DNA from: Microbispora sp. H11081
GTDB taxonomy: Bacteria > Actinomycetota > Actinomycetes > Streptosporangiales > Streptosporangiaceae
Length of the DNA stretch: 64,000 nucleotides
Reading direction: 5' to 3'
NCBI RefSeq assembly: GCF_012999535.1
Contig: NZ_JABBWV010000021.1
Coordinates: 1-64,000, forward strand
Positions 1-64,000 of the stretch are shown piece after piece (the stretch's first letter is position 1; each line of letters starts with the position of its first letter). The notes below the pieces were generated by a model. The model made no database searches. It was given only the letters and a program-made list of their open reading frames with translations, and had not been told where the DNA came from. The position numbers and the translations under genes were made by a program.

Positions 1-1801
<1,801 letters not shown>

Positions 1802-1904
1802 CAGATGTCCTTCCGAGGGCTCGCGGACTGACTACACGCACGCCAGACGACCAAGACTAAGAGTTACTCAGAGAGACGGTCGTCAAAGGGCAGCGCAAAG
1901 GGGC

Positions 1905-1933
1905 AGTGTAGCCGATCGGCATACACCTGTCCA
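1905..1933 (-). promoter_or_regulatory. Candidate rpoB promoter (-35 TGGACA, 17-bp spacer, -10 TACACT)
   Basis: On the minus strand, TGGACA (1928-1933) is separated by exactly 17 bases from TACACT (1905-1910). This is a good match to a housekeeping sigma promoter. Transcription would begin near 1897 and leave a leader of about 95 nt before the TTG start of rpoB. This is the only such match I found in the 1802-2222 gap. The rest of the gap shows no gene and no strong terminator. The distance from rplL and the intervening genes make an independent rpoB promoter plausible. Confidence 0.6.
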
Positions 1934-2222
1934 CTCCGCTATCGCTCTGCGCTCCACGTTGCTGGCAGCATCACCCGTCAGCGCCGAAACGTCAAGCCCG
2001 AGAGCCGACATTTCGCCTAACCTACGGGCGTCACGCTGGGTTTTTCCCGCCCTCGGGACCGAGCGGCCGTCAGGACCCTGTCCCTACCCGGGACCGGAGA
2101 CGGGTAACGCACAGTCACGCGAACGGGCCAACGCTGACCGTGGGTCGACGCCGCCACGGCCTGGATACCCAGCACCAGCCCTGGCTTAAACGCCTTCTTT
2201 GCTAACAATTTAGCCACGGGCC

Positions 2223-2729
2223 TCAGGGAACGGGCGTGTCACCCAGGAGCGTGGACAGCCGGGAGACCCTCCAGCCGTCGCCCTGCGTCACCATGACCAG
2301 GCGCGCTCTCCCCTGGCTGACCTGCTGTTCAGGCTCCCCCTTGGCCGGTGCGGAACGTGTCGTGACCATGTTCACGAACAGCAGCACCCGGACCTCTTCC
2401 GGCGACGCCGACTCCACACCCGCGGCGGCCACGACCGCGTGCTGAACCGTCCGGCGCTCACGCGCACGGGGGCCGAGTGTCGCCGCGAGGGTCCGGTAGT
2501 GCTCCGCCAACTGCCCTGTCGCGTGCGCGCCGGCCCTCAGCATGTCGCGGTCGATCGTACGGTAGTCGTACGACAACATGTCGGGGGCGTAGGACCGGGC
2601 GGCCGCGAGAGCCTCCCGGGAGGCCGTCTCCGCGGCCCGGAGGCGGCGCAGGTCGAGCAGCAGCCATACGGCGGCGACGGCCAGCCCGGCCGCCACGAGG
2701 GCCGTCAGCGCCGTCAGGAGGCGTCTCAC
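2223..2729 (-). CDS. Mce-associated-like single-pass membrane protein
   Basis: A 168-residue protein: one N-terminal membrane segment (about residues 2-25), then a coiled, Ala/Arg-rich stretch, then an alpha+beta domain with a YDYRTIDRDM motif. This layout is typical of actinobacterial Mce-associated membrane proteins. The chosen GTG start (2727-2729) overlaps the TGA of the upstream gene by four bases (GTGA), implying translational coupling. A longer start at 2759 is possible but would overlap the neighbour by 34 bases. No mce transporter genes are nearby, so the Mce link is by family resemblance only. It may be an envelope assembly accessory. Confidence 0.72.
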   Translation of the reverse strand: MRRLLTALTALVAAGLAVAAVWLLLDLRRLRAAETASREALAAARSYAPDMLSYDYRTIDRDMLRAGAHATGQLAEHYRTLAATLGPRARERRTVQHAVVAAAGVESASPEEVRVLLFVNMVTTRSAPAKGEPEQQVSQGRARLVMVTQGDGWRVSRLSTLLGDTPVP

Positions 2730-3214
2730 TGGACCAGCTCCGCGTGGGAGACCAGCCACAGGCCGGATGCCTTCGTGACGTCCATGCGCCAGCGGAAGAA
2801 GCGCTCCTCGGGAGGGGCCTTCCTGCCGTCCTCCCAGTGGATCACCGCGTCACCGACGATCAGCACCTGCGCCGTACGCCGGCCTCCGTCGAAGGAGGCG
2901 AGCGCGGAGGCACGCAGCACCCCCGTCTGCACGGCCTTGTTCCGCACCGTGGTGTCCCTCAGCGCCGCCTGCCCCGCGGCGTACCTCGCCCGCTGCTGAC
3001 CGGTGGAGGTGGCGAGCGCCCGCTTGATGTCGTCGTCGATGCGCCGGTGGTCGACGGACATGAGACTCACCGCGTGCGCCGCGGCGGCCCGCACGGCCAT
3101 CTCACGCTCCTGTTCCGCCGCCAGCGCCTCCGTACGGGCCTGGACGAGGCGCAGGACCGCCAGGGCCGACACGGCCACGAGGAGGACCAGCCCGACGGTG
3201 AGCGCGCGCCGCAT
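2726..3214 (-). CDS. Mce-associated-like single-pass membrane protein
   Basis: 162 residues, preceded by a strong ribosome site (CAGGAGG, seven bases before ATG). One N-terminal helix (about residues 5-25) anchors an extracytoplasmic domain with the motif SVDHRRIDDDIKRALATSTG. This matches the corresponding YDYRTIDRDM stretch of the next gene, so the two look like tandem paralogues. They form a two-gene unit with a four-base overlap. Proteins of this type accompany Mce lipid transporters in many actinomycetes, but none is in view here. The function is unknown beyond likely envelope location. Confidence 0.72.
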   Translation of the reverse strand: MRRALTVGLVLLVAVSALAVLRLVQARTEALAAEQEREMAVRAAAAHAVSLMSVDHRRIDDDIKRALATSTGQQRARYAAGQAALRDTTVRNKAVQTGVLRASALASFDGGRRTAQVLIVGDAVIHWEDGRKAPPEERFFRWRMDVTKASGLWLVSHAELVQ

Positions 3215-3341
3215 CCCCGCACCTCCTGAGCACCGGTGGCCTCGGCCCGATCATGTCGCGCGGATCCTACGTCGCACCATAGGTCAACGATCGCGTCCTG
3301 CTCATATGGGTCTGGATCGAGTACGACTTACGGGCATGCGA

Positions 3342-3382
3342 AAGGGGCGGTCCCATCCGGCACCTGGATGGACCCGCCCCTT
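3342..3382 (-). terminator. Terminator hairpin after rplL
   Basis: Inverted repeat with 17-base arms (3342-3358 and 3366-3382, two central mismatches) and a 7-base loop, 16 bases beyond the rplL stop codon. No long U tract follows, as is common in high-GC actinomycetes. It probably ends most rplJ-rplL transcripts. Confidence 0.7.
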
Positions 3383-3397
3383 CGGTGAAGCGTGGAA

Positions 3398-3790
3398 CTA
3401 CTTGACCGTGACGGTCGCGCCGGCGCCCTCGAGGGCCGCCTTCGCCTTCTCGGCCTGCTCCTTGTTGACCTTGCCGTCGAAGACCGGCTTCGGAGCGCCG
3501 TCCACGAGGTCCTTGGCCTCCTTGAGGCCCAGGCTCGTCAGGGCGCGGATCTCCTTGATGACCTGGATCTTCTTGTCGCCGGCGGCCTCGAGGATGACGT
3601 CGAACTCGTCCTGCTCCTCGGCCTCCTCGGCGGCGGCCGGAGCGCCGGGGGCGCCGACGGCGGCGACGGCGACCGGGGCGGCGGCCTTGACGTCGAAGGT
3701 CTCCTCGAAGACCTTCACGAACTCGGACAGCTCAAGGAGGGTCATCTCCTTGAAGGTCTCGAGCAGCTCGTCGGTGCTGAGCTTCGCCAT
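3398..3790 (-). CDS. rplL: 50S ribosomal protein L7/L12
   Basis: The 130-residue acidic stalk protein binds translation factors on the large subunit. The N-terminal dimerisation domain ([20 protein letters not shown]) is followed by an Ala/Pro/Glu hinge (about residues 35-60). The C-terminal factor-binding domain contains [20 protein letters not shown]. The start is ATG at 3790, behind GGAGGA with six-base spacing; an upstream in-frame ATG lacks a ribosome site. It lies 78 bases downstream of rplJ in the same transcription unit, as expected for the L10(L12)n stalk. Confidence 0.97.
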
Positions 3791-3868
3791 GATGTGTTCC
3801 TCCAGTGGATCTAGCAAAAAACGTGTAAAGGGACCGCGGTGCGCGCTTCCCCCGTCCGCTTCGCGGAC

Positions 3869-4393
3869 CTACTCGCCGGCCTCTTCGCGCTTGGCGCGCA
3901 GAGCCTCGGCCAGTCGAGCCATGGTGGTGGGCAGCGCGGCGAAGGTGGCGGCAGCCTGGGACTGCTTGGCCTTCAGCGCACCGGCCAGCTTCGCGAGGAG
4001 CACCTCACGGGACTCAAGGTCGGCAAGCTTGGTGATCTCGTCGGGGGTCATCGACTTGCCGTCGACGACGCCGCCCTTGATCACCAGGAGGGGGTTGGCC
4101 TTGGCGAAGTCACGCAGACCCTTGGCCGCCTCCACGACGTCGCCCTTGACGAACGCGATGGCGGTCGGGCCCTGGAACAGGTCGTCCAGGGAGGAGATCC
4201 CGGCGTTGTTAGCCGCGATCTTGGTAAGCGTGTTCTTCGCCACGGCGAACTTCGCATTCCCACCGAGAGAAACGCGCAGCTGCTTGAGCTGGGCGACGGT
4301 GAGACCGCGGTATTCGGTCAGAACGGCGGCGCTGGATCCCTCGAACTCACTCTTGAGCTCGGCGATCGCGACGCTCTTATCCGCCTTCGCCAT
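3869..4393 (-). CDS. rplJ: 50S ribosomal protein L10
   Basis: 174 residues beginning [20 protein letters not shown]. This protein anchors L7/L12 dimers to 23S rRNA, and L10 complexes are known to repress their own mRNA in bacteria. Family features visible are [19 protein letters not shown] and the C-terminal helical L12-binding tail rich in Ala/Lys. The start is ATG at 4393 with GGAAGGAGG just upstream. It is the first gene of the rplJ-rplL unit and has a long structured leader (see separate entry). Confidence 0.97.
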
Positions 4394-4420
4394 GGGCCTC
4401 CTTCCAGATGTGCCGCCGGC

Positions 4421-4488
4421 GAAGGCCCTCGGAAAACAGACAAGCCCCGGCGCAGGCGCACGGGGCTTGAACGGACGTCGAACGTCCT
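4421..4488 (-). promoter_or_regulatory. Candidate L10-type leader with attenuator hairpin upstream of rplJ
   Basis: On the minus strand the rplJ leader contains a small hairpin (arms 4473-4478 and 4482-4487). A perfect 8-bp GC-rich hairpin follows (4442-4449 with 4461-4468), then a TGTTTTC stretch. That is a terminator-like element inside a leader. L10 leaders that bind the L10/L12 complex are known upstream of rplJ in many bacteria. That this is the same type is inference; I did not model the full fold. Confidence 0.5.
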
Positions 4489-4586
4489 CAAGCTTCTCCA
4501 CACCTACGCGGGCCGTCCACTCATCGTGGATCCTTCGGTCGCCTGGCTGTGGGCCCGGCGACGACCGGCGGTCTTTGGCAGGAGAC

Positions 4587-4616
4587 AGACTACGTTGTCA
4601 ACCGTCTGGACGCCAA
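4587..4616 (-). promoter_or_regulatory. Tentative promoter region of rplJ-rplL
   Basis: On the minus strand TTGGCG (4611-4616) and TAGTCT (4587-4592) are 18 bases apart. A consensus TTGACA (4596-4601) lies between them but has no good -10 at 17 bases. Either hexamer set could drive the rplJ leader about 190 bases upstream of the start codon. Confidence 0.4.
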
Positions 4617-4617
4617 A

Positions 4618-5463
4618 TCAGCCGCCCAGGCCGGACGGCTGCTGTAGCGTCTGCGGCAGTTCGCCCACCTGGTCGGCGGCCGGCGCCTCGATCGAGACGG
4701 GCTCGTTGAACAACTTGAACATCGCGGTCGCCTTGAACGTGCCGGTGCCCGGCTTTCCGCCGTTCAGCTCGACCTTGCGAGGCAGGCCCTGGGCGTCGAC
4801 CCACGCGTCGAACTTGACGTCCTTGGCGTTCGCGAACTCGCCCTGCATCCGGCCGCGCTGCTCCTCGGGAAGCTGCTTGACCGCCTCGTCCACCGGGAAC
4901 GTGCCCGAGTAGTGGGTCGTCTCCACCCCGCCGACCTGCTCGGTGCCGACGGACTTGACGTCCTTGGACGCCGTCAGCAGGGCCGCGCTCGTCTTCAGGT
5001 CGAACTGCTGGGCCTGACGGAGGAACTGGTCGACGTTCACCCCGGCCTGCGAGCCGAGCTGGCCCAGGTCGAGCCTGATCCACGGCTTGGTGGCGCCCAC
5101 CAGCGTCTTGAGCATGTCGAGCTTCACGTACGCCACGTCGTCCTGCAGGATCACCCGCACCCCGCCGGGAACGTCCTGCCCGTTGAACGACACCCTCGTG
5201 AGGTTGACGTCGGAGGCGATCTGCGGGGTCTTCTGGTAGCGCATCGTGCCCTGGACGACGCCGCCCTGACCGCCCCCGGTCTCGGTCACGTTGACCACCA
5301 GGTCCGCGGCATAGGTGTTCACCTCGTCGACCTTCTTCGAGGTCTGCTGGATGACCTCGGCGGCCGAGAGCTGCGCGTTCTGGAGAGACGGAGTCGCGGT
5401 CGTCCCGCATCCCGCGACCGAGAGCGCGGCCACCGCTCCGGCGGCCACCAGTATTCGTCGCAT
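4618..5463 (-). CDS. Putative lipoprotein (LppX/LprG-like fold candidate)
   Basis: 281 residues with a lipoprotein signal: MRRILV, hydrophobic core and the lipobox LSVAGC (Cys about residue 19). After lipidation it would sit on the outer face of the membrane. The mature part is beta-rich with no catalytic motif I recognise; it resembles actinobacterial LppX/LprG-type lipid-binding lipoproteins in length and composition. The ATG at 5463 is preferred because GAAGGG is eight to nine bases upstream; an ATG nine bases earlier is possible. A lipoprotein at this place between rplA and rplJ is a recurring feature in actinomycetes. The role is unknown. Confidence 0.8.
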   Translation of the reverse strand: MRRILVAAGAVAALSVAGCGTTATPSLQNAQLSAAEVIQQTSKKVDEVNTYAADLVVNVTETGGGQGGVVQGTMRYQKTPQIASDVNLTRVSFNGQDVPGGVRVILQDDVAYVKLDMLKTLVGATKPWIRLDLGQLGSQAGVNVDQFLRQAQQFDLKTSAALLTASKDVKSVGTEQVGGVETTHYSGTFPVDEAVKQLPEEQRGRMQGEFANAKDVKFDAWVDAQGLPRKVELNGGKPGTGTFKATAMFKLFNEPVSIEAPAADQVGELPQTLQQPSGLGG

Positions 5464-5596
5464 GTCTGTCATCCCTTCGGTTGCCCCCTTTACCTGCCCT
5501 TGACCCTATGCGGCTAACGCGCCGGGCGCGTTGCCCGAGGACGAACCGGCATGAGCTCTACACAAACCCTGCACAACAGACGAGGCGGTAGACGTG

Positions 5597-5631
5597 CGGA
5601 AGCCCCCGCCCGGGCAGGGCGGGGGCTTCCG
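5597..5631 (-). terminator. Strong hairpin after rplA
   Basis: Perfect 15-bp inverted repeat (5597-5611 with 5617-5631) and 5-base loop, 26 bases beyond the rplA stop. It has no U tract. It is likely the end of the nusG-rplK-rplA transcript. Confidence 0.75.
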
Positions 5632-5656
5632 TCGTCGTTCTTGCCGGGGTGACGGC

Positions 5657-6370
5657 TCAGGCGTCGATCTCGGCGGTCATCCCACGCGTCACGTTCGGGT
5701 CGACCGGGATGCCCGGGCCCATGGACGTGGTGAAGGTGACCTTCTTGAGGTAACGGCCCTTGGCCGCCGACGGCTTGAGACGCAGCACCTCGTCGATGGC
5801 GGCGGCGTAGTTCTCCACCAGCTGACGGTCGTCGAAGGACGCCTTGCCGATGATGAAGTGCAGGTTCGCGTGCCGGTCGACCCGGAACTCGATCTTGCCG
5901 CCCTTGATGTCGGTGACGGCCTTGGCCACGTCCGGCGTGACGGTGCCGGTCTTCGGGTTCGGCATGAGGCCACGGGGACCGAGCACGCGGCCCAGGCGAC
6001 CGACCTTGCCCATCAGGTCCGGCGTGGCGACGACCGCGTCGAAGTCGAGACGGCCCTTGGACACCTCGTCGATCAGCTCGTCGGAGCCGACGATGTCGGC
6101 GCCCGCCGCGCGAGCCTCCTCGGCACGGTCACCGGTCGCGAAGACCAGGACCCGGGCGGTCTTGCCGGTGCCGTGCGGGAGGTTGACGGTGCCGCGGACC
6201 ATCTGGTCGGCCTTGCGGGGGTCGACACCCAGCCGCAGGGCGACCTCGACGGTCGCGTCGAACTTCGTGGTCGCGGTCTTCTTGGCCAGCCGTACGCCGT
6301 CGAGCGGGTTGTACAGGGCCGTGCGGTCGACCTCGGCCGCCGCGTTCTTCCAGTTCTTGCTGCGCTTCAC
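5657..6370 (-). CDS. rplA: 50S ribosomal protein L1
   Basis: 237 residues, full length. This protein binds the 23S rRNA L1 stalk and is involved in E-site tRNA release. Recognisable segments are [12 protein letters not shown] near the start, the loop [20 protein letters not shown] and [19 protein letters not shown]. The start is ATG with GAGGAGC upstream. It follows rplK after 115 bases, in the standard rplK-rplA order. Confidence 0.97.
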
Positions 6371-6485
6371 TTCATGCTCCTCGTGGAGATCGTGGTCGGG
6401 GCCTGCGCTTCGGCCCTCCCACAGCGTTTGATTGCCACGCCAGCGGCGCGGCGCCTCGGGGCGCTACGGGCCCTCGCGGAGATTC

Positions 6486-6917
6486 TCAGTCGGCGATCGT
6501 GATGCCCATGGAGCGGGCGGTGCCGGCGATGATCTTCTCGGCGGCCTCGACGTCGTTGGCGTTGAGGTCCTGCATCTTGGTCTCGGCGATCTGGCGAAGC
6601 TGCTCGCGCGTCAGCTTGCCCACCTTGTCCTTGTGCGGGTTCGCGCTGCCCTTCTGCAGACCGGCGGCCTTCTTGATCAGCTCGGGCGCCGGCGGCGTCT
6701 TCGTGATGAAGGTGAAGGAGCGGTCTTCGAAGATGGTGATCTCGACGGGGATGATGTTGCCCCGCTGGGCCTCCGTCGCAGCGTTGTACTGCTTGACGAA
6801 GTCCATGATGTTGACGCCGTGCGGACCGAGCGCGGTACCGACCGGCGGCGCGGGGGTGGCCTGTCCAGCGGGAAGCTGGACCTTCACCAGGGCCGCGACT
6901 TTCTTCTTTGGAGGCAT
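6486..6917 (-). CDS. rplK: 50S ribosomal protein L11
   Basis: 143 residues of the GTPase-associated centre; with 23S rRNA it forms the thiostrepton-binding pocket. It begins [20 protein letters not shown] and carries the proline-rich N-terminal helix region [20 protein letters not shown]. The C-terminal rRNA-binding domain ends in [10 protein letters not shown]. The N-terminal prolines that contact thiostrepton are present. GGAGAAGGAT lies before the ATG. Transcribed between nusG and rplA. Confidence 0.97.
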
Positions 6918-6949
6918 TTATCCTTCTCCGGGTCCTTGTCCTACAGAAG

Positions 6950-6984
6950 CCTCACGGGCACGCCGAAGCAGGGCATGCGTGAGG
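6950..6984 (-). promoter_or_regulatory. Hairpin in the nusG-rplK gap
   Basis: CCTCACG (6950-6956) pairs with CGTGAGG (6978-6984). It sits 32 bases upstream of the rplK start codon and 26 bases past the nusG stop. It could be a partial terminator or an L11 leader element; the sequence alone does not decide. Confidence 0.3.
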
Positions 6985-7010
6985 ACGGCTATCGAGTCTA
7001 CGCGAGGCGG

Positions 7011-7793
7011 TCAGATCTTCGAGACCTGGTTGAACGACAGCTCCACCGGGGTCTCCCTACCGAAGATCGACACGAGGACCTTGAGCTTCTGCGACTCGGC
7101 GCTGATCTCACTGACCGTGGCCGGCAGCGTGGCGAACGGCCCGTCCATCACGGTGACGGACTCGCCGACCTCGAAGTCGACGGTCGCGGTGGTCGCCTTC
7201 GTCGTGGCCTTCTTCACTTCCTCGGAAGGCTCGGGGGCGAGCAGCTTGGCGACCTCGTCGAGGTTCAGCGGGCTCGGCTTGTTGGACAGTCCGACGAAGC
7301 CGGTCACACCGGGCGTGTTGCGCACCGCGGCCCAGGATTCGTCGGTCAGGTCCATCCGGACCAGGACGTAACCGGGAAGCACGCGCTCCTTGATCGGAGT
7401 CTTCTTGCCGCCCTTGAACTCGGTGATCGTGTGGGTCGGCACCTCGACCTGGAAGATGAAGTCCTCCATGTTGAGGGACCCGATGCGGCTCTCGATGTTC
7501 TGCTTCACCCGGTTCTCGTAACCGGCGTACGAGTGGATGACGTACCACTCGCCGAACTGACCGCGAAGCTGCCGCTTGAACTCCTCGACGGGGTCGACGT
7601 CCGGGAGGACGTCGCCGTCCTCGTCGACCAGCGGGGCGGCCTCGGCCGAGTCCTCGCCGCCGTCACCACCGTCCGGCGCGGCGACCGTGGTCTCCTCGGT
7701 CTCCTCGACCTCTGCTACGGCCTCGTCCTGCTCGGTGCCCCACTCGTCATCCTCGTCATGGGAGCGGTCGGCCGGCATCGGGGACTCGGACAC
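7011..7793 (-). CDS. nusG: Transcription termination/antitermination factor NusG
   Basis: 260 residues starting at GTG (7791-7793) behind GAAGGAAG. An acidic N-terminal extension of about 80 residues is typical of actinomycete NusG. The NGN domain follows ([20 protein letters not shown], then [20 protein letters not shown]) and finally the KOW domain ([20 protein letters not shown]). NusG binds RNA polymerase and couples it to Rho or the ribosome. The longer open frame upstream lacks a ribosome site. SecE is 55 bases upstream, the classical secE-nusG pair. Confidence 0.96.
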
Positions 7794-7848
7794 GGGACTC
7801 TTCCTTCTTCGCTTGGTGTCTTGACGCGCTGTGACGTCTCGGGCGGGA

Positions 7849-8115
7849 TCAGGATCCGCCGAAGAGCCAGAGCACAGCCTTACCCAGCAGCGTATCGATC
7901 CCGAACACGATCCCAACCATGATCACAACGAAGACCAGGACGACTACCGTGTACGAGATCAGTTCAGTGCGCCGGGGCCAGATGACCTTGCGCAGCTCGG
8001 CGACGACCTGCCGATAGAACAGAGCGGGCGAGGTGCGCTTTGCCTTCTTCTCATTGGTCGGCTTGCCTGGCTTGCCAGCGGTCTCGCCGCGGGTATCGAT
8101 CGCCACAGTCCTCAC
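7849..8115 (-). CDS. secE: Preprotein translocase subunit SecE
   Basis: About 85-88 residues with one C-terminal membrane helix ([20 protein letters not shown]). It is preceded by the SecE signature [17 protein letters not shown], the amphipathic helix that clamps SecY. The N-terminus is hydrophilic and Lys-rich. Two GTG codons are possible starts: 8115, or 8106, which has GTGAGG just before it. First gene of the secE-nusG-rplK-rplA series and immediately downstream of tRNA-Trp. Confidence 0.93.
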
Positions 8116-8181
8116 CTGATCCGTCGTGTCCGTCGCAGTTGCGGCGCGCTTTCACGCCATTGTTGCGCGGACCGCACTCCG

Positions 8182-8254
8182 CAGGGCACGAGGGACTCGA
8201 ACCCCCAACCGCCGGTTTTGGAGACCGGTGCGCTACCAATTGCGCTAGTGCCCT
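8182..8254 (-). tRNA. trnW: tRNA-Trp (CCA anticodon)
   Basis: Minus-strand cloverleaf of 73 nt. The 7-bp acceptor stem is AGGGCAC/GTGCCCT, and the anticodon loop CTCCAAA gives anticodon CCA. The T arm contains GGTTCGAGTCC. The discriminator base is G and the 3' CCA is not encoded. It precedes secE, the usual actinomycete location. Confidence 0.96.
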
Positions 8255-8488
8255 AAGCCGTGCACCACGATACCCGAGAAACGCGGAGAAGCGCCCATCC
8301 CGTCGTTCACGTGGCCCACTAGTCGGTGAAGTGTACGCGGGAATCACCGGTCCGTCGAACCACATGGTCGCCGCGCCGCCCCGAAGGTGGCGCGGGTGCC
8401 GTTCGTGCCGTTCAAAGCTACCGTGCCGAGCCGTCCGCATCCTGGATATGGAGACGAAACCGCATGGCGCGTCTGGAACGATGGAGGC

Positions 8489-9694
8489 ATGACCCGACCT
8501 CGCATCTCCGCGCGTATTTCCGCGATCTCCGAGTCCGCGACTCTGGCGGTGGACGCCAAGGCCAAGGCGATGAAGGCGGCCGGTCGGCCGGTCATCGGTT
8601 TCGGCGCCGGCGAACCCGACTTCTCGACGCCCGCCTACATCGTCGAGGCGGCCGTCGAGGCGTGCCGGAACCCCAGATTCCACAAGTACACCCCCGCCGG
8701 CGGCCTGCCCGAGCTCAAGCAGGCGATCGCGGACAAGACGCTGCGCGACAGCGGGTTCCAGGTCGACGCCGCCAACGTCCTGGTGACGAACGGCGGCAAG
8801 CAGGCCGTCTACGAGGCCTTCGCCACGCTGCTCGACCCGGGTGACGAGGTCCTGGTCGTGGCGCCGTACTGGACGACGTACCCGGAGGCGATCAAGCTCG
8901 CGGGCGGCGTCCAGGTCGACGTGGTCACCGACGAGACGACGGGTTACCTGGCCTCGGTCGAGCAGCTGGAGGAGAAGCTGACCGACCGCACCAAGGTGCT
9001 GCTGTTCGTCTCGCCGTCGAACCCGACGGGGGCCGTCTACTCCCCCGCCCAGGTCGAGGAGATCGGCCGGTGGGCGCTCGACAAGGGCCTGTGGGTGGTC
9101 ACCGACGAGATCTACGAGCACCTCGTCTACGGCGACGCGACGTTCTCCAGCATCGCCGCCGCCGTGCCCGAGCTGCGCGACCGGGTCGTCGTGCTGAACG
9201 GCGTCGCCAAGACGTACGCGATGACCGGCTGGCGGGTGGGCTGGCTCATCGGGCCCTCCGACCTCGTCAAGGCGGCGACGAACCTGCAGTCCCACGCCAC
9301 CTCGAACGTCTCCAACGTCGCCCAGGCCGCCGCGCTCGCGGCCGTCTCCGGTGACCTGTCCGCCGTCGCCGAGATGCGGGCGGCCTTCGACCGGCGCCGG
9401 CAGACCATCGTCCGGATGCTCAACGAGATCCCCGGCGTGGTCTGCCCCGAGCCGCTCGGCGCGTTCTACGCGTACCCGTCGGTGAAGGCGCTGCTGGGCA
9501 AGGAGCTTCGCGGCAAGCGCCCCGCGACCTCGGCCGAGCTGGCCGAGCTCGTCCTGGAGGAGGCCGAGGTGGCGCTGGTGCCCGGCGAGGCGTTCGGCAC
9601 TCCTGGTTACTTCCGCCTGTCGTACGCGCTGGGCGACGACGACCTGGTCGAGGGCGTCAGCCGGGTGGCCAAGCTCCTCTCCGAGGCGCACTGA
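8489..9694 (+). CDS. aspC: Pyridoxal-phosphate aminotransferase class I (aspartate aminotransferase type)
   Basis: 401 residues of fold-type I. It interconverts aspartate and oxaloacetate (or a related amino acid pair) with 2-oxoglutarate/glutamate. Visible motifs are [48 protein letters not shown] and the PLP-lysine site [18 protein letters not shown]-terminal Arg in GYFRLSYAL binds the substrate carboxylate. The ATG at 8489 fits homologue N-termini ([18 protein letters not shown]), although its GGAGG is only one base upstream. A longer frame to 8387 looks non-coding. It is divergent from the secE/tRNA unit. Confidence 0.93.
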
Positions 9695-9746
9695 CAGACC
9701 GAGGCGCACTGAAAGTCCGAAGCGCACCGAAAGACCGAAGCGCCCC
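9682..9746 (+). repeat. 18-bp direct repeats spanning the aspC stop codon
   Basis: Three 18-base units (9682-9699, 9700-9717, 9718-9735) and a partial fourth run through the last codons and stop of aspC into the intergenic DNA. The unit is roughly CGAGGCGCACTGAMAGAC with a few substitutions. It looks like tandem duplication of the gene end, each copy carrying an in-phase TGA. Confidence 0.85.
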
Positions 9747-9750
9747 GCCA

Positions 9751-9788
9751 CGGAGGCCCGGTCCCCATCACGCGGGACCGGGCCTCCG
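9751..9788 (+). terminator. Terminator between convergent aspC and PASTA gene
   Basis: Perfect 15-bp inverted repeat (9751-9765 with 9774-9788), 8-base loop, placed between two converging genes. It is likely bidirectional. Confidence 0.75.
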
Positions 9789-9848
9789 GCATGTCCGTCC
9801 CACCGCCCAGGCCCTCCGAAGGAGGCGGAGACGGCGGGACCCCGGGGT

Positions 9849-10850
9849 TCACTTCACGACGGCGACCTCCGCGGCGATCTTCTTGAGCTCCCTGTCGGCC
9901 GCGGCGGCGCCGATCTTCGCCGCGTAGTCGGGGCTCATCATGACCTCGACCCCGACACCGGGAGCGAGGTTCCACGCGATCGTCCTGGTGCCCCCGTCGT
10001 TGAGCTCGTCTCCGCCCTCCGACAGGCTGACCAGGTACGCCTTCCTGTCGCCGGCCTCGACCGCCTTGGCGCCCTGGGCGGCGAAGCCCTTGAGCCGCTC
10101 ACCGAACTTCTTGGCGGCGTCCTTCCGGTAAATGACTATCTGGACGCTGTACATGCCGGGTTCCAGCCCCGGCTCCACCCAGCTGGTGGTGTAGCTCCGG
10201 GTGCCGAACCCGTCTTTTCCGGACCACTTGCCCCATTCGAGCCCGTCGGGCAGGTAGCCGACGCGCACGCCGCCGAGCGTCCGGCCGTCGCCGAGATCGC
10301 CGAGGTCCTGGGGCATCCCCGGGCTCTCCGTACCCTCCGTGGTGTCGGGGGCCGGCGCGGCCGTCGCGGCGACGATCAGCGTGACCGCCGCCCCGGGGGG
10401 AGCGCTCGTCCCAGGAGCCGGCGTCTGGTCGACGACCGTCCCCGCCGGATCCTTATCGCTGACCACCTTCGTGATCCGCACCGTGTAGCCGGCCTCCTTC
10501 AGGGCGGCGCCGCCCTCCTCGGCGCTCTTGCCGACCATGTCGGGGACGAGGTTCGCCGGCACGGCGACCGTGTCACCCGAGCCGGTCGCGGACGCGACCG
10601 GGGCCCCCTGGCCGGCGGCGGCACCGTTCCCCTGGCCGTCGCCCACGGCCGGGGCCGTGCCCGGCCCGCCGGTCAGCACCACGGGCACGGTCACCGCGAC
10701 CGCCGCGGTGAGCAGAGCCGCTCCCGCCACGCGAAATCGCACCACGTGCCGCCGGTTGCGCCGCCGTACGGCCTGGCCCAGCGACGGCGGCGCCTGCACC
10801 CCGGCCACCTGAGCGGCCATCGCGTCTCTCAGCGCCTCTTCGACGTTCAT
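9849..10850 (-). CDS. Membrane protein with extracellular PASTA-like domain; probable partner (anti-sigma) of the adjacent ECF sigma factor
   Basis: 333 residues. A short cytoplasmic part (about residues 1-38, starting MNVEEALRDAMAAQVAGV) is followed by a single membrane helix (about 39-60). A Gly/Ala linker leads to a PASTA-like domain (VPDMVGKSAEEGGAALKEAG then VVDQTPAPGTSAPPGA, roughly residues 100-160). A globular C-terminal domain follows. PASTA domains bind peptidoglycan fragments in PknB kinases and PBPs. The ATG overlaps the TGA of the sigma gene (ATGA), so the two are coupled. No HxxxCxxC zinc anti-sigma motif is present; the anti-sigma role is inferred from layout. Confidence 0.8.
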   Translation of the reverse strand: MNVEEALRDAMAAQVAGVQAPPSLGQAVRRRNRRHVVRFRVAGAALLTAAVAVTVPVVLTGGPGTAPAVGDGQGNGAAAGQGAPVASATGSGDTVAVPANLVPDMVGKSAEEGGAALKEAGYTVRITKVVSDKDPAGTVVDQTPAPGTSAPPGAAVTLIVAATAAPAPDTTEGTESPGMPQDLGDLGDGRTLGGVRVGYLPDGLEWGKWSGKDGFGTRSYTTSWVEPGLEPGMYSVQIVIYRKDAAKKFGERLKGFAAQGAKAVEAGDRKAYLVSLSEGGDELNDGGTRTIAWNLAPGVGVEVMMSPDYAAKIGAAAADRELKKIAAEVAVVK

Positions 10851-11347
10851 GCGGACGCTCCTTCCAAGTTCTCCATGCGTGCGCGCACACGCGCCAGGCC
10901 GCGGGCGGACTGGCTCTTGACGGTGCCGACCGAGCAGCCGAGCAGCGCCGCGGTCTCGGCCTCGGACAGGTCCTCCCAGTAGCGGAGAACCAGGACGGCC
11001 CGCATGCGGGGCGGCAACTTCCTGAGTTCGGTCAGGAGCACGTCCCGCAGCCCGGGGTCGTGCGACTCCACGGGCGTCTCCGGCGGCTGGGCGAAGGTGA
11101 TCTCCTGGATCACCCTGCGCCGCCTGGCCTTGCTGATCGCGCCGTTCACCACGACCCGGCGCGCGTACGCCTCCGGGTTGTCGTGCCGGATGCGCGGCCA
11201 GTGCCGGTAGACCTTCTCCAGCGCGCTCTGGACCATGTCCTCGGCGTCGGTCGCCGAGGCGCCGCAGACCAGGATCGCGGTGCGCAGAAGAGCGGTGCTG
11301 CGCGCGGCCAGGAACTCGTCGAATGCCGCCTCGTCTTCTTCGGTCAT
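10847..11347 (-). CDS. ECF RNA polymerase sigma factor (SigE family)
   Basis: 166 residues, ATG at 11347 behind GGGGAG. Sigma region 2 contains TAILVCGASATDAEDMVQSA and the -10 contact helix ALEKVYRHWPRI. Region 4 has ALLGCSVGTVKSQSARGLAR, the -35 recognition helix. Regions 1.1 and 3 are missing, as in ECF factors. It is cotranscribed with the PASTA membrane protein, suggesting control by a cell-wall signal. No promoter match of its own was identified. Confidence 0.9.
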   Translation of the reverse strand: MTEEDEAAFDEFLAARSTALLRTAILVCGASATDAEDMVQSALEKVYRHWPRIRHDNPEAYARRVVVNGAISKARRRRVIQEITFAQPPETPVESHDPGLRDVLLTELRKLPPRMRAVLVLRYWEDLSEAETAALLGCSVGTVKSQSARGLARVRARMENLEGASA

Positions 11348-11421
11348 GAGCTCCCCTTTCGCCCCTCCCCAACGCGCCAACTCGGCAGCGGGTTGTCAGC
11401 GGAATGCGGCAACATATGGAG

Positions 11422-12441
11422 ATGGCACGTCCACTCGACACGCTCCCCAAGGCACATCTGCACCTGCACTTCACCGGCTCGATGCGGCATTCGACGCTGA
11501 TCGAGCTCGCCCGGGAGCAGGGCGTCCATCTCCCCGACGCGCTGGTGGAGGACTGGCCGCCGAAACTGCGGGCGACCGACGAGCGCGGCTGGTTCAGGTT
11601 CCAGCGGCTGTACGACATCGCGCGGTCGGTGCTGCGCCGTCCCGAGGACGTCTACCGGCTGCTGCGCGAGGCCGCGCAGGACGAGGCGCGGGAAGGCTCG
11701 CGCTGGCTGGAGATCCAGGTCGACCCGTCCGGGTACGCGAACCGCTTCGGCGGCCTGACCGAGACCCTCGAACTCGTCCTCGACGCGGCGGAGAAGGCGG
11801 CAGGCGAGTCCGGGACCGGCATCGCGGTGATCGTGGCCGCCAACCGCACGCGGCACACGCTCGACGCGAGGACGCTGGCCCGCCTGGCGGCGCGGTACGA
11901 GGGCAGGGGCGTGGTCGGCTTCGGCCTGTCCAACGACGAGCGGCGCGGCCGGGCCAGGGACTTCGAGCACGCCTTCCGCATCGCCAGGCGCGCCGGGCTG
12001 CTCGCGGTGCCGCACGGCGGCGAGCTGCTGGGCGCGGCGAGCGTCGCCGAGTGCCTCGACGACCTGGAAGCCGACCGGATCGGCCACGGGGTGCGCGCGG
12101 CCGAGTCGCCCCGGCTGATGGAACGGCTGGCCGACCGGCAGGTCACCTGCGAGGTGTGCCCGCTGTCGAACGTCGGCCTCGGGGTCGTCGAGCGCCCAGA
12201 GGACGTGCCGCTGCGGCGGCTGTTCGAGGCGGGGGTGCCGATCGCCCTCGGCGCGGACGACCCGCTGCTGTTCGGCGCCCGGCTGCTGCCGCAGTATGAG
12301 CTCGCCAGGAGCGCGTACGGCTTCACCGACGCCGAGCTCGCCGAGCTCGCCCGGCAGTCGATCAGGTCGTCGGCGGCGCCCGAGGGGGTCAAGAAGGATC
12401 TGCTGTCCGAGATCGACGGCTGGCTCGCCTCCCCCGGCTGA
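11422..12441 (+). CDS. add: Adenosine deaminase family protein
   Basis: 339 residues from the ATG at 11422 (ATGs at 11404 and 11416 are in frame). It deaminates adenosine to inosine in purine salvage, if substrate specificity follows the family. Metal and catalytic residues are visible: HLHLHFTG (zinc His pair), the His in AVPHGGELLG, a His in IGHGVR, and the Asp pair in LGADDPLLFG. The usual HLHLDG is HLHFTG here, a variant common in one actinobacterial subgroup. No clear ribosome site precedes the start. Divergent from the ECF sigma gene. Confidence 0.88.
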   Translation: MARPLDTLPKAHLHLHFTGSMRHSTLIELAREQGVHLPDALVEDWPPKLRATDERGWFRFQRLYDIARSVLRRPEDVYRLLREAAQDEAREGSRWLEIQVDPSGYANRFGGLTETLELVLDAAEKAAGESGTGIAVIVAANRTRHTLDARTLARLAARYEGRGVVGFGLSNDERRGRARDFEHAFRIARRAGLLAVPHGGELLGAASVAECLDDLEADRIGHGVRAAESPRLMERLADRQVTCEVCPLSNVGLGVVERPEDVPLRRLFEAGVPIALGADDPLLFGARLLPQYELARSAYGFTDAELAELARQSIRSSAAPEGVKKDLLSEIDGWLASPG

Positions 12442-12450
12442 GTTCGCGCC

Positions 12451-13197
12451 TCATCGAACCGAGGAGGCGATCCGCACGGCCTCGTCGCGGTCCGGGCCCT
12501 CCAGCCGCAGGCCGACCAGGTTGTGCTGCCAGATGAGCGTAGGCCCCGCCGCCCGCTCCTCGTGCGGCGCGCCGCCGCCGTACGGCACGTAGGACACGCC
12601 GTGGGGCTGCTGGATCCACCAGCCGCCGACGGCGGCCACCTGCTCGGGGAACGGCTCGCCGAGCTCCTTGCGCCAGACGACGCCCAGCGTCCCGTCGAAC
12701 TCGTCGAGCCGGACTCCCGGCCACAGCAGCGTCACCACCCGGCCGCCGTCGGCGAGCCGCACGTCGGCCGGATCCCCCAGCGCGGTGGGCACGGCGATGG
12801 GGAACCGTGCGGTCCGCCGCGCCTCCTCCAGCGTCACCCTGCGCTCGCCGGGCAGCGGGCCCGGCACCCCCGTGGGCAGCGGCCCCGGCCCTGCGACGCG
12901 GATCTCCACGCCCGCGAAGCGCAGCACGGACACCACCGCGGCCCGGCCCTGCGGGGTGGCCCCCAGCAGCACGGCCATCAGGACCGCCACCGACGCCGCC
13001 AACGCCCGCGGCGTCGGCCGCCGGCCGGCCCACCACCCGTGAACGCGCCGATCCGGCCTTGCCCGCTCGCCCTCCAGCCGGGCGCGTACGGCGCGGGCGA
13101 CGTCGGCGGGGGGCGGCGCGGGCACGGTCAGGCCGGCGCCCAGAGCGCGCAGGCGGGCGTCGAGCGCCTCCCGCTCGTCGTCATCCGAGATGCTCAC
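12451..13197 (-). CDS. Predicted single-pass membrane anti-sigma-like protein
   Basis: 248 residues with a cytoplasmic N-terminus (about 1-62), one membrane helix (RALAASVAVLMAVLLGA) and an extracytoplasmic domain of about 160 residues with many Trp/Gly (AAVGGWWIQQPHGVSYVPYG). The start lies inside the end of the ECF sigma gene (17-base overlap), so the pair is one transcription unit. No cysteine zinc motif is present. The regulatory role is inferred from gene order; the ligand is unknown. Confidence 0.8.
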   Translation of the reverse strand: MSISDDDEREALDARLRALGAGLTVPAPPPADVARAVRARLEGERARPDRRVHGWWAGRRPTPRALAASVAVLMAVLLGATPQGRAAVVSVLRFAGVEIRVAGPGPLPTGVPGPLPGERRVTLEEARRTARFPIAVPTALGDPADVRLADGGRVVTLLWPGVRLDEFDGTLGVVWRKELGEPFPEQVAAVGGWWIQQPHGVSYVPYGGGAPHEERAAGPTLIWQHNLVGLRLEGPDRDEAVRIASSVR

Positions 13198-13723
13198 GGC
13201 CCACCTCCTCCCGCAGGCGCCGCAGGGCCCGGAACGTCCGCGACTTCACGGTGCCGAGCCGTACGCCGAGGACCTCGGCCGTCTCCGCCTCGGACAACTG
13301 CAGGAAATACCGGCAGACCACGGCCTCGCGTTCCCCCTGGGGCAGCGCGCGTACGGCCTCCAGCAGGCGGGACCTGCCGTCGGCCGCCACGGCCACGCTC
13401 TGCGGGTCCTCGGGTCCGTACGGCTCCCGCTCGCGGCCCAGCCGTACGGCGAGGTCGGAGCGGCGGCCGCGGGAGCGGGTGAGGTCGTGGGTCTCGTTGG
13501 CCACGATGCGCAGCAGCCAGGGCCGGAATGGCGAGCCCCGGCGGAAGCCCTTCAGGTGGCGGAACGCCTTGACGAACGCCTCCTGGACGACGTCCTCCGC
13601 CTCGGCCGCCGCGCCCAGCAGGTGCGCCGTGCGGTGGGCGACCGCGCTGTACCGGGTGACCAGGACTTCGTAGGCGTCGAGGTCACCGGCCAGGGCACGG
13701 GTCACTGCTTCGTCGTCATCCAT
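13181..13723 (-). CDS. ECF RNA polymerase sigma factor
   Basis: 180 residues with region 2 (AEDVVQEAFVKAFRHLKGF), the WLLRIVANETHDLTRSRGR helix and region 4 (AETAEVLGVRLGTVKSRTFR). It belongs to the common sigma-70 ECF type without region 1.1. It is directly followed by a membrane protein that overlaps it, the usual sigma/anti-sigma layout. It is distinct from the SigE-type factor at 10.8 kb, so the window encodes two such switches within 3 kb. Confidence 0.92.
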   Translation of the reverse strand: MDDDEAVTRALAGDLDAYEVLVTRYSAVAHRTAHLLGAAAEAEDVVQEAFVKAFRHLKGFRRGSPFRPWLLRIVANETHDLTRSRGRRSDLAVRLGREREPYGPEDPQSVAVAADGRSRLLEAVRALPQGEREAVVCRYFLQLSEAETAEVLGVRLGTVKSRTFRALRRLREEVGREHLG

Positions 13724-13898
13724 TTGGGGGGCGAATCGGGGCGGATCTGCGGACGGAGGTGCAGCCTACGAGCAGCGGGGCATTCCGTCCACAGCGCCGC
13801 AGGCCGCACGCGAGCGGGCCCCTGCGGCGAAGCGGATACCCGCCGATGGGGTGGGCACTACACTTTCCAAGTCCGTCAGCGTGTAGATCGAGGATCTT

Positions 13899-14630
13899 AT
13901 GTCTGGGTATGACCGAGTAGTCCAGCCCGCGGCCGGAGACGAGGCTCTGGAGAACCACCTCGGCGGCGACGAGGCCAAGAACTACCGGCAGTACGAGTTC
14001 GACATGGTCGCGCCGCACGTGGGGCGGTCGCTGCTGGAGATCGGCTCGGGTCTCGGGCATTTCGCCGAGCAGTTCCTGCCGCGCCTGGACAGGCTCGTGG
14101 TGAGCGACTTCGATCCTTACTGCGTCGAGCAACTGCGCAAGAGGTTCGCGGACCGCGACGACGTGTCGGTGCTCCAGTTCGGGCTGCCGACCGACATCCC
14201 GCTGGCCGACCCGGTCGACACCGTCGTGATGATGAACGTCCTCGAGCACATCGAGGACGACGCGGAGGCGCTGCGGTCGCTGGCCAGGGTCACCGCCCCC
14301 GGCGGCAGGATCGTCATCTGGGTGCCCGGCTACATGCAGCTCTACGGGGACTTCGACCGCAAGGTGGGGCACGTCACCCGCTACACCCCCGCCACGCTGC
14401 GCAAGACGGTCGTCGCCGCGGGACTCGACATCCAGGTGCTCAAGCCGATCAACTTCCTCGGCGGCATCGCGTGGTGGGCGGCCGTGCGGCGGGGCGGCGT
14501 GGGGTATCCCGACCCCCGGCTCGTGAAGATCTACGACAGGACCGTCGTGCCGATGACCCGGCTCATCGAGCGGTTCGTCCGCCCGCCGTTCGGCCAGACC
14601 GTGTTCTGCGTCGCCAGGGTGCCCGGGTAG
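13899..14630 (+). CDS. Class I SAM-dependent methyltransferase
   Basis: 243 residues. The SAM-binding motif I is LLEIGSGLGHFAEQF (about residue 45), with an acidic motif II in VVSDFDPYC. Motif IV/post-IV is TVVMMNVLEHIEDDAEAL, characteristic of the UbiE/Methyltransf_23 group. The C-terminal part has a hydrophobic stretch (PINFLGGIAWWAAV). The substrate is unknown. It starts ATG at 13899 after a 175-base gap from the sigma factor, with no obvious partner gene. Cytoplasmic or membrane-associated. Confidence 0.85.
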   Translation: MSGYDRVVQPAAGDEALENHLGGDEAKNYRQYEFDMVAPHVGRSLLEIGSGLGHFAEQFLPRLDRLVVSDFDPYCVEQLRKRFADRDDVSVLQFGLPTDIPLADPVDTVVMMNVLEHIEDDAEALRSLARVTAPGGRIVIWVPGYMQLYGDFDRKVGHVTRYTPATLRKTVVAAGLDIQVLKPINFLGGIAWWAAVRRGGVGYPDPRLVKIYDRTVVPMTRLIERFVRPPFGQTVFCVARVPG

Positions 14631-14722
14631 GGCGCCCATCGGGTTCCGTACGCCACGGGAGCAGTCCGCCCGGAATCCCGAATTGCGCGACAAAGGCCTC
14701 CTGCCTGCACAATGGGTCCCGC

Positions 14723-15421
14723 ATGAGTGAAACCAGGATCCTCGTGGTCGAGGACGAGCCGAACATCCGGGACATCGTGGAAGTCGCCTTGCGATTCCAC
14801 GGCTTCCGGGTGACGGCCGTGGGCACAGGGGCCGCGGCGCTCGCCGAGGTCGTGCGGGACCAGCCCGATCTGGTCGTCCTCGACGTCATGCTCCCCGACA
14901 TCGACGGCTTCGAGGTGTGCCGGCGGATCCGGGCCGGCGGCGTCCATCCTCCTGTGATCTTCCTCACCGCCCTCGACGCGGTCGCCGACACCGTACGCGG
15001 GCTGACCCTCGGCGGCGACGACTACGTCACCAAGCCCTTCTCCGTCGAGGCGCTGGTCGCGCGGATCCGCGCCGTGCTGCGCCGTACGAGCGTGCCGGAG
15101 GCCGAAGAGCGGGCGCACGGGCCGATCCTCCAGGTCGCCGACCTCGAGCTCGACGAGGCGCGCTGGGAGGTGCGGCGCGGCGGCGTCCCGGTCGAGCTGT
15201 CGCCGACCGAGTTCCGCCTGCTGGCCTTCCTGATGGCGAACGCCGGCCTGGTGCTCACCAAGCGGCGCCTGCTCGAGGAGGTCTGGGGATATGGCGGCAG
15301 CTCGCAGGTGCTGGAGACCTACATCTCCTACCTGCGCCGCAAGCTCGACCCGCTGGGTCCGCCGCTGATCCACACCCAGCGCGGCATCGGATACGCGCTA
15401 CGCCCGCCGCAGGGCACGTGA
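14723..15421 (+). CDS. Two-component response regulator, OmpR/PhoB family
   Basis: 232 residues. The receiver domain (1-120) has acidic pocket residues in VVEDEP, phosphoacceptor Asp54 in LDVMLPD and Lys104 in DDYVTKPFS. The C-terminal winged helix (about 135-230) contains ELSPTEFRLLAFL and the recognition region YLRRKLDPLG. The ATG at 14723 has no Shine-Dalgarno. A CACAAT hexamer ends nine bases upstream, suggesting a leaderless or near-leaderless transcript. The partner kinase starts seven bases after the stop. Confidence 0.94.
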   Translation: MSETRILVVEDEPNIRDIVEVALRFHGFRVTAVGTGAAALAEVVRDQPDLVVLDVMLPDIDGFEVCRRIRAGGVHPPVIFLTALDAVADTVRGLTLGGDDYVTKPFSVEALVARIRAVLRRTSVPEAEERAHGPILQVADLELDEARWEVRRGGVPVELSPTEFRLLAFLMANAGLVLTKRRLLEEVWGYGGSSQVLETYISYLRRKLDPLGPPLIHTQRGIGYALRPPQGT

Positions 15422-15428
15422 CGGGCCC

Positions 15429-16817
15429 GTGATGTCGCTCAGGACGCGCCTGCTCGCCGGACTGCTGGGAGTGAGCGCGGTCCTGCTCGTCGTGCTGTCC
15501 CTCGTCAGCGTCGTCGTCCTGCGCGGCCACCTGCGTACGCGCCTGGAGGGGCAGGTGGTGGCGGCGACGGTCACCGCCGCGCGCCGGGTGGTCGTGGGGG
15601 ACCCGCTCGCGCAGGCGCTGACGGGCTCCACCTACGCCGTCGCCGCCTACGACCTCACGGAGAACCGTGCCCATCTGATGGGCGGGGACGCCGACGACGC
15701 CGCGGTCGTTCCCGGCCTGGCGGAGCGGCTCGGCAGGGACGTGCTGCTGGCGTACGCCGCGCAGGGCAGCACCTTCGACCTCGACCCGAGCCGCGGCCGC
15801 GAACTGATCGCGGCCGCGTCGCTGTCGCCGAGCGGCCTGCGGGTGGTGGTCGTCGCGGTGCCACTGGACGCGGTCGACGACCCGGTGCGCCACCTCCTGA
15901 TCAGCGAACTGGCGACCGGCGGGGTGCTGATCCTGCTGCTGGCGGCGGGTGGCCGGTTGCTGATCGCGGGTGGCCTGGCGCCCCTCGGCAAGATGGCGCG
16001 GACCGCGCGTCTCGTGGCGGAGCGAGGCGACCTGTCTGCCCGGATGCCGGAGGGCCCTTCCGAGGTCGGCAGGCTCGGCGCGGCGATCAACCTCATGCTC
16101 GACCGGATCGCCGGCGCGTTCCGCGACCGCCAGGCGTCGGAGGACCGCGTGCGCCGGTTCGCCACCGACGCGTCCCACGAGCTGCGGACTCCGCTGTCGA
16201 CCATCTCGGGTTACGCGGAGCTCTACCGAGCCGGGGCGATCCCGCCGGAGGACCTGCCCAAGATCATGGGACGGATCGAGGCCGAGGCCAACCGCATGGG
16301 CCGCCTGGTGGGCGAGATGCTGGAGCTCGCGCGGCTCGACCGGGGCGCCGCGCTCGCCCTGAGCGAGACCGACCTGGCCGAGATGGCCCGCGAGGTGGCG
16401 GCGGACTCGATCACTCTCGATCCCGCCCATCCCGTGACGGTGGACGCCCCGGTCTCCCTGGTCGCGACCGTGGACGAGGCCAGGGTCCGCCAGGTGCTCG
16501 TCAACCTGCTCGGCAACGTGCGCGCGCACACCCCGGAGGGCACGAAGACCGCCGTACGGCTGGCGCGCGTCCGGGACTCGGTGACGATCGAGGTGCGCGA
16601 CAACGGTCCCGGCATGCGCCAGGAGCAGGCGGAACGCGCCTTCGACCGGTTCCAGCGGGGAGAGGACCACCTGTCCGGCGGCGCGGGGCTCGGCCTGTCG
16701 ATCGTGAAGGCCATCGTGGAGGCGCACGGCGGGCGATGCCGGATCGACTCCTCTCCCGGCGGGGGCACCTCCGTACTGATCGGGCTCCCCGCGGTGCAAG
16801 AGGCTACTGGCGGGTAG
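15429..16817 (+). CDS. Sensor histidine kinase (HAMP, HisKA, HATPase)
   Basis: 462 residues. N-terminal membrane helix (about 8-32), an extracytoplasmic sensor loop of ~125 residues and a second helix (about 165-190). A HAMP linker follows, then HisKA with the phospho-His in TDASHELRTPLSTISGY, then the ATPase domain with N box VNLLGNVRAHT, G1 box EVRDNGPGM and G2 box GAGLGLSIVKAI. It starts GTG 15429 or ATG 15432, seven to ten bases after the response regulator, so the two form an operon. The sensed signal is unknown. Confidence 0.94.
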   Translation: MMSLRTRLLAGLLGVSAVLLVVLSLVSVVVLRGHLRTRLEGQVVAATVTAARRVVVGDPLAQALTGSTYAVAAYDLTENRAHLMGGDADDAAVVPGLAERLGRDVLLAYAAQGSTFDLDPSRGRELIAAASLSPSGLRVVVVAVPLDAVDDPVRHLLISELATGGVLILLLAAGGRLLIAGGLAPLGKMARTARLVAERGDLSARMPEGPSEVGRLGAAINLMLDRIAGAFRDRQASEDRVRRFATDASHELRTPLSTISGYAELYRAGAIPPEDLPKIMGRIEAEANRMGRLVGEMLELARLDRGAALALSETDLAEMAREVAADSITLDPAHPVTVDAPVSLVATVDEARVRQVLVNLLGNVRAHTPEGTKTAVRLARVRDSVTIEVRDNGPGMRQEQAERAFDRFQRGEDHLSGGAGLGLSIVKAIVEAHGGRCRIDSSPGGGTSVLIGLPAVQEATGG

Positions 16818-16857
16818 GTAACGGGTACAGCTCGTTTCACCGCCGAGGAGGTCGAGG

Positions 16858-18735
16858 ATGACGACCGATTACGCCAAGGCCAGGGAGGTGGCCGAGCAGG
16901 CGCGCGAGACGGAATGGACCCGCCCGAGCTTCGGCAGGCAGCTCTTCCTCGGGGACTTCCGGCTGGACCTCGTGTATCCCGCTCCCCGCCTCACCGAGGA
17001 GCAGGTCAAGAAAGGGGACGACTTCCTGCGCGCCCTGCGGGCGTTCCTGCTGGAGAAGGTCGATCCCGCGCTCATCGAGCGCACCGCCGTCATCCCGGAC
17101 GAGGTGATCAAGGGTCTGGCGGCGATCGGCGCGTTCGGCATGACCATCGAGGAGGAGTACGGCGGGCTGGGCCTCAGCCACCTCTACTACTGCAGGGCGC
17201 TGGAACTCGTGACGTCGTGCTCCCCCGCGCTCAGCGCGCTGCTGTCGGCCCATCAGTCGATCGGGGTGCCGCAGCCGCTGCGGCTGTTCGGCACCCCCGA
17301 GCAGAAGCGCCGGTTCCTGCCGCGCTGCGCCCGCGGCGAGATCTCGGCGTTCCTGCTCACCGAGCCCGACGTCGGGTCGGACCCCGCCCGCCTGTCCACG
17401 ATCGCCGTACGCGACGGCGACGCGTACGTCATCAACGGCGTCAAGCTGTGGACGACCAACGGCGTGGTGGCCGACCTGCTGGTCGTGATGGCCAGGACGG
17501 GAACGAAGATCTCGGCCTTCGTGGTCGAGGCCGACGCTCCCGGCATCACCGTCGAGCAGCGCAACCAGTTCATGGGCCTGCGCGGGATCGAGAACGGCGT
17601 CACCCGGCTGCACCAGGTGCGGGTGCCGGTGGAGAACCTGATCGGCCGCGAGGGCCAGGGCCTCAAGATCGCCCTGACCACGCTCAACACCGGGCGTCTC
17701 TCGCTGCCCGCCACCTGCGTCGGCGCCGCGAAGTGGGCGACGAAGATCGCACGTGAGTGGGGGCGCGAGCGGGTCCAGTGGGGGCGGCCGGTCGGCCAGC
17801 ACGAGGCGGTGGCCCGCAAGGTCGCCTTCATCGCCGCCACCACGTACGCGCTGGAGTCAGTCGTCGACCTCGCCGCCCGGATGGCCGACGACGAGCGGAA
17901 CGACATCCGGATCGAGGCCGCGCTGGCCAAGCTGTACGGCTCCGAGCTGGCCTGGCGGCTGATGGACGAGCTCGTGCAGATGAGGGGCGGACGCGGCTAC
18001 GAGACCGCCGAGTCGCTGCACGCCCGCGGCGAGCGCGGCGTGCCGGCCGAGCAGATGCTGCGCGACCTGCGGATCAACCGCATCTTCGAGGGCTCCACCG
18101 AGATCATGCATCTGCTCATCGCCCGCGAGGCGGTGGATGCCCACCTGTCGGTCGCGGGCGAGCTCGTCGACCCGAAGGCCGGCCTGCGGGCCAAGGGCAG
18201 GGCGGCCACCCGGGCCGGCGCCTTCTATGCCAGGTGGCTGCCGAGCCTGGTGACCGGGCCTGGCCAGGTGCCCACGTCGTACGCCGAGTTCGGGCCGCTG
18301 GCCCCGCACCTGCGGTACGTCGAGCGGACCAGCCGCAAGCTCGCCAGGTCCACGTTCTACGGCATGTCCCGCTGGCAGGCGCGGCTGGAGCACAAGCAGG
18401 GGTTCCTGTCGCGGATCGTCGACATCGGCGCCGAGTTGTTCGCCATCACCGCGGTCTGCGTGCGCGCCCAGGAGGAGTCGGCCGAGTTCGGGCGCAAGCC
18501 GTACGAGCTCGCGGACACCTTCTGCCACCAGGCCAGGCAGCGGGCCGACGCGTTGTTCGACCGGCTGTGGGACAACACCGACGCCCAGGACGTGCGGCTG
18601 GCCCGCCGGGTGCTCGACGGGCGGTACACGTTCCTGGAGGAGGGCATCGTCGACCCGTCGCTGGAGGGCCCGTGGATCGCCCAGCAGCGCACCGGGCCTT
18701 CGACGTTCGAGGATGTCCACCGGCGAATCGGCTGA
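16858..18735 (+). CDS. Acyl-CoA dehydrogenase family protein (long form)
   Basis: 625 residues, longer than the usual ~380. FAD-dependent alpha,beta-oxidation of an acyl-CoA thioester is the family reaction. Motifs include IEEEYGGLGLSHLYYCRALE, LTEPDVGSDPARLSTIA and LWTTNGVVADLLVVMARTG. The C-terminal FAD motif is MRGGRGYETAESL with RINRIFEGSTEIMHLLIARE. After about residue 430 comes an extra helical domain of ~190 residues, as in the very-long-chain/ACAD9-like class. GAGGAGG lies before the ATG. The substrate is not predictable. Confidence 0.9.
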   Translation: MTTDYAKAREVAEQARETEWTRPSFGRQLFLGDFRLDLVYPAPRLTEEQVKKGDDFLRALRAFLLEKVDPALIERTAVIPDEVIKGLAAIGAFGMTIEEEYGGLGLSHLYYCRALELVTSCSPALSALLSAHQSIGVPQPLRLFGTPEQKRRFLPRCARGEISAFLLTEPDVGSDPARLSTIAVRDGDAYVINGVKLWTTNGVVADLLVVMARTGTKISAFVVEADAPGITVEQRNQFMGLRGIENGVTRLHQVRVPVENLIGREGQGLKIALTTLNTGRLSLPATCVGAAKWATKIAREWGRERVQWGRPVGQHEAVARKVAFIAATTYALESVVDLAARMADDERNDIRIEAALAKLYGSELAWRLMDELVQMRGGRGYETAESLHARGERGVPAEQMLRDLRINRIFEGSTEIMHLLIAREAVDAHLSVAGELVDPKAGLRAKGRAATRAGAFYARWLPSLVTGPGQVPTSYAEFGPLAPHLRYVERTSRKLARSTFYGMSRWQARLEHKQGFLSRIVDIGAELFAITAVCVRAQEESAEFGRKPYELADTFCHQARQRADALFDRLWDNTDAQDVRLARRVLDGRYTFLEEGIVDPSLEGPWIAQQRTGPSTFEDVHRRIG

Positions 18736-18757
18736 CGACGACCGAGGGCAACGCGAC

Positions 18758-18789
18758 GGCCCCGCCCCGCGCGAGCGCGGGACGGGGCC
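18758..18789. terminator. Bidirectional terminator between acyl-CoA dehydrogenase and secreted peptide gene
   Basis: Inverted repeat with 15-base arms (18758-18772 and 18775-18789, one mismatch) around a tiny loop, between converging genes. Confidence 0.7.
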
Positions 18790-18804
18790 GTGGTCGGTCT
18801 GGGA

Positions 18805-18963
18805 TCACACGTCGTAGCAGTACATCCAGCCGTGGCCGGAGACCCAGCAGCGGTACCAGCCCTCGGGGGCCTTCGCCTGGGCCGGGGCGGACAGAACGCC
18901 GAAGGTGGTGACCGCGATGGCGGTGGTGGCGAGGACGGCCGCGGCGCGCTTGATGGACTTCAC
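18805..18963 (-). CDS. Small secreted peptide precursor (52 aa, two cysteines in mature part)
   Basis: GTG start at 18963 behind ACAGGAGAG. The product begins with a clear Sec signal: KSIKRAA, hydrophobic core VLATTAIAVTTFGVLS and cleavage site APAQA. The predicted mature peptide is only about 22 residues, KAPEGWYRCWVSGHGWMYCY followed by DV. It has two cysteines ten residues apart, three Trp and three Tyr. The cysteines could form one disulfide outside the cell. I do not recognise the family. The gene stands alone between a terminator and a 296-bp gap. An upstream longer frame to 19023 lacks a ribosome site. Confidence 0.7.
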   Translation of the reverse strand: MKSIKRAAAVLATTAIAVTTFGVLSAPAQAKAPEGWYRCWVSGHGWMYCYDV

Positions 18964-19259
18964 TGGAATCTCTCCTGTACGGGGAACGTCTCTTTTGACA
19001 TCTCCGAGTACACAGGAGGCCACTTGTCAGAACCTGGCGGGCGACTTGGAGACCACTTGGACGGGTCTGAGCCCTGAAAAACCCTTTGTGGCACGATGCG
19101 GCGGCTTGTTACTGTCACCCGCATGTGGATTCTGTACGGCGACCGCTGATCAGCCTCTGAGACGCTGATCCGCTCAGCTTTTCCGGCCCTGTCCATCCGA
19201 CGCGGCAGCTGAGTGACGGCACCTCGGTGCCGCGTTCCCGACGTACCAGGAGATCCCTT

Positions 19260-19409
19260 ATGCGTACTCGCATGTCCGGCAAGAGCGGCAAGAAGCAGAA
19301 CCCGCGCACGCCGCAGCCCCAGCGCTCCTTCCCACCGCCGCCGCGTCAGGTCCCGGCCCCGCCCATGCGGCCGGTACGGCCGCCGCGGCGGCTGCCCAAG
19401 GGCAGGTAG
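19260..19409 (+). CDS. Small basic proline-rich protein (49 aa)
   Basis: The ATG at 19260 has a near-perfect AGGAGA seven bases upstream. The 49-residue product has about 13 Arg/Lys and a proline-rich centre (SFPPPPRQVPAPPMRPVRPP); it is cationic and probably disordered. There is no signal peptide. A strong terminator follows 26 bases after the stop, so it looks like a complete monocistronic gene. In the 296-bp region before it I see a small hairpin (19217-19232) but no confident promoter. The function is unknown. Confidence 0.55.
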   Translation: MRTRMSGKSGKKQNPRTPQPQRSFPPPPRQVPAPPMRPVRPPRRLPKGR

Positions 19410-19435
19410 ACGGCCACCACCATCCGCAGACGAAG

Positions 19436-19471
19436 GACAGGGCACCCCGGCGATCGCCGGGGTGCCCTGTC
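19436..19471. terminator. Perfect 36-bp palindrome, bidirectional terminator
   Basis: Positions 19436-19453 are the exact reverse complement of 19454-19471. It lies between the small proline-rich gene and the converging thiolase gene. The fold would be a ~16-bp GC-rich stem. Confidence 0.8.
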
Positions 19472-19480
19472 TCGTGAGCG

Positions 19481-20626
19481 TCAGAGACGCTCGATGATCG
19501 TCACGTTGGCCTGGCCGCCGCCCTCGCACATCGTCTGCAGGCCGTACCGGCCGCCGGTGCGCTCGAGCTCGTGCAGCAGCTTGGTCATGAGAACCGCGCC
19601 GGTGCCGCCCAGCGGGTGTCCCAGCGCGATCGCGCCGCCGTTGGGGTTGGTCCGGGCGGGGTCGGCCCCGATCTCCTTGAGCCAGGCCAGCGGGACAGGG
19701 GCGAACGCCTCGTTGATCTCGATGACGTCGATGTCCTCGATCGAGAGCCCCGCCTTGGCCAGCGCCTTCCTGGTGGCCGGGATCGGCGCCGTCAGCATGT
19801 AGACGGGGTCGTCCCCGACCAGCGTCAGCGTGACGATCCGGGCGCGCGGCGTCAGTCCGTGGTCGCGCACCGCCTGCTCGGAGGCGATGAGCAACGCGCC
19901 GGAGCCGTCGGAGATCTGCGAGGAGGTGGCCGCCGTGATCCGGCCGCCCTCGCGCAGGGTCTTGAGCCCGGCCATCTTCTCCAGCGTGGTGTCCGGCCGC
20001 GGCCCCTCGTCGTCGGTCACGCCGTTGACAGGGGCGATCTGCTCCTTGAAGTAGCCGTTGGCGATCGCCTTCGCGGCCCGCTGGTGGCTCTCGTAGGCGA
20101 AAGCGTCGAGGTCCTCCCGGGACAGGTCCCACTTTTCGCACATCAGTTCCGCGCCGCGGAACTGGGAGATCTCCTGCTTGCCGTACCGCTCGACCCACTT
20201 GTCGCCGAACGGGAACGGCATGCCCTTCTCCAGCGCCGCCGAGATGCTCGACCCCATCGGGACGATGGACATCGACTCGACGCCGGCCGCCACGACGAGG
20301 TCCTGAGTGCCCGAAAGGACGCCCTGCGCCGCGAAGTGGATCGCCTGCTGCGACGAGCCGCACTGCCGGTCGATGGTGACCCCGGCCACGGTCTCGGGGA
20401 GGCCCGCGCTGAGCCACGCGTTGCGCGCGATGTCCATGGACTGCGGGCCGAACTGCATCACACAGCCCATGATCACGTCGTCCACGGCGGCGGGGTCGAC
20501 GCCGGTGCGCTCCACTAGCGCGGAGAGAGTGTGCGCGGCCAGGTCGACCGGGTGGACGGTGGAGAGCCCGCCCTTCTTCTTTCCGACCGGCGAGCGGACC
20601 GCCCCGACGATGTACGCCTCTGCCAC
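19481..20626 (-). CDS. fadA: Thiolase / acetyl-CoA acyltransferase
   Basis: 381 residues. It cleaves 3-ketoacyl-CoA with CoA, or condenses acetyl-CoA, depending on pathway. The nucleophile Cys89 is in TIDRQCGSSQQAIHFAA. The His site is NGGAIALGHPLGGTG and the second Cys is QTMCEGGGQANVTIIE. These features, with EINEAFAPVPLAWL, match degradative FadA-like (including steroid-type) thiolases. The start is GTG at 20626 with TTATGGAGG upstream. It is monocistronic here. A palindrome just upstream suggests TetR-type control (see 20642). Confidence 0.92.
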   Translation of the reverse strand: MAEAYIVGAVRSPVGKKKGGLSTVHPVDLAAHTLSALVERTGVDPAAVDDVIMGCVMQFGPQSMDIARNAWLSAGLPETVAGVTIDRQCGSSQQAIHFAAQGVLSGTQDLVVAAGVESMSIVPMGSSISAALEKGMPFPFGDKWVERYGKQEISQFRGAELMCEKWDLSREDLDAFAYESHQRAAKAIANGYFKEQIAPVNGVTDDEGPRPDTTLEKMAGLKTLREGGRITAATSSQISDGSGALLIASEQAVRDHGLTPRARIVTLTLVGDDPVYMLTAPIPATRKALAKAGLSIEDIDVIEINEAFAPVPLAWLKEIGADPARTNPNGGAIALGHPLGGTGAVLMTKLLHELERTGGRYGLQTMCEGGGQANVTIIERL

Positions 20627-20641
20627 AGCGCCTCCATAAGA

Positions 20642-20660
20642 AACCGAGCAATGTTCGGTT
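20642..20660. promoter_or_regulatory. Candidate operator upstream of thiolase
   Basis: Imperfect 19-bp palindrome, AACCGAGCAATGTTCGGTT, 16 bases before the thiolase start. Its outer AACCGA/TCGGTT arms are perfect. The size and symmetry fit a TetR-family operator of the type controlling lipid-degradation genes. The regulator is not in the window's immediate vicinity. Confidence 0.45.
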
Positions 20661-20738
20661 AATCAGAGGTTACATCAGAACTTTCGTCGGGGCGGATGAG
20701 GATGCGAGCACGGCGCACGCGCCGCGCTCGCGGCAGGG

Positions 20739-21731
20739 TCAAGCGTGACGCCCGGGGAGCACGTCGGCGGGCTCGGCGAGCTGGAAACCCCGGCTGTCGG
20801 CCGCGATCCCGCTGAGCTCGTTCGCCAGCGTCACCGCGACGGCCGCCCTCGCGAGCAGATCCGCCCGCGCGTCGTCCTCACGCACCGCGTCCTCGTCCAC
20901 GTGCTCGTCCTCGTCCACCTGCTCGTCCTCGTCCACGAGGTCCGCGGCGTCCTCGGCGCCCCCGTCCGCTCCGCCCGCCGCCTCCGGCACGGTCTCCGGT
21001 GCGGGCTCCGGTGCCGTCTCCGCGCTCGCGGCGTCCTCGGCGTCCGTCTCGTCCGTCTCGTCCGTCTCGTCCGTACGGGTGACGGGCGAGATCCGCGCGA
21101 CGGCGATCTCCGTGAGGTACGGCCAGCGAACGCGGGCGGCGGGCGGAATGCGGCGCCCCTCCTCGACGGTGAGGACGAACGCGTCGCCCGCGTAGACGTC
21201 GGCCACCCTGCCACCACGGACAGGGACGTGGACGACGCCGTCGACGAGTTCTCCCTCGGGCCACCGCTCGGCGTCGACGGCCTCGACGGGACCCAGCAGC
21301 CCGGCCAGGAGCGGCAGGATCTCCTCGGGCTCCGGCGCGGCCGGCAGGTAGACCAGGAGGTCTCCGCCGTCCTCCGCGGGATCCAGCGGCTCGCCCTGGC
21401 AGATCGACCAGCCGCCCAGCCGGTACGCGATGCCCTCGGCCAGGCTCTTGTCGAAGAAGTCGACAGGCAACGGGCCCTCGGCGGTGATCCGGCAGGCCCA
21501 GAGCCTGTCTTCGTCCGGCACCCCGAGCTTGGCGAGGATGTCGCCGGTCAGTTCGATGGGCGGCTGGACGCGCGATCCGCCCGCGACGATGTCGTCACCG
21601 TCGGCCCTCGCCTCGGGATCGGCGAGTTGCGCCACCGCCAGCAGTGTCTTCTGGTCCGGCCGGGCGGGCAGCAGCGCCGTGGGTCCCGCGCGCAGCCGAC
21701 CGGGGAGCAGGACTTTCGAGAACCAGCCCAC
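20739..21731 (-). CDS. Hypothetical acidic protein with short tandem repeats
   Basis: 330 residues from GTG 21731, which has GAGGAGGGG five bases upstream; an ATG at 21764 is less likely. The N-terminal ~220 residues look globular (GWFSKVLLPGRLRAG, DRLWACRITAEGPLPVDFFD). The C-terminal part is very acidic and repetitive: TDETDETDETD encoded by 9-bp repeats near 21040-21075, and DEDEQVDEDEHVDED near 20890-20940. A final helical segment ends the protein. No signal peptide or catalytic motif seen. It precedes the sortase island but is separated from it by about 80 bases. The function is unknown. Confidence 0.75.
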   Translation of the reverse strand: MGWFSKVLLPGRLRAGPTALLPARPDQKTLLAVAQLADPEARADGDDIVAGGSRVQPPIELTGDILAKLGVPDEDRLWACRITAEGPLPVDFFDKSLAEGIAYRLGGWSICQGEPLDPAEDGGDLLVYLPAAPEPEEILPLLAGLLGPVEAVDAERWPEGELVDGVVHVPVRGGRVADVYAGDAFVLTVEEGRRIPPAARVRWPYLTEIAVARISPVTRTDETDETDETDAEDAASAETAPEPAPETVPEAAGGADGGAEDAADLVDEDEQVDEDEHVDEDAVREDDARADLLARAAVAVTLANELSGIAADSRGFQLAEPADVLPGRHA

Positions 21732-21813
21732 AGGCCCCTCCTCATGATCGGTGGAAGAGACCATAGCCGCGATGGCCGCCGGCCACGAGCCCTTCCGGCG
21801 AGGTGCTCGCGCC

Positions 21814-22725
21814 TCAGGACTTCGGCTTCGCCAGCCGCGTGCCGGTCATCGTCGCGTAGACGATGACGTTGTCGACGTAGTGCCCGGTCGACCGGTTGTA
21901 GCTGCCGCCGCAGGTGATCAGCCTGAGCTCGGCGTTGTCGGCGTGCCCGTACACCCGGTTGGTGGGGAACGTCTGCTTGTTCGCCTGCTCGATGCCGCCC
22001 ACGGTGAAGACGGCCACCGTTCCGTCGAGGCGGTAGACCTCGATCTTGTCGCCGTACTCCAGTTCGTGCAGGCGGGTGAAGACGGCGCTGCGCGTATTGG
22101 TGTCCTTGTGCCCGAGCATGATGGCCGGGCCCGCCTCACCCGCCGTCGGACCGCCGCGGTACCAGCCGACCAGGTTCGGGTTGCTGATCGGGGGTGTCTG
22201 GATTGCCCCTGCGCGGTCGAGACCCAGCGACTTGATCGGCGCGTTTACGCCCAGCTTGGGGATGACGAGGCGCTTGGGCGTGGACGGCTGCATCGCGGGA
22301 ACCGCGGGGATGTCCGGGACCGGCGGCGGCGCGTCGGCGACCGCCTGGGTCAGCGGCTGCCCCTCGCCGCCCGGCCCCACCGAGGGGGCGAGCCCGTTCT
22401 GCGGCGCGGCCAGCTTCAGCGACGAACGGGCCGGCGTCGTGTACTCGTCGGGGTTGTTCACCATGAGCACGACCCCGACGATCACGATGACCAGGCCCAC
22501 GACGGCCGACGTGATCAGCAACCGCCGGATGGTCTGCGCGCCGCCGCCGGGAGGCTCCTCCTCCGGCGGCGGGGACGCGGTCTGCGCGGGTTGCATCTGG
22601 GGCAGCATCACCGGATGGAAGACCGGCTGGCCGTAGACCGGCTGCGGATAGCCCTGCCCGCCCGGCCCTTGAGGCATGCCGTACGGCTGGCCCGGCGGGT
22701 ACTGCCCAGGAGGCGGGGTGGTCAT
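21814..22725 (-). CDS. Class E/F-type sortase 1
   Basis: 303 residues. A Pro/Gly/Gln-rich cytoplasmic N-terminus (~65 residues) and a membrane anchor (RRLLITSAVVGLVIVIVGVV) are followed by a linker and the sortase domain (about 150-303). The catalytic His is in IMLGHKDTNT, Cys272 in ELRLITCGGSYN and a candidate Arg six residues after the Cys. The family cuts a C-terminal sorting signal and attaches the protein to the cell envelope. It starts eight bases after the stop of the putative substrate gene upstream, an enzyme-substrate operon. Confidence 0.9.
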   Translation of the reverse strand: MTTPPPGQYPPGQPYGMPQGPGGQGYPQPVYGQPVFHPVMLPQMQPAQTASPPPEEEPPGGGAQTIRRLLITSAVVGLVIVIVGVVLMVNNPDEYTTPARSSLKLAAPQNGLAPSVGPGGEGQPLTQAVADAPPPVPDIPAVPAMQPSTPKRLVIPKLGVNAPIKSLGLDRAGAIQTPPISNPNLVGWYRGGPTAGEAGPAIMLGHKDTNTRSAVFTRLHELEYGDKIEVYRLDGTVAVFTVGGIEQANKQTFPTNRVYGHADNAELRLITCGGSYNRSTGHYVDNVIVYATMTGTRLAKPKS

Positions 22726-22733
22726 CGGCGGTC

Positions 22734-23651
22734 CTAGTGCCGCACCGGCCTGCGCCGGGTCCTGAGCACGAGGCCGCCGGCCGCCGCCGCCAGCATCAGC
22801 GCGGTGCCGGTGAGCATGAACAGACGGGCGTCGGGGCCCGAGTCGCCGCCGCCGCCGGTGGCCGCGCCGCCGCCGGGCGTGTTCTCTATCTGGACCGACT
22901 TCGTCGTCTTGGTCTTGACCGGCGTGGGCGACGCGAAGACCGTCTCGTACACCGTCCGGGTGCCGCGCGGCGAGGGCGAGGCGCTCGCGGAAGGGCTGGC
23001 GCTGGGGCTCGCGCTGGCGCTGGCGCTGGGGGACGGCGACGCGTGCGTCACCGGCATCGTCGCCACGGCGGGCAGCGTGCTACCCGTGGCCGCGACCGCG
23101 CAGTTGTAGAGCGTGGTGGGCGTCACGGTCGTGCCACCGGCGGCCGGCGCGACCATGTTGATCTTGAACTCCTTCGCGGTCAGCACGACGGAGGTGGCCC
23201 CGGCCGAGGGCGTGACGGTCAGCGTCGCCGTGGGGAGCGGCGGCATGGTCGCCGCGGCCGGGACGTCCGAGGTCATGGCCGTACCCGTTGGCGTGGGCGT
23301 GGACACGCCCGCGCCCATGCCGGCCGGCAGCGCCGACGCCAGAACGGACGGCTGCAACTGGATCGCCGCGCCGCTCGCGATCTCCACCGGCACGGGGAAC
23401 GCGGAGCCGGTGAGCGCCTGGACGCTCAGCGTCGCGGTGTACAGGGTGCCGGAGGCCGTAGAGGTGAGCGACACGGTGAAGTCGTGCGTGACGGGCGTGC
23501 CGCCGGTGGTCGACGGCGTGCAGGTGTACGTCACGGTCTTCGTGTCGGCTTGCGCGCCGAACGCGGTCAGGCCCAGGAGAAGGCCCGCGCTGACCACTCC
23601 GGCCGCGGCGACCCTCCCGGCGACACGGCCGCGCGCCTTTGACTTCAGCAC
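22734..23651 (-). CDS. Putative sortase-anchored surface protein A (Ser/Pro stalk)
   Basis: 305 residues from GTG 23651 (GGAGAG upstream). A Sec signal peptide (about 1-35, ending FGAQA) is followed by a beta-rich domain with a cysteine pair (YTCTPSTTGG ... LYNCAVAATG). A stalk of SPSASAS repeats comes next, then the C-terminal block GGGAATGGGGDSGPDARL, a membrane helix and TRRR. This is a cell-wall sorting layout without LPXTG. It is directly upstream of sortase 1. A long frame to 23714 has no ribosome site. Ligand or role unknown. Confidence 0.82.
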   Translation of the reverse strand: MLKSKARGRVAGRVAAAGVVSAGLLLGLTAFGAQADTKTVTYTCTPSTTGGTPVTHDFTVSLTSTASGTLYTATLSVQALTGSAFPVPVEIASGAAIQLQPSVLASALPAGMGAGVSTPTPTGTAMTSDVPAAATMPPLPTATLTVTPSAGATSVVLTAKEFKINMVAPAAGGTTVTPTTLYNCAVAATGSTLPAVATMPVTHASPSPSASASASPSASPSASASPSPRGTRTVYETVFASPTPVKTKTTKSVQIENTPGGGAATGGGGDSGPDARLFMLTGTALMLAAAAGGLVLRTRRRPVRH

Positions 23652-23829
23652 TGACTTCTCTCCACTTCGATGCTCGCAGTCAACAGGCGTACCAGCATGC
23701 CAGCATACGGTCACGGTCAGGTAGAGATGTTACGGACAAAAACCCCAAGACCCCCTCCAATTGCCTAAACATTCTCCCGCTAGTCCCATGTCCGTGTCAG
23801 GCGGACGCCAGGTCGCGTCCGGACACTTC

Positions 23830-25020
23830 CTATCGTCTGCCGTACGAGCCGGGGTTCGGGCCGAATCTCCGCAGCAGCAGCCCTCCGGCCGCGGCGGCGG
23901 CCGTCAGCGCCAGGCCGGTGAGCACCACGAGCCGGGCGTCCGGCCCCGCGTCGCCCCCGGCGCCGGTCTGCGCGCCGCCCACCGGCGTGGCCCTGACCTG
24001 CGTGGTCGTCGTACGGGAGACCGTCGCGGTGACCTTGGCCGTGGCGGTCACGGTGGTCGTCGCCGTGGTCGTCGCCGTGGCCACCGTGCTCGGGGTCGTC
24101 GTCGCCGCGGTCTGAGTCGGCGAAGGGCTCGGGTCGTCCCCGCCGGACGGGCTCGGCGAGGGGGAGGGCGAAGCGGACGGCGAAGCGGTGGAGACGGTGA
24201 ACGCGAGCGACGCGCGGGTCGCGGAGTCCGGCAGCGTGCACGTGTAGAGCGCCTCGCCCGCTCCGTCGGCGCTCCCGGCCGGGCGCAACCTCAGCGTGAA
24301 CTCCCCTGCCGCGACTCCCACCGTGCCCTCCGCCGTCGGGGTCAGCGTGACGAGCAGTTCGGGGATCGGCGACAGAGTGGCCGACGGCGACAGTGACGCC
24401 GGCACGGCGGTGGACGCGGACGGGCTCAGCGTGACGACGCTCGGGGACGCCGTGTCATCCGTGCCGTCCGCGCCGGGCGACGCGCTAGCGGACGCGCTCG
24501 GCGACGGCGACGCACTCGCGGACGCACTGGGGGACGCACTGGGGGACGCACTCGGCGACGCGCTTGGGGACGGCGACGGGCTCGCGGACTCCGAGTCGCC
24601 GGGAGACGGCGTGGCCGAAGGGGACGGGCTGGGCGACTGGCCGGACGCACCGGACCCGCCCACGACGGGAGCGCCGGTCACCTCCACGAGTCCTTCCGCG
24701 ACCAGCACGTCGTCCTGCGCGATGCCCGTCGCGGGCGCCACCAGCGCGCTCTGCCCGTCCGACGGCGGGGCGGGATCGACCCGCCAGGTCACGATCGCGG
24801 CGCTGTCGGGCACCGGGTTCTCCGGCGCGACCAGGGTGACGCTCACGGGGTAGGTCGCGGCGGCGCCGCCTGCCGGAGTGCAGGAGTACGGCACGGTCGT
24901 GGTCTCGCTCGCCGCGAGGGCCGGCCAGGTCATCAGGGCCAGCGCGGCCGTCACTCCCGCCGCCGAACGGGCGGCGATGCGGCGCCGGGCGCTCCCGCGC
25001 CGGGCACTGGGGTCGGGCAC
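23830..25020 (-). CDS. Putative sortase-anchored surface protein B (long Ser/Pro stalk)
   Basis: 396 residues, GTG at 25020 behind GGCAGGAGAG. Signal peptide to about residue 37 (MTWPALAAS). Two beta-rich segments each carry one Cys (VPYSCTPAGG and LYTCTLPDS) and are split by a low-complexity SPSPSAS linker of ~100 residues. A second Ser/Pro and Thr-rich stalk ends in VGGAQTGAGGDAGPDARL, a membrane helix and Arg-rich tail. The C-terminal block is nearly identical to protein A over GGDxGPDARL, so the two are paralogues. It stands between the two sortase units with 178- and 181-base gaps. Confidence 0.82.
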   Translation of the reverse strand: MPDPSARRGSARRRIAARSAAGVTAALALMTWPALAASETTTVPYSCTPAGGAAATYPVSVTLVAPENPVPDSAAIVTWRVDPAPPSDGQSALVAPATGIAQDDVLVAEGLVEVTGAPVVGGSGASGQSPSPSPSATPSPGDSESASPSPSPSASPSASPSASPSASASASPSPSASASASPGADGTDDTASPSVVTLSPSASTAVPASLSPSATLSPIPELLVTLTPTAEGTVGVAAGEFTLRLRPAGSADGAGEALYTCTLPDSATRASLAFTVSTASPSASPSPSPSPSGGDDPSPSPTQTAATTTPSTVATATTTATTTVTATAKVTATVSRTTTTQVRATPVGGAQTGAGGDAGPDARLVVLTGLALTAAAAAGGLLLRRFGPNPGSYGRR

Positions 25021-25201
25021 GACGTCTCTCCTGCCACCAGGGTCGCGTACACGTGGCCACCAGTGTCCCAGTGGTTGACCACCGGTATAACCGGCTGGAG
25101 ATTCAAGTCAGGAAATTCTCAGGGAACGTTCACCGCTCTCCCACAGTGGGGGGAGGAAAGCGGGAGAAAAGGGTGACCGGCGCGAACCGGCCACCCGGCG
25201 A

Positions 25202-26089
25202 TCACTTGCCCTTGATCTCCGTCAACGTCGCGTAGACGATGATGTTGTCGGTGTAGTGATGCTGCTTGGCGTTGTAGACCCCGCCGCAGGTGATCAGCCG
25301 CAGCGAGGACGTGATCGTGTTGCTGTAGACCCGCTTGGTCGGGAACGTCGACTTGCTGACCTGCTCGATCCCGTCCACCGTGAAGATCGCCATCTTGCCG
25401 TCCGCACGCAGAACGGCGATCTTGTTGCCGCGCTTGAGCTCGCGCAGCCGGCTGAAGACGGCGGGGCCCTTGCGGGTGTTCACGTGCCCGAGGATGACCG
25501 ACGGGCCCTGGTCGCCGGGCGCGGGCCCGAGGCGGTACCAGCCGGTGAGGTTCGGCTTGCTCAGCGGAGGCGTCTCGATGACGCCCTGCTTGTCCACGCC
25601 CACCGAGCCCACGGTGGCCTTCACACCGATCGCCGGAATGCTGATCTTGAGCGGCCTGCCGGCGGCCTTCTTGGTCGTCGTCTTGGCGGCGGTCGGCGAC
25701 GACGACACCGGAGACGAGGACGACGAGGCCGCGCTCGTGAAGCTCAGCGGGGCGATCGGCTTGATCGCGGGCAACGGCGCGGGCGCGTCCGGGGCGGCGG
25801 CCGTCAGCGGCACGCCCGGTCCGCCCGGGCCCACGGTCGGCGGCAGGAGGGCCACGCTGCCCGCGTCCCGGATGTTCACCTGGCCGCCCGGCACCGGCCC
25901 GGTCTCCTGCGGATCCGAAGGGCTGATCACGACGAGCATGCCGGCCATCACCGCCGCGATGCCGCCGAACGACCCGGCCACGAGCAGGGTCGCGAGGACC
26001 GGCTGGGGCAGCGACTTGCGCGTCTTCTTGGCGTCGCCCGCCGTCCCCTCAGGGACGGGAGCCGAGCCGCCGTCAGGAGTCTCGTTCAT
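25202..26089 (-). CDS. Class E/F-type sortase 2
   Basis: 295 residues. Short cytoplasmic N-terminus, membrane helix (PVLATLLVAGSFGGIAAVMA), Ser/Pro-rich linker, then the sortase domain. The catalytic His is in VILGHVNTRK and Cys268 in LRLITCGGVYN. At the position where sortase 1 has Arg (Cys+6) this protein has Ala-Lys, so the identity of its catalytic Arg is unclear. The start ATG 26089 is seven bases after AGGAG; a GTG two codons earlier is possible. It follows surface protein C closely (11 bases), giving a second enzyme-substrate pair. Confidence 0.9.
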   Translation of the reverse strand: MNETPDGGSAPVPEGTAGDAKKTRKSLPQPVLATLLVAGSFGGIAAVMAGMLVVISPSDPQETGPVPGGQVNIRDAGSVALLPPTVGPGGPGVPLTAAAPDAPAPLPAIKPIAPLSFTSAASSSSSPVSSSPTAAKTTTKKAAGRPLKISIPAIGVKATVGSVGVDKQGVIETPPLSKPNLTGWYRLGPAPGDQGPSVILGHVNTRKGPAVFSRLRELKRGNKIAVLRADGKMAIFTVDGIEQVSKSTFPTKRVYSNTITSSLRLITCGGVYNAKQHHYTDNIIVYATLTEIKGK

Positions 26090-26100
26090 CGTCACTCTCC

Positions 26101-27552
26101 TCAGCTCCGCTCGCCCGCGTGCGCCGCCCTGCGCCGCAGCATCGCCACACCACTGAGCATGCCGACGATCAACAGTGCGCCACCGGCACCGATCAGCAGC
26201 ACCGCGGAAGCGGCCGTCCGCTCCGGCGCCTCACCGGTCTGCGCCCCGCCCTGTGGCGTGACCGCCACCTGTGCCACGGTCGGCGTCGCGGTCAGCGTCA
26301 CCGTCCTCGTCGCCGTCGGCGAAGGACTGCCCTGCGGCAGCACCGCCACGACGTAGTTCTGCGTCGCCGACAGGTTCGGGCTCCTGGAGGGGGAAGGCGA
26401 CGGCGAAGGCGACTGGTCGCCCGGCGTGGGCGAAGCCGACGGGCTGCCCGAGGGGCTCGGCGAAACGCCTCCCGAGGGGCTGGCCGAGGTGTCCGGAGAA
26501 GGCGAACCGTCCGGAGAAGGCGAGCTGTCCGGCGTCGGGCTGCTGTTCGTCCCGGCGATCGTCACCTGTACGGCGACCGGCGCGCTGATGAGCGTGCACT
26601 CGGCGCGGTACTGCGGCGGCGGGCCGGGCAGCTCACCGGTGATCACGCGGAACGCGTCGAGCAGCGTCCGCTTGTCCTCGACGTTCTTGATGGTGATCGT
26701 GTGCTGACCGTACTCGAGTCCGGTGAAGCTCCACAGCGTCTGGCCGCCGACGTTCGAGTCGTTGACCAGCGTGCCGTCGTCGTTCCTGGAGGGGTCCACC
26801 CGCGGCGGAGTCGCGAGCTGGTTGTCGACCCAGATCTCCACCGGTCCTCCGCGCCGGTCCTTCTGCGCGACGTACTCGATGCCGGTGCCGGTGAAGGTGA
26901 GCTCGGCCCACGCGCCGGCCTTGTTCGTCTGGTGGAAGTCCAGGTGGTAGTCGTTGTCCCCGCTCGGGCGGTCGTTGACGTCCACCCAGTCGCCGGGGCT
27001 GTAGTAGATCTTCGGGTCGGCCTGGTCGTCGTTGACCATGACCTCGGAGGCGGGCGGCCGGAAGTCCACGTAGAGCTTGCCCGGCTTCAGCGTCACCGTG
27101 CCGGCGCGGGTGGTGTACGCGAAGTCCGAGATGGTGGACGGCAGGTTGAGAGGGGTCCCCTTCTTCATCGGCCCGTCCTGGTCTACGTTCCCCACCGGCT
27201 GCAGCTGTCCCTGCCAGCCGTCGCTGAGGTTGACCTCACCGGTCACGTAGATCCGGCCGCCGTTGGGCAGCAGGGTGGGCGCCCCGAAACGCGTCGCGTC
27301 TCTGTAGCCCAGATTCCAGGCGACGTTGAGGGGGTCACCGACCTTCAGCGTCGTGGGAACGGTGAGCTTCGTCCGTAGATGGACGGTCCCGGAGCCCGAC
27401 GAGGCGACACCCTGGTTGCAGGCGTAGTCGACGACAAGGTCGGCGGTATTGGCCTGCGCCGTCACCGCCGGTACGACAATCGCCGCCGTACCAGCAAGGC
27501 CGAGGGCCAGAGCGGCCATGGTCCTAGGAAGACCAGCTCTCCACCGAATCAC
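26101..27552 (-). CDS. Putative sortase-anchored surface protein C
   Basis: 483 residues, GTG at 27552 behind CGGAG. Signal peptide (about 1-34, PAVTAQANT). A ~300-residue beta-rich region follows. Its middle (FTGTGIEYVAQKDRRGGPVE ... YGQHTITIKN) resembles galactose-binding/carbohydrate-binding beta-sandwich modules. Then come an SPSPSGSPSASP stalk, GGAQTGEAPERTA, a membrane helix and RRRAAHAGERS. The C-terminal sorting-type block shares GGAQTG with protein B. Heads the operon with sortase 2. It probably presents the sandwich domain away from the wall. Ligand unknown. Confidence 0.82.
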   Translation of the reverse strand: MIRWRAGLPRTMAALALGLAGTAAIVVPAVTAQANTADLVVDYACNQGVASSGSGTVHLRTKLTVPTTLKVGDPLNVAWNLGYRDATRFGAPTLLPNGGRIYVTGEVNLSDGWQGQLQPVGNVDQDGPMKKGTPLNLPSTISDFAYTTRAGTVTLKPGKLYVDFRPPASEVMVNDDQADPKIYYSPGDWVDVNDRPSGDNDYHLDFHQTNKAGAWAELTFTGTGIEYVAQKDRRGGPVEIWVDNQLATPPRVDPSRNDDGTLVNDSNVGGQTLWSFTGLEYGQHTITIKNVEDKRTLLDAFRVITGELPGPPPQYRAECTLISAPVAVQVTIAGTNSSPTPDSSPSPDGSPSPDTSASPSGGVSPSPSGSPSASPTPGDQSPSPSPSPSRSPNLSATQNYVVAVLPQGSPSPTATRTVTLTATPTVAQVAVTPQGGAQTGEAPERTAASAVLLIGAGGALLIVGMLSGVAMLRRRAAHAGERS

Positions 27553-27753
27553 CGCATACTCCGATCACAGGTCCGTCACAGCGGGCCTATAGCAAACCGA
27601 AGGTAGATCTTAGAGGCACTGAAGTGGTCAAAGGGGTAGTTATCACGATGGTTTCGGAGTTGTGACCAGCCGTACGCTCCGGTGTCCATCGACCCGAGGA
27701 GCGCCAGAACCGTATTCTGGTGCGGCCAACAGCCGAGCCGGAAGGCGTACCCG

Positions 27754-28899
27754 ATGCGGCGAGACCTCTTCGACGAGGAGCACGACCTCTTCCGCGAGAC
27801 CGTCCGTGAGTTCATGGCCCGCGAGGTCGTCCCCCACCACGCGCAGTGGGAGAAGGACGGCATCGTCCCCCGCGACGTGTGGAAGAAGGCCGGCGAGCTG
27901 GGCATGTTCGGCTTCTCCGTCCCCGAGGAGTACGGCGGCTCCGGGATCACCGACTTCCGCTACAACGTCGTGATCGTCGAGGAGATCATCAGGGTCGGCG
28001 CCTCCGGCCTCGGATTCGGCCTGCACAACGACATCATGGCGCCGTACCTGGTCGACCTTACCGACGACGAGCAGAAGCGGCGCTGGCTGCCCGGCTTCGC
28101 GTCCGGCGAGCTGATCACAGCCATCGGCATGACCGAGCCGGGAGCCGGCAGCGACCTGCAGGGCATCCGCACCACCGCCGTACGCGAGGGCGACCACTAC
28201 GTGGTGAACGGGCAGAAGACGTTCATCACCAACGGCATCAACTCCGACCTCGTCGTGGTCGTGACCAAGACCGACCCCGCGGCGGGCGCGCGCGGCACCT
28301 CGCTGCTGGTGGTGGAGCGCGGCATGGAGGGCTTCACCCGCGGCCGCAACCTGGAGAAGGTCGGCATGCACGCGCAGGACACCGCCGAGTTGTTCTTCGA
28401 GAACGTCCGGGTGCCGGTGTCCAACCTCCTCGGCGGCGAGGAGGGGCAGGGCTTCTTCCAGCTCATGAACAACCTGCCGCAGGAGCGGCTGTCGATCGCG
28501 GTGGCGGCCGTCGCCGCGGCCGAGACGGTGCTGGAGCAGACGATCGAGTACTGCCGCGACCGCACGGCCTTCGGCCGGAGCATCGGCAGGTTCCAGAACA
28601 CCCGGTTCCTGCTGGCCGAGCTGTCCACCGAGGTGGAGATCGCCCGCCACTACGTGGACAAGTGCGTACGCGCCCTCAACGCCGGGGAGCTGACGGCGGT
28701 GGACGCGGCCAAGGCCAAGTGGTGGACGACGGAGCTGCAGAACAAGGTCGTCGACCGGTGCGTCCAGCTCCACGGCGGCTACGGCTACATGCTGGAGTAT
28801 CCCGTCGCCAAGGCCTGGCTCGACAGCCGCGTGCAGACGATCTACGGCGGCACCACGGAGATCATGAAGGAGATCATCGGCCGCTCCTTCGGCTTCTGA
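27754..28899 (+). CDS. Acyl-CoA dehydrogenase
   Basis: 381 residues, standard family length. The ATG at 27754 has GGAAGG eight bases upstream. Motifs: VPEEYGGSGITDFRYNVV, the FAD/substrate segment IGMTEPGAGSDLQGIRTTA, KTFITNGINSDLVVVVTKTD and the C-terminal LHGGYGYMLEYPVAKAWLDS. The catalytic Glu region is YGGTTEIMKEIIGRSFGF. It oxidises an acyl-CoA in fatty-acid or branched-chain catabolism; chain length cannot be told. Divergent from surface protein C. Confidence 0.93.
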   Translation: MRRDLFDEEHDLFRETVREFMAREVVPHHAQWEKDGIVPRDVWKKAGELGMFGFSVPEEYGGSGITDFRYNVVIVEEIIRVGASGLGFGLHNDIMAPYLVDLTDDEQKRRWLPGFASGELITAIGMTEPGAGSDLQGIRTTAVREGDHYVVNGQKTFITNGINSDLVVVVTKTDPAAGARGTSLLVVERGMEGFTRGRNLEKVGMHAQDTAELFFENVRVPVSNLLGGEEGQGFFQLMNNLPQERLSIAVAAVAAAETVLEQTIEYCRDRTAFGRSIGRFQNTRFLLAELSTEVEIARHYVDKCVRALNAGELTAVDAAKAKWWTTELQNKVVDRCVQLHGGYGYMLEYPVAKAWLDSRVQTIYGGTTEIMKEIIGRSFGF

Positions 28900-28976
28900 G
28901 GACCTTCTGAGGACCTTCTGACGGCCTGCTGACGGGCTTCCGGCACGCTTTCCGGCGGCGCGAGCCGGGCGGCGGA

Positions 28977-29138
28977 TCAGCCCTGCTGCTGCCCCCAGAT
29001 CAGCAGCATGGCCACCACGAACACGACCATGACGCCCCCGTAGGCCACCGGGCCCAGCCGGAAGAACCGGCGCACCTTGTTCAGCAGCCAGGCGAACAGG
29101 AGCGCCAGGAAGACCAGAAGGATGAGTCCGGAGTCCAC
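28977..29138 (-). CDS. Small membrane protein (53 aa)
   Basis: GTG at 29138 gives a product with two hydrophobic segments (LILLVFLALLFAWLL and GGVMVVFVVAMLLIWG) joined by a basic loop NKVRRFFRLGPVAY. No strong ribosome site is visible; a 10-bp palindrome ACTGATCAGT lies immediately upstream. The two-helix pattern argues it is real. The function is unknown. Confidence 0.5.
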   Translation of the reverse strand: MDSGLILLVFLALLFAWLLNKVRRFFRLGPVAYGGVMVVFVVAMLLIWGQQQG

Positions 29139-29206
29139 ACTGATCAGTATGCGGCGGCCGTCCCGCCCCCGCGCGCCCGTCGGCACAACCGGGGCCGGGA
29201 GACGAC

Positions 29207-29983
29207 TCAGGGAGGGTCCTCGCTGCCTTCGAGGATGACCCGCGCGACCAGTTCCGGATCGTCGCTCATCGGCAGGTGGCCGCAGCCCCGCAGCAGCAGC
29301 GCCCGCTGCCCCGCCCACCGCGCCGCCCGTACGGCCTGGCGGCGCGGCAGCAGCCGGTCGCGCTCGCCCCAGGCAATCGTGACCGGCACCCTGGGCGGCG
29401 CGGGCGGCGCGATCCACGCCATCGAGTCCAGGGTCTCCTCGAAGCCCACGCAGTCGCGCAGCGCCGTCGCCGCCATGAGCACGGCCTCACGCGACAGCCG
29501 CTCGGGACGGGCCACGAGCAGGCCCATCGACACCGCCCTCCCCTCGTCCGTGCCGGACACGAGCGTGGGCAGCCCGTCGGCCCGCACCGCCAGCCGCAGC
29601 AGGCGCAGCACGGCCCGCGCGTACGCGTGCTCCGGCCGGGACCAGAACCCGGCGGGGGACAGCGCCACGGCCGTGCGGACGTCGGCCGAGGCCGCCAGGT
29701 CGAGCGCGATGTAACCGCCCAGCGAGTTGCCCGCGACGTGCGGCCGGCTCAGGCCGAGCCCGGTCCAGAACTCCCGCACCGCGCGGCCCAGCGTCTCCAC
29801 GTTGTACGGCGTGCCGTACGGCAGCGGCGGAGAGTCGCCGGAGCCGGGCAGGTCCACCGCGATGACGTCGTGCCGCTCGGCGAGCAGGTCGAGGACCGGC
29901 AGCCAGCCGTGCCGGTGGTGACCGATGCCGTGGAGGAGGACCAGCGGCGGGCCGCTGCCGCGGCGGTCGTGCGCGAGCTCCAT
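29207..29983 (-). CDS. Alpha/beta-fold hydrolase
   Basis: 258 residues. Oxyanion motif LLHGIGHHRHGW, nucleophile Ser in VAGNSLGGYIALDLA, acid in AWGERDRLLPRRQAV and catalytic His in GCGHLPMSDDPELVA. It is a generic esterase/lipase/haloalkane-type fold; the substrate cannot be assigned. No signal peptide, so cytoplasmic. Confidence 0.88.
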   Translation of the reverse strand: MELAHDRRGSGPPLVLLHGIGHHRHGWLPVLDLLAERHDVIAVDLPGSGDSPPLPYGTPYNVETLGRAVREFWTGLGLSRPHVAGNSLGGYIALDLAASADVRTAVALSPAGFWSRPEHAYARAVLRLLRLAVRADGLPTLVSGTDEGRAVSMGLLVARPERLSREAVLMAATALRDCVGFEETLDSMAWIAPPAPPRVPVTIAWGERDRLLPRRQAVRAARWAGQRALLLRGCGHLPMSDDPELVARVILEGSEDPP

Positions 29984-30131
29984 GCGTCCGAGTCAAGCAC
30001 CCGGGACGGCAGGAAAGAAGCGCGTGGCGCGCCGCGTCCGTCTTCGTCCGTCCTCGTCGGTCGACGCGGACTCGACATGTGCTGTTTACACGGGCCTGCA
30101 ATCATGTCCCGTCGCAACAGTCAAAGATGAA

Positions 30132-31070
30132 ATGAACGGACAAATGACCATCACCAAGGCCGAGGAGCACGCGGACCTCGCCGACCTGCCGGAACCTGAC
30201 GCCAAAGCCGGCGTCGTCGATCCGCCGGAACCTGACGCGAAAGCCGGTGTCGTCGATCTGCTGGAACGCAGCGGATCGGTCATCGTTCCCGTCGGCATCG
30301 CCCTCTACGCACTGCTCTACCTCGGCATCCAGCAGGTCTACGGGATCTTCAACATCAGCCCCGAGCAGGCCGGCATCGACCAGGCCACCATGTTCGGCCG
30401 CCTGGTGGGGACGCTGATCCTGCTCGTCATCGGCGGCGCGCTGATCGCGGGCGTCGCCGTGGCAGCCGTCTGGCTGCTCGACAAGGCCACCCTCGGCCAC
30501 CTGTCCCGCCTGATCCAGGCCCTACGCGAGCGCCCGTGGGCCGCCGCGGCCCTCGGCGCGCTCTGGTGCGGGGCGAGCTACTGGGGCTTCCTCGGCTACC
30601 TCGGGCTGGGCGAGGGCGCGTCGCTGGCCGCAACCGTGATCACCGCGGCGGTGATCGGCGCCCTGTCCTTCCTCGTGCCGTTCCGGCTGCTGCGCCGGCG
30701 TCCGTCCGGCCGCGCGGGCATGAAGATCGTGGTGGCCGCGTTCACCGGCATCGGGCTGGGCTTCGCGCTGATGGGACAGATGGAGAGCGACGCGATCGCC
30801 GTCGCGGAGAAGGGCAGGCCCGCGAGCCTGCTCCTGTCCATGGTGGGATTCCAGGACCAGTGGGTGGTGCTCAACGACCGCGAAAGCGGCAAGGTGCTGC
30901 GCGGCGGCGCCCAGGTGCTGCTGCTCGGCGAACGCGAGGGCACGTACGCGTTGTACGACTGCGAGCGCCAGGAGACCTTCCGCATCTCCATGGAGGCGAC
31001 CGTGCTGCGGCAGGTGACGCTCGAACCCGAACGGCCGGACGGATACAGCTGCATGAAGCAGGCCGGCTGA
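30132..31070 (+). CDS. Multispanning membrane protein of unknown function with N-terminal repeats
   Basis: 312 residues (an in-frame ATG at 30144 is an alternative). The cytoplasmic N-terminus carries two copies of PEPDAKAGVVD encoded by a near-exact ~36-bp repeat. About five membrane helices follow (for example SVIVPVGIALYALLYLGI, TLILLVIGGALIAGVAVAA, VVAAFTGIGLGFALMG). The C-terminal ~100-residue soluble domain has MVGFQDQWVVLNDRESGKVL and YALYDCERQETFRISM. I do not recognise the family. It ends at a terminator (31078). Confidence 0.75.
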   Translation: MNGQMTITKAEEHADLADLPEPDAKAGVVDPPEPDAKAGVVDLLERSGSVIVPVGIALYALLYLGIQQVYGIFNISPEQAGIDQATMFGRLVGTLILLVIGGALIAGVAVAAVWLLDKATLGHLSRLIQALRERPWAAAALGALWCGASYWGFLGYLGLGEGASLAATVITAAVIGALSFLVPFRLLRRRPSGRAGMKIVVAAFTGIGLGFALMGQMESDAIAVAEKGRPASLLLSMVGFQDQWVVLNDRESGKVLRGGAQVLLLGEREGTYALYDCERQETFRISMEATVLRQVTLEPERPDGYSCMKQAG

Positions 31071-31077
31071 CCTCGAC

Positions 31078-31102
31078 GCGCGCTCCCGGGCCGGGAGCGC
31101 GC
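31078..31102. terminator. Terminator hairpin between converging genes
   Basis: GCGCGCTCCC (31078-31087) pairs with GGGAGCGCGC (31093-31102); it sits eight bases past the membrane protein stop and before the stop of the converging phosphatase gene. Confidence 0.7.
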
Positions 31103-31141
31103 CTCCCCGCTCAGGCCGTGCCCGACACCCCCTGAGGCTCC

Positions 31142-33367
31142 CTAACGACCGCCGATCGGGATCTCGAACCAGACCGCCTTGCCTTCGCGGGTCGGGCGGG
31201 AGCCCCAGCGCCGGGCCAGCTGGTCGACGAGGTAGAGGCCGCGCCCGCCCTCGTCGTTCTCCCCCGCGCTGCGGATCCGGGGCAGGCGGAGATCCTGGTC
31301 GAAGACCTCGACCCAGACGGACTCCGCGCCCCTGCGCAGCCGCAGGGTGAACTCCTTGTCGCCGGTGATCTCCTCCTCGAAGCCCGGCACGTCCCACGAC
31401 TCGTCGAACGGCAGCGGCGGCCCGTCGAGCACCAGCTCGCGGCGCGGCACGCTGGCGCTGGCGGCGTGCAGGACCACGTTGGTGACGACCTCCGAGACGA
31501 GCAGGCAGGCCAGCTCCGCGCGTTCCTCAGGCACCTGCCACCCGTCGAAGGCCTCGGACGCCATCCGCCGCGCCTCACTCACCATGATCGGCTGGGCGGG
31601 GAACGTCCGCTCCTGCGACTGCAGCTCCGTACCGGCCGCGCGGACGACGAGGATGGCCATGTCGTCGTCGATCTCGCCGGGGACGGCGACCGTGGCCAGG
31701 TCGGCGATGCGCTCGACCGACTCCCCCGACGCCTTGGCCAGCTTCTCGCGAAGGATGCCGAGCGCCTCGTCGTCGTCGGGCGCGCTTGTGGAGGAGTCGC
31801 GTGGCGGCCTGCGGTCGACCAGGCCGTCGGTGTAGAGGAGGAGGGTCGCGCCCGGAGGCAGGACTATCGTCTCCTCCTTGTAGACCAGGTCGGCGTGCAC
31901 GCCCTTGGCCCGCACGCCCAGGGGCTGGCCGACCTCGTTGATCTCCAGGTCCTTGACCTCGCCGTCCACCATCAGCAGCGGCGGCGCATGGCCCGCGTTG
32001 GCGAACGACAACTGCCTCGACCACGCGTCGTACACCATGTATTGGCAGGTGACGATCGGCGGGTTGGTGATGTCGGCGCCGAAGTCGTCATGCTCCGGCG
32101 AGGCCACCACCCGGGTCCACTCGTCCAGGCGGGCGAGGATGTCTGCAGGCGACTTGTCGTCCTGCGCGAAGGCCCGCAACGCGGCCCTGAGCTGGCCCAT
32201 GACCGCCGCCGCCTTGGCCCCTCGGCCCTCGACGTCGCCGATCACGATGCCGACCCGGCCGGCCGACAGCGGGATCACGTCGTACCAGTCGCCGCCCACC
32301 TGGGTCTGGATGCCCTGGCCGTGCGAGGCAAGCGGCGCCGCTGGGTAGTAGCGGACGGCGATCTCCAGGCCGTCCAGCGTGGGCAACTGGCGCGGGAGCA
32401 GATGCTTCTGGAACGACTCGGCGGTGTGCCGCTCCTCCTCGAACAGCAGCGCGTTGTCGACGGCGAGCGCGACACGGGTGGCGATGGCGCCGACGAAGTC
32501 GCGGTCGAAGGTGTCGTAGTGGGGCGAGTGCCGGCTCGTGAGGTTCGACATGGCGAGGCACATCAGCCCGAGCGTCTCGCCGCGCACGCAGAGCGGGGCG
32601 ACGATGACCGAGGTCATCCCGAGCTCGCCGCACAGCCGGGCCGCGCCCTCGCTCGGAGCCGGGTAGCTGACCTGGGAGAAGTCCTCGATCAGGATCGTCT
32701 CCTGGCGGCGCAGCGCGGCCTCGGCGTAGTGCCCCAGCGGGTATCTGATGTCCGCGCCCACCGGGCGCCACGTGTCCGGCGGCGGCGCCCAGCCGTTCAC
32801 GTGGCTGGAGACCTTCCGCACCAGACGGTCGCCCTCGACGAGTTCGATGAAGCAGTGGTCGGCGAACTGCGGGACGAGCATCTCGGCGACCCGGTCGAGC
32901 GTCTCCTCGACGTACAGGGAACTGGCGAGGCGCTCGCCGACCCGCTCGAGCAGGCCGAAGCGGTCCTTCTCGCGCTCGTTGCTGCGCATCGCCTCGCGCG
33001 CGGTGATCACGATGCCGGCCACCGAGCCTGAGGGGTGCCGCAGCGGCACGGCCTGCGCGCGCACGTAGATCATCGTGCCGTCGGCGCGGGCCACGTCGAA
33101 CGTGCCCTCCCAGACGTTGCCGCGCAGCACGTGCTTGGCCAGTTCGGCCGCGATCGGATGGTCCTTCTCCGGGATCCCGAGGGTGAGCAGCGACTCCTTG
33201 CCGGTGGGCGCGCCCACCCGGCCGAACAGCTGCTCGGCGAAGGGATTCCAGTACAGGACGTTGCTGAAGCGGTCCGTCACGACCACGGCCATCTCCGCCT
33301 GGTCGAGGACGGATCCGGCGGAAAGGTGGTCGTCGGCGTCCTGTGACAGATCTCCCCATCGCCTCAT
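31142..33367 (-). CDS. PAS-GAF-SpoIIE phosphatase with C-terminal anti-sigma-type ATPase domain
   Basis: 741 residues. A PAS domain (about 18-125, VVVTDRFSNVLYWNPFAEQL), GAF domain (about 140-310) and SpoIIE/PP2C phosphatase (about 345-560) come first. The phosphatase metal sites are in GGDWYDVIPL, IGDVEGRGAKAAAVMGQ and YTDGLVDRR. The C-terminal HATPase_c of the RsbW/SpoIIAB kind has VSEVVTNVVLHA and DEGGRGLYLVDQL. The family regulates sigma-B-like partner switching: the phosphatase dephosphorylates STAS antagonists and the ATPase domain acts as kinase/anti-sigma. A STAS protein lies at 46.2 kb, but no direct link is shown. Soluble sensor. Confidence 0.92.
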   Translation of the reverse strand: MRRWGDLSQDADDHLSAGSVLDQAEMAVVVTDRFSNVLYWNPFAEQLFGRVGAPTGKESLLTLGIPEKDHPIAAELAKHVLRGNVWEGTFDVARADGTMIYVRAQAVPLRHPSGSVAGIVITAREAMRSNEREKDRFGLLERVGERLASSLYVEETLDRVAEMLVPQFADHCFIELVEGDRLVRKVSSHVNGWAPPPDTWRPVGADIRYPLGHYAEAALRRQETILIEDFSQVSYPAPSEGAARLCGELGMTSVIVAPLCVRGETLGLMCLAMSNLTSRHSPHYDTFDRDFVGAIATRVALAVDNALLFEEERHTAESFQKHLLPRQLPTLDGLEIAVRYYPAAPLASHGQGIQTQVGGDWYDVIPLSAGRVGIVIGDVEGRGAKAAAVMGQLRAALRAFAQDDKSPADILARLDEWTRVVASPEHDDFGADITNPPIVTCQYMVYDAWSRQLSFANAGHAPPLLMVDGEVKDLEINEVGQPLGVRAKGVHADLVYKEETIVLPPGATLLLYTDGLVDRRPPRDSSTSAPDDDEALGILREKLAKASGESVERIADLATVAVPGEIDDDMAILVVRAAGTELQSQERTFPAQPIMVSEARRMASEAFDGWQVPEERAELACLLVSEVVTNVVLHAASASVPRRELVLDGPPLPFDESWDVPGFEEEITGDKEFTLRLRRGAESVWVEVFDQDLRLPRIRSAGENDEGGRGLYLVDQLARRWGSRPTREGKAVWFEIPIGGR

Positions 33368-33486
33368 GCCACGACCGTCCCTTGACGAGGTGGGTTCGCT
33401 ATGCCGGGCACGGGCGCTCCTGCGAAGGCTGGGTCGCGAGAAATGAATGACTCCCTAGGGGATTCAACCAGGCACAACTCATTCCG

Positions 33487-34191
33487 TCATCGTCTGGTGA
33501 CAAAAACGTGCGAGGCGACGTCCCTCGGAAGATCCGCGGTCGTGGTCCCCACCTCACCATCACCTGTCACCGTCACACCGTTGTCGCTGGCCGCGAGCGT
33601 GACCTCGCGTCCGGGTTGTATCCCGACTTGCTTGAGTTTAAGCATCAGGACCGGGTCGCTTTGCACTTGTTCGCTGATGCGGCGCACTACAACGGGCACG
33701 GGAGCCTGTCCCGCGAGGGTCACCATGGGCGACACCATCTCTTCTCCGGTCGAACCGGGCGGCGACACGCCGAGCTCGTCGAGGCCGGGGATCGGGTTGC
33801 CGTGCGGGCACACCCGGGGGTTCTTCAGCAGGTTCACGAGCCGGGTCTCGACCGACTCCGACATCACGTGCTCCCACCGGCACGCCTCGATGTGGACCTC
33901 CTCCCACGGCATGCCGATCACCTGGGTCAGCAGGCACTCCGCGAGGCGGTGCTTGCGCATGACCCGGATGGCGAGCGTGCGGCCCAGCTCGGTCATGCTG
34001 AGGTGCCTGTCTCCCTCAACCTTGACCAGGCCGTCGCGTTCCATGCGGGCCACTGTCTGGCTGACGGTCGGGCCGCTCTGCTGCAGGCGCTCTGCGATGC
34101 GCGCGCGGAGCGGGACGATGCCCTCCTCTTCGAGTTCGAAGATCGTGCGAAGGTACATCTCAGTCGTATCGATCAGGCCGTGTGCGGTCAA
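33487..34191 (-). CDS. ideR: DtxR/IdeR-type metal-dependent repressor
   Basis: 234 residues, TTG start at 34191 with GGAGGAGC upstream. The N-terminal winged helix (VDTTEMYLRTI-like TTEMYLRTIFELEEEG, recognition region SGPTVSQTVARMERDGL) is followed by the dimerisation/metal domain with MRKHRLAE and EACRWEHVMSESVE. This preserves the Met, Cys, Glu and His residues of both iron sites. A C-terminal SH3-like domain is present. With Fe2+ it represses iron-uptake genes and is a global iron regulator in actinomycetes (DmdR1, IdeR). I see no obvious iron box next to it. Divergent from udgX. Confidence 0.92.
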   Translation of the reverse strand: MTAHGLIDTTEMYLRTIFELEEEGIVPLRARIAERLQQSGPTVSQTVARMERDGLVKVEGDRHLSMTELGRTLAIRVMRKHRLAECLLTQVIGMPWEEVHIEACRWEHVMSESVETRLVNLLKNPRVCPHGNPIPGLDELGVSPPGSTGEEMVSPMVTLAGQAPVPVVVRRISEQVQSDPVLMLKLKQVGIQPGREVTLAASDNGVTVTGDGEVGTTTADLPRDVASHVFVTRR

Positions 34192-34266
34192 AGCTCCTCC
34201 AGTGCCACAACGATGCTACGACCTCCCCCGTGTTCGCAGCCGACCCTATTGGGGAAGCGACCCAGG

Positions 34267-34878
34267 ATGGGAAACATCGGAGCGCAGCGATTCCTTCCGG
34301 AGGAAACCAGCCTGCCCGCTCTGAGGGAGGCCGCGCGGCACTGCGAGGGCTGCGATCTCTACCGCGCCGCCACCCAGACGGTTTTCGGCGAAGGCGTCCC
34401 CGATGCGCGTTTCATGCTGGTCGGCGAGGAGCCGGGCGACCAGGAGGACCGCGCCGGCACGCCGTTCGTCGGGCCGGCGGGGCGCCTGCTCGACAAGGCG
34501 CTCGAGGAGGCCGGCGTCGAGCGCGAGGCGGTGTACGTGACCAACGCGGTCAAGCACTTCAAATACGAGCCGCGCGGCAAACGCCGGATACACAGGACGC
34601 CCACCGTGGGAGAGATCAACGCCTGCCGGCCCTGGCTTGAGGCCGAGATGAGCCTGGTGGACCCGGAGGTGACCGTGGTGCTGGGGGCGACCGCCGCCAG
34701 GGCCCTGCTGGGCCCGGACTTCCGCGTCACCAGGCACAGGGGAGAGCCGGTCCCCCGGCGCGAGGGCGCCTTCTACGTGGCGACGATCCACCCCTCGGCG
34801 ATCCTGCGCTCACCCGACAGGGACGAGGCCTACTCCGGCTTCCTCACCGATCTCCGGGTCGCGGCCGGGCTGCTCTGA
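34267..34878 (+). CDS. udgX: Uracil-DNA glycosylase-superfamily protein UdgX
   Basis: 203 residues. Motif A GEEPGDQEDRAGTPFVGPAG and the diagnostic R-loop KRRIH with His109 mark the UdgX type. Known UdgX proteins flip uracil out of DNA and form a covalent His-deoxyribose adduct instead of releasing an abasic site. The iron-sulfur cysteines are CEGC (26, 29) and Cys120. The place of family 4's remaining Cys (VKC) is His97 here (VKHF). The C-terminal motif is ATIHPSAILRS. It starts ATG 34267 and ends three bases before the stop of converging pdxH. Confidence 0.92.
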   Translation: MGNIGAQRFLPEETSLPALREAARHCEGCDLYRAATQTVFGEGVPDARFMLVGEEPGDQEDRAGTPFVGPAGRLLDKALEEAGVEREAVYVTNAVKHFKYEPRGKRRIHRTPTVGEINACRPWLEAEMSLVDPEVTVVLGATAARALLGPDFRVTRHRGEPVPRREGAFYVATIHPSAILRSPDRDEAYSGFLTDLRVAAGLL

Positions 34879-34881
34879 TCG

Positions 34882-35562
34882 TCATGGGGCCAGCCGCTCC
34901 AGCCGCCACGTCCCGCCGGTCCGCCGGTAGCGGAGCCGGTCGTGCATGCGGTCGGTCTGGCCCTGCCAGAACTCCACCTCCGCGGGCACCACCCGGAAGC
35001 CGCCCCAGAAGTCGGGCAGCGGCGGGTCCTGCGGCCAGCGGGCGGCCAGTTCCCGGAACCTGGCGTCGAGCCACTCCCTCGACTCCACGACCGCCGACTG
35101 CCGGGAGGCCCACGCGCCGATGCGGGAGCCGTACGGGCGAGAGTGGAAGTAGGCGGCGCTTTCCTCGCGCGGGAGCCGTACGACGGAGCCCTCCACCCGG
35201 ATCTGCCGCCTGATGGGATGCCACGGGAACAACAGACAGGCACGCGGGTTCTCCGCGAGGTCGCGGCCCTTGCGAGACTCGTAGTTGGTGAAGAAGACGA
35301 AACCACGCTCGTCGAATTCCTTGAGGAGGACGGTGCGTGCGGAGGGACGGCCCCCGGCGGAACTGGTGGCGACGACCATGGCGTTCGGCTCCGGCAGGCC
35401 CGCGGCGACGGCGTCCGCGAACCACAGCGCGAACTGCGTCACCGGGTCGGCCGCCATACCGGATTCGAGCAGGGGCTCACCTTCGTAACTGTGCCGGAGC
35501 CCCGGGAGGTGCGATGCGCTGTCCACGGAAAGGTATTCTCGCGTGTTCGGCGTACGTCTCAC
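34882..35562 (-). CDS. pdxH: Pyridoxamine/pyridoxine 5'-phosphate oxidase
   Basis: 226 residues. It uses FMN and O2 to make pyridoxal 5'-phosphate in the salvage pathway. Motifs: MVVATSSAGGRPSARTVLLK (FMN phosphate), FFTNYESRKGRDLAENP, SRPYGSRIGAWASRQS and the C-terminal EFWQGQTDRMHDRLRY followed by WRLERLAP. This is the full family layout. The start is placed at 35562, giving MRRTPNTREYLSVDS. Cytoplasmic dimer expected. Confidence 0.95.
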   Translation of the reverse strand: MRRTPNTREYLSVDSASHLPGLRHSYEGEPLLESGMAADPVTQFALWFADAVAAGLPEPNAMVVATSSAGGRPSARTVLLKEFDERGFVFFTNYESRKGRDLAENPRACLLFPWHPIRRQIRVEGSVVRLPREESAAYFHSRPYGSRIGAWASRQSAVVESREWLDARFRELAARWPQDPPLPDFWGGFRVVPAEVEFWQGQTDRMHDRLRYRRTGGTWRLERLAP

Positions 35563-35696
35563 TCGGTGCCCCCCACCAGGGGGAACTCCGTTCGGCAGGG
35601 CCGGGGGCGCGACAGTCCGGCGCTGCGGGTTAAATTGACCCGCCGGTATCTCGACATCAAGGCTCTGGACTTCACAAGAGAGGGAGGCGGCCGAGA

Positions 35697-36803
35697 ATGT
35701 CCGACTTCAAACCCGGGCTCGAAGGCGTGGTGGCGTTCGAGACCGAGATCGCGGAACCGGACAAAGAAGGGGGCGCCCTGCGTTATCGGGGCGTCGACAT
35801 CGAAGAGCTCGTAGGCAACGTCTCCTATGGACACGTCTGGGGCCTGCTCGTCGACAACTCGTTCCAGCCGGGTCTTCCCCCGGCGGAGCCGTACCCCGTT
35901 CCCGTCCATTCCGGCGACATCCGAGTAGACGTACAGAGTGCGCTGGCCATGCTGGCGCCCACCTACGGCTTCAGGCCGCTGCTCGACATCGACGACGACC
36001 AGGCCCGCGACGATCTCGCACGCGCCTCGGTCACCGCGTTGTCGTTCGTCGCGCAGTCTGCCCGCGGCCTGGGACTGCCCATGGTGCCGCAGAAGCGCGT
36101 GGACGAGGCCGAGAGCATCGTCGAGCGCTTCATGGTCCGCTGGCGCGGTGAGCCCGATCCGAAGCACGTGAAGGCCATCGACGCGTACTGGACGTCCGCG
36201 GCGGAGCACGGCATGAACGCCTCGACGTTCACCGCCCGTGTGATCGCCTCCACCGGCGCCGACGTGGCGGCCGCCCTGTCGGGCGCGGTCGGCGCGATGT
36301 CCGGCCCGCTGCACGGCGGCGCGCCGGCGCGGGTGCTGCACATGATCGAGGGCGTCGAGAAGATGGGCGACGCGCGCAAGTACGTCCAGAGCGAGCTGGA
36401 CAAGGGCCAGCGGCTCATGGGCTTCGGCCACCGGGTCTACCGGGCCGAGGACCCGCGCGCCCGCGTGCTGCGGCGTACGGCCAAGGAGCTCGGCGCGCCG
36501 CGCTACGAGGTCGCCGCCGCGCTGGAGACCGCCGCGCTGGAGGAGTTGCACGCCCGCAAGCCCGACCGGGTCCTCGCGACCAACGTGGAGTATTGGGCCG
36601 CGGTCGTGCTCGACTTCGCCGACGTGCCGTCGAACATGTTCACCTCGATGTTCACCTGCGCCAGGACCGCCGGCTGGGCCGCCCACATCCTGGAGCAGAA
36701 GCGCACGGGCAGGCTGGTCCGCCCCAGCGCGAACTACGTGGGCCCGAAGCAGCGCTCGATCAACGAGGTGCCCGGCGCGTCCGAGGTCGTCGGCAAGGTC
36801 TGA
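35697..36803 (+). CDS. Citrate synthase (second, CitA-like type)
   Basis: 368 residues, ATG with GGGAGGCGG upstream. Condenses oxaloacetate and acetyl-CoA. Catalytic segments: EHGMNASTFTARVIASTGAD, SGPLHGGAPARVLHMIEG (His), GFGHRVYRAEDPRA and the Asp region VVLDFADVPSNMFT. It is shorter at the N-terminus than the ~430-residue type I enzymes, as in the second citrate synthase of Streptomyces. Divergent from pdxH, with serC further downstream. Confidence 0.93.
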   Translation: MSDFKPGLEGVVAFETEIAEPDKEGGALRYRGVDIEELVGNVSYGHVWGLLVDNSFQPGLPPAEPYPVPVHSGDIRVDVQSALAMLAPTYGFRPLLDIDDDQARDDLARASVTALSFVAQSARGLGLPMVPQKRVDEAESIVERFMVRWRGEPDPKHVKAIDAYWTSAAEHGMNASTFTARVIASTGADVAAALSGAVGAMSGPLHGGAPARVLHMIEGVEKMGDARKYVQSELDKGQRLMGFGHRVYRAEDPRARVLRRTAKELGAPRYEVAAALETAALEELHARKPDRVLATNVEYWAAVVLDFADVPSNMFTSMFTCARTAGWAAHILEQKRTGRLVRPSANYVGPKQRSINEVPGASEVVGKV

Positions 36804-36878
36804 GCCCCCGCGTGGGTCAGGCCCAGCGGCGCGCAGAACGCTCCGAGACGCCGCCGGGCCACCCCGCGTACATAGAAC

Positions 36879-36904
36879 GGCCCGTCCCCGCCCGGGGGCG
36901 GGCC
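36879..36904. terminator. Terminator between citrate synthase and the receptor-like gene
   Basis: 11-bp stem (36879-36889 with 36894-36904, one G-T pair), followed on the plus strand by TTC. It is in the space between two converging genes. Confidence 0.65.
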
Positions 36905-36941
36905 TTCGCCGTCTCAGGACGCCCTGTCCGGCGTCGCGGCG

Positions 36942-39749
36942 TCACCGGCCGGGGCCCGCGGCCTCCTCGCGCGTGCTCGCGGACGCGACCGGACCCACCG
37001 GCGGGTTCACCGGCGGGTTCACCGGCGGCCGCGCGGAAGGCGCCGCCACCGGGGCGTTCGTGGCCGTGCGCTCCCCCGCGTCCCCGTCGAGGTCGCGGCA
37101 GATCTCCCTGGTGTCCTGTGGCTCGGTGGTCGCCAGGCGCCCGCAGCGCACCGCGACCTCGGAGCCGCCCGAGTCGTTCACTCTCAGGATCGCTATGGCC
37201 TTGTCCTCGGGCTCGTGGGCGGCGGCGCCGAAGGAGATCACCCCGCTCGACCCGTTCCACCTGTCGCGCGGGGAGACGAGGGAGATCTGGTAGAGCACGT
37301 CTCCCCTGCTGGGCAGACCTCCCCGATAGGCCGCGTTGACGCGCTCGTAGAAGAGCTTGGCGGCGTCGTAGCTGAGGATGAGGTTGTCGTCCGACTCGTT
37401 CGGGTGTTTCGGGTCGCGGGCGTCCAGGAGGCTCTGCACGAAACCCGTCGGCGTCGCCGCTCCGCCGCGCCACAGCTCGCGGCTCGCCAGCGCCGCGTAG
37501 TAGACCCGCACCCGCCGGTAGTCGCCGATCACCGCGCCGCTGTTGGCCACCGCCTTGATGACGTCGTCGCCCGCGAGGACCTTGATCGGCGCCCTGCCGC
37601 AGTCCTTGCCCTCCACGTAGCGGAGGAAGTCGAGGAAGTCGGCCGCGCGCCCCGCGTAGAGCAGCAGGTCGGGCCCCTGGGCGCAGGCCCGGCTCACCGC
37701 CAGGTCCATGCCCGTCCCCCGGTCCTTGTACGCGACGCGGTCGCCGACCGTGATGCCCACCGCGCCCGCCTCCTCCGCGTAGTCGTCGGCGAGGTTGTTC
37801 GTGTAGTCGTCGTCGTCCGTCTGGTCCTGCACGATCACCGCGGACGGCCTGTCCACGCCGTCGAGAAGCCGGTCGTGGGCGAACCGGGCGGCCAGCCGCG
37901 CCTGCCGCTGGTTCGACGGCCCCAGGCGGAACACGTACGGGGAGGGGTAGCCGGGCCCGGAGCCGCCGGCGCCGTCCGGCAGGTAGCCCAGCCGGTCGGC
38001 GGTCGCGGTGGTGACGAGCATCGGGATCTTCGCCTCGTGCAGCGTCCCGATGGCCTCCTTGACGCCGCGCACGCTGCGCTGGAAGCCGATCACCCCGAGG
38101 ACGCGGGGGTCCTCCGCCGCCATCTCGCTGACCAGCTCCGCCGTGCGCCGCCCCTGCTGGAAGTTAGTGCCGGCGTTGGCCACGAGCACCTGGAGGCGGG
38201 GCGCGCCCGACACGCCGCGCTGGTACTCCTCCACGGCCGTCAGCTCAGCCCTGGCCCCCACGAACGCGCTGTCGTTCCGGTCCTGCGCGACGGAGTACTC
38301 GCCGAAAAGCACCACGCTCACGTACGTCCCCGCCTCCCTGGCCAGGGCGTTGTTGTGGTCGATCCTCGCGACGAGCTCGGTGATCTCCTTCGACGAGAAG
38401 AGCCCGCCGGGGGCGGGCCCGTCGGCGTTCACGACGCCGACGCACTCCCCGCCGGTGCGCTCGACCCAGGACAGGCCGCCGCAGTGCGCGTTCCTGTCCT
38501 GCTGGATGCGTCCGAGCAGGACGACCGGGCCGATGAGCAGCAACGCCATCACGCACCAGTAGCCGATCGCCCGCATCCTGCTGCCCAGCAGGCGCGGGCG
38601 GTAGTCGTCGTCCGGGGGCGTCGCGGGCGCCCTGACCATCAGCCGCAGCGGCGGCACCCGCCGCCGGGCGGCCGTACGCCACGTCGTCACCAGGGCGGGC
38701 AGGTCCGCCAGCGGCCCCGCGGTGACCGGCCTGCTGCCCGGCGCGAACGACTCGGGCACCGCGGCGAGCACCAGGAGCGGCGGCAGCAGCCCGGTCTCCT
38801 CGACCGTCTCCTCCAGGGTGCGCAGGAACCGCTCGTTGACGTCGCCGGACCACCGCGCGTCGAGGACCAGCATCGCGTAGAGACCGCGGCCCCAGCTCGG
38901 CCAGGGGATGAGCCACTTCTGGTACGCCTGGCGCAGGTCCTGGCACAGCGCGTGGACGAGCAGCCGCTCGACCTCCGCGTCGCTCGCGCCGGCGATGCGC
39001 AGCGCGTACTTCGGCAGACGTTCGAAGCGCTTCCTTGTCAGGTACGGCTGTTTCCCGAACCAGCCGTTGAAGAAGGACCCCCTGATCGACAGCATGGCCT
39101 GGATCGCCGTGCCGATGACGGCGACGAGCACACCGAGCGCCCACGGGATCAGGCCGACCAGGTCGGAGGAGCCGCCGAGCCACCAGGCGGCGAGCGTGCC
39201 CACCGGCACCCAGGTGGTGGCCGCCCGGCCGAGGAAGTCCGCCGCGGTCCTGCGCCCCCGGTCCCCGCCGTACCTGCCCCGGCGCCAGTCCTTGAGCCGG
39301 TCCTTGAACTCCTCCTGGCCCGTACGCGACCGGGGGTCGGGCGGCCAGGCCACGCCGGGCGACGGCTCGTCGCGCTGACGCCGCGCCCACAACACGAACT
39401 GGACCAGCGGAAACCGCGGCGGAGGCAGGAACGAGCCGCCGACGGGCTTGCCGAGCTGGCCGTGTTCCCCCGCCAACGCCGCGACGAGCTCGTCCAGCGT
39501 GTCGTGCTCCCCTGCCCTGACCGTGGCGTGCGGAAGGGAGTCCTCGAAGGGCGCGGCGAGCCGCCGGGCCGCGTCGAAGGGGCCGCCGTCGCGGCCGACG
39601 ACCAGGACGAGGGGCAGGGCACGATCGGGCCGCCAGAAGAACGGTCTGCGGACCAGTGCCTCGATGACGGCGTGCGGGTCGGCCACGCGGATGTCTCCCG
39701 GGGGGGCGGAGTCCATTCCTGAGGTGGTGCGTGATCTTAAAACGACCAT
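36942..39749 (-). CDS. Large receptor-like membrane protein with extracellular type 1 periplasmic-binding domain
   Basis: 935 residues (ATG 39749; an in-frame ATG at 39716 is equally possible). The cytoplasmic N-terminal domain (about 20-175) has the segment LPLVLVVGRDGGPFDAARRL where STAND-type NTPases carry Walker A, but no GKS/T. A helical pair (about 180-222) and a second cytoplasmic part (LYAMLVLDARWSGDVNERFL) lead to a third helix (about 395-415). The rest is an extracellular LivJ/Peripla_BP_6-like domain (KEITELVARIDHNNALAREA, LGVIGFQRSVRGVKEA, YTNNLADDYAEEAGAVGI). The C-terminus has PVNPPVNPP repeats. No transporter partner is adjacent. Confidence 0.8.
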   Translation of the reverse strand: MVVLRSRTTSGMDSAPPGDIRVADPHAVIEALVRRPFFWRPDRALPLVLVVGRDGGPFDAARRLAAPFEDSLPHATVRAGEHDTLDELVAALAGEHGQLGKPVGGSFLPPPRFPLVQFVLWARRQRDEPSPGVAWPPDPRSRTGQEEFKDRLKDWRRGRYGGDRGRRTAADFLGRAATTWVPVGTLAAWWLGGSSDLVGLIPWALGVLVAVIGTAIQAMLSIRGSFFNGWFGKQPYLTRKRFERLPKYALRIAGASDAEVERLLVHALCQDLRQAYQKWLIPWPSWGRGLYAMLVLDARWSGDVNERFLRTLEETVEETGLLPPLLVLAAVPESFAPGSRPVTAGPLADLPALVTTWRTAARRRVPPLRLMVRAPATPPDDDYRPRLLGSRMRAIGYWCVMALLLIGPVVLLGRIQQDRNAHCGGLSWVERTGGECVGVVNADGPAPGGLFSSKEITELVARIDHNNALAREAGTYVSVVLFGEYSVAQDRNDSAFVGARAELTAVEEYQRGVSGAPRLQVLVANAGTNFQQGRRTAELVSEMAAEDPRVLGVIGFQRSVRGVKEAIGTLHEAKIPMLVTTATADRLGYLPDGAGGSGPGYPSPYVFRLGPSNQRQARLAARFAHDRLLDGVDRPSAVIVQDQTDDDDYTNNLADDYAEEAGAVGITVGDRVAYKDRGTGMDLAVSRACAQGPDLLLYAGRAADFLDFLRYVEGKDCGRAPIKVLAGDDVIKAVANSGAVIGDYRRVRVYYAALASRELWRGGAATPTGFVQSLLDARDPKHPNESDDNLILSYDAAKLFYERVNAAYRGGLPSRGDVLYQISLVSPRDRWNGSSGVISFGAAAHEPEDKAIAILRVNDSGGSEVAVRCGRLATTEPQDTREICRDLDGDAGERTATNAPVAAPSARPPVNPPVNPPVGPVASASTREEAAGPGR

Positions 39750-39805
39750 GATGTCTCACGATCCGGACCATGGTCTAGAGCATTCGCACGCCTCACTACG
39801 CTTGA

Positions 39806-40921
<1,116 letters not shown>

Positions 40922-40931
40922 CGGTCCTCAC

Positions 40932-40997
40932 GGCGGCCGCCTTCCCGGCGGCCGCCCCTTCTCGCCGACGGTCTCCTGGCCGTCGGCTTTTCTTTTC
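40932..40997 (+). terminator. serC double terminator
   Basis: A perfect 10-bp hairpin (40932-40941 with 40947-40956) is followed by a second 8-bp hairpin (40964-40971 with 40980-40987) and a TTTTCTTTT tract. The second is the clearest intrinsic terminator with a U tract in this window. Confidence 0.85.
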
Positions 40998-41051
40998 CAC
41001 CGGCCCCGGGGTAGCGCCCGGACTGTAACCCCCGGGTCCTGAGCCCGCTCC

Positions 41052-41675
41052 TCAGTAGGCCCGTCGGCGTCGTAGCAGCCAGGCGGCGATCACTCCGCCG
41101 ATGAGGCCGAACAGGTGGCCCTGCCAGGAGACGCCCGGCTGGGTGGGCAGGGCTCCCCACAGGATCGAGTAGTAGAGCACGGCGACCACGACGCCGAGGA
41201 CGATGTCGAGGGCCCGGCGATCGAACAACCCCCGGGCCACGACATAGCCGAAATATCCGAAGACGAGGCCGCTCGCGCCGATCGTCAGGGTGTCCGGCGG
41301 GCTGGTGAACCACACGCCCACCCCGCTGACGAGGATGATGACCAGGCTCGCCGCGAGGAACCTGCCGATCCCCCGGATCGCGGCCAGGAACCCCAGGATC
41401 AGCAGCGGCAGCGAGTTCGCCATCAGGTGAGCGAACCCGGCGTGCAGGAACGGCGCGAACAGGATGCCGGGCAGGCCGTCCGGCTCGTGGGCGACGATGC
41501 CGTACCTGTCGAGCCGTCCGTTCTGCATGTAGTCGACGATCTCGATGGCCCACATCACCGCGACGAGCACGATCATCAGGATCGCGCTGCCGAGGGCGCC
41601 GGTGAGCAGCGCGGACGTCCGCTGCCGCATCGACCGGCCCGTAGCCGGGGGCAGCCCGGGCCCGGAATCACTCAT
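41052..41675 (-). CDS. Rhomboid-family intramembrane serine protease
   Basis: 207 residues from ATG 41675 (an upstream start at 41702 is possible). About six membrane helices. The catalytic Ser is in TIGASGLVFGYFGY and the His in SWQGHLFGLIGG. The loop motif HAGFAHLMANSLPLLILG matches the HxxxxHLxxN of rhomboids. It cleaves transmembrane substrates inside the membrane; the target is unknown. Two RR-rich clusters mark the C-terminus. Confidence 0.92.
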   Translation of the reverse strand: MSDSGPGLPPATGRSMRQRTSALLTGALGSAILMIVLVAVMWAIEIVDYMQNGRLDRYGIVAHEPDGLPGILFAPFLHAGFAHLMANSLPLLILGFLAAIRGIGRFLAASLVIILVSGVGVWFTSPPDTLTIGASGLVFGYFGYVVARGLFDRRALDIVLGVVVAVLYYSILWGALPTQPGVSWQGHLFGLIGGVIAAWLLRRRRAY

Positions 41676-41746
41676 GGCTTCACCGTACGCAGTCCCGCTC
41701 ACGAACGAGCGGACTGCCCGGATCCGGGGTGATTATGCGAACCGGC

Positions 41747-41795
41747 TTGCCGCATGGGGAGAGCGGGCTGTATTAATAAATGAACAGTCATTTAT
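41747..41795 (+). promoter_or_regulatory. Promoter and operator of the TetR-SDR operon
   Basis: TTGCCG (41747-41752) and TATTAA (41771-41776) are 18 bases apart. A perfect inverted repeat ATAAATGA-ACAG-TCATTTAT (41776-41795) covers the expected start site. It is strikingly AT-rich against its surroundings and sits 14 bases before the TetR GTG. Autorepression by the encoded TetR protein is the simplest reading. Confidence 0.72.
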
Positions 41796-41809
41796 GAAAG
41801 GCGGAGGCC

Positions 41810-42412
41810 GTGGCGGGACGCCCTCGGGGAGTGGACGACTCGGTGATCCTGCGCGCGGCGGCCGAGGTGATCGGCAAGGTGGGTCCCGCCGGGCTCACCC
41901 TCGCCGCCGTCGCCGACGAGGTGGGGCTGGTGCCCGGCACCCTCGTGCAGCGGTTCGGGTCCAAGCGAGGGCTGCTGGTGGCGCTGGCGAGGCGGTCCGC
42001 GCACGAGGCGGAGGCGCACCACGAGCGGCCGCGGCAGGGACGCCCCTCCCCGCTGGAGGCGCTGCGGGCGCTGGCCGAGGAGTCGATGGCCCTCATGGAC
42101 ACCCCGGAGCGCTTCGCCAACCACCTGGCGTTCCTGTGCATGGACCTCATCGATCCCGAACTGCACGAGTACGCCCTGTCCGTCCACGAGGCGCAGCGAA
42201 GGGCGATCGTGGCCCTGCTGGAGGAGGCGGTGGCCGAGGGAGAGTTGCGCGCCGGCACCGACACCGTCGCCCTGGCCGGGTCCGTCCAGGCGCTGATCGC
42301 CGGCACCGGCCTGACGTGGGCTCTCGACCGGCAGGGCACGCTGCCGGAGCGGCTCCGGCGGGCGCTCACCGGCCTCCTCTCGCCGCACACCCCTTCGAAG
42401 GAGATGTCGTGA
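41810..42412 (+). CDS. TetR-family transcriptional regulator
   Basis: 200 residues, GTG behind GGCGGAGG. N-terminal HTH (about 10-58: RAAAEVIGKVGPAGLTLAAV, ADEVGLVPGTLVQRFGSKRG). A helical ligand-binding domain follows, with an MDLIDPELHEYALSVH segment. It sits directly beside a 20-bp palindromic operator and overlaps the SDR gene by four bases. It probably senses a small organic ligand processed by the SDR. The ligand is unknown. Confidence 0.9.
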   Translation: MAGRPRGVDDSVILRAAAEVIGKVGPAGLTLAAVADEVGLVPGTLVQRFGSKRGLLVALARRSAHEAEAHHERPRQGRPSPLEALRALAEESMALMDTPERFANHLAFLCMDLIDPELHEYALSVHEAQRRAIVALLEEAVAEGELRAGTDTVALAGSVQALIAGTGLTWALDRQGTLPERLRRALTGLLSPHTPSKEMS

Positions 42413-43317
42413 CAGACGGACAGCCGCTCGCCGGGAAGGTCGCCCTCGTGGCCGGAGGCACGCGGGGCGGCGGACGCGGCATCGCCGTCGAACTCGGGGC
42501 CGCGGGCGCCACGGTCTACGTCACCGGCCGCAGCAGCGCGGCCGGCCGCTCCGACCTGGACCGCCCGGAGACCATCGAGGAGACGGCGGCACGGGTCACC
42601 GCCGCCGGCGGCGCGGGCATCCCCGTGCGCACCGACCACAGCGACCCCGGCGAGGTGCGCGCCCTGGTCGACCGGATCGCCGCCGAGCAGGACGGGCGGC
42701 TGGACGTCCTGGTCAACTCGGTGTGGGGCGGCGACGCCCTGACCGACTGGGAGCATCCGCTGTGGGAGCAGGACCTCGACACCGGCCTGCGGCTGCTGCG
42801 CCGGGCGGTGGAGACGCACATCGTCACCAGCCGGTTCGCGCTCCCGCTGATGGTCGCCCGCCGCAGCGGTCTGGTCGTCGAGGTCACCGACGGCAACACC
42901 GCCCGGTATCGCGGCTCGTTCTTCTACGACATCGCCAAGTCCACCGTCATCCGCCTCGCCGTCGCCCAGGCCGCGGAGCTGAAGCCGTACGGTGTGGCGG
43001 CGGTCGCCGTCACCCCGGGTTTCCTGCGGTCGGAGGCGATGCTGGAGCACTTCGGCGTCACGGAGGACACCTGGCGGGACGCGGTGGCTCAGGACCCCCA
43101 CTTCGCCCACTCGGAGACGCCGGTTTACCTGGGCCGGGCGGTGGCCGCCCTGGCCGCCGACCCCGGCGTGATGGCCAAGACCGGACGCGCCCTGGCCACC
43201 TGGGGGCTGTACCAGGAGTACGGCTTCACCGACGCGGACGGCGCCCAACCGGACTTCGCCGCGCACTGGGCGAACGCCCTGGAGGCCGAGCACGGCCCGC
43301 TCGGCGACCCGCTCTGA
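42409..43317 (+). CDS. Short-chain dehydrogenase/reductase
   Basis: 302 residues; the GTG overlaps the TetR stop (GTGA) with GAAGGAG before it. NAD(P) motif VAGGTRGGGRGIAVEL, NSVWGG in place of NNAG, active-site Tyr-Lys in SFFYDIAKSTVIRLA, and Arg in VTGRSS suggesting NADP preference. The C-terminal extension (GLYQEYGFTDADG) is typical of a group of SDRs paired with TetR regulators. The reaction is unknown, probably oxidation or reduction of an alcohol or ketone inducer. Confidence 0.88.
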   Translation: MTDGQPLAGKVALVAGGTRGGGRGIAVELGAAGATVYVTGRSSAAGRSDLDRPETIEETAARVTAAGGAGIPVRTDHSDPGEVRALVDRIAAEQDGRLDVLVNSVWGGDALTDWEHPLWEQDLDTGLRLLRRAVETHIVTSRFALPLMVARRSGLVVEVTDGNTARYRGSFFYDIAKSTVIRLAVAQAAELKPYGVAAVAVTPGFLRSEAMLEHFGVTEDTWRDAVAQDPHFAHSETPVYLGRAVAALAADPGVMAKTGRALATWGLYQEYGFTDADGAQPDFAAHWANALEAEHGPLGDPL

Positions 43318-43395
43318 CGCCTCGCTCGCGCCCGCGGGAGGCGAGAGCGAGGCCGCCGGGCACCTCGTGACGGGCGCAGTCGTCCGCCGACCTTG

Positions 43396-44322
43396 TCAGA
43401 GCCTAGGCGTGGCGGTCGGATTGGTGGACGGCGTGACGGACGGCGTAGCGGTCGGATTGCCGGACGGCGTGACGCTCGGCGTGGCGGACGGCGTAGCGGT
43501 CGGATTGGTGGACGGCGTGACGGACGGCGTAGCGGTCGGATTGGTGGACGGCCAGGCGACGACCTCGGGCACGCTGGTCGCCATCAGCCTGGCCTCGGCG
43601 CTGACCCGGACAGGGTCGCTACCGGTGTAGGTGCGGCATGTGAGAACCACAGGGCCGGGCGCGCCCAGCGTCGCGGTGACGAAATAGGCGATTGAAATGG
43701 TCGACACCGGTTCGTCGATGGCGGACTGCTGCGGCCTGGCGGAAGTGACGCCCGTGGGCGTACTGACCTCACACTCGACGGTGAATCCCGTGCTGGCGGC
43801 GGCACGATGATTCCGGGCGCTGACACCGACCTGGATGGCGTAGTTTCCCGCGGGGACCTGGGGGATCCGCACGAGTTCCTGTGACGTCCCGTCGTGATCG
43901 AAGGTGTTGTCGTGGTAGGCGATGTAGGTCTGCCCGTACGCGGCGCCCGGCTCGCCCTTGTCGCCCTTCGGGCCCTGGGGTCCGGTCTGGCCCTGGAGCC
44001 CTTGCGGACCGGTCTCTCCCTTGGCCCCCTGGGGTCCGGCCGGCCCGACGGGGCCCTGAGGTCCGGCGGTGTTCCAGGAGACGGTCCGGTACTCGACGGG
44101 ACACGTGCCGGCGGAGACCGGCGCGGCGACCTGCGCGTCCGCAGTACGGCCCTGGACCGACTCCTCCAGCGCCTGGGGCATCCGCATGACGCCGTCGGGG
44201 CCCACGCAGGCCACGATGGACGATGTCGTCGTCGTAGCCACGGCGATTCCCCCGCCGCCCACGAGTAGCCCCGCCGCCGCCCCCACCGCCAGCCAGGCAC
44301 TACGGCCAGTTCGTACCCTCAT
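43396..44322 (-). CDS. Secreted collagen-like protein with Pro/Thr repeat tail
   Basis: 308 residues, ATG ATG start region with GAGGGA six bases before 44322. Signal peptide (about 1-29). An N-terminal cysteine-containing domain is followed by about 14 collagen-type G-X-Y triplets (for example [20 protein letters not shown], about residues 90-135). A globular beta domain ([20 protein letters not shown], with two Cys) follows, then a repetitive tail [12 protein letters not shown] (encoded by the 33-bp-class repeats at 43411-43552). Bacterial collagen-like proteins form trimeric rods and can bind surfaces. No sorting signal or anchor helix, so it may be released. Confidence 0.85.
43411..43552 (-). 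repeat. Tandem repeats in the 3' end of the collagen-like gene
   Basis: Units built from GACGGCGTAGCGGTCGGATT and GACGGCGTGACGGACGGCGT recur three or four times in head-to-tail order. They encode the alternating [10 protein letters not shown] / [10 protein letters not shown] tail. The high identity suggests recent expansion and possible length variation. Confidence 0.85.
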
Positions 44323-44495
44323 CATCGTTCCCTCAAGTTTGTGATCTTCCTGGGGGAACATAGATGAGCGGGACGGGAGGGCACGTCATCATCACGGCGG
44401 ACAAGCCGTCCGCCATCCGGGTTAGGACGCGCGTCCCAGCCGGACACAGACACTGTTCCGAGTCGGAACGGCGACGCTTACGACCCCCGGACACG

Positions 44496-44528
44496 ACTTG
44501 GGGCGCCCCAGCGCGGAGCGCCCCAAGT
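44496..44528 (-). terminator. Terminator after enoyl-CoA hydratase
   Basis: Perfect 11-bp inverted repeat ACTTGGGGCGC (44496-44506) / GCGCCCCAAGT (44518-44528), 43 bases beyond the stop of the hydratase. The remaining 44323-44495 shows no gene; it is the upstream region of the collagen-like gene. Confidence 0.72.
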
Positions 44529-44570
44529 AGGCACTGCGCGGAGCGCCCCGAGCGGATCAGCGGCGGAGGG

Positions 44571-45368
44571 TTACTCGCCCTTCCAGACGGGGGCGCGCTT
44601 CTCGGCGAAGGCCGCCGCGCCCTCCATCGCGTCCTTCGAGGTGAAGACCGGGCCCACGATCTCGCCCTGCCTGCGGAACATCTCCTCGCGCGACCAGTCG
44701 GCCGACTCGACGATGACCCGCTTGGTCGCGGCGAGCGCCAGCGGCGCGTTCGCGGCGATCGTGCGGGCCAGTTCGAGCGCGCCGTTGAGCGCCTCGCCGG
44801 CGTAGGTGACCCGGTTGACCAGTCCCAGCTCGTACAGCCTGGCCGCCGGGTAGTGGTCGCCGGTGAGGGCGATCTCCATGGCGACGTGGTACGGAATGCG
44901 GCGCGGCAGCCGCATGACGCCGCCCGCGCCGGCCACCAGGCCGCGCTTGGGCTCAGGCAGGCCGAACTTCGCCTCCTCGGACGCGACGATGATGTCGCAG
45001 GACAGCGCGAGCTCGAAGCCGCCCGCCAGCGCGTAGCCCTCGACCGCCGCGATGATCGGCTTCTTCGGCGGCGCCTCGGTGATGCCGCCGAACCCCCGGC
45101 CCTCGGCCACCGGCATGTCCCCGGTGAGGAAGCCTTTCAGGTCCATGCCTGCCGAGAACGTGCCGCCGGCCCCGGTGAGGACGATCACGGACACGTCGGG
45201 ACTGTCGTCCAGCTCGTCCAGGGCGGCCGCGATCCCGCGCGCCACCGCGCCGTTGACGGCGTTCCTGGCCCTGGGCCGGTTGATGGTGACGACGGCCACG
45301 CCGCCGTCGACGATCTCTACGAGCACCTCGTCCGGCTCGGCCGCCGGCCCGGAGTTGACCTCGGACAC
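44571..45368 (-). CDS. Enoyl-CoA hydratase/isomerase family protein (crotonase)
   Basis: 265 residues. The oxyanion-hole segments are GTFSAGMDLKGFLTG and EGYALAGGFELALSCDIIVA. The third conserved region is FGLPEPKRGLVAGAGGVMRL. It adds water to 2-enoyl-CoA or performs a related crotonase reaction. It follows the SDR by 14 bases, forming a beta-oxidation-type pair in one operon. Confidence 0.9.
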   Translation of the reverse strand: MSEVNSGPAAEPDEVLVEIVDGGVAVVTINRPRARNAVNGAVARGIAAALDELDDSPDVSVIVLTGAGGTFSAGMDLKGFLTGDMPVAEGRGFGGITEAPPKKPIIAAVEGYALAGGFELALSCDIIVASEEAKFGLPEPKRGLVAGAGGVMRLPRRIPYHVAMEIALTGDHYPAARLYELGLVNRVTYAGEALNGALELARTIAANAPLALAATKRVIVESADWSREEMFRRQGEIVGPVFTSKDAMEGAAAFAEKRAPVWKGE

Positions 45369-45382
45369 CTGACCTCACCGGC

Positions 45383-46162
45383 TCACTTGGGCTGGAAGCG
45401 AATGCCACCGTCGAAACGGATGACCTCGCCGTTCATGTAGTCGTTCTCGATCAGGGCGCGGACCAGGTGGCCGAACTCGGACGCCTTGCCGAGCCGCTTC
45501 GGGAACGCCACCGGCCCGATGAGCTTGGCCTTGAAGTCCTCGGCGTTCTTGTCACCGATCTTCCCGTAGATCGGGGTGTCGATGATGCCCGGCGCGATGG
45601 TCAGCACGCGGACGCCGACGGCGGCGAGGTCGCGGGCCGCGGGCAGGGTCATGCCGATGATGCCGCCCTTCGACGCCGAGTAGGCGACCTGGCCCGTCTG
45701 GCCCTCGATGCCCGCGACCGACGCGGTGTTGACGACGACGCCGCGGGAGCCGTCCTCGTCGACCGGCTCGGTCCTGGCCATGGCGGCGGCGCCGATGCGC
45801 ATGAGGTTGAACGTGCCGATCAGGTTGACGTCGATCACCTTGCGGTAGGACGCCAGGTCGTGCGGGGAGCCGTCCCTGCCGACGGTGCGCTGCGCCCAGC
45901 CGATGCCGGCGCTGCTGATCACGGCCCGCAACGGCTTGCCGGTGGCGACCGCCGCGTCGACCGCGGCCTGCACCGACGCCTCGTCGGCCACGTCGGTGTG
46001 GACGAACACACCGCCGAGCTCGTCGGCCAGCGCCTTGCCGCGCTCATCGTTCAGGTCGGCCACGACCACGGTCGCGCCGACGCGGGCCAACTCCCGGGCC
46101 GTGGCCTCGCCGAGGCCGCTGGCACCACCCGAGATGATTGCTGCTGCTCCGTTCAGATCCAT
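45383..46162 (-). CDS. SDR oxidoreductase, 3-hydroxyacyl-CoA dehydrogenase type 2-like
   Basis: 259 residues. Cofactor motif SGGASGLGEATARELA, Asp in VVVADLNDERG indicating NAD, SSAGIG in place of NNAG, and catalytic YSASKGG with upstream Ser in VVVNTASVAGIEGQTG. The C-terminus GEVIRFDGGIRFQP fits the HSD17B10/hydroxyacyl-CoA dehydrogenase group. First gene of an operon with the enoyl-CoA hydratase, suggesting consecutive beta-oxidation steps. Confidence 0.92.
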   Translation of the reverse strand: MDLNGAAAIISGGASGLGEATARELARVGATVVVADLNDERGKALADELGGVFVHTDVADEASVQAAVDAAVATGKPLRAVISSAGIGWAQRTVGRDGSPHDLASYRKVIDVNLIGTFNLMRIGAAAMARTEPVDEDGSRGVVVNTASVAGIEGQTGQVAYSASKGGIIGMTLPAARDLAAVGVRVLTIAPGIIDTPIYGKIGDKNAEDFKAKLIGPVAFPKRLGKASEFGHLVRALIENDYMNGEVIRFDGGIRFQPK

Positions 46163-46195
46163 AGCCGGACCTTAACGCGCGAACCGAATGAAGTT

Positions 46196-46540
46196 CTACT
46201 CGGACTGCTGCAAAATCGCCGTATCGACGTCGGGGTAGACCTTAATCCGCCGGTCCAGCCCGGTCGTGCGCAGGATGCGGGCCACCGGAGGCTGCGGCGA
46301 GGCGAGAGACACCGTGCCGCCCTCGCCGGTGGCCAGCCTCCACGCCTCGATCAGCACGCTCAGCCCGCTGGAGTCCATGAACGACAGCTGGCCGAGGTCG
46401 AGCACGAGGGTCGGGCCGTCGTCACGTATGGCGTCGCGTATCTCGTCACGCAGGAACGGAGCCGTGAACAGGTCGAGCTCCCCCTCCACTGCCACGACCA
46501 CGGCATTGGAGAGCGATTGGCGCGCGAGCCGCAGCTTCAT
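46196..46540 (-). CDS. STAS-domain anti-sigma factor antagonist
   Basis: 114 residues, one STAS domain. The phosphorylation site is LSFMDSSGLSVLIEA, the classical SpoIIAA/RsbV Ser. It releases a sigma factor when unphosphorylated. No anti-sigma or sigma gene is adjacent; a SpoIIE-type phosphatase with an RsbW-like domain at 31.1 kb could act on such a protein, which is inference only. Confidence 0.9.
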   Translation of the reverse strand: MKLRLARQSLSNAVVVAVEGELDLFTAPFLRDEIRDAIRDDGPTLVLDLGQLSFMDSSGLSVLIEAWRLATGEGGTVSLASPQPPVARILRTTGLDRRIKVYPDVDTAILQQSE

Positions 46541-46580
46541 CGTCGGGACCTCCTCAGCTCCGGCCCACTTTACTTATCCA

Positions 46581-47333
46581 TCACCCCGGCTGAGCAGGGA
46601 CGGCGAACCCGTAGGGAAGTTCGAGCCGGTGCGCGGCGAGCAGACTCTCGTCGGCGAGCAGCTCCCGCGTCGGCCCGTCGGCGGCGATCACCCCCTCGGA
46701 CATGATGAGCGAACGCTCGCACAGCTCCAGCGCGTACGGCAGATCATGGGTGACCATCAGCACCGTCACGTCCAGGCTCTTGAGGATCTCGGCCAGCTCA
46801 CGGCGGGACGCCGGGTCGAGGTTGGACGACGGCTCGTCGAGCACGAGGATCTCCGGCTCCATCGCCAGCACGGTCGCCACGGCCACCCGGCGGCGCTGGC
46901 CGAAGGACAGGTGGTGGGGCGGCCGGTCGATCGCGTCCAGCATGCCGACCCGGTCCAGCGCGCCACGCACGCGGCGGTCGAGCTCCGCGCCGCGCAGCCC
47001 GAGGTTGGCCGGGCCGAACGCGACGTCCTCGCGCACGGTCGGCATGAACAGCTGGTCGTCCGGATCCTGGAACACCAGCCCGACCCGGCGGCGGATCTCC
47101 CGCAGGGTGTCCGCGCGCACCGGAAGCCCGGCCACCTCCACCGTCCCGTGGCCCGGGGTGAGGATGCCGTTGAGGTGCATGACGAGCGTCGTCTTGCCCG
47201 CGCCGTTCGGGCCGAGCAGGGCGACCCGCTGCCCCCGCCCGATCGTCAGGTCCACGCCGTACAACGCCTGCGTCCCGTCGGGATAGGCGTACGCGAGCCT
47301 GCTCACGGTGAGAGAAGGGCTGCCGGAGGTCAC
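46581..47333 (-). CDS. cbiO: Nickel/cobalt ECF transporter ATPase CbiO
   Basis: 250 residues, GTG at 47333 overlapping the cbiQ stop by four bases. Walker A GPNGAGKTTLVMHL, Q loop VFQDPDDQLF, signature LSFGQRRRVAVATVL, Walker B ILVLDEPSSNLDP and H loop VTHDLPYALE. Energises metal import with CbiM, CbiN and CbiQ. Last gene of the operon. Cytoplasmic ATPase, probably a homodimer in the complex. Confidence 0.94.
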   Translation of the reverse strand: MTSGSPSLTVSRLAYAYPDGTQALYGVDLTIGRGQRVALLGPNGAGKTTLVMHLNGILTPGHGTVEVAGLPVRADTLREIRRRVGLVFQDPDDQLFMPTVREDVAFGPANLGLRGAELDRRVRGALDRVGMLDAIDRPPHHLSFGQRRRVAVATVLAMEPEILVLDEPSSNLDPASRRELAEILKSLDVTVLMVTHDLPYALELCERSLIMSEGVIAADGPTRELLADESLLAAHRLELPYGFAVPAQPG

Positions 47334-48094
47334 GTCGTGCTCCACGCCAGTAGGGCCGTCGCCACGGCGAGACACGGAAGCATGCCCGCCATTGCCCAGT
47401 TTCGCCCAGTTGCCGATATATCCCTAATCGTCGGCATCTCGCCCGTGTAGCCCCGGCTCAGCATCGCGAGGTGGACCCGCTCCCCCCGCTCGTACGAGCG
47501 GATGAACAGGGCGCCCGCCGACTTCGCCAGCACGGGGGCCTGCCGGAGGTCCCGCGCGAGGAAGCCCCGAGACTCCCTGGCGATCCGCATGCGCCGCATC
47601 TGGTCGAGGATCACGTCGAGATAGCGCAGCATGAAGGTGGCGATCTGCACGAGCAGCCGGGGCAGCCGCAGCCGTTCCGCGCCGAGCAGCATCATCCGGG
47701 GCTCAGTCGTGGCCGCCAGCAGGATCGAGGCGACCACGCCCAGCGTGGCCTTGGCCAGGATGTTCCACGCGGCCCACAGGCCGGGGACGCTCAGCGACAG
47801 GCCGAGCACCTCGACCCGCTCGCCCGTGCCGATCAGCGGGATCGCCACGGCGAACAGCACGAACGGCACCTCGATGACCATGCGCCGCGCGATCACCCCG
47901 GCGGGCACCCTGGCGACCGCCGCCACGGCGGCCAGCAGCAGCGCGTAGACGGCGAACGCCCAGAAGGTCTCGCGTGGGGTGGCGACCACGACCACCGCGA
48001 ACGCGATGACCGCCACCAGCTTGCACTGCGGCGGCAGCCCGTGGACGGGTGTGTCCGCGGGCCGGTAGATCGGGTGATGGTGACCGGCGCTCAC
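47330..48094 (-). CDS. cbiQ: Nickel/cobalt ECF transporter transmembrane subunit CbiQ
   Basis: 254 residues with a His-rich N-terminus (SAGHHHPIYRP) and several membrane helices. The CbiQ coupling segment is QMRRMRIARESRGF, with a second one LAMLSRGYTGEMP. It transmits ATPase movement to the substrate-binding CbiM. It lies 138 bases after cbiM and overlaps cbiO. The 138-base space holds no clear gene. Confidence 0.93.
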   Translation of the reverse strand: MSAGHHHPIYRPADTPVHGLPPQCKLVAVIAFAVVVVATPRETFWAFAVYALLLAAVAAVARVPAGVIARRMVIEVPFVLFAVAIPLIGTGERVEVLGLSLSVPGLWAAWNILAKATLGVVASILLAATTEPRMMLLGAERLRLPRLLVQIATFMLRYLDVILDQMRRMRIARESRGFLARDLRQAPVLAKSAGALFIRSYERGERVHLAMLSRGYTGEMPTIRDISATGRNWAMAGMLPCLAVATALLAWSTT

Positions 48095-48232
48095 TTCGCA
48101 CTCACAGAGCCATCATCGCCGAACCGCGCCGGCCGCCCGCGCCCAGGGCGCTCGCGGCCGGCTCGACGGGGTCGCCGGACCCGGCGGGATCGCGCGTCGT
48201 CCTGACCAGGCCTCGGCGTGCTCACCATGCCC

Positions 48233-49282
48233 TCACTGCGCGTTCGCGGGGGTCATCCCGTCGGTCAGGCGACGCCGGCGGCGGACGGCGTAGAACACGC
48301 CGCCTCCGGCCGCGACGGTCAGCGCGACGCCCGCCACACCGGCCAGGCCGCCGGACAGCCGCTCGTTCTCCACGCCCTTGACGGAGTAGTCGGCCAGGGG
48401 GCCCTCCTCCACCGCGTGCGGCTTCTCCCCCGCGCTCAGGCCCTTGTCCGCCGCCACCTTCTCCAGCCCGTCGGGGGAGCTGGAGGCGTAGAACGAGACG
48501 ACACCGGCCATCAGCACGGCCACGAGCCCTCCGCCCACGAGGACGGTGCGCAGGCCGATCCCGGCCGAGGGAGCCTCGGGGGCCGTCTGCCCCACCTGCA
48601 CGTCCCCGTCGGGGGTGCGCAGCGTCAGCGCCCTGGCCATCCCCCGCGCGCCGTACACGAGGTCGGGGCGCACGGCCAGCACGCTGCTGACGGTGAGCGC
48701 GGTGATGAAGCCCTCGCCGAGGCCGATGAGCAGGTGCACGCCGCCCATCGCGGCGGCCACCGATCCCAGCTCGATGGGCGCGGTGCCGCCGAGCCAGAAC
48801 AGGCCAGTGAACACGAGCGCCGACGCCGGGACGGACAGCAGCGCCGCCACGAACGACGCGGCCACCAGCGTGGCCCGCCCGCGCGGCGCGCCCCGGACGA
48901 TCAGCCGGAACACCGCCCAGCCGACGACCACGGTCACGATCGCCATCAGCGTGATGTTGACGCCCAGCGCGGTCAGGCCGCCGTCGGCGAAGAAGAACGC
49001 CTGGACGATCAGTACGACCGCGACGCACAAGACGGCGGTGTACGGCCCGACGAGTATCGCCGCCAGCGCCCCGCCCAGCAGGTGGCCGCTGGTGCCCGCC
49101 GCGACGGGGAAGTTGAGCATCTGCGCCGCGAAGACGAACGCCGCCACCAGGCCGGCCATCGGGGCCGTGCGGTCGTCGAGCTCCCGTTTGGCGCCCCGCA
49201 GGCACACGGCCACCCCGGCGGCCGCGATGACCCCGGCACCAAGCGACACGGGGACATCAAAGAACCCATCGGGCACGTGCAC
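48233..49282 (-). CDS. cbiM: Nickel/cobalt ECF transporter substrate subunit, CbiM-CbiN fusion
   Basis: 349 residues. The GTG at 49282 gives the N-terminus MHVPDGFFDVPV; His2 and the free N-terminus form the metal site in this family, so the start is firm. The CbiM part (1-~215) has about seven helices and GTSGHLLGGALAAILVGP. A linker follows, then a CbiN-like tail (about 245-349) with two helices and the loop SPDGLEKVAADKGLSAGE. Nickel rather than cobalt is favoured by the Nur-like box upstream. Ribosome site GAGGGGG precedes the start. Confidence 0.93.
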   Translation of the reverse strand: MHVPDGFFDVPVSLGAGVIAAAGVAVCLRGAKRELDDRTAPMAGLVAAFVFAAQMLNFPVAAGTSGHLLGGALAAILVGPYTAVLCVAVVLIVQAFFFADGGLTALGVNITLMAIVTVVVGWAVFRLIVRGAPRGRATLVAASFVAALLSVPASALVFTGLFWLGGTAPIELGSVAAAMGGVHLLIGLGEGFITALTVSSVLAVRPDLVYGARGMARALTLRTPDGDVQVGQTAPEAPSAGIGLRTVLVGGGLVAVLMAGVVSFYASSSPDGLEKVAADKGLSAGEKPHAVEEGPLADYSVKGVENERLSGGLAGVAGVALTVAAGGGVFYAVRRRRRLTDGMTPANAQ

Positions 49283-49284
49283 GG

Positions 49285-51198
49285 CTATAACCCCCTCGTA
49301 ACGGACGAATCCCCTCCCACTTTAGAGCAGTGAGTTGTAGTTGCAAATGATTCGCAATAATGCCGCCGCAGGGCCCTGACCATCCGTCTGGCCACGGTCA
49401 ACGGCGTGGCCACCCGCACCGACACGCTGAGCCGCCGGTTGACCGCCGTGGCGTACGGCCGGACGGTCCACTGCGCGGGCACCCACCGCGAAGAGCCCCG
49501 CCGGTCCAGCGGCGCAGGGCCGCGCCACCACCGCGCAGGTGGGGCGAGCGCGTCCGCGTCGGCGACCTTGACGGGAAAGCGCACCGAAGGGCCGCCGAGG
49601 TCGAGTTCGAGATAGGCGTCCCACGTGCCGGGCGGCAGGGCGGCCGTCTCCGCCGCGAACCCCCGCGGCCCGGAGGCCACGGCCCGCTCCCGGTGCTCGC
49701 GCCCCGACGTCCGCTCGCGCCAGATCAGGTGCCGTACGGCCGCGGCGGCGGCCTCGTCGCCCACTGTCGCCCTGCCCTCCACCCGCAGCCGCCTGCCCCG
49801 CCACCCCGCCCGCGTCAGCCGTACGGCCGCGGGGACCCGCACGACGTGTCCTCCGACGTCGAGGCCGAGATGGCCGTGCGACCGGGTCAGGAAGGGAACC
49901 GCGACGACACCGCCCACCAGGTGGGCGGCCGGAACTCCGGCGCCGTCGTCGCGGCGCGAGCCGAGGCGGACCGGCCTGCGCGCGCCCTCGCACTCGACGA
50001 CGACGTGGACGTCCCACACTCCCCGTGGCAGCGCGGCCACGTCGACCACGGCCGTGAACGACCCGGCGGCTCCGGTCCCGCCGCGGGTCACGCGGGGCTC
50101 TCGCTCCGCACGCGACAGGCGTTCGCGGAGCACCAGGCCCACGGTGGCGTCCTGCGCGGGGACGTCCAGACCGGCCAGGGCGGCCCAACCCTCGATCACC
50201 AGATGGTCGCCCCGCCACTCGACGCCGGTCAGCCGGTGCCGCAGCGGCGCGGCCTCGACGCGCGCGAGCCGCAGGAGCCGGTCGGGGTCGTCGAGCGCGG
50301 CGACGCGGGCGGCGTCCACGCCGTCGAGACCGGCACGCACGCCGGGCGTCATCCACTGTCCGCAGATGTCGGCGACCTCGACGGCGATCTTCTCGCGGTG
50401 GGCCTCGCACGCGGCCAGGAACGGCGTCCCGAGTTGCGCGAGGACGTCGCGGCGCAGGTGCCGCAGGAGCAGCCGGTCGCGCAGCGCGCCGGGCGGCACG
50501 TGCCGCGCCATGACCTCGATGGGCGTGCGGACCACGCGCAGCCAGCCGAGCGGGTCCCGCGCGGACGCGTCGCCCCCGCCCTCGGCGTGGTAGCAGTCCT
50601 GGTCGGCGACCACGGAGATGACCTGGGCGTGGCAGTACGCGTGGACGGCGAAGGTCATGTCCTCGCCGCGTCGCTGCGTCTCGTCGAAGCGGACGGCGTG
50701 CCGGTCGAGGAAGTCCCGGCGGAACAGCTTGAAGCAGGATAGATCGTCATAGACGGCGGTTAAGGAGGCCCTGTCGGCGCTGTCGCGCAGGCCCTGGCGG
50801 GCGCCGGCGATCCTCCCCACCACGACGTCGGCGCCGGTCCTGTCGGCCGTGGCGACCAGGCGGGCCAGCGCGTCGGGGGCGAGGTGGTCCCCGGCGTCGC
50901 AGAAGAAGACGTACCGCCCCGCCGCCCGTTCGAGGCCGCGGTTGCGCGCGCCGCCTGGCGTGCCCGGCTGGGCGTCCCTGATCACGGTGATCAGCCGGGG
51001 ATGGTGCGCGGCGTAAAGGTCGAGGAGCGCCGGGGTCCCGTCCCGCGAGCCGCCGTCGATCACGACGATCTCCTTGGCGACCCGCTGCACGAGCAGCGAG
51101 GTGAGGCAACGGTCGAGTGACGCCCGGCGGTTGTACGCCGGGACGACGACGCTGACGTCGATCCCCCGATCGGCGCGCTGGCCACTCCCCGTATCCAT
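49285..51198 (-). CDS. Family 2 glycosyltransferase with long beta-rich C-terminal region
   Basis: 637 residues. GT-A domain (about 10-230): DVSVVVPAYNRRASLDRCLT, IDGGSRDGTPALLDLY, metal motif CDAGDHLAPDALARL and the acceptor-side RRGEDMTFAVHAYCHA. The rest, about 400 residues, is beta-rich with repeated GxWDVHVVVE / GTWDAYLELDLGG segments, like TarS/TagF-type teichoic-acid glycosyltransferases. It probably modifies or builds wall glycopolymers. The final ~24 residues (after ALRRHY) look non-conserved and overlap the cbiM control region. Its stop is two bases before the cbiM start. Confidence 0.85.
   Translation of the reverse strand: MDTGSGQRADRGIDVSVVVPAYNRRASLDRCLTSLLVQRVAKEIVVIDGGSRDGTPALLDLYAAHHPRLITVIRDAQPGTPGGARNRGLERAAGRYVFFCDAGDHLAPDALARLVATADRTGADVVVGRIAGARQGLRDSADRASLTAVYDDLSCFKLFRRDFLDRHAVRFDETQRRGEDMTFAVHAYCHAQVISVVADQDCYHAEGGGDASARDPLGWLRVVRTPIEVMARHVPPGALRDRLLLRHLRRDVLAQLGTPFLAACEAHREKIAVEVADICGQWMTPGVRAGLDGVDAARVAALDDPDRLLRLARVEAAPLRHRLTGVEWRGDHLVIEGWAALAGLDVPAQDATVGLVLRERLSRAEREPRVTRGGTGAAGSFTAVVDVAALPRGVWDVHVVVECEGARRPVRLGSRRDDGAGVPAAHLVGGVVAVPFLTRSHGHLGLDVGGHVVRVPAAVRLTRAGWRGRRLRVEGRATVGDEAAAAAVRHLIWRERTSGREHRERAVASGPRGFAAETAALPPGTWDAYLELDLGGPSVRFPVKVADADALAPPARWWRGPAPLDRRGSSRWVPAQWTVRPYATAVNRRLSVSVRVATPLTVARRMVRALRRHYCESFATTTHCSKVGGDSSVTRGL
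49319..49357 (-). promoter_or_regulatory. Nur-like box overlapping the cbiM promoter
   Basis: TTGCAAATGATTCGCAA (49341-49357) is a 17-bp near-palindrome matching the Streptomyces Nur consensus TTGCAA-N5-TTGCAA with one change. On the minus strand the TTGCAA half (49341-49346) also serves as a -35 with TAAAGT (49319-49324) 16 bases away. Ni-Nur binding would block transcription of the transporter. The site lies inside the last codons of the upstream glycosyltransferase gene. Confidence 0.68.
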
Positions 51199-51344
51199 CG
51201 CGCTTCATTATGTGCCGACGACCCGCGCGAAGGTCGCCTCCGCCGCGCCGGGCGCGTCGCATCGCGCCAGGTCCGCCGCATGCCGAGGCGGTGGCGAGGC
51301 CCGGGGAAGGATCCATGGAACCGGACACACGAGGAGGGACCGTC

Positions 51345-51983
51345 ATGAGCGAGACCATCGCGGGGGTCGCCGTTCCCGATTCGACGCTCGCCACGGAGGC
51401 GACCGAGCTGGTGCGCGAGGCGGCGCCCGATCTGCTCTATCACCACTCACGCCGCGTGTTCCTGTTCGGCTCGCTGCGAGGCCGGCGGCTCGGGCTGCGG
51501 GCCGATCCCGAGTTGCTCTACGTCGGGGCGATGTTCCACGATCTCGGGCTCACCGAGCGATACCGGCGTACGGACCAGCGTTTCGAGATCGACGGCGCGG
51601 ACGAGGCCCGGCGGTTCCTGTCCTCCCACGGCGTGCCGGAGCACGACGTCCGCAAGGTGTGGGAGGGCATCGCCCTGCACACCACGCCGGAGATCCCCTA
51701 CCGGCTGGAGCCGGAGGTGGCCCTGGTGACCGCCGGCGTGGAGGCCGACGTTCTCGGCCTCGGGCACGCCGACCTGGCCCCCGAGGACATCGCCGAGGTC
51801 GTGGCCGCCCATCCTCGCCCCGACTTCAAGCGGCGAATCCTGGCGGCGTTCACCGAGGGGTTCAAGGACCGGCCGGACACCACGTTCGGCACCGTCAACG
51901 CCGACGTGCTGGAGCACTTCGTGCCCGGGTTCCGGCGCATCGACTTCGTGGAGGTGATCCAGGACTCCGCCTGGCCCGAGTAA
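51345..51983 (+). CDS. HD-domain protein (cyanamide-hydratase-like family)
   Basis: 212 residues, ATG with AGGAGGGA upstream. Metal-binding pattern: His in YHHSRRVFLFG, the HD pair in GAMFHDLGLTERYR and His in GIALHTTPEIP. The order and spacing resemble HD proteins of the cyanamide hydratase type more than nucleotide phosphohydrolases. The substrate is unknown; it could be a nitrile, amide or phosphoester. Monocistronic by position. Confidence 0.82.
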   Translation: MSETIAGVAVPDSTLATEATELVREAAPDLLYHHSRRVFLFGSLRGRRLGLRADPELLYVGAMFHDLGLTERYRRTDQRFEIDGADEARRFLSSHGVPEHDVRKVWEGIALHTTPEIPYRLEPEVALVTAGVEADVLGLGHADLAPEDIAEVVAAHPRPDFKRRILAAFTEGFKDRPDTTFGTVNADVLEHFVPGFRRIDFVEVIQDSAWPE

Positions 51984-52057
51984 TCGGCCCACTATCGATC
52001 TTGTTCCCGGTACGGCATAGTTTGTCCATGTCGTCCCCGGTGTGAAGGCAGGTCGTT

Positions 52058-52279
52058 GTGAGTCAGGAACTCAGCCACGAGCGGTTCGAGGCCCTCAAGC
52101 GCGATTTCGACGCGATCGACGACGACGGCGACGGCTTCATCACCGAGGCGGAACTGCTGTCGCACTTCCCCGGCCTGCCGCCGGAGGCGATCGGCGCGCT
52201 CGACCGGGACGCCGACGTGGACGCCGACGGCCGGTTCTCGCTGGAGGAGTTCATCAGGCTGGCCGGCGCCCGCGACTGA
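52058..52279 (+). CDS. EF-hand calcium-binding protein (calmodulin-like, 73 aa)
   Basis: GTG start at 52058. Two complete EF loops: D21-x-D23-x-D25-G-x-I-x-x-x-E32 and D53-x-D55-x-D57-G-x-F-x-x-x-E64, each flanked by helices (RFEALKRDF, FSLEEFIRLAG). It is a minimal two-EF-hand cytosolic protein, a type well known in Streptomyces. Likely a calcium sensor or buffer; the partner is unknown. Confidence 0.93.
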   Translation: MSQELSHERFEALKRDFDAIDDDGDGFITEAELLSHFPGLPPEAIGALDRDADVDADGRFSLEEFIRLAGARD

Positions 52280-52325
52280 CGCGCCGAGCGCACAGCCTCC
52301 CGCCGGTGGCGGGACCCCCGTCTCC

Positions 52326-55241
52326 TCAGCCCGCGGCGGCCCGGTCACGGGCCTGGTCAGAGGCTTGATCGCGGGCCTGCTCAGAGTCATGCTCGCGAGC
52401 CTGCTCACGGCCGAAGACCGGCACCGCGCCCGCGCCGACGCAGACGAAGCCGGCCGCCGCTGCCGCCGTACGCGGGTCGTCGCCCCGTACGGCCCGCTGG
52501 GCCTCGGCGAGAGCGGCGGCGGGCGGACACCCGGCGGCCAGCCGTTCGTGGAAGGCCACCATGACGGGGGTCGTCGCCGCATCGGGGATCGGCAGCACCG
52601 AGGCGACGAGCTGGGACGTGCCTCGGGCGAGGAACGCCACGGCGAGGCCCATCAACTCGTCTCCGGTGCGCACCACGGAACGGCCGCTGTCGCAGGCCGC
52701 GAGCACCAGCGTGTGCGGCACCCGCGGCAGCCGTTCCACGTCGTAGGCCATCAGCGGCCCGTCGGCGAGCGCGATCCCGGAGAACAGCGGGTTCTCCGCG
52801 GACAGGTGGCCGTGCGTGGCGAGGTGCGCGAGCCCGGCCCGCGACAGCGCGGCCGAGACCGCCTCGACCGACGCCGCGGCTCCGGCGAGCACGGCTCCGG
52901 CGTGGATCGCGCCGACCGCCACCGCCTCAGGCCCCGCGGCGGCCAGCCTCGGACCGGCCACCGCGACCACCGGTCCCCCCTCCGCCGGCGCGCGGCGGGT
53001 GCGGGCGAGGTGCCACAGCGTCGCGGACGGCGCGACGGTCACGGGCCGGCCCGCGCAGGACGGCAGCAGGGACCACGGCAGGCTGTGCAGCGGCCCGGTG
53101 GGCACCACGACGAGCGGGCGGTCCCCGATCTCGGCCAGCGGCCCGAGCAGCAGGGCGTCCAGCCGGGCGGACGCGGCGTCCAGCAGCGCGGCGGACGCGG
53201 CCAGCGCCTCGGGCCTGGCGTCCGGGCGCGCGTCGCGCCGTACGGCGAACGCGAGCCGCTCGATCAGGTCGGCCGCCTGGGCCGTCGCCCCCAGGCGGCG
53301 GACGCCCACGCGGCCGTCCACCATGGTGAGCACGTGCAGGTCGGCGCCCCTGCGGACATACTCGACCAGCGCCCACGAACCGAGCGACGCGGCGAGGTCC
53401 CGTGGCGTGACCGGAGCCGTGGGCACGCCGCCTGGAGCGCCGGCGCGCCTGCGGCTGTGGTCGCGGACGCGCCGCTCCAGGTCCGCCTGCCGGGCGAGCA
53501 GCGGGGCGGGCGCCGCCGCCTGACCGGCCAGGTCCCTCGCGACCGAGCGCAGCCGGGCCAGCAGCGCGGTCAGCACCGGGTCGTCGGGCGGACGCACCGG
53601 CGCGGCCGGCAGACGGCTGGCCCGGGCGCGCTCCGACCATTCGAGTAGCCCATCGGGGCGGCCGGCCTCGAAGGCCACCTCCAGTCCCAGCGCTACCAGG
53701 TCGGCCCGGTGCGCCGCCGCGTGCACCCGCAGGTCGGTGGCCCCCATCGCCGAGGCGTGCTCGTCCAGGACCCGCAGGCCCGTGCGTACGGCGGCGAGCA
53801 CACCGCGCGCGTCGCCCTCCGCCCGCCGTTGGAGCGCCCGCGCGTACCAGCCGCGCGCCCGGACGAGCGCCGGTCCCCGGGACCTGGACGCCGCCGCGGC
53901 CCTGGCGAGGTAGGCGGAGGTCGCGTCCGCCGTCCTGGCGCGCCGCCCGGCGGCGGGCGCCGCCCGCGCGTCCCCGGCGTCTCCGTCACGGCCCGGCCCT
54001 TCCGCGCCCCGCGCGACGCGGCGGTCGGCGGTCACCTGGGCGGCCACGATCGCGGCGTCCAGCGCCGCCGCCGGCCATCCCGCCGCGTCCAGAGTGGCGA
54101 CCATGACGTCGATGACCGCCGACGGAATGCGCGGCCGCTTGCCCGCGGCGCGCTGGGCGGTCAGGACGGACAGCCGGGCCAGTTCGGTCCATTCCCGCCG
54201 CTCCTGCGCGCGGAAGCGGCGCAGCGCGGCGCGGGCGTGGCCAAGCGCGGCGGCCGGATCGCCAAGCAGGATCTCGGCCCGCGCGAGCAGCAGCCGCACC
54301 TCGGGCACCTTGAGCGAGCGGCGCTCGCGGCGGTAGGCGTCGACCGCGCGTACGGCGGCCGCCTTCGCCTCCGCCGCGAGCCCCACCGACAGCAGCAGCT
54401 CGGCCCGGTCCTGATGCAGCGTGCCGAGCTGGGCGCCGTGCGCGCCGATGATGCGCTCGGCCCGGTCGAGGTGGCGCAGCGCGGCCGGCACGTCGCCCCG
54501 CAGCGTCTCCATGAGTCCGAGGTTGTTGGCGATCAGCCCGATGGTCAGCGGGCGGCCGAGCTCGCGCGCCAGCGCCTCCGCCTCAAGCAGGTCGCGTTCG
54601 GCGGCGGCGAAGGCGTGGCGGTCGGAGTGGACGAGCGCCCGGTTGATCAGCATCCGCTGCACGCCGAGCAGGTCGGCGTGCAGGCGCAGCACCGGCAGCG
54701 CCTCCTCGAACTCGGCGAGCGACTCGTCCAGGCGGCCCATCACGTGCAGCACGATCGCGCGCTGCGCGCGGGCGCGGGCTGCCGCCATGCCGGTCAGGTC
54801 CGGCAGCGCGGCGTCGATCTCGCGCAGCGCGGCCTGCGGCCTGCCCCGTTGCAGGACCGCGAAGGCGAGCTTGTAGCGCGCCTCCGCGGCCAGGTCGGCC
54901 CGGCCTGCCCGCACACCCCAGGCCGCGGCACGGCTCAGGTGCCTGATGGCGTTGTCGAGCTCGCCCACGTGCAGGAGCGCGTGCCCCCAGGCGCGTTCGG
55001 CCGTGGACGCCGCCACGGCGTGACCGGCGCGGGCCGCGCGCCGGGCGGCCCTCTCGGCCGCGGGGAGACCGGAGACGGGGTCGCGGTCGACCGCGGCCAG
55101 CGCCGACTCGGCCTCGGCCAGCGACTCGACCGCCCGCTCGACCGCCGACTCCCCGCCGTCGATGGGAACGGCGGATGCGCGTGCTGGAGCGTTCCCGTGG
55201 GCCCTTGCGCCCGGCGGCGTTTCCCGCGTTGGATGTATCAC
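52326..55241 (-). CDS. TPR-CHAT caspase-like protein
   Basis: 971 residues, GTG behind GAGGG. N-terminal ~500 residues are alpha-helical TPR-type repeats (HVGELDNAIRHLSRAAAWGV, MGRLDESLAEFEEALPVLRL, RGDVPAALRHLDRAERI). The C-terminal CHAT protease domain (about 650-940) has His810 in HLATHGHLSAENPLF and Cys850 in LVLAACDSGRS. The C-terminus has EQARDQASDQARDRA repeats. CHAT proteases act in bacterial defence and signalling by cleaving specific partners. It is divergent (76-base gap) from a subtilase and sigma factor, a pairing I regard as one module. Confidence 0.9.
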   Translation of the reverse strand: MIHPTRETPPGARAHGNAPARASAVPIDGGESAVERAVESLAEAESALAAVDRDPVSGLPAAERAARRAARAGHAVAASTAERAWGHALLHVGELDNAIRHLSRAAAWGVRAGRADLAAEARYKLAFAVLQRGRPQAALREIDAALPDLTGMAAARARAQRAIVLHVMGRLDESLAEFEEALPVLRLHADLLGVQRMLINRALVHSDRHAFAAAERDLLEAEALARELGRPLTIGLIANNLGLMETLRGDVPAALRHLDRAERIIGAHGAQLGTLHQDRAELLLSVGLAAEAKAAAVRAVDAYRRERRSLKVPEVRLLLARAEILLGDPAAALGHARAALRRFRAQERREWTELARLSVLTAQRAAGKRPRIPSAVIDVMVATLDAAGWPAAALDAAIVAAQVTADRRVARGAEGPGRDGDAGDARAAPAAGRRARTADATSAYLARAAAASRSRGPALVRARGWYARALQRRAEGDARGVLAAVRTGLRVLDEHASAMGATDLRVHAAAHRADLVALGLEVAFEAGRPDGLLEWSERARASRLPAAPVRPPDDPVLTALLARLRSVARDLAGQAAAPAPLLARQADLERRVRDHSRRRAGAPGGVPTAPVTPRDLAASLGSWALVEYVRRGADLHVLTMVDGRVGVRRLGATAQAADLIERLAFAVRRDARPDARPEALAASAALLDAASARLDALLLGPLAEIGDRPLVVVPTGPLHSLPWSLLPSCAGRPVTVAPSATLWHLARTRRAPAEGGPVVAVAGPRLAAAGPEAVAVGAIHAGAVLAGAAASVEAVSAALSRAGLAHLATHGHLSAENPLFSGIALADGPLMAYDVERLPRVPHTLVLAACDSGRSVVRTGDELMGLAVAFLARGTSQLVASVLPIPDAATTPVMVAFHERLAAGCPPAAALAEAQRAVRGDDPRTAAAAAGFVCVGAGAVPVFGREQAREHDSEQARDQASDQARDRAAAG

Positions 55242-55317
55242 GGCCAGGCCCTCGTGGTTCCGTCTGAGGAAGTTCGCGTTCCGGACGAGTCATGACCCCG
55301 GGAAGGACACTATCCAG

Positions 55318-56547
55318 ATGCCAGTCGGCGCGGGTACCACATCACACCAACCGGACCAACTCATCGTCGACCTCTCGCACCTGGAGGTCGTCGAGCGCAT
55401 GCTGGCCGACTTCGGCGTCGCGTACGCCGCCCTGGCCCCCGACGACCGGGACGAGCCGCTCGGGCTGGCCCGCCTGCGTGACCTGAGGGACTCCGACGAC
55501 GATCCCGTCGAAGTCGGCGAGCTTCTCGCCCTGCTGCGGGAGAGGGCGGCGGCCGACCGCGGCGGCTGGGTGCCGACGATCGGCAAGAACCGGGTCGTGG
55601 ACGCGGTCATCGGAGACGGCCACAAACCGATGTCACTGCCGGACGACGCGATCCTGGTGGGCGGCGGGATCTCCACCCTCGGCCACAAGCCCATGTCGGC
55701 GGGCGGGGTCGGCGTGCTGGGGCACAAGCCGATGAACGGCGGGCAGCCGGAGCCGGTGGGCCCCGGCGACGTGCCGCGGATCGCCGCGGGGCACGAGGAC
55801 GCCGGGCGCGGCGTGCGGATTGGCGTCGTCGACACCCCGCTCCCGCCCGCGGAGCCGGGTACGGCGCAGCACCCGCTTCCCTACCGCTCGGGACACTCCG
55901 CGTTCGTGCGCAGCCTCATCGAGCGGGAGGCGCCGGCCGCCGAACTCTCCGTCGAGGGAGTGCTCGACCCCGGCACGGGCCGGGCCGACTCGTGGGACAC
56001 GGCCCGGGCCATGCTGCGGCTGGCCGCCGCCTTCCAGCCGGACATCCTCAACCTCTCCCTGGGCTGCTTCACGTTGTCCGGAGGGCCGCCGCTGGTCATC
56101 GCCCGCGCGATCGAGCGGCTCGCTCCGCGCGTGCTGGTCGTGGCCGCTGCGGGCAACCACGGCGCGATCCCCCACCTCAGCTCCGGCCGCAACCGGCGCT
56201 CGGCCTGCTGGCCCGCCGCCGTCCCGCCCGTCGTCGCCGTCGGCGCGTACGGCATGGTGGACGGACGCCCGGCCATGCCCATCTGGAGCCCTGATCTCCC
56301 GTGGGTGGCGTGCCTGGCACCCGGGGAGGGGGTCGTGGGCTCCTACCTCACGGGAGAGGTCGACATCGACGGCATGCTCCAGACGTTCGATGGCCACGCG
56401 CGGTGGAGCGGCACCTCCTTCTCCGCCGCCCTCGTCAGCGGCGCGGTCGCCGCCCGCACGGTCCCCGGCTCGGTGACGCCCCGGCAGGCGCTGGACAAGC
56501 TCCTGGCCGAGGCCGCCGACGTCCGGCCGTACCCGCTCGAAGGCTGA
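55318..56547 (+). CDS. S8 subtilisin-like serine protease with GHKPM repeats
   Basis: 409 residues from ATG 55318. The catalytic triad is present: Asp172 (IGVVDTPLP), His193 (RSGHSAFVRSLI), Asn280 (VAAAGNHG) and Ser367 (WSGTSFSAAL). The N-terminal 150 residues carry three copies of GHKPM (101-105, 122-126, 135-139) in a Gly-rich linker. There is no signal peptide, so it is likely intracellular. Upstream in-frame ATGs to 55162 overlap the CHAT start and lack ribosome sites. The sigma factor gene starts six bases after the stop. Confidence 0.92.
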   Translation: MPVGAGTTSHQPDQLIVDLSHLEVVERMLADFGVAYAALAPDDRDEPLGLARLRDLRDSDDDPVEVGELLALLRERAAADRGGWVPTIGKNRVVDAVIGDGHKPMSLPDDAILVGGGISTLGHKPMSAGGVGVLGHKPMNGGQPEPVGPGDVPRIAAGHEDAGRGVRIGVVDTPLPPAEPGTAQHPLPYRSGHSAFVRSLIEREAPAAELSVEGVLDPGTGRADSWDTARAMLRLAAAFQPDILNLSLGCFTLSGGPPLVIARAIERLAPRVLVVAAAGNHGAIPHLSSGRNRRSACWPAAVPPVVAVGAYGMVDGRPAMPIWSPDLPWVACLAPGEGVVGSYLTGEVDIDGMLQTFDGHARWSGTSFSAALVSGAVAARTVPGSVTPRQALDKLLAEAADVRPYPLEG

Positions 56548-56553
56548 CGGGCC

Positions 56554-57117
56554 ATGCGCGACGACCCGGTCGTCGTCGACCTCGTGCTCCGGGCCCGCGC
56601 GGGCGACTCCTCGGCGTGGGACGCCATCGTCGAGCGGTACGCGCCGCTGGTCTGGGGGGTCTGCGGCCGGTACGGCGTGACCGGCAGCGACGCGGACGAC
56701 GTCGCCGGCGGCGTCTGGCTGCGGCTGGTGGAGCGCCTCGACACGCTGCACGAGCCGGCCGCGCTGCCCGGCTGGCTCGTCCGCGTCACCCAGCGGGAGT
56801 GCCTGCAGTCGCTGCGCGCCCGCAGACGGCAGCTTCCCGTGGACGCCCCCGAGCCGGCCGCCCGCGGGAGCGGCGAGGACGGCGTGGACGGCGAGATACT
56901 GGTGGCGGAGCGGCGGCACGCCCTGCGCGCGGCCTTCGCCGAGCTGCCCGCCCGGTGCAGGGAGCTGCTGAGCATGCTGTTCGCCGAGCCCCCGGCCTCC
57001 TACGCCGAGATCAGCGCCGCGCTCGGCGTGCCGGTGGGGGCGATCGGCCCCAGCCGCGGGCGCTGCCTGGACCGGCTGCGCAGGAGCCGGGCGCTGGCCG
57101 CTCTCCAGCTGGCCTAG
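56554..57117 (+). CDS. Sigma-70 family ECF-like sigma factor
   Basis: 187 residues. Region 2: ERYAPLVWGVCGRYGVTGSD, DADDVAGGVWLRLVERL and WLVRVTQRECLQSLRARRR. Region 4: ELPARCRELLSMLFAEPPAS, then YAEISAALGVPVGAIGPSRG and RCLDRLRRS, where TVKSR is replaced by AIGPS. It follows the subtilase by six bases. No zinc anti-sigma is adjacent; the small protein at 57127 may take that role. Confidence 0.9.
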   Translation: MRDDPVVVDLVLRARAGDSSAWDAIVERYAPLVWGVCGRYGVTGSDADDVAGGVWLRLVERLDTLHEPAALPGWLVRVTQRECLQSLRARRRQLPVDAPEPAARGSGEDGVDGEILVAERRHALRAAFAELPARCRELLSMLFAEPPASYAEISAALGVPVGAIGPSRGRCLDRLRRSRALAALQLA

Positions 57118-57126
57118 GCGGTCGAC

Positions 57127-57627
57127 GTGGAGAGGGACGACGGCGTGACGGACGTACCGAGCTGGTGGGACGACGACGACCGGCTGCTCGACGAGCTGGG
57201 GCACGCGGTGCGCGAGGCCCGGGTGCCCGAGTCCATCGTGCGCGCGGGCAAGGCCGCCTTCGCGTGGCGTACCGTCGACGCCGAGCCGGCCGAGCAGCGG
57301 TTCGACTCCCTGCTCCAGGCGCCGGAACCGGCGGGCCTGCGCGACGAGCCACGGCCGGAGGGCTCTGGGCCGCGCGTGCTGAGCTTCGTCGCGGGCGAGC
57401 TGTCCGTCGAGGCCGAGATCCATCCCGACGCGGTGCGCGGGCAGTTGGTGCCCGCGCAGCCCGGCGCGGTCCTGGTGCGGGACGACGACGGCCCCGTACG
57501 CGAGGTCCCCGTCGACGAGGTCGGCTGGTTCGTGATCGAGCCGGTCCCCGCGCGGCGCTTCCGGCTGCACGTCCGCACGTCCGCGGGGGCGGCCGTCATC
57601 ACCGGCTGGATCGACGCCCCGCAGTAG
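57127..57627 (+). CDS. Hypothetical acidic protein linked to the sigma factor
   Basis: 166 residues (GTG 57127; GTG 57145 with GGAGAGGGA upstream is an alternative). N-terminal helices (WWDDDDRLLDELGHAVREAR, PESIVRAGKAAFAWRTVDAE) are followed by a beta domain (VLSFVAGELSVEAEIHPDAV ... RRFRLHVRTSAGAAVITGWI) like carboxypeptidase-regulatory folds. No membrane helix. It starts nine bases after the sigma factor stop, so it is probably cotranscribed and may control it. No catalytic motif. Confidence 0.8.
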   Translation: MERDDGVTDVPSWWDDDDRLLDELGHAVREARVPESIVRAGKAAFAWRTVDAEPAEQRFDSLLQAPEPAGLRDEPRPEGSGPRVLSFVAGELSVEAEIHPDAVRGQLVPAQPGAVLVRDDDGPVREVPVDEVGWFVIEPVPARRFRLHVRTSAGAAVITGWIDAPQ

Positions 57628-57769
57628 ACGACCGGCCGACGCAGACGACCGGCGAGCGGCCAGCGGAAAACTCGCTGAGATTCGCTGTATCACCGATCCC
57701 CCAACGCCATCCGTCGTGCGACAGACCACCGCGTCAGCGGTGACGTACCGCACCGGAAGGACCAGGATC

Positions 57770-58546
57770 GTGAGCGATCCCGCACGCGCGATGAGCAAGG
57801 AAGACGCCTACGCCGAGCTGCTCGACCTGCAGTCAGGCGACGTGATCAGGCTGGAGGGGGAGGGCGGCCCGCACGGGGTCAGCCTGGACGGCTGGGACGG
57901 CGAGCAGCCCCAGGACGGCAACGTGGCCGGAGTCGTCGTCCGCTATCTGGCGTCGGGCACGGTGACGTTCGGGCAGCCCAGCCACCCGGCGGCGCCCGAC
58001 CGGCTGGACCCCCGCAACGCGCTCGCCCTGGTGCGGCTGTGCCAGTGGCTGAAGGACACCTACAACGTCGTCGAGCTGTACCACCTCGGCATCTCAGGCG
58101 GCGGCGTCGACGCCCAGGGCCGTCCGCGTACGGACTGCCACGGCCAGGGCCGCGCGGTCGACCTCGTCGGCGTCAAGGCGGTCGCGGAGGACGGCGAGGA
58201 GTGGACGCTCACCGTCAACGACGACTGGGGGACCGTGTCCACCGCGGCGACCCCCGGAGGGAACTGGCCGCCCGGGACCGGGTCCGGCACGTTCTACCGG
58301 CTCGACGACGAGGACGCCGACCCGTTCACCCGCGACTTCTGGCGCGCCGTGTACGAGTTCGCCGCCTCCGAGTGGCAGGACCGCACCGACGGCCCCGACG
58401 GGCTGGACACGCCCACGTCCATCGGCGAGCGCAGCTTCGTCATGCACCCCGACCACCCGGCCACCGCCCCAGGGACGCCCCACGGCCGGGAGGCCCACAA
58501 GAACCATCTCCACCTGCAGATCGGCGTCACGGGAACGGCGGTCTGA
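57770..58546 (+). CDS. M15-like (D-Ala-D-Ala carboxypeptidase-type) metallopeptidase candidate
   Basis: 258 residues, GTG with GGAAGGA upstream. It contains the zinc pattern H-x6-D in TDCHGQGRAVDLVG and H-x-H in KNHLHLQIGV, the order seen in VanY/DacA-type M15 and extensin-like peptidases. No signal peptide, so export, if any, is by another route. Family membership is from motifs only. Two bases separate its stop from the next start, the beginning of a compact operon. Confidence 0.7.
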   Translation: MSDPARAMSKEDAYAELLDLQSGDVIRLEGEGGPHGVSLDGWDGEQPQDGNVAGVVVRYLASGTVTFGQPSHPAAPDRLDPRNALALVRLCQWLKDTYNVVELYHLGISGGGVDAQGRPRTDCHGQGRAVDLVGVKAVAEDGEEWTLTVNDDWGTVSTAATPGGNWPPGTGSGTFYRLDDEDADPFTRDFWRAVYEFAASEWQDRTDGPDGLDTPTSIGERSFVMHPDHPATAPGTPHGREAHKNHLHLQIGVTGTAV

Positions 58547-58548
58547 GC

Positions 58549-59232
58549 ATGCGCAACCTCACCTTCTGCGACATCCGGCTGCGCCCGTCGACGGTGGACT
58601 CCGCCTTCGAGGAGGCCATGACCGGCGACGTCATGCCGGGCGCGGGCGACCCGCCGCACCCGCCCGGCACGCTGTTCACGCGCGGCCTGTACCGCGAGGC
58701 CGGCTACGGCTTCCCGCCGGCGTACCGCTGCGTCGTGCACTCGGACCTGGTGAGCGACACCGGGTTCTTCGGCATGCGCCCCAGGATCGCCCGGCTCGGC
58801 GCCGACACCAAGGAGCCGCGCGTCCGGCCCGTCGCGGGCGCGGTGCCGGACGACCCGACGGCGTTGGACGCGCTGCGCGCGCGACAGGACCACGCGCTGG
58901 TGATGGCCGCCGTCCATCTCCCCCTGCGGATGATCCAGGAGGCCTTCGAGAAGGAACTGGTGGCCGCGATCGAGGAGGAGGCCGGCGTGCCGTCCCGGGA
59001 CCACGCGGTGTCCGGCGCGATCTGGACCCGCGACGACGAGGCCGTCCACGGCCGGATCGAGTACCTCGTCGCCGTGACGGGCGACTTCGCCGAGCCGCGG
59101 CTGCGGACCCGTACGGTCGAGCGGATCGAGGCGGCCGGCGGCACGCTGGTCGAGTCGCGCGGGTTCCACCACGTAGGCACGGTGTTCGTAGGCACGGTGC
59201 CGGGCGAGCCCGCGCCGCGGGCCGGGGAGTGA
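58549..59232 (+). CDS. Unknown protein in the hemopexin-lysozyme operon
   Basis: 227 residues, ATG two bases after the previous stop. Sequence features: MRNLTFCDIRLRPSTVDSAF, YGFPPAYRCVVHSDLVSDTG, a helical HALVMAAVHLPLRMIQEAFE and VHGRIEYLVAVTGDFAEPRL. There is no membrane segment, signal or motif I know. Its position between an M15-like peptidase and a hemopexin-lysozyme suggests a shared complex or export unit. Confidence 0.75.
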   Translation: MRNLTFCDIRLRPSTVDSAFEEAMTGDVMPGAGDPPHPPGTLFTRGLYREAGYGFPPAYRCVVHSDLVSDTGFFGMRPRIARLGADTKEPRVRPVAGAVPDDPTALDALRARQDHALVMAAVHLPLRMIQEAFEKELVAAIEEEAGVPSRDHAVSGAIWTRDDEAVHGRIEYLVAVTGDFAEPRLRTRTVERIEAAGGTLVESRGFHHVGTVFVGTVPGEPAPRAGE

Positions 59233-59238
59233 GGGGCC

Positions 59239-60495
59239 GTGGACAAGCTCTGCGGGTTCGTCGCTCCGTCCGGGGCGAAGGCGTACTTCTTCACCGGCGA
59301 GCGCTACATCCGGTACGACGTCGAGGCCGACGGCGCCGACGAGGGCTACCCGCTGGCGATCGCCGACCAGTGGCCCGGCCTGTTCGAGGCGGACATCGAC
59401 GCCGCCCTGCCGTGGAGCGACGGCTCGGTCTTCTTCTTCCGCGGCGACCAGTGCCTGGCGTACGACATCGAGAACGGGGTCGTGCTGGACGGGCCGCGGC
59501 CGATCGCCGAGATGTGGCCTGGCCTGTTCGAGTCCGGCATCGACGCAGCGATCCTGTGGGGCAGCGGCAACGCCTACTTCTTCTCCGGGGACGCGTACCA
59601 GGAGTTCGACGGCGCGACCGGCAGCATCGATCCCCAGGCCAAGCCGATCGCCGACGACTGGCCTGGAGCGTTCCCGCGGATCGAGACGGCGCTGTGGTGG
59701 CCAAGCGGCAACCCGTACATCTTCTCCGGGAACGAGTACGCGAGGCTCGACCCCGACGACGGCTCAGTGGCCGAGGGCTTCCCCCGGCCCATCGAGGACT
59801 GGCCGGGGCTGCCGATCGGGCCGCTGACCGAGCACGTGGCCGAGCCCGTCGCGCCGGACGTGCCGGCCGGCTCCGCACGCTCGGTCAGGGACTTCTTCCC
59901 CGAGTTCAGCGCTCCGATGGAAGGCCGGCTCCCCTACCTGTACCAGGACGTCAAGGGGCTGGTCACCACGGGTATCGGCAACCTCGTCGACTCCCCCGAG
60001 GAGGCGGCCGCCCTGCCGTTCGTGCACAAGGACACCGGGACGCCCGCCACCCGCGCGGAGATCGAGGCCGAGTGGCACCGGATCAAGGACGCGCCCGGCC
60101 TCGCGCAGAAGGGCCACCTGGCGGCGAAGGCCATCCACACCCTGGAGCTGCCCGAAGCCGCGATCGACGAGCTCGTCCACGCGCGGTTCGACGTCAACGA
60201 GGCCCGGCTGTCGACCTTCTTCCCCGGGTGGGCGGACTGGCCCGCCGACGCCCGGCTCGGGGCGCACAGCATCGCCTGGACGGGCTCGTTCTTCCCCACC
60301 CGCTGGCCGGGCTTCAACGCCGCCGCGAACGCGGGCCGGTGGGAGGAGGCGGCGGCCCAGTCCCACCTGCGGGAGGACGGCAACCCCGGCCTCGCCCAGC
60401 GGAACCGGGCGAACCTCCGGCTGTTCCGCAACGCGGCCGCCGTGGTCGCCCGCGGCCTCGACCGGTCCCTCGTCTACTACCCCACCGCCCTGTGA
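59239..60495 (+). CDS. Hemopexin-repeat protein fused to T4-type (GH24) lysozyme domain
   Basis: 418 residues, GTG with GTGAGGGG upstream. Four hemopexin-like blades (about residues 10-195), each with a FF(S/T)G..Y or FFRGD core and a PI(A/E)..WPGLF stretch. After a linker the C-terminal domain (about 225-415) has the T4-lysozyme geometry Glu228-Asp237-Thr243 (MEGRLPYLYQDVKGLVTTGI), with nine and six residue spacing as in T4 (E11-D20-T26). It would cut peptidoglycan, while the propeller could bind a ligand. No signal peptide. I know of no described protein with this pairing. Confidence 0.82.
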   Translation: MDKLCGFVAPSGAKAYFFTGERYIRYDVEADGADEGYPLAIADQWPGLFEADIDAALPWSDGSVFFFRGDQCLAYDIENGVVLDGPRPIAEMWPGLFESGIDAAILWGSGNAYFFSGDAYQEFDGATGSIDPQAKPIADDWPGAFPRIETALWWPSGNPYIFSGNEYARLDPDDGSVAEGFPRPIEDWPGLPIGPLTEHVAEPVAPDVPAGSARSVRDFFPEFSAPMEGRLPYLYQDVKGLVTTGIGNLVDSPEEAAALPFVHKDTGTPATRAEIEAEWHRIKDAPGLAQKGHLAAKAIHTLELPEAAIDELVHARFDVNEARLSTFFPGWADWPADARLGAHSIAWTGSFFPTRWPGFNAAANAGRWEEAAAQSHLREDGNPGLAQRNRANLRLFRNAAAVVARGLDRSLVYYPTAL

Positions 60496-60526
60496 GCGGC
60501 GTGCCCACACAGTTCAGGAGCCAGCG

Positions 60527-62614
60527 ATGGTGAACCCAGCAGGACCGATCATGGCCGGCGGCTTCGAGACCGTCACCCTCAACGACGCCGGCGTTGAACA
60601 CTCCCTCGTCTTCCTCCCCGACAAGCACAACGACGAGCTCCAGGCCCAGGGATCCAGCCCGGTCTTCTACTGGCTGCCGGAGCGGATGCGCCTGGCCCGC
60701 AAGCCGAACGGCGACCTCAGGCTCAGCTTCCTGCACTTCCTCGGCGTGCAGGACGGCCAGACGAACCTCGGCGTGGCCCCCGGGCAGACCAGGGAGACCT
60801 CGGGCGGGGTGCTCAGCTTCGCGATGACGGGCGCCCCGCCCGAGGGCGTCCTGCGGGCGGCGCACAAGCAGATCCTGGAGCGGATGGGGCAGGGCAGCCG
60901 GGACCGGTTCTGGCAGGTCAGGCCGGGCGCGGCCGACCGGTCCACGATCGCCGACATCCGGCCGATCCCGATCAGGAGCTCCACACTGCGCCTGATGATC
61001 ACCGACCAGGACGGCACGCAGGGCGGCAACGCGGGCGACCCGTTCTTCGTCACCGCCCAGGGCGCCGGGCCCGGCAGCCTCATACCCACCGCGGAGCACC
61101 CGTTCATCGTCAACCTCGGCACCTTCGCGGCGGCGCAGGTGGAGCAGGGACTGCTGGGCACCGAGGCGCCCATCGGGGTGACGGCCGACCTCACGCTGCC
61201 GCTGTGGGCGCCGATCACGCGGCTGCACATGACCGCCAACTGGGAGCGGGTGTTCAGCCACTTCACGGCCCAGGCCAACGCCAGCTGGTGGTGGAGCTCG
61301 GGCGACCTCAAGGCCACCTGGAACACCCTGCGGATGAACGGCGACATCAAGGTCGAGCTGGAGATGGACCGCACCATCCCCGGCGCGGACAACAAGGAGG
61401 CGATGGTCACCAAATACATCGACATGCTCGTGGCGATGTGGCTGGACCAGGCCAAGCAGGTCATCTTCCAGCCGATGCCGGAAGTGCAGGACCCGGGCCC
61501 GCCCAAGCCGGGCGGGCTGCTCAACCTCTTCGGCTGGGGCTTCGGCGCGGGGTTCAGCCTCAACTACCGCCACGATCGGGTGGAGATCGCCAACTCCTTC
61601 ACCTTCGAGGTCGACGAGGTGTACGCGCAGCCGAGCACGATGGGCGGCACCGTGGACGGCGTGGCCGACCTGCTGGCCGCCCACCCGGAACTCAAGAGCC
61701 GCTACCTGCGCACGCTGTACCTCGACAACTGGGAACGCAAGATCACCACGGTCTGCCGGCCCGTCATCAAGTGGCCCGACCCGGACCACGGCGTGAGCGG
61801 CGACCCGGTGAAGTTCGCCAGCGTCCAGATCGGCTACCCCAGCGTGAACGGCGAGATCGCGTGGTCCGCCCACGACTTCCTGCCGCCGCCGCGCCCGCAG
61901 GAGGTCGACGCGACGACCGACGTGCGCGGCGAGGGCGCCCCCGTCGGGGAGACCACCCCGATCGCCCCCGCCTCCTCGCCGACCCTCGTCTACGCCGGCG
62001 GCGCGACCAGCGAGGTCTTCTTCGCCCGGCAGACCCAAAAGAAGGCGGAGGAGGTCGCGGGCGCGCCGGAGGGGTGGCGTCCCGACAAGGTGTTCGTCCG
62101 GCGCACCATCCAGTTCGACGAGGCGCCGTCCGCCCTCGACGACCGGTTCTCCCGGATCCTCGTCGAGGCCAACGAGGTGGACCTCGACCCGGGCCCGTTC
62201 GGCACCCTCACCGACAGCCTGAACGTGGCCGTACGCGCCGACAACGCAGGCGCGCTCGTGCTCGCCCCGATCTCCATCAACCGGGACCTGACGGCGAGCA
62301 ACCAGATCGTCGAGGTGCAGGTGCAGCCCAAGGGCGAGGGCCCCGACGGCGGCGAGCGCCCGATCGTGACGTTCACCTTCACCATGGCCGACACCGGAGA
62401 GCACTACAAGGAACGCCGGTTCGCCCTCTACACGGGACAGCCGGGACGGCCGCCCGCGTACCGCTACCGGGTGCGCGTGATCATCAAGGGCACGCTGTTC
62501 GAGGACGGGGACGAGTGGATCGGGCCCTGGACGGACGGCGAGGGCAGCGGCGACCTGCACGTGCGGGTGCCGAAGAAGAACTCTCCCGGCGTCACCGTCG
62601 TGAGCCAGGACTGA
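60527..62614 (+). CDS. Large unknown protein in the hemopexin-lysozyme operon (695 aa)
   Basis: 695 residues, ATG with AGGAGCCAGCG upstream, 31 bases after the lysozyme gene. The protein is beta-rich with many aromatic residues (GSSPVFYWLPERMRLARKPN, QANASWWWSSGDLKATWNTL, LYLDNWERKITTVCRPVIKW). It has no signal peptide, membrane helix or motif I recognise. Its length and even composition suggest a structural protein. It could be a shell or carrier component. Confidence 0.75.
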   Translation: MVNPAGPIMAGGFETVTLNDAGVEHSLVFLPDKHNDELQAQGSSPVFYWLPERMRLARKPNGDLRLSFLHFLGVQDGQTNLGVAPGQTRETSGGVLSFAMTGAPPEGVLRAAHKQILERMGQGSRDRFWQVRPGAADRSTIADIRPIPIRSSTLRLMITDQDGTQGGNAGDPFFVTAQGAGPGSLIPTAEHPFIVNLGTFAAAQVEQGLLGTEAPIGVTADLTLPLWAPITRLHMTANWERVFSHFTAQANASWWWSSGDLKATWNTLRMNGDIKVELEMDRTIPGADNKEAMVTKYIDMLVAMWLDQAKQVIFQPMPEVQDPGPPKPGGLLNLFGWGFGAGFSLNYRHDRVEIANSFTFEVDEVYAQPSTMGGTVDGVADLLAAHPELKSRYLRTLYLDNWERKITTVCRPVIKWPDPDHGVSGDPVKFASVQIGYPSVNGEIAWSAHDFLPPPRPQEVDATTDVRGEGAPVGETTPIAPASSPTLVYAGGATSEVFFARQTQKKAEEVAGAPEGWRPDKVFVRRTIQFDEAPSALDDRFSRILVEANEVDLDPGPFGTLTDSLNVAVRADNAGALVLAPISINRDLTASNQIVEVQVQPKGEGPDGGERPIVTFTFTMADTGEHYKERRFALYTGQPGRPPAYRYRVRVIIKGTLFEDGDEWIGPWTDGEGSGDLHVRVPKKNSPGVTVVSQD

Positions 62615-62619
62615 GCCCG

Positions 62620-64000
62620 GTGAACACGCCAGGAGTCCCGGCCGACGAGCCGGGCCCGCGCATCGGGGCTGCCGACGGGGGCGAGCCCCTGCTGCCCGAC
62701 TGGGACCTGGGCGCGCCCTGGTGGGCGCCCGCGCCCGAGGTGGTGCCCGCCGCCGAGGGCACGTTCCGGTTCCTGTTCCGCGTCACCGGTCACGACGAGG
62801 AGGGATCGCCCGTCATCAGCGCGACGGTCACCGCCGTGCTGCGCTTTCCCCCGCCGCCGCCCGGCGCCCAGCCCGTCCCGTGGACGGACGTGAGCGTACG
62901 GCTGCGCATCCCGTTCGTGGACGCCGACACCGGCCGGCCGGCGTCCACCGAACTCCCGGTCGACGTGGATCGGCGTGGCGACGTCGTCCACTGCCGGGCC
63001 GAGATCAGCGGAGCCGTGGCCAGGGCGGCGTACGGCGCGCTGAGCACGCCGGGATTCCAGCCGCACGACGGTGCGGGAATGATCGTCAGCACGAGCTTCG
63101 TCGGCGTGCAGGAGACGTACGCCGCGTGGGCCGCGCCCGGGGTGACCGAGGAGGGGCCGGACCGGCTGGAGATCGTACGGGTCCGGGGATGGCCGTTCGA
63201 GGAGCCGCTCCGCGTGGAGCACCCGATCCCCGACGAGCATCCGAACTGGTCGGACGTGCTGACCACCGAGGTCCGCGTCCCCGGCGAGCTCACGACCGCC
63301 GGGCGGGCCGCTGTCCGGCTGGCCCGGGTGGAGGCGCCGTTCACGGAGTCGGCGCTCACGGAGGTGCCGCTCACGGAGGTGCCGCTCACGGAGGTGCCGC
63401 TCACGGAGGTGCCGCTCACGGAGGTGCCGCTTCTCCTGCCGCGCGCCGGCCGGCGTCTGGTGCGCCGCGACGACCTGCGCGGACGGCGTACGGACATCAT
63501 CCGCGACATCCCCACCGGGATCCCGGGATCGGGCGGGCTCGGCCCCGACCGGTTCGCCACGAGCCCCCTGTCGTACACCATCGACGTCGGCGTGTCGGTG
63601 ACCCGCTCGCACCGCCTGCCGCTGCTGGTGCCGTGCCGGGACAACCCCGGCCTGTACCGGCAGGACGTCGGGGCCACTGAGCCGGTGATCGTCGGCTGCC
63701 AGGACGCCTTCCAGCTCGGCCGCGTGCCTGCCAGGCGGTTCGGGCCGGCTCCGCGCCTGGACCGCGACCACCGCTACTCGGTGTGGGAGTCGCTCCAGCA
63801 GCCGGCGACGTACCTCGTCGTGCCCGCCCACTACCGGGTGGCCCGCGACGTGGCGGGCCGCCCCCAGCTGGAGTGGCTGCAGGTGTTCGACGCCACCGTG
63901 GACGCCGGCCTGCCGTGCCGGCTGCAGGCCAGGTGCGTGCCCGACCTGTCGGCGGCCGAGCTCGCCGAGCTGGAGTCGCTGCTGCGCGCGGACGCCGGCG
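62620..64000 (+). CDS. Unknown protein with five exact LTEVP repeats, 3' end outside window
   Basis: GTG start five bases after the preceding stop; the frame is open to the end (at least 460 residues). Segments: DWDLGAPWWAPAPEVVPAAE, a beta domain with TFRFLFRVTGHDEEGSPVI, PGFQPHDGAGMIVSTSFVGV, then five consecutive LTEVP units (63355-63429), followed by RTDIIRDIPTGIPGSGG and another beta region. It shares the unusual beta-rich, signal-less style of the 695-aa protein upstream. The function is unknown. The end of the protein is not visible. Confidence 0.75.
   Translation, partial: MNTPGVPADEPGPRIGAADGGEPLLPDWDLGAPWWAPAPEVVPAAEGTFRFLFRVTGHDEEGSPVISATVTAVLRFPPPPPGAQPVPWTDVSVRLRIPFVDADTGRPASTELPVDVDRRGDVVHCRAEISGAVARAAYGALSTPGFQPHDGAGMIVSTSFVGVQETYAAWAAPGVTEEGPDRLEIVRVRGWPFEEPLRVEHPIPDEHPNWSDVLTTEVRVPGELTTAGRAAVRLARVEAPFTESALTEVPLTEVPLTEVPLTEVPLTEVPLLLPRAGRRLVRRDDLRGRRTDIIRDIPTGIPGSGGLGPDRFATSPLSYTIDVGVSVTRSHRLPLLVPCRDNPGLYRQDVGATEPVIVGCQDAFQLGRVPARRFGPAPRLDRDHRYSVWESLQQPATYLVVPAHYRVARDVAGRPQLEWLQVFDATVDAGLPCRLQARCVPDLSAAELAELESLLRADAG
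63355..63429 (+). repeat. Five perfect 15-bp tandem repeats (LTEVP)
   Basis: CTCACGGAGGTGCCG occurs five times without a mismatch from 63355 to 63429. It encodes LTEVP x5 in the last gene. Length variation by slippage in multiples of five residues would keep the frame. Confidence 0.95.

Follow-up and report, generated by a model that had tools for sequence, protein, structure and literature searches.

A mobile nine-gene cassette of Microbispora linking a protease and sigma factor module to candidate peptidoglycan enzymes and a conserved protein pair

The window analysed here, a stretch of 64,000 nucleotides from the start of contig NZ_JABBWV010000021.1 of the soil actinomycete Microbispora sp. 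H11081, ends inside a mobile cassette of nine genes and approximately 12.5 kb. We give an even chance to the interpretation that this unit spreads horizontally as a protease-linked lysis cassette, in which a conserved core of two proteins carries exchangeable lytic partners.

Composition and mobility of the cassette

The cassette consists of a divergent gene for a CHAT-TPR protease, followed by genes for a subtilase, an ECF sigma factor and a 166-aa protein, and by a five-gene operon (Table 1). The initial annotation described the latter as a compact plus-strand operon, and the ORF listing agrees, with gaps of 2, 6, 31 and 5 bases between consecutive genes. The last gene, core protein B, runs on beyond position 64000 and stops 839 bases past the window. 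The CHAT, subtilase and sigma factor genes, which had been noted as preceding the operon, belong to the same system, as common boundaries and a common promoter-like element indicate.

Table 1. Features of the cassette (contig positions, identical to those of the window up to 64000).
Feature	Position	Strand	Evidence or remark
TPR-CHAT caspase-clan protease	52326..55241	-	Pfam CHAT E 4.5e-37 and TPR; left end of cassette
Promoter-like element TGTATCAC-N19-CGTC	55234..55264	+	CHAT/subtilase control region
Subtilase (S8, 409 aa)	55318..56547	+	Pfam S8 E 6.4e-12
ECF-type sigma factor (187 aa)	56554..57117	+	Pfam Sigma70_r2 E 1e-13; TIGR02937 E 6e-19
166-aa protein	57127..57627	+	recurrent companion of sigma/subtilase/CHAT module
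Promoter-like element TGTATCAC-N18-CGTC	57686..57715	+	upstream of effector operon
M15/LAS-like zinc peptidase candidate (258 aa)	57770..58546	+	metal-motif residues
227-aa protein, no family assigned	58549..59232	+	present in Microbispora and Amycolatopsis cassettes
Hemopexin propeller (4 repeats) and T4-type lysozyme-like domain (418 aa)	59239..60495	+	PF00045 E 6e-36; lysozyme motif
Core protein A (695 aa), undescribed superfamily	60527..62614	+	homologues in four phyla
Core protein B (739 aa), variable LTEVP-type linker	62620..64839 (window stops at 64000)	+	follows protein A in relatives

The same nine-gene order is found in all 8 Microbispora loci and in one Amycolatopsis, which carries all nine genes. 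Median dN/dS values per gene range from 0.20 to 0.50 over the nine genes (the CHAT gene being compared in 7 of the 8 loci), the highest value for a single pair being 0.91 for the 227-aa protein. Given the conserved order and these ratios, the arrangement is not due to chance. The cassette is present in 8 of 15 Microbispora genomes and missing from the other 7. The 8 carriers represent six insertion sites, with near-identical boundaries and differing flanks: the left edge of DNA homology falls at contig positions 52333-52416 (7 Microbispora loci and Amycolatopsis), and homology stops at the ends of the CHAT and core protein B genes. An empty site is seen in 10 of 14 relatives, where the two flanks of the window cassette are 104-126 bp apart. 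No phage genes were seen in the cassette.

Candidate enzymes and the core pair

The initial annotation had proposed two peptidoglycan-cleaving enzymes in the operon. Both remain likely candidates on the basis of their motifs, although neither the lysozyme domain nor the M15-like protein has a significant family profile match. The metal motif of M15/LAS peptidases is H-x6-D together with H-x-H. The M15-like protein has this motif, with H117 and H239-x-H241 invariant in all four sequences compared and the Asp kept in three of them; searches of Pfam, NCBIfam and PDB gave no significant match. Roughly 20 bases lying behind a purine-rich stretch are conserved in Amycolatopsis and back its GTG start at 57770. 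In the 418-aa protein, four hemopexin repeats score above the Pfam cut-off. Its proposed Glu-Asp-Thr geometry is indeed present as E-x8-D-x5-T, the spacing of T4 lysozyme, but the Thr is not universal among relatives: Glu and Asp are invariant in six of six sequences, and the third position is Thr in three and Ser in three. No Pfam lysozyme family matches the domain at E up to 1, the best PDB match is T4 lysozyme at a non-significant E of 0.095, and a single phage relative was found, with 40.8% identity. A putative GH24 lysozyme fold is supported by the motif and by weak matches to profiles. The protein shares with T4-type (GH24) phage endolysins the Glu/Asp spacing and the missing signal peptide, and differs from them by its fusion to a hemopexin propeller and in that no holin was recognised. 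The 227-aa protein has no family, PDB or plasmid match.

As noted initially, the five operon proteins have no evident signal peptide, in so far as a crude hydropathy scan, which is not a signal-peptide predictor, finds no hydrophobic N-terminus. The same scan finds no convincing membrane segment in them; a weak hydrophobic C-terminal stretch of core protein B is absent from the relatives scanned with it. Among the nine cassette proteins we recognised no membrane protein usable as a holin, and Pfam revealed no secretion family.

Core proteins A and B appear from sequence searches to be an undescribed gene pair. It occurs in Actinomycetota, Deinococcota, Bacteroidota and Pseudomonadota (the last represented by one MAG), and both genes are found together in 17 of 18 genome loci and on one Deinococcus plasmid. 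Protein A has no match in Pfam, NCBIfam, PHROGs or PADLOC, and searches for relatives of solved structure gave none for protein A, protein B or the distant branch discussed below. A phage or tail-like origin was rejected: searches for protein A in PHROGs, phage records and viral contigs were empty, and neither large protein matched PHROGs. By hhalign, protein A is clearly related to the distant branch (probability 99.5 over 511 columns), but a shared origin of protein B with protein A or the distant branch is not significant (hhalign probability 0.3 and 7.5, respectively). The top results of literature searches contained nothing that we recognised as dealing with this gene pair, or with CHAT in combination with a hemopexin-lysozyme fusion, and the idea of a coherent multi-gene system holds, without a match in the libraries searched.

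The five operon genes recur together in Microbispora and Amycolatopsis; elsewhere the partners of the pair vary. Proteins homologous to the 695-aa and LTEVP proteins do occur without these enzymes, which had been considered fatal to the idea of a system. The outcome is mixed. Because its homologues occur without the M15-like and hemopexin-lysozyme proteins, the pair is the fixed core, and the enzymes look swappable. In Streptacidiphilus the partner is a lysozyme domain, in S. adustus a PG_binding_1 protein with, by eye, a lysozyme-like tail, and in the gammaproteobacterial MAG a subtilase. Caspase partners occur in Deinococcus and Bacteroidota; the three that were scanned (Deinococcus, one Flavihumibacter and Tenacibaculum) all carry PG_binding_1, and these caspases share a middle domain with the subtilase of the MAG. 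No enzyme was recognised near the pair of Streptomyces rishiriensis, and no protease near it in three Streptomyces/Streptacidiphilus loci. Prokaryotic caspases with peptidoglycan-binding domains have been described (PMC3501461), and the Deinococcus and Bacteroidota partners have this architecture; the adjacent gene pair is not mentioned in the parts of that work available to us.

The distant branch forms multi-paralogue loci, with 3-6 matching paralogues each. In three of these (G009, G713 and G632) it adjoins the same sigma module as in the cassette, two of the three also encoding a CHAP-PG_binding hydrolase; within the stretches covered, loci G756 and G792 have distant paralogues but no sigma module. 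Distant relatives in Paracoccus (Alphaproteobacteria) adjoin trypsin-like, EAD1 and NTPase genes. Proteins resembling PLD and aegerolysin are also seen among the neighbours of distant relatives.

The sigma factor module and its promoter-like element

The CHAT protein has 971 aa counted from the farthest start, and its true start may be further in. In the subtilase, D172, H193 and S367, presumably the catalytic triad, fall in invariant columns of three sequences, and three GHKPM repeats lie close to the N-terminus. The sigma factor scores 68.2 bits against the TIGR02937 cut-off of 42.9. The 166-aa protein resembles a carboxypeptidase-regulatory-type domain by eye and has no Pfam match above cut-off. 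Its profile is found in 72 of 296 genomes of the class, with sigma, S8 or CHAT genes adjoining in most of the 20 loci examined; around 19 of the 20 sampled genes, no core relative is among the genes listed. For ECF54, an ECF sigma factor accompanied by subtilase, CHAT and carboxypeptidase genes, proteolytic control has been proposed (PMC8999054, available in part). The cassette likewise combines an ECF sigma factor with subtilase and CHAT genes, and the sigma factor may be termed ECF54-like by its gene context; the cassette adds an effector operon, hemopexin, lysozyme and the large core pair, which that part does not mention for ECF54. The M15-like protein is another candidate for the carboxypeptidase-type gene of this context.

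The element TGTATCAC occurs in both control regions of all nine cassette loci. In its bipartite form, TGTATCAC-N18/19-CGTC, it has exactly two matches in the 7.38 Mb genome, both in the cassette control regions, versus one match for the reversed control; a shorter form gives 11 matches versus 3. Taken alone, the rarity of the bipartite element is weak evidence. The GTATCA core is found in the CHAT/S8 gaps of 13 of 14 related sigma/subtilase/CHAT loci (0.25 expected), and because of this recurrence the sigma factor probably drives both cassette operons. In all three distant-branch loci examined, the DNA upstream of the effector operon lacks GTATCA; sigma control of that operon was therefore rejected, and the link between sigma factor and effectors is not general. 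By eye, the same three upstream stretches show a dyad near GAGTA...TACTC.

Proposed mechanism and alternatives

For the cassette we infer that the TPR-CHAT protease, the subtilase and the 166-aa protein would control the sigma factor by protease gating. Once freed, it would bind the two matching promoters and transcribe its own operon as well as the effector operon, yielding two likely peptidoglycan enzymes, the 227-aa protein and the two core proteins. The latter may serve the lytic partners, which vary by lineage, as a scaffold or carrier. As neither a signal peptide nor a holin-like membrane protein was recognised among the nine proteins, the enzymes would remain intracellular until membrane failure or lysis of the cell, and would then, if active, complete the lysis of the producer or reach and possibly kill neighbours. 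More tentatively, and with doubt as to the whole, the pair could be the unchanging centre of a new class of lytic machines that bacteria of four or more phyla possess. An assembly of two proteins (multi-protein in the distant branch) would dock interchangeable partners through add-on domains, the partners being wall hydrolases, proteins that form pores or act on lipids, caspases and subtilases, and would be released or triggered by proteolysis; in Actinomycetes it would be connected to a sigma factor under protease gating and move as one cassette. With the cassette, a protease-linked sigma module widespread in Actinomycetes gains a concrete candidate target operon with a predicted promoter, and an unannotated protein superfamily in four phyla is seen to occur alongside caspase-clan proteases and enzymes that likely cut the wall. 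Should the pair indeed carry lytic partners or form their scaffold, it would represent a new bacterial way of bringing about cell death or attack, and one open to direct tests within a single 12.5 kb cassette.

The lysis cassette might take one of two specific forms. In the first, which is possible but doubtful, the pair is a particle or carrier, freed by lysis of the producer, that brings wall enzymes to competitors and is targeted by hemopexin or tachylectin propellers. The differences in propeller and PG-binding domains between lineages, the paralogue numbers of the distant branch (as expected for a heteromeric assembly) and the PLD-like and aegerolysin-like neighbours fit such a released antibacterial assembly; the empty PHROGs and phage searches and the missing secretion family do not. 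In the second form, rather unlikely in our estimate, the protease module senses invasion by phages or others and sets off lysis of the wall in the infected hypha, in the manner of protease-gated conflict systems. Here the mobility and patchy presence of the cassette, the caspase-clan proteases next to the pair and the neighbourhood in Paracoccus are in favour, and there is precedent in the NucA-trypsin/EAD1 systems of Kaur et al., which combine signal proteases with peptidoglycan-directed effectors (PMC7159879, seen in part). The cassette resembles these in its proteases and peptidoglycan-directed candidates, as do the alphaproteobacterial core relatives in their trypsin-like, EAD1 and NTPase neighbours, but it has a different regulator, Pfam finds neither EAD nor NucA in its nine proteins, and the accessible part of that work does not mention the core pair. 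Against suicidal defence, moreover, no EAD was found in the window proteins and no sensor was identified. A known defence system was rejected, as the only PADLOC results were a model for subtilases in general (E 9.8e-9) and a BovA match without significance.

Developmental wall remodelling or spore or hyphal lysis under the ECF sigma factor, with no role in conflict, is improbable. The wide distribution of the sigma module in the class and the ECF control itself would suit it; absence of the cassette from almost half of the Microbispora genomes, the several insertion sites and the presence of the pair in Bacteroidota and Deinococcota, which are not known to develop in this way, argue against it. 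Coincidental clustering of a general stress sigma module with an unrelated operon, as the near-absence of core relatives around sampled 166-aa genes and the missing element in the distant branch might suggest, is very improbable in view of the common boundaries, the promoter-like elements that match between the two operons, and the joint occurrence of module and core relatives in five loci of four genera (the Microbispora cassette, Amycolatopsis, G009, G713 and G632).

The nine-gene cassette

The best-supported reading of this region is a protease-gated sigma module that would drive a lytic operon built on a conserved two-protein core (proteins A and B). A carrier role of the pair, the activity of the enzymes, and the target, either the own or a neighbour's wall, are inferences within this reading. 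The five plus-strand genes at the window end form the tight array described in the initial annotation, with gaps of 2, 6, 31 and 5 bases in the ORF listings. Their products also appear signal-less, as described there: a crude hydropathy scan shows neither a signal-like N-terminus nor a clear membrane segment in any of the five proteins. Hemopexin (HPX) repeats are the sole significant Pfam matches among them, with zero significant matches against NCBIfam, PHROGs and PADLOC. The gene of protein B is truncated by the window edge; in full it encodes 739 aa (739-790 aa across eight Microbispora). The LTEVP repeats of this protein make up a variable linker, which relatives do not conserve.

Protein A recurs with 94-97% identity in seven further genomes of the genus, hence in 8 of 15 Microbispora including the window's own; the same search in 45 genomes outside the genus yields no full-length match and one weak partial match. 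The gene order in all eight loci is a divergent CHAT gene, followed by genes for a subtilase, a sigma factor, a 166-aa protein, the M15-like protein, a protein of ~222-244 aa, the HPX-lysozyme, protein A (695 aa) and protein B. The nine-gene set is also found in Amycolatopsis sp. GM8, at 49-83% identity. DNA homology, considering matches >250 bases only, ends at the CHAT end and just past the last gene. Called flanking genes are unrelated between loci, except for one site common to L018, L022 and L024, and the cassette occupies six sites across the eight genomes. In 10 of the 14 other Microbispora genomes (G001, G003, G004, G006, G008, G009, G010, G011, G012, G013) the site is empty: according to match coordinates, 104-126 bp separate the two window flanks within a single contig, compared to 12.7 kb, with the left-flank match comprising just the final 205-267 bases of the query in 8 of the 10. 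Four of these ten (G006, G010, G012, G013) harbor the cassette at another location; the adjacent flank pair was not found in G002, G005, G007 and G014. From shared boundaries, six sites and adjacent flanks in relatives, the nine-gene unit is, judged by sequence comparison, a mobile cassette. It carries no recognised recombinase. Median dN/dS over the cassette genes ranges from 0.20 (M15-like) to 0.50 (LTEVP protein), with CHAT evaluated in 7 of 8 genomes; the top single-pair value is 0.91 (227-aa protein). We note that the subtilase carries three GHKPM repeats N-terminal of its catalytic domain, possibly cleavage or binding sites; the Amycolatopsis subtilase has two of them, and that of G009, a Microbispora without the cassette, has none.

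Coordinates of features in the window, on contig NZ_JABBWV010000021.1 and in extracted loci (L numbers)
Feature	Sequence	Coordinates	Remark
Left DNA-homology boundary	contig	52333-52416	CHAT end
Subtilase gene	window	55318-56547	
M15-like gene	window	57770-	
Protein A gene	window	60527-62614	695 aa
Protein B gene	window	62620-64000 and beyond	includes LTEVP repeats
Protein B gene	L005	7621-9840	includes LTEVP repeats
Right boundary, Amycolatopsis	contig	64826	
Protein B stop	contig	64839	
Right boundary, Microbispora	contig	64844-64890	
970-aa protein, G009	L025	13429-16341	
Aegerolysin-like protein, G756	L163	4766-5806	
Protein with near-identical start, G792	L166	12798-13838	

Promoter-like elements and the sigma module

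The sequence TGTATCAC is present in exactly two copies in 9 of 9 cassette loci, one in the CHAT/subtilase gap and one upstream of the M15-like gene. The 7.38 Mb genome contains 11 copies of TGTATCACSG (reversed control: 3) and exactly two of the bipartite element TGTATCACN{17,20}CGTC, both in the cassette (reversed control: 1). The bipartite search in five locus-bearing genomes (the window's own, G002, G005, G006, G007) matched 9 of 10 expected sites, the unmatched one in G005 deviating in the CGTC part; elsewhere, in ten locus-free genomes, there are 0-2 matches. By eye, CGGT replaces CGTC at one of the two Amycolatopsis sites. The putative regulatory wiring of the sigma module to the operons is supported by conservation.

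A profile of the 166-aa protein identifies it in 72 of 296 Actinomycetes genomes. Among 20 hand-picked loci from these 72 genomes (in L118 the 166-aa gene itself is uncalled), a subtilase is called in 14 and CHAT in 14, and relatives of the core are among the genes listed around the 166-aa gene in one locus only (L131). That most sampled sigma modules show no cargo counts against the lytic-cassette reading. GTATCA is found on the subtilase strand in 13 of 14 divergent CHAT/subtilase gaps (12 sampled loci, L160 and L025; the non-divergent L129 was excluded before the count), where local frequency predicts 0.25; 11 of the 13 read TGTATCA, and the gap of L126 has none. The pattern fits an autoregulated ECF promoter. 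The combination of sigma, subtilase and CHAT has been described for group ECF54, with proteolysis proposed as control (PMC8999054); by gene context, the cassette sigma is ECF54-like.

The core pair and its varying partners

Relatives of protein A are found on one plasmid (Deinococcus taeanensis, 32.5% identity, 99% covered), where protein B is also present, and in 18 genome loci. In 17 of the 18, an LTEVP-type partner lies downstream in the same orientation: six Microbispora (contigs already counted in the eight-locus comparison), Amycolatopsis, two Streptomyces, Streptacidiphilus, four Flavihumibacter, Tenacibaculum, a Bacteroidetes MAG and a gammaproteobacterial MAG. The remaining locus (L053) has a partial, 83-residue match with no partner seen. 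Neither protein A nor protein B matches a family model or PDB sequence. Protein B is immediately next to A in all pair loci except that of S. rishiriensis. There, tachylectin repeats either separate A from B or are joined to B, in a partly masked stretch; that this pair occurs without recognised enzymes argues against the lytic-cassette reading. The initial annotation had asked whether all five genes recur together: this holds for Microbispora and Amycolatopsis, with M15-like and HPX-lysozyme genes, whereas elsewhere the pair occurs with other partners. These are a stand-alone lysozyme domain in Streptacidiphilus, a PG_binding_1 protein in S. adustus (with a lysozyme-like tail by eye), a subtilase in the gammaproteobacterial MAG, and a caspase immediately downstream of the pair in Deinococcus and six Bacteroidota loci, with PG_binding_1 on 3 of 3 caspases scanned (Deinococcus, one Flavihumibacter, Tenacibaculum). 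Because the domain flanked by the caspase part and PG_binding is also found in the MAG subtilase and a third protein of the MAG locus (BLAST, alignment), it may be an adaptor, as this recurrence suggests, coupling exchangeable enzymes to the pair.

The alignment of the lysozyme-like domain to T4 lysozyme spans the catalytic stretch, and its profile gives eight weak PDB matches, none significant (best E 0.095), including four T4 lysozyme variants, one named lysozyme and one gp5, which we take to be a lysozyme-bearing protein. The protein at 57770 is an M15-like candidate by its histidine motif. Among the relatives of the lysozyme-like domain are a phage protein and Streptomyces plasmid proteins of two kinds, PG_binding_1 being confirmed on one of the two. 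On Streptomyces plasmids, an M15-like relative and a lysozyme relative each have a BTAD regulator and a subtilase as neighbours; the association of wall-enzyme candidates with a protease and a regulator therefore recurs without the pair. Wall-enzyme candidates adjoin BTAD regulators in the Streptomyces plasmid loci L054, L055 and L134, with a subtilase in the latter two and, in L054, PLD-like and DUF2235 genes.

In outline, protease-linked systems whose effectors are directed at the wall are already known. In the trypsin/EAD1 systems of Kaur et al., the peptidoglycan effectors are lysozyme- and papain-like (PMC7159879), caspase systems with ECF sigma genes have been reported (PMC8195603), and prokaryotic caspases occur with peptidoglycan-binding or amidase domains, the amidase type being linked to cell death (PMC3501461). 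The core pair is not mentioned in the portions of PMC7159879 and PMC8195603 covered, and no description of the cassette was found in the literature searched; within the reach of these searches, neither the core pair nor its wiring has been described.

The distant branch

Remote homologues of protein A occur in G009 (profile-profile probability 99.5, 511 columns). A profile of this branch matches 11 of 200 genomes of the Streptosporangiaceae, namely six with cassette protein A, four multi-paralogue genomes (G713, G632, G756, G792) and one marginal. A mixed profile matches 2 of 396 sampled genomes of the Actinomycetota, one of them the window's own, so the family is rare. G009 and G713 have the common order 768-762-725-741-970-311-CHAP/PG_binding, adjoining CHAT/subtilase/sigma/166-type genes; in G632 the module accompanies the large genes, and no CHAP gene was called. 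The promoter element is absent at the distant-branch effector operon, and in G756 and G792, with paralogues on both strands, the module is absent from the stretches examined; both count against the lytic-cassette reading. By BLAST at E up to 1e-3, further paralogues lie on plasmids of Paracoccus (five in a single run) and Pararhizobium (four). In the Paracoccus run (L034), trypsin-like, EAD1 and NTPase genes precede, in this order, the large paralogues, which are accompanied by a PLD-like enzyme.

An aegerolysin-like protein is encoded nearby in G756 (20.4 bits, just below the Pfam cut-off of 22; the scan comprised this protein only), and G792 encodes a protein with a near-identical start. The 970-aa G009 protein, with no family model match, shows by eye an OmpA-like insert, possibly a peptidoglycan-binding part. 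LuxR-type ATPase regulators lie near the distant-branch operons of G713 and G632, and in L026, L161 and L162 a dyad-like GAGTA...TACTC is seen by eye upstream of the 768-type gene.
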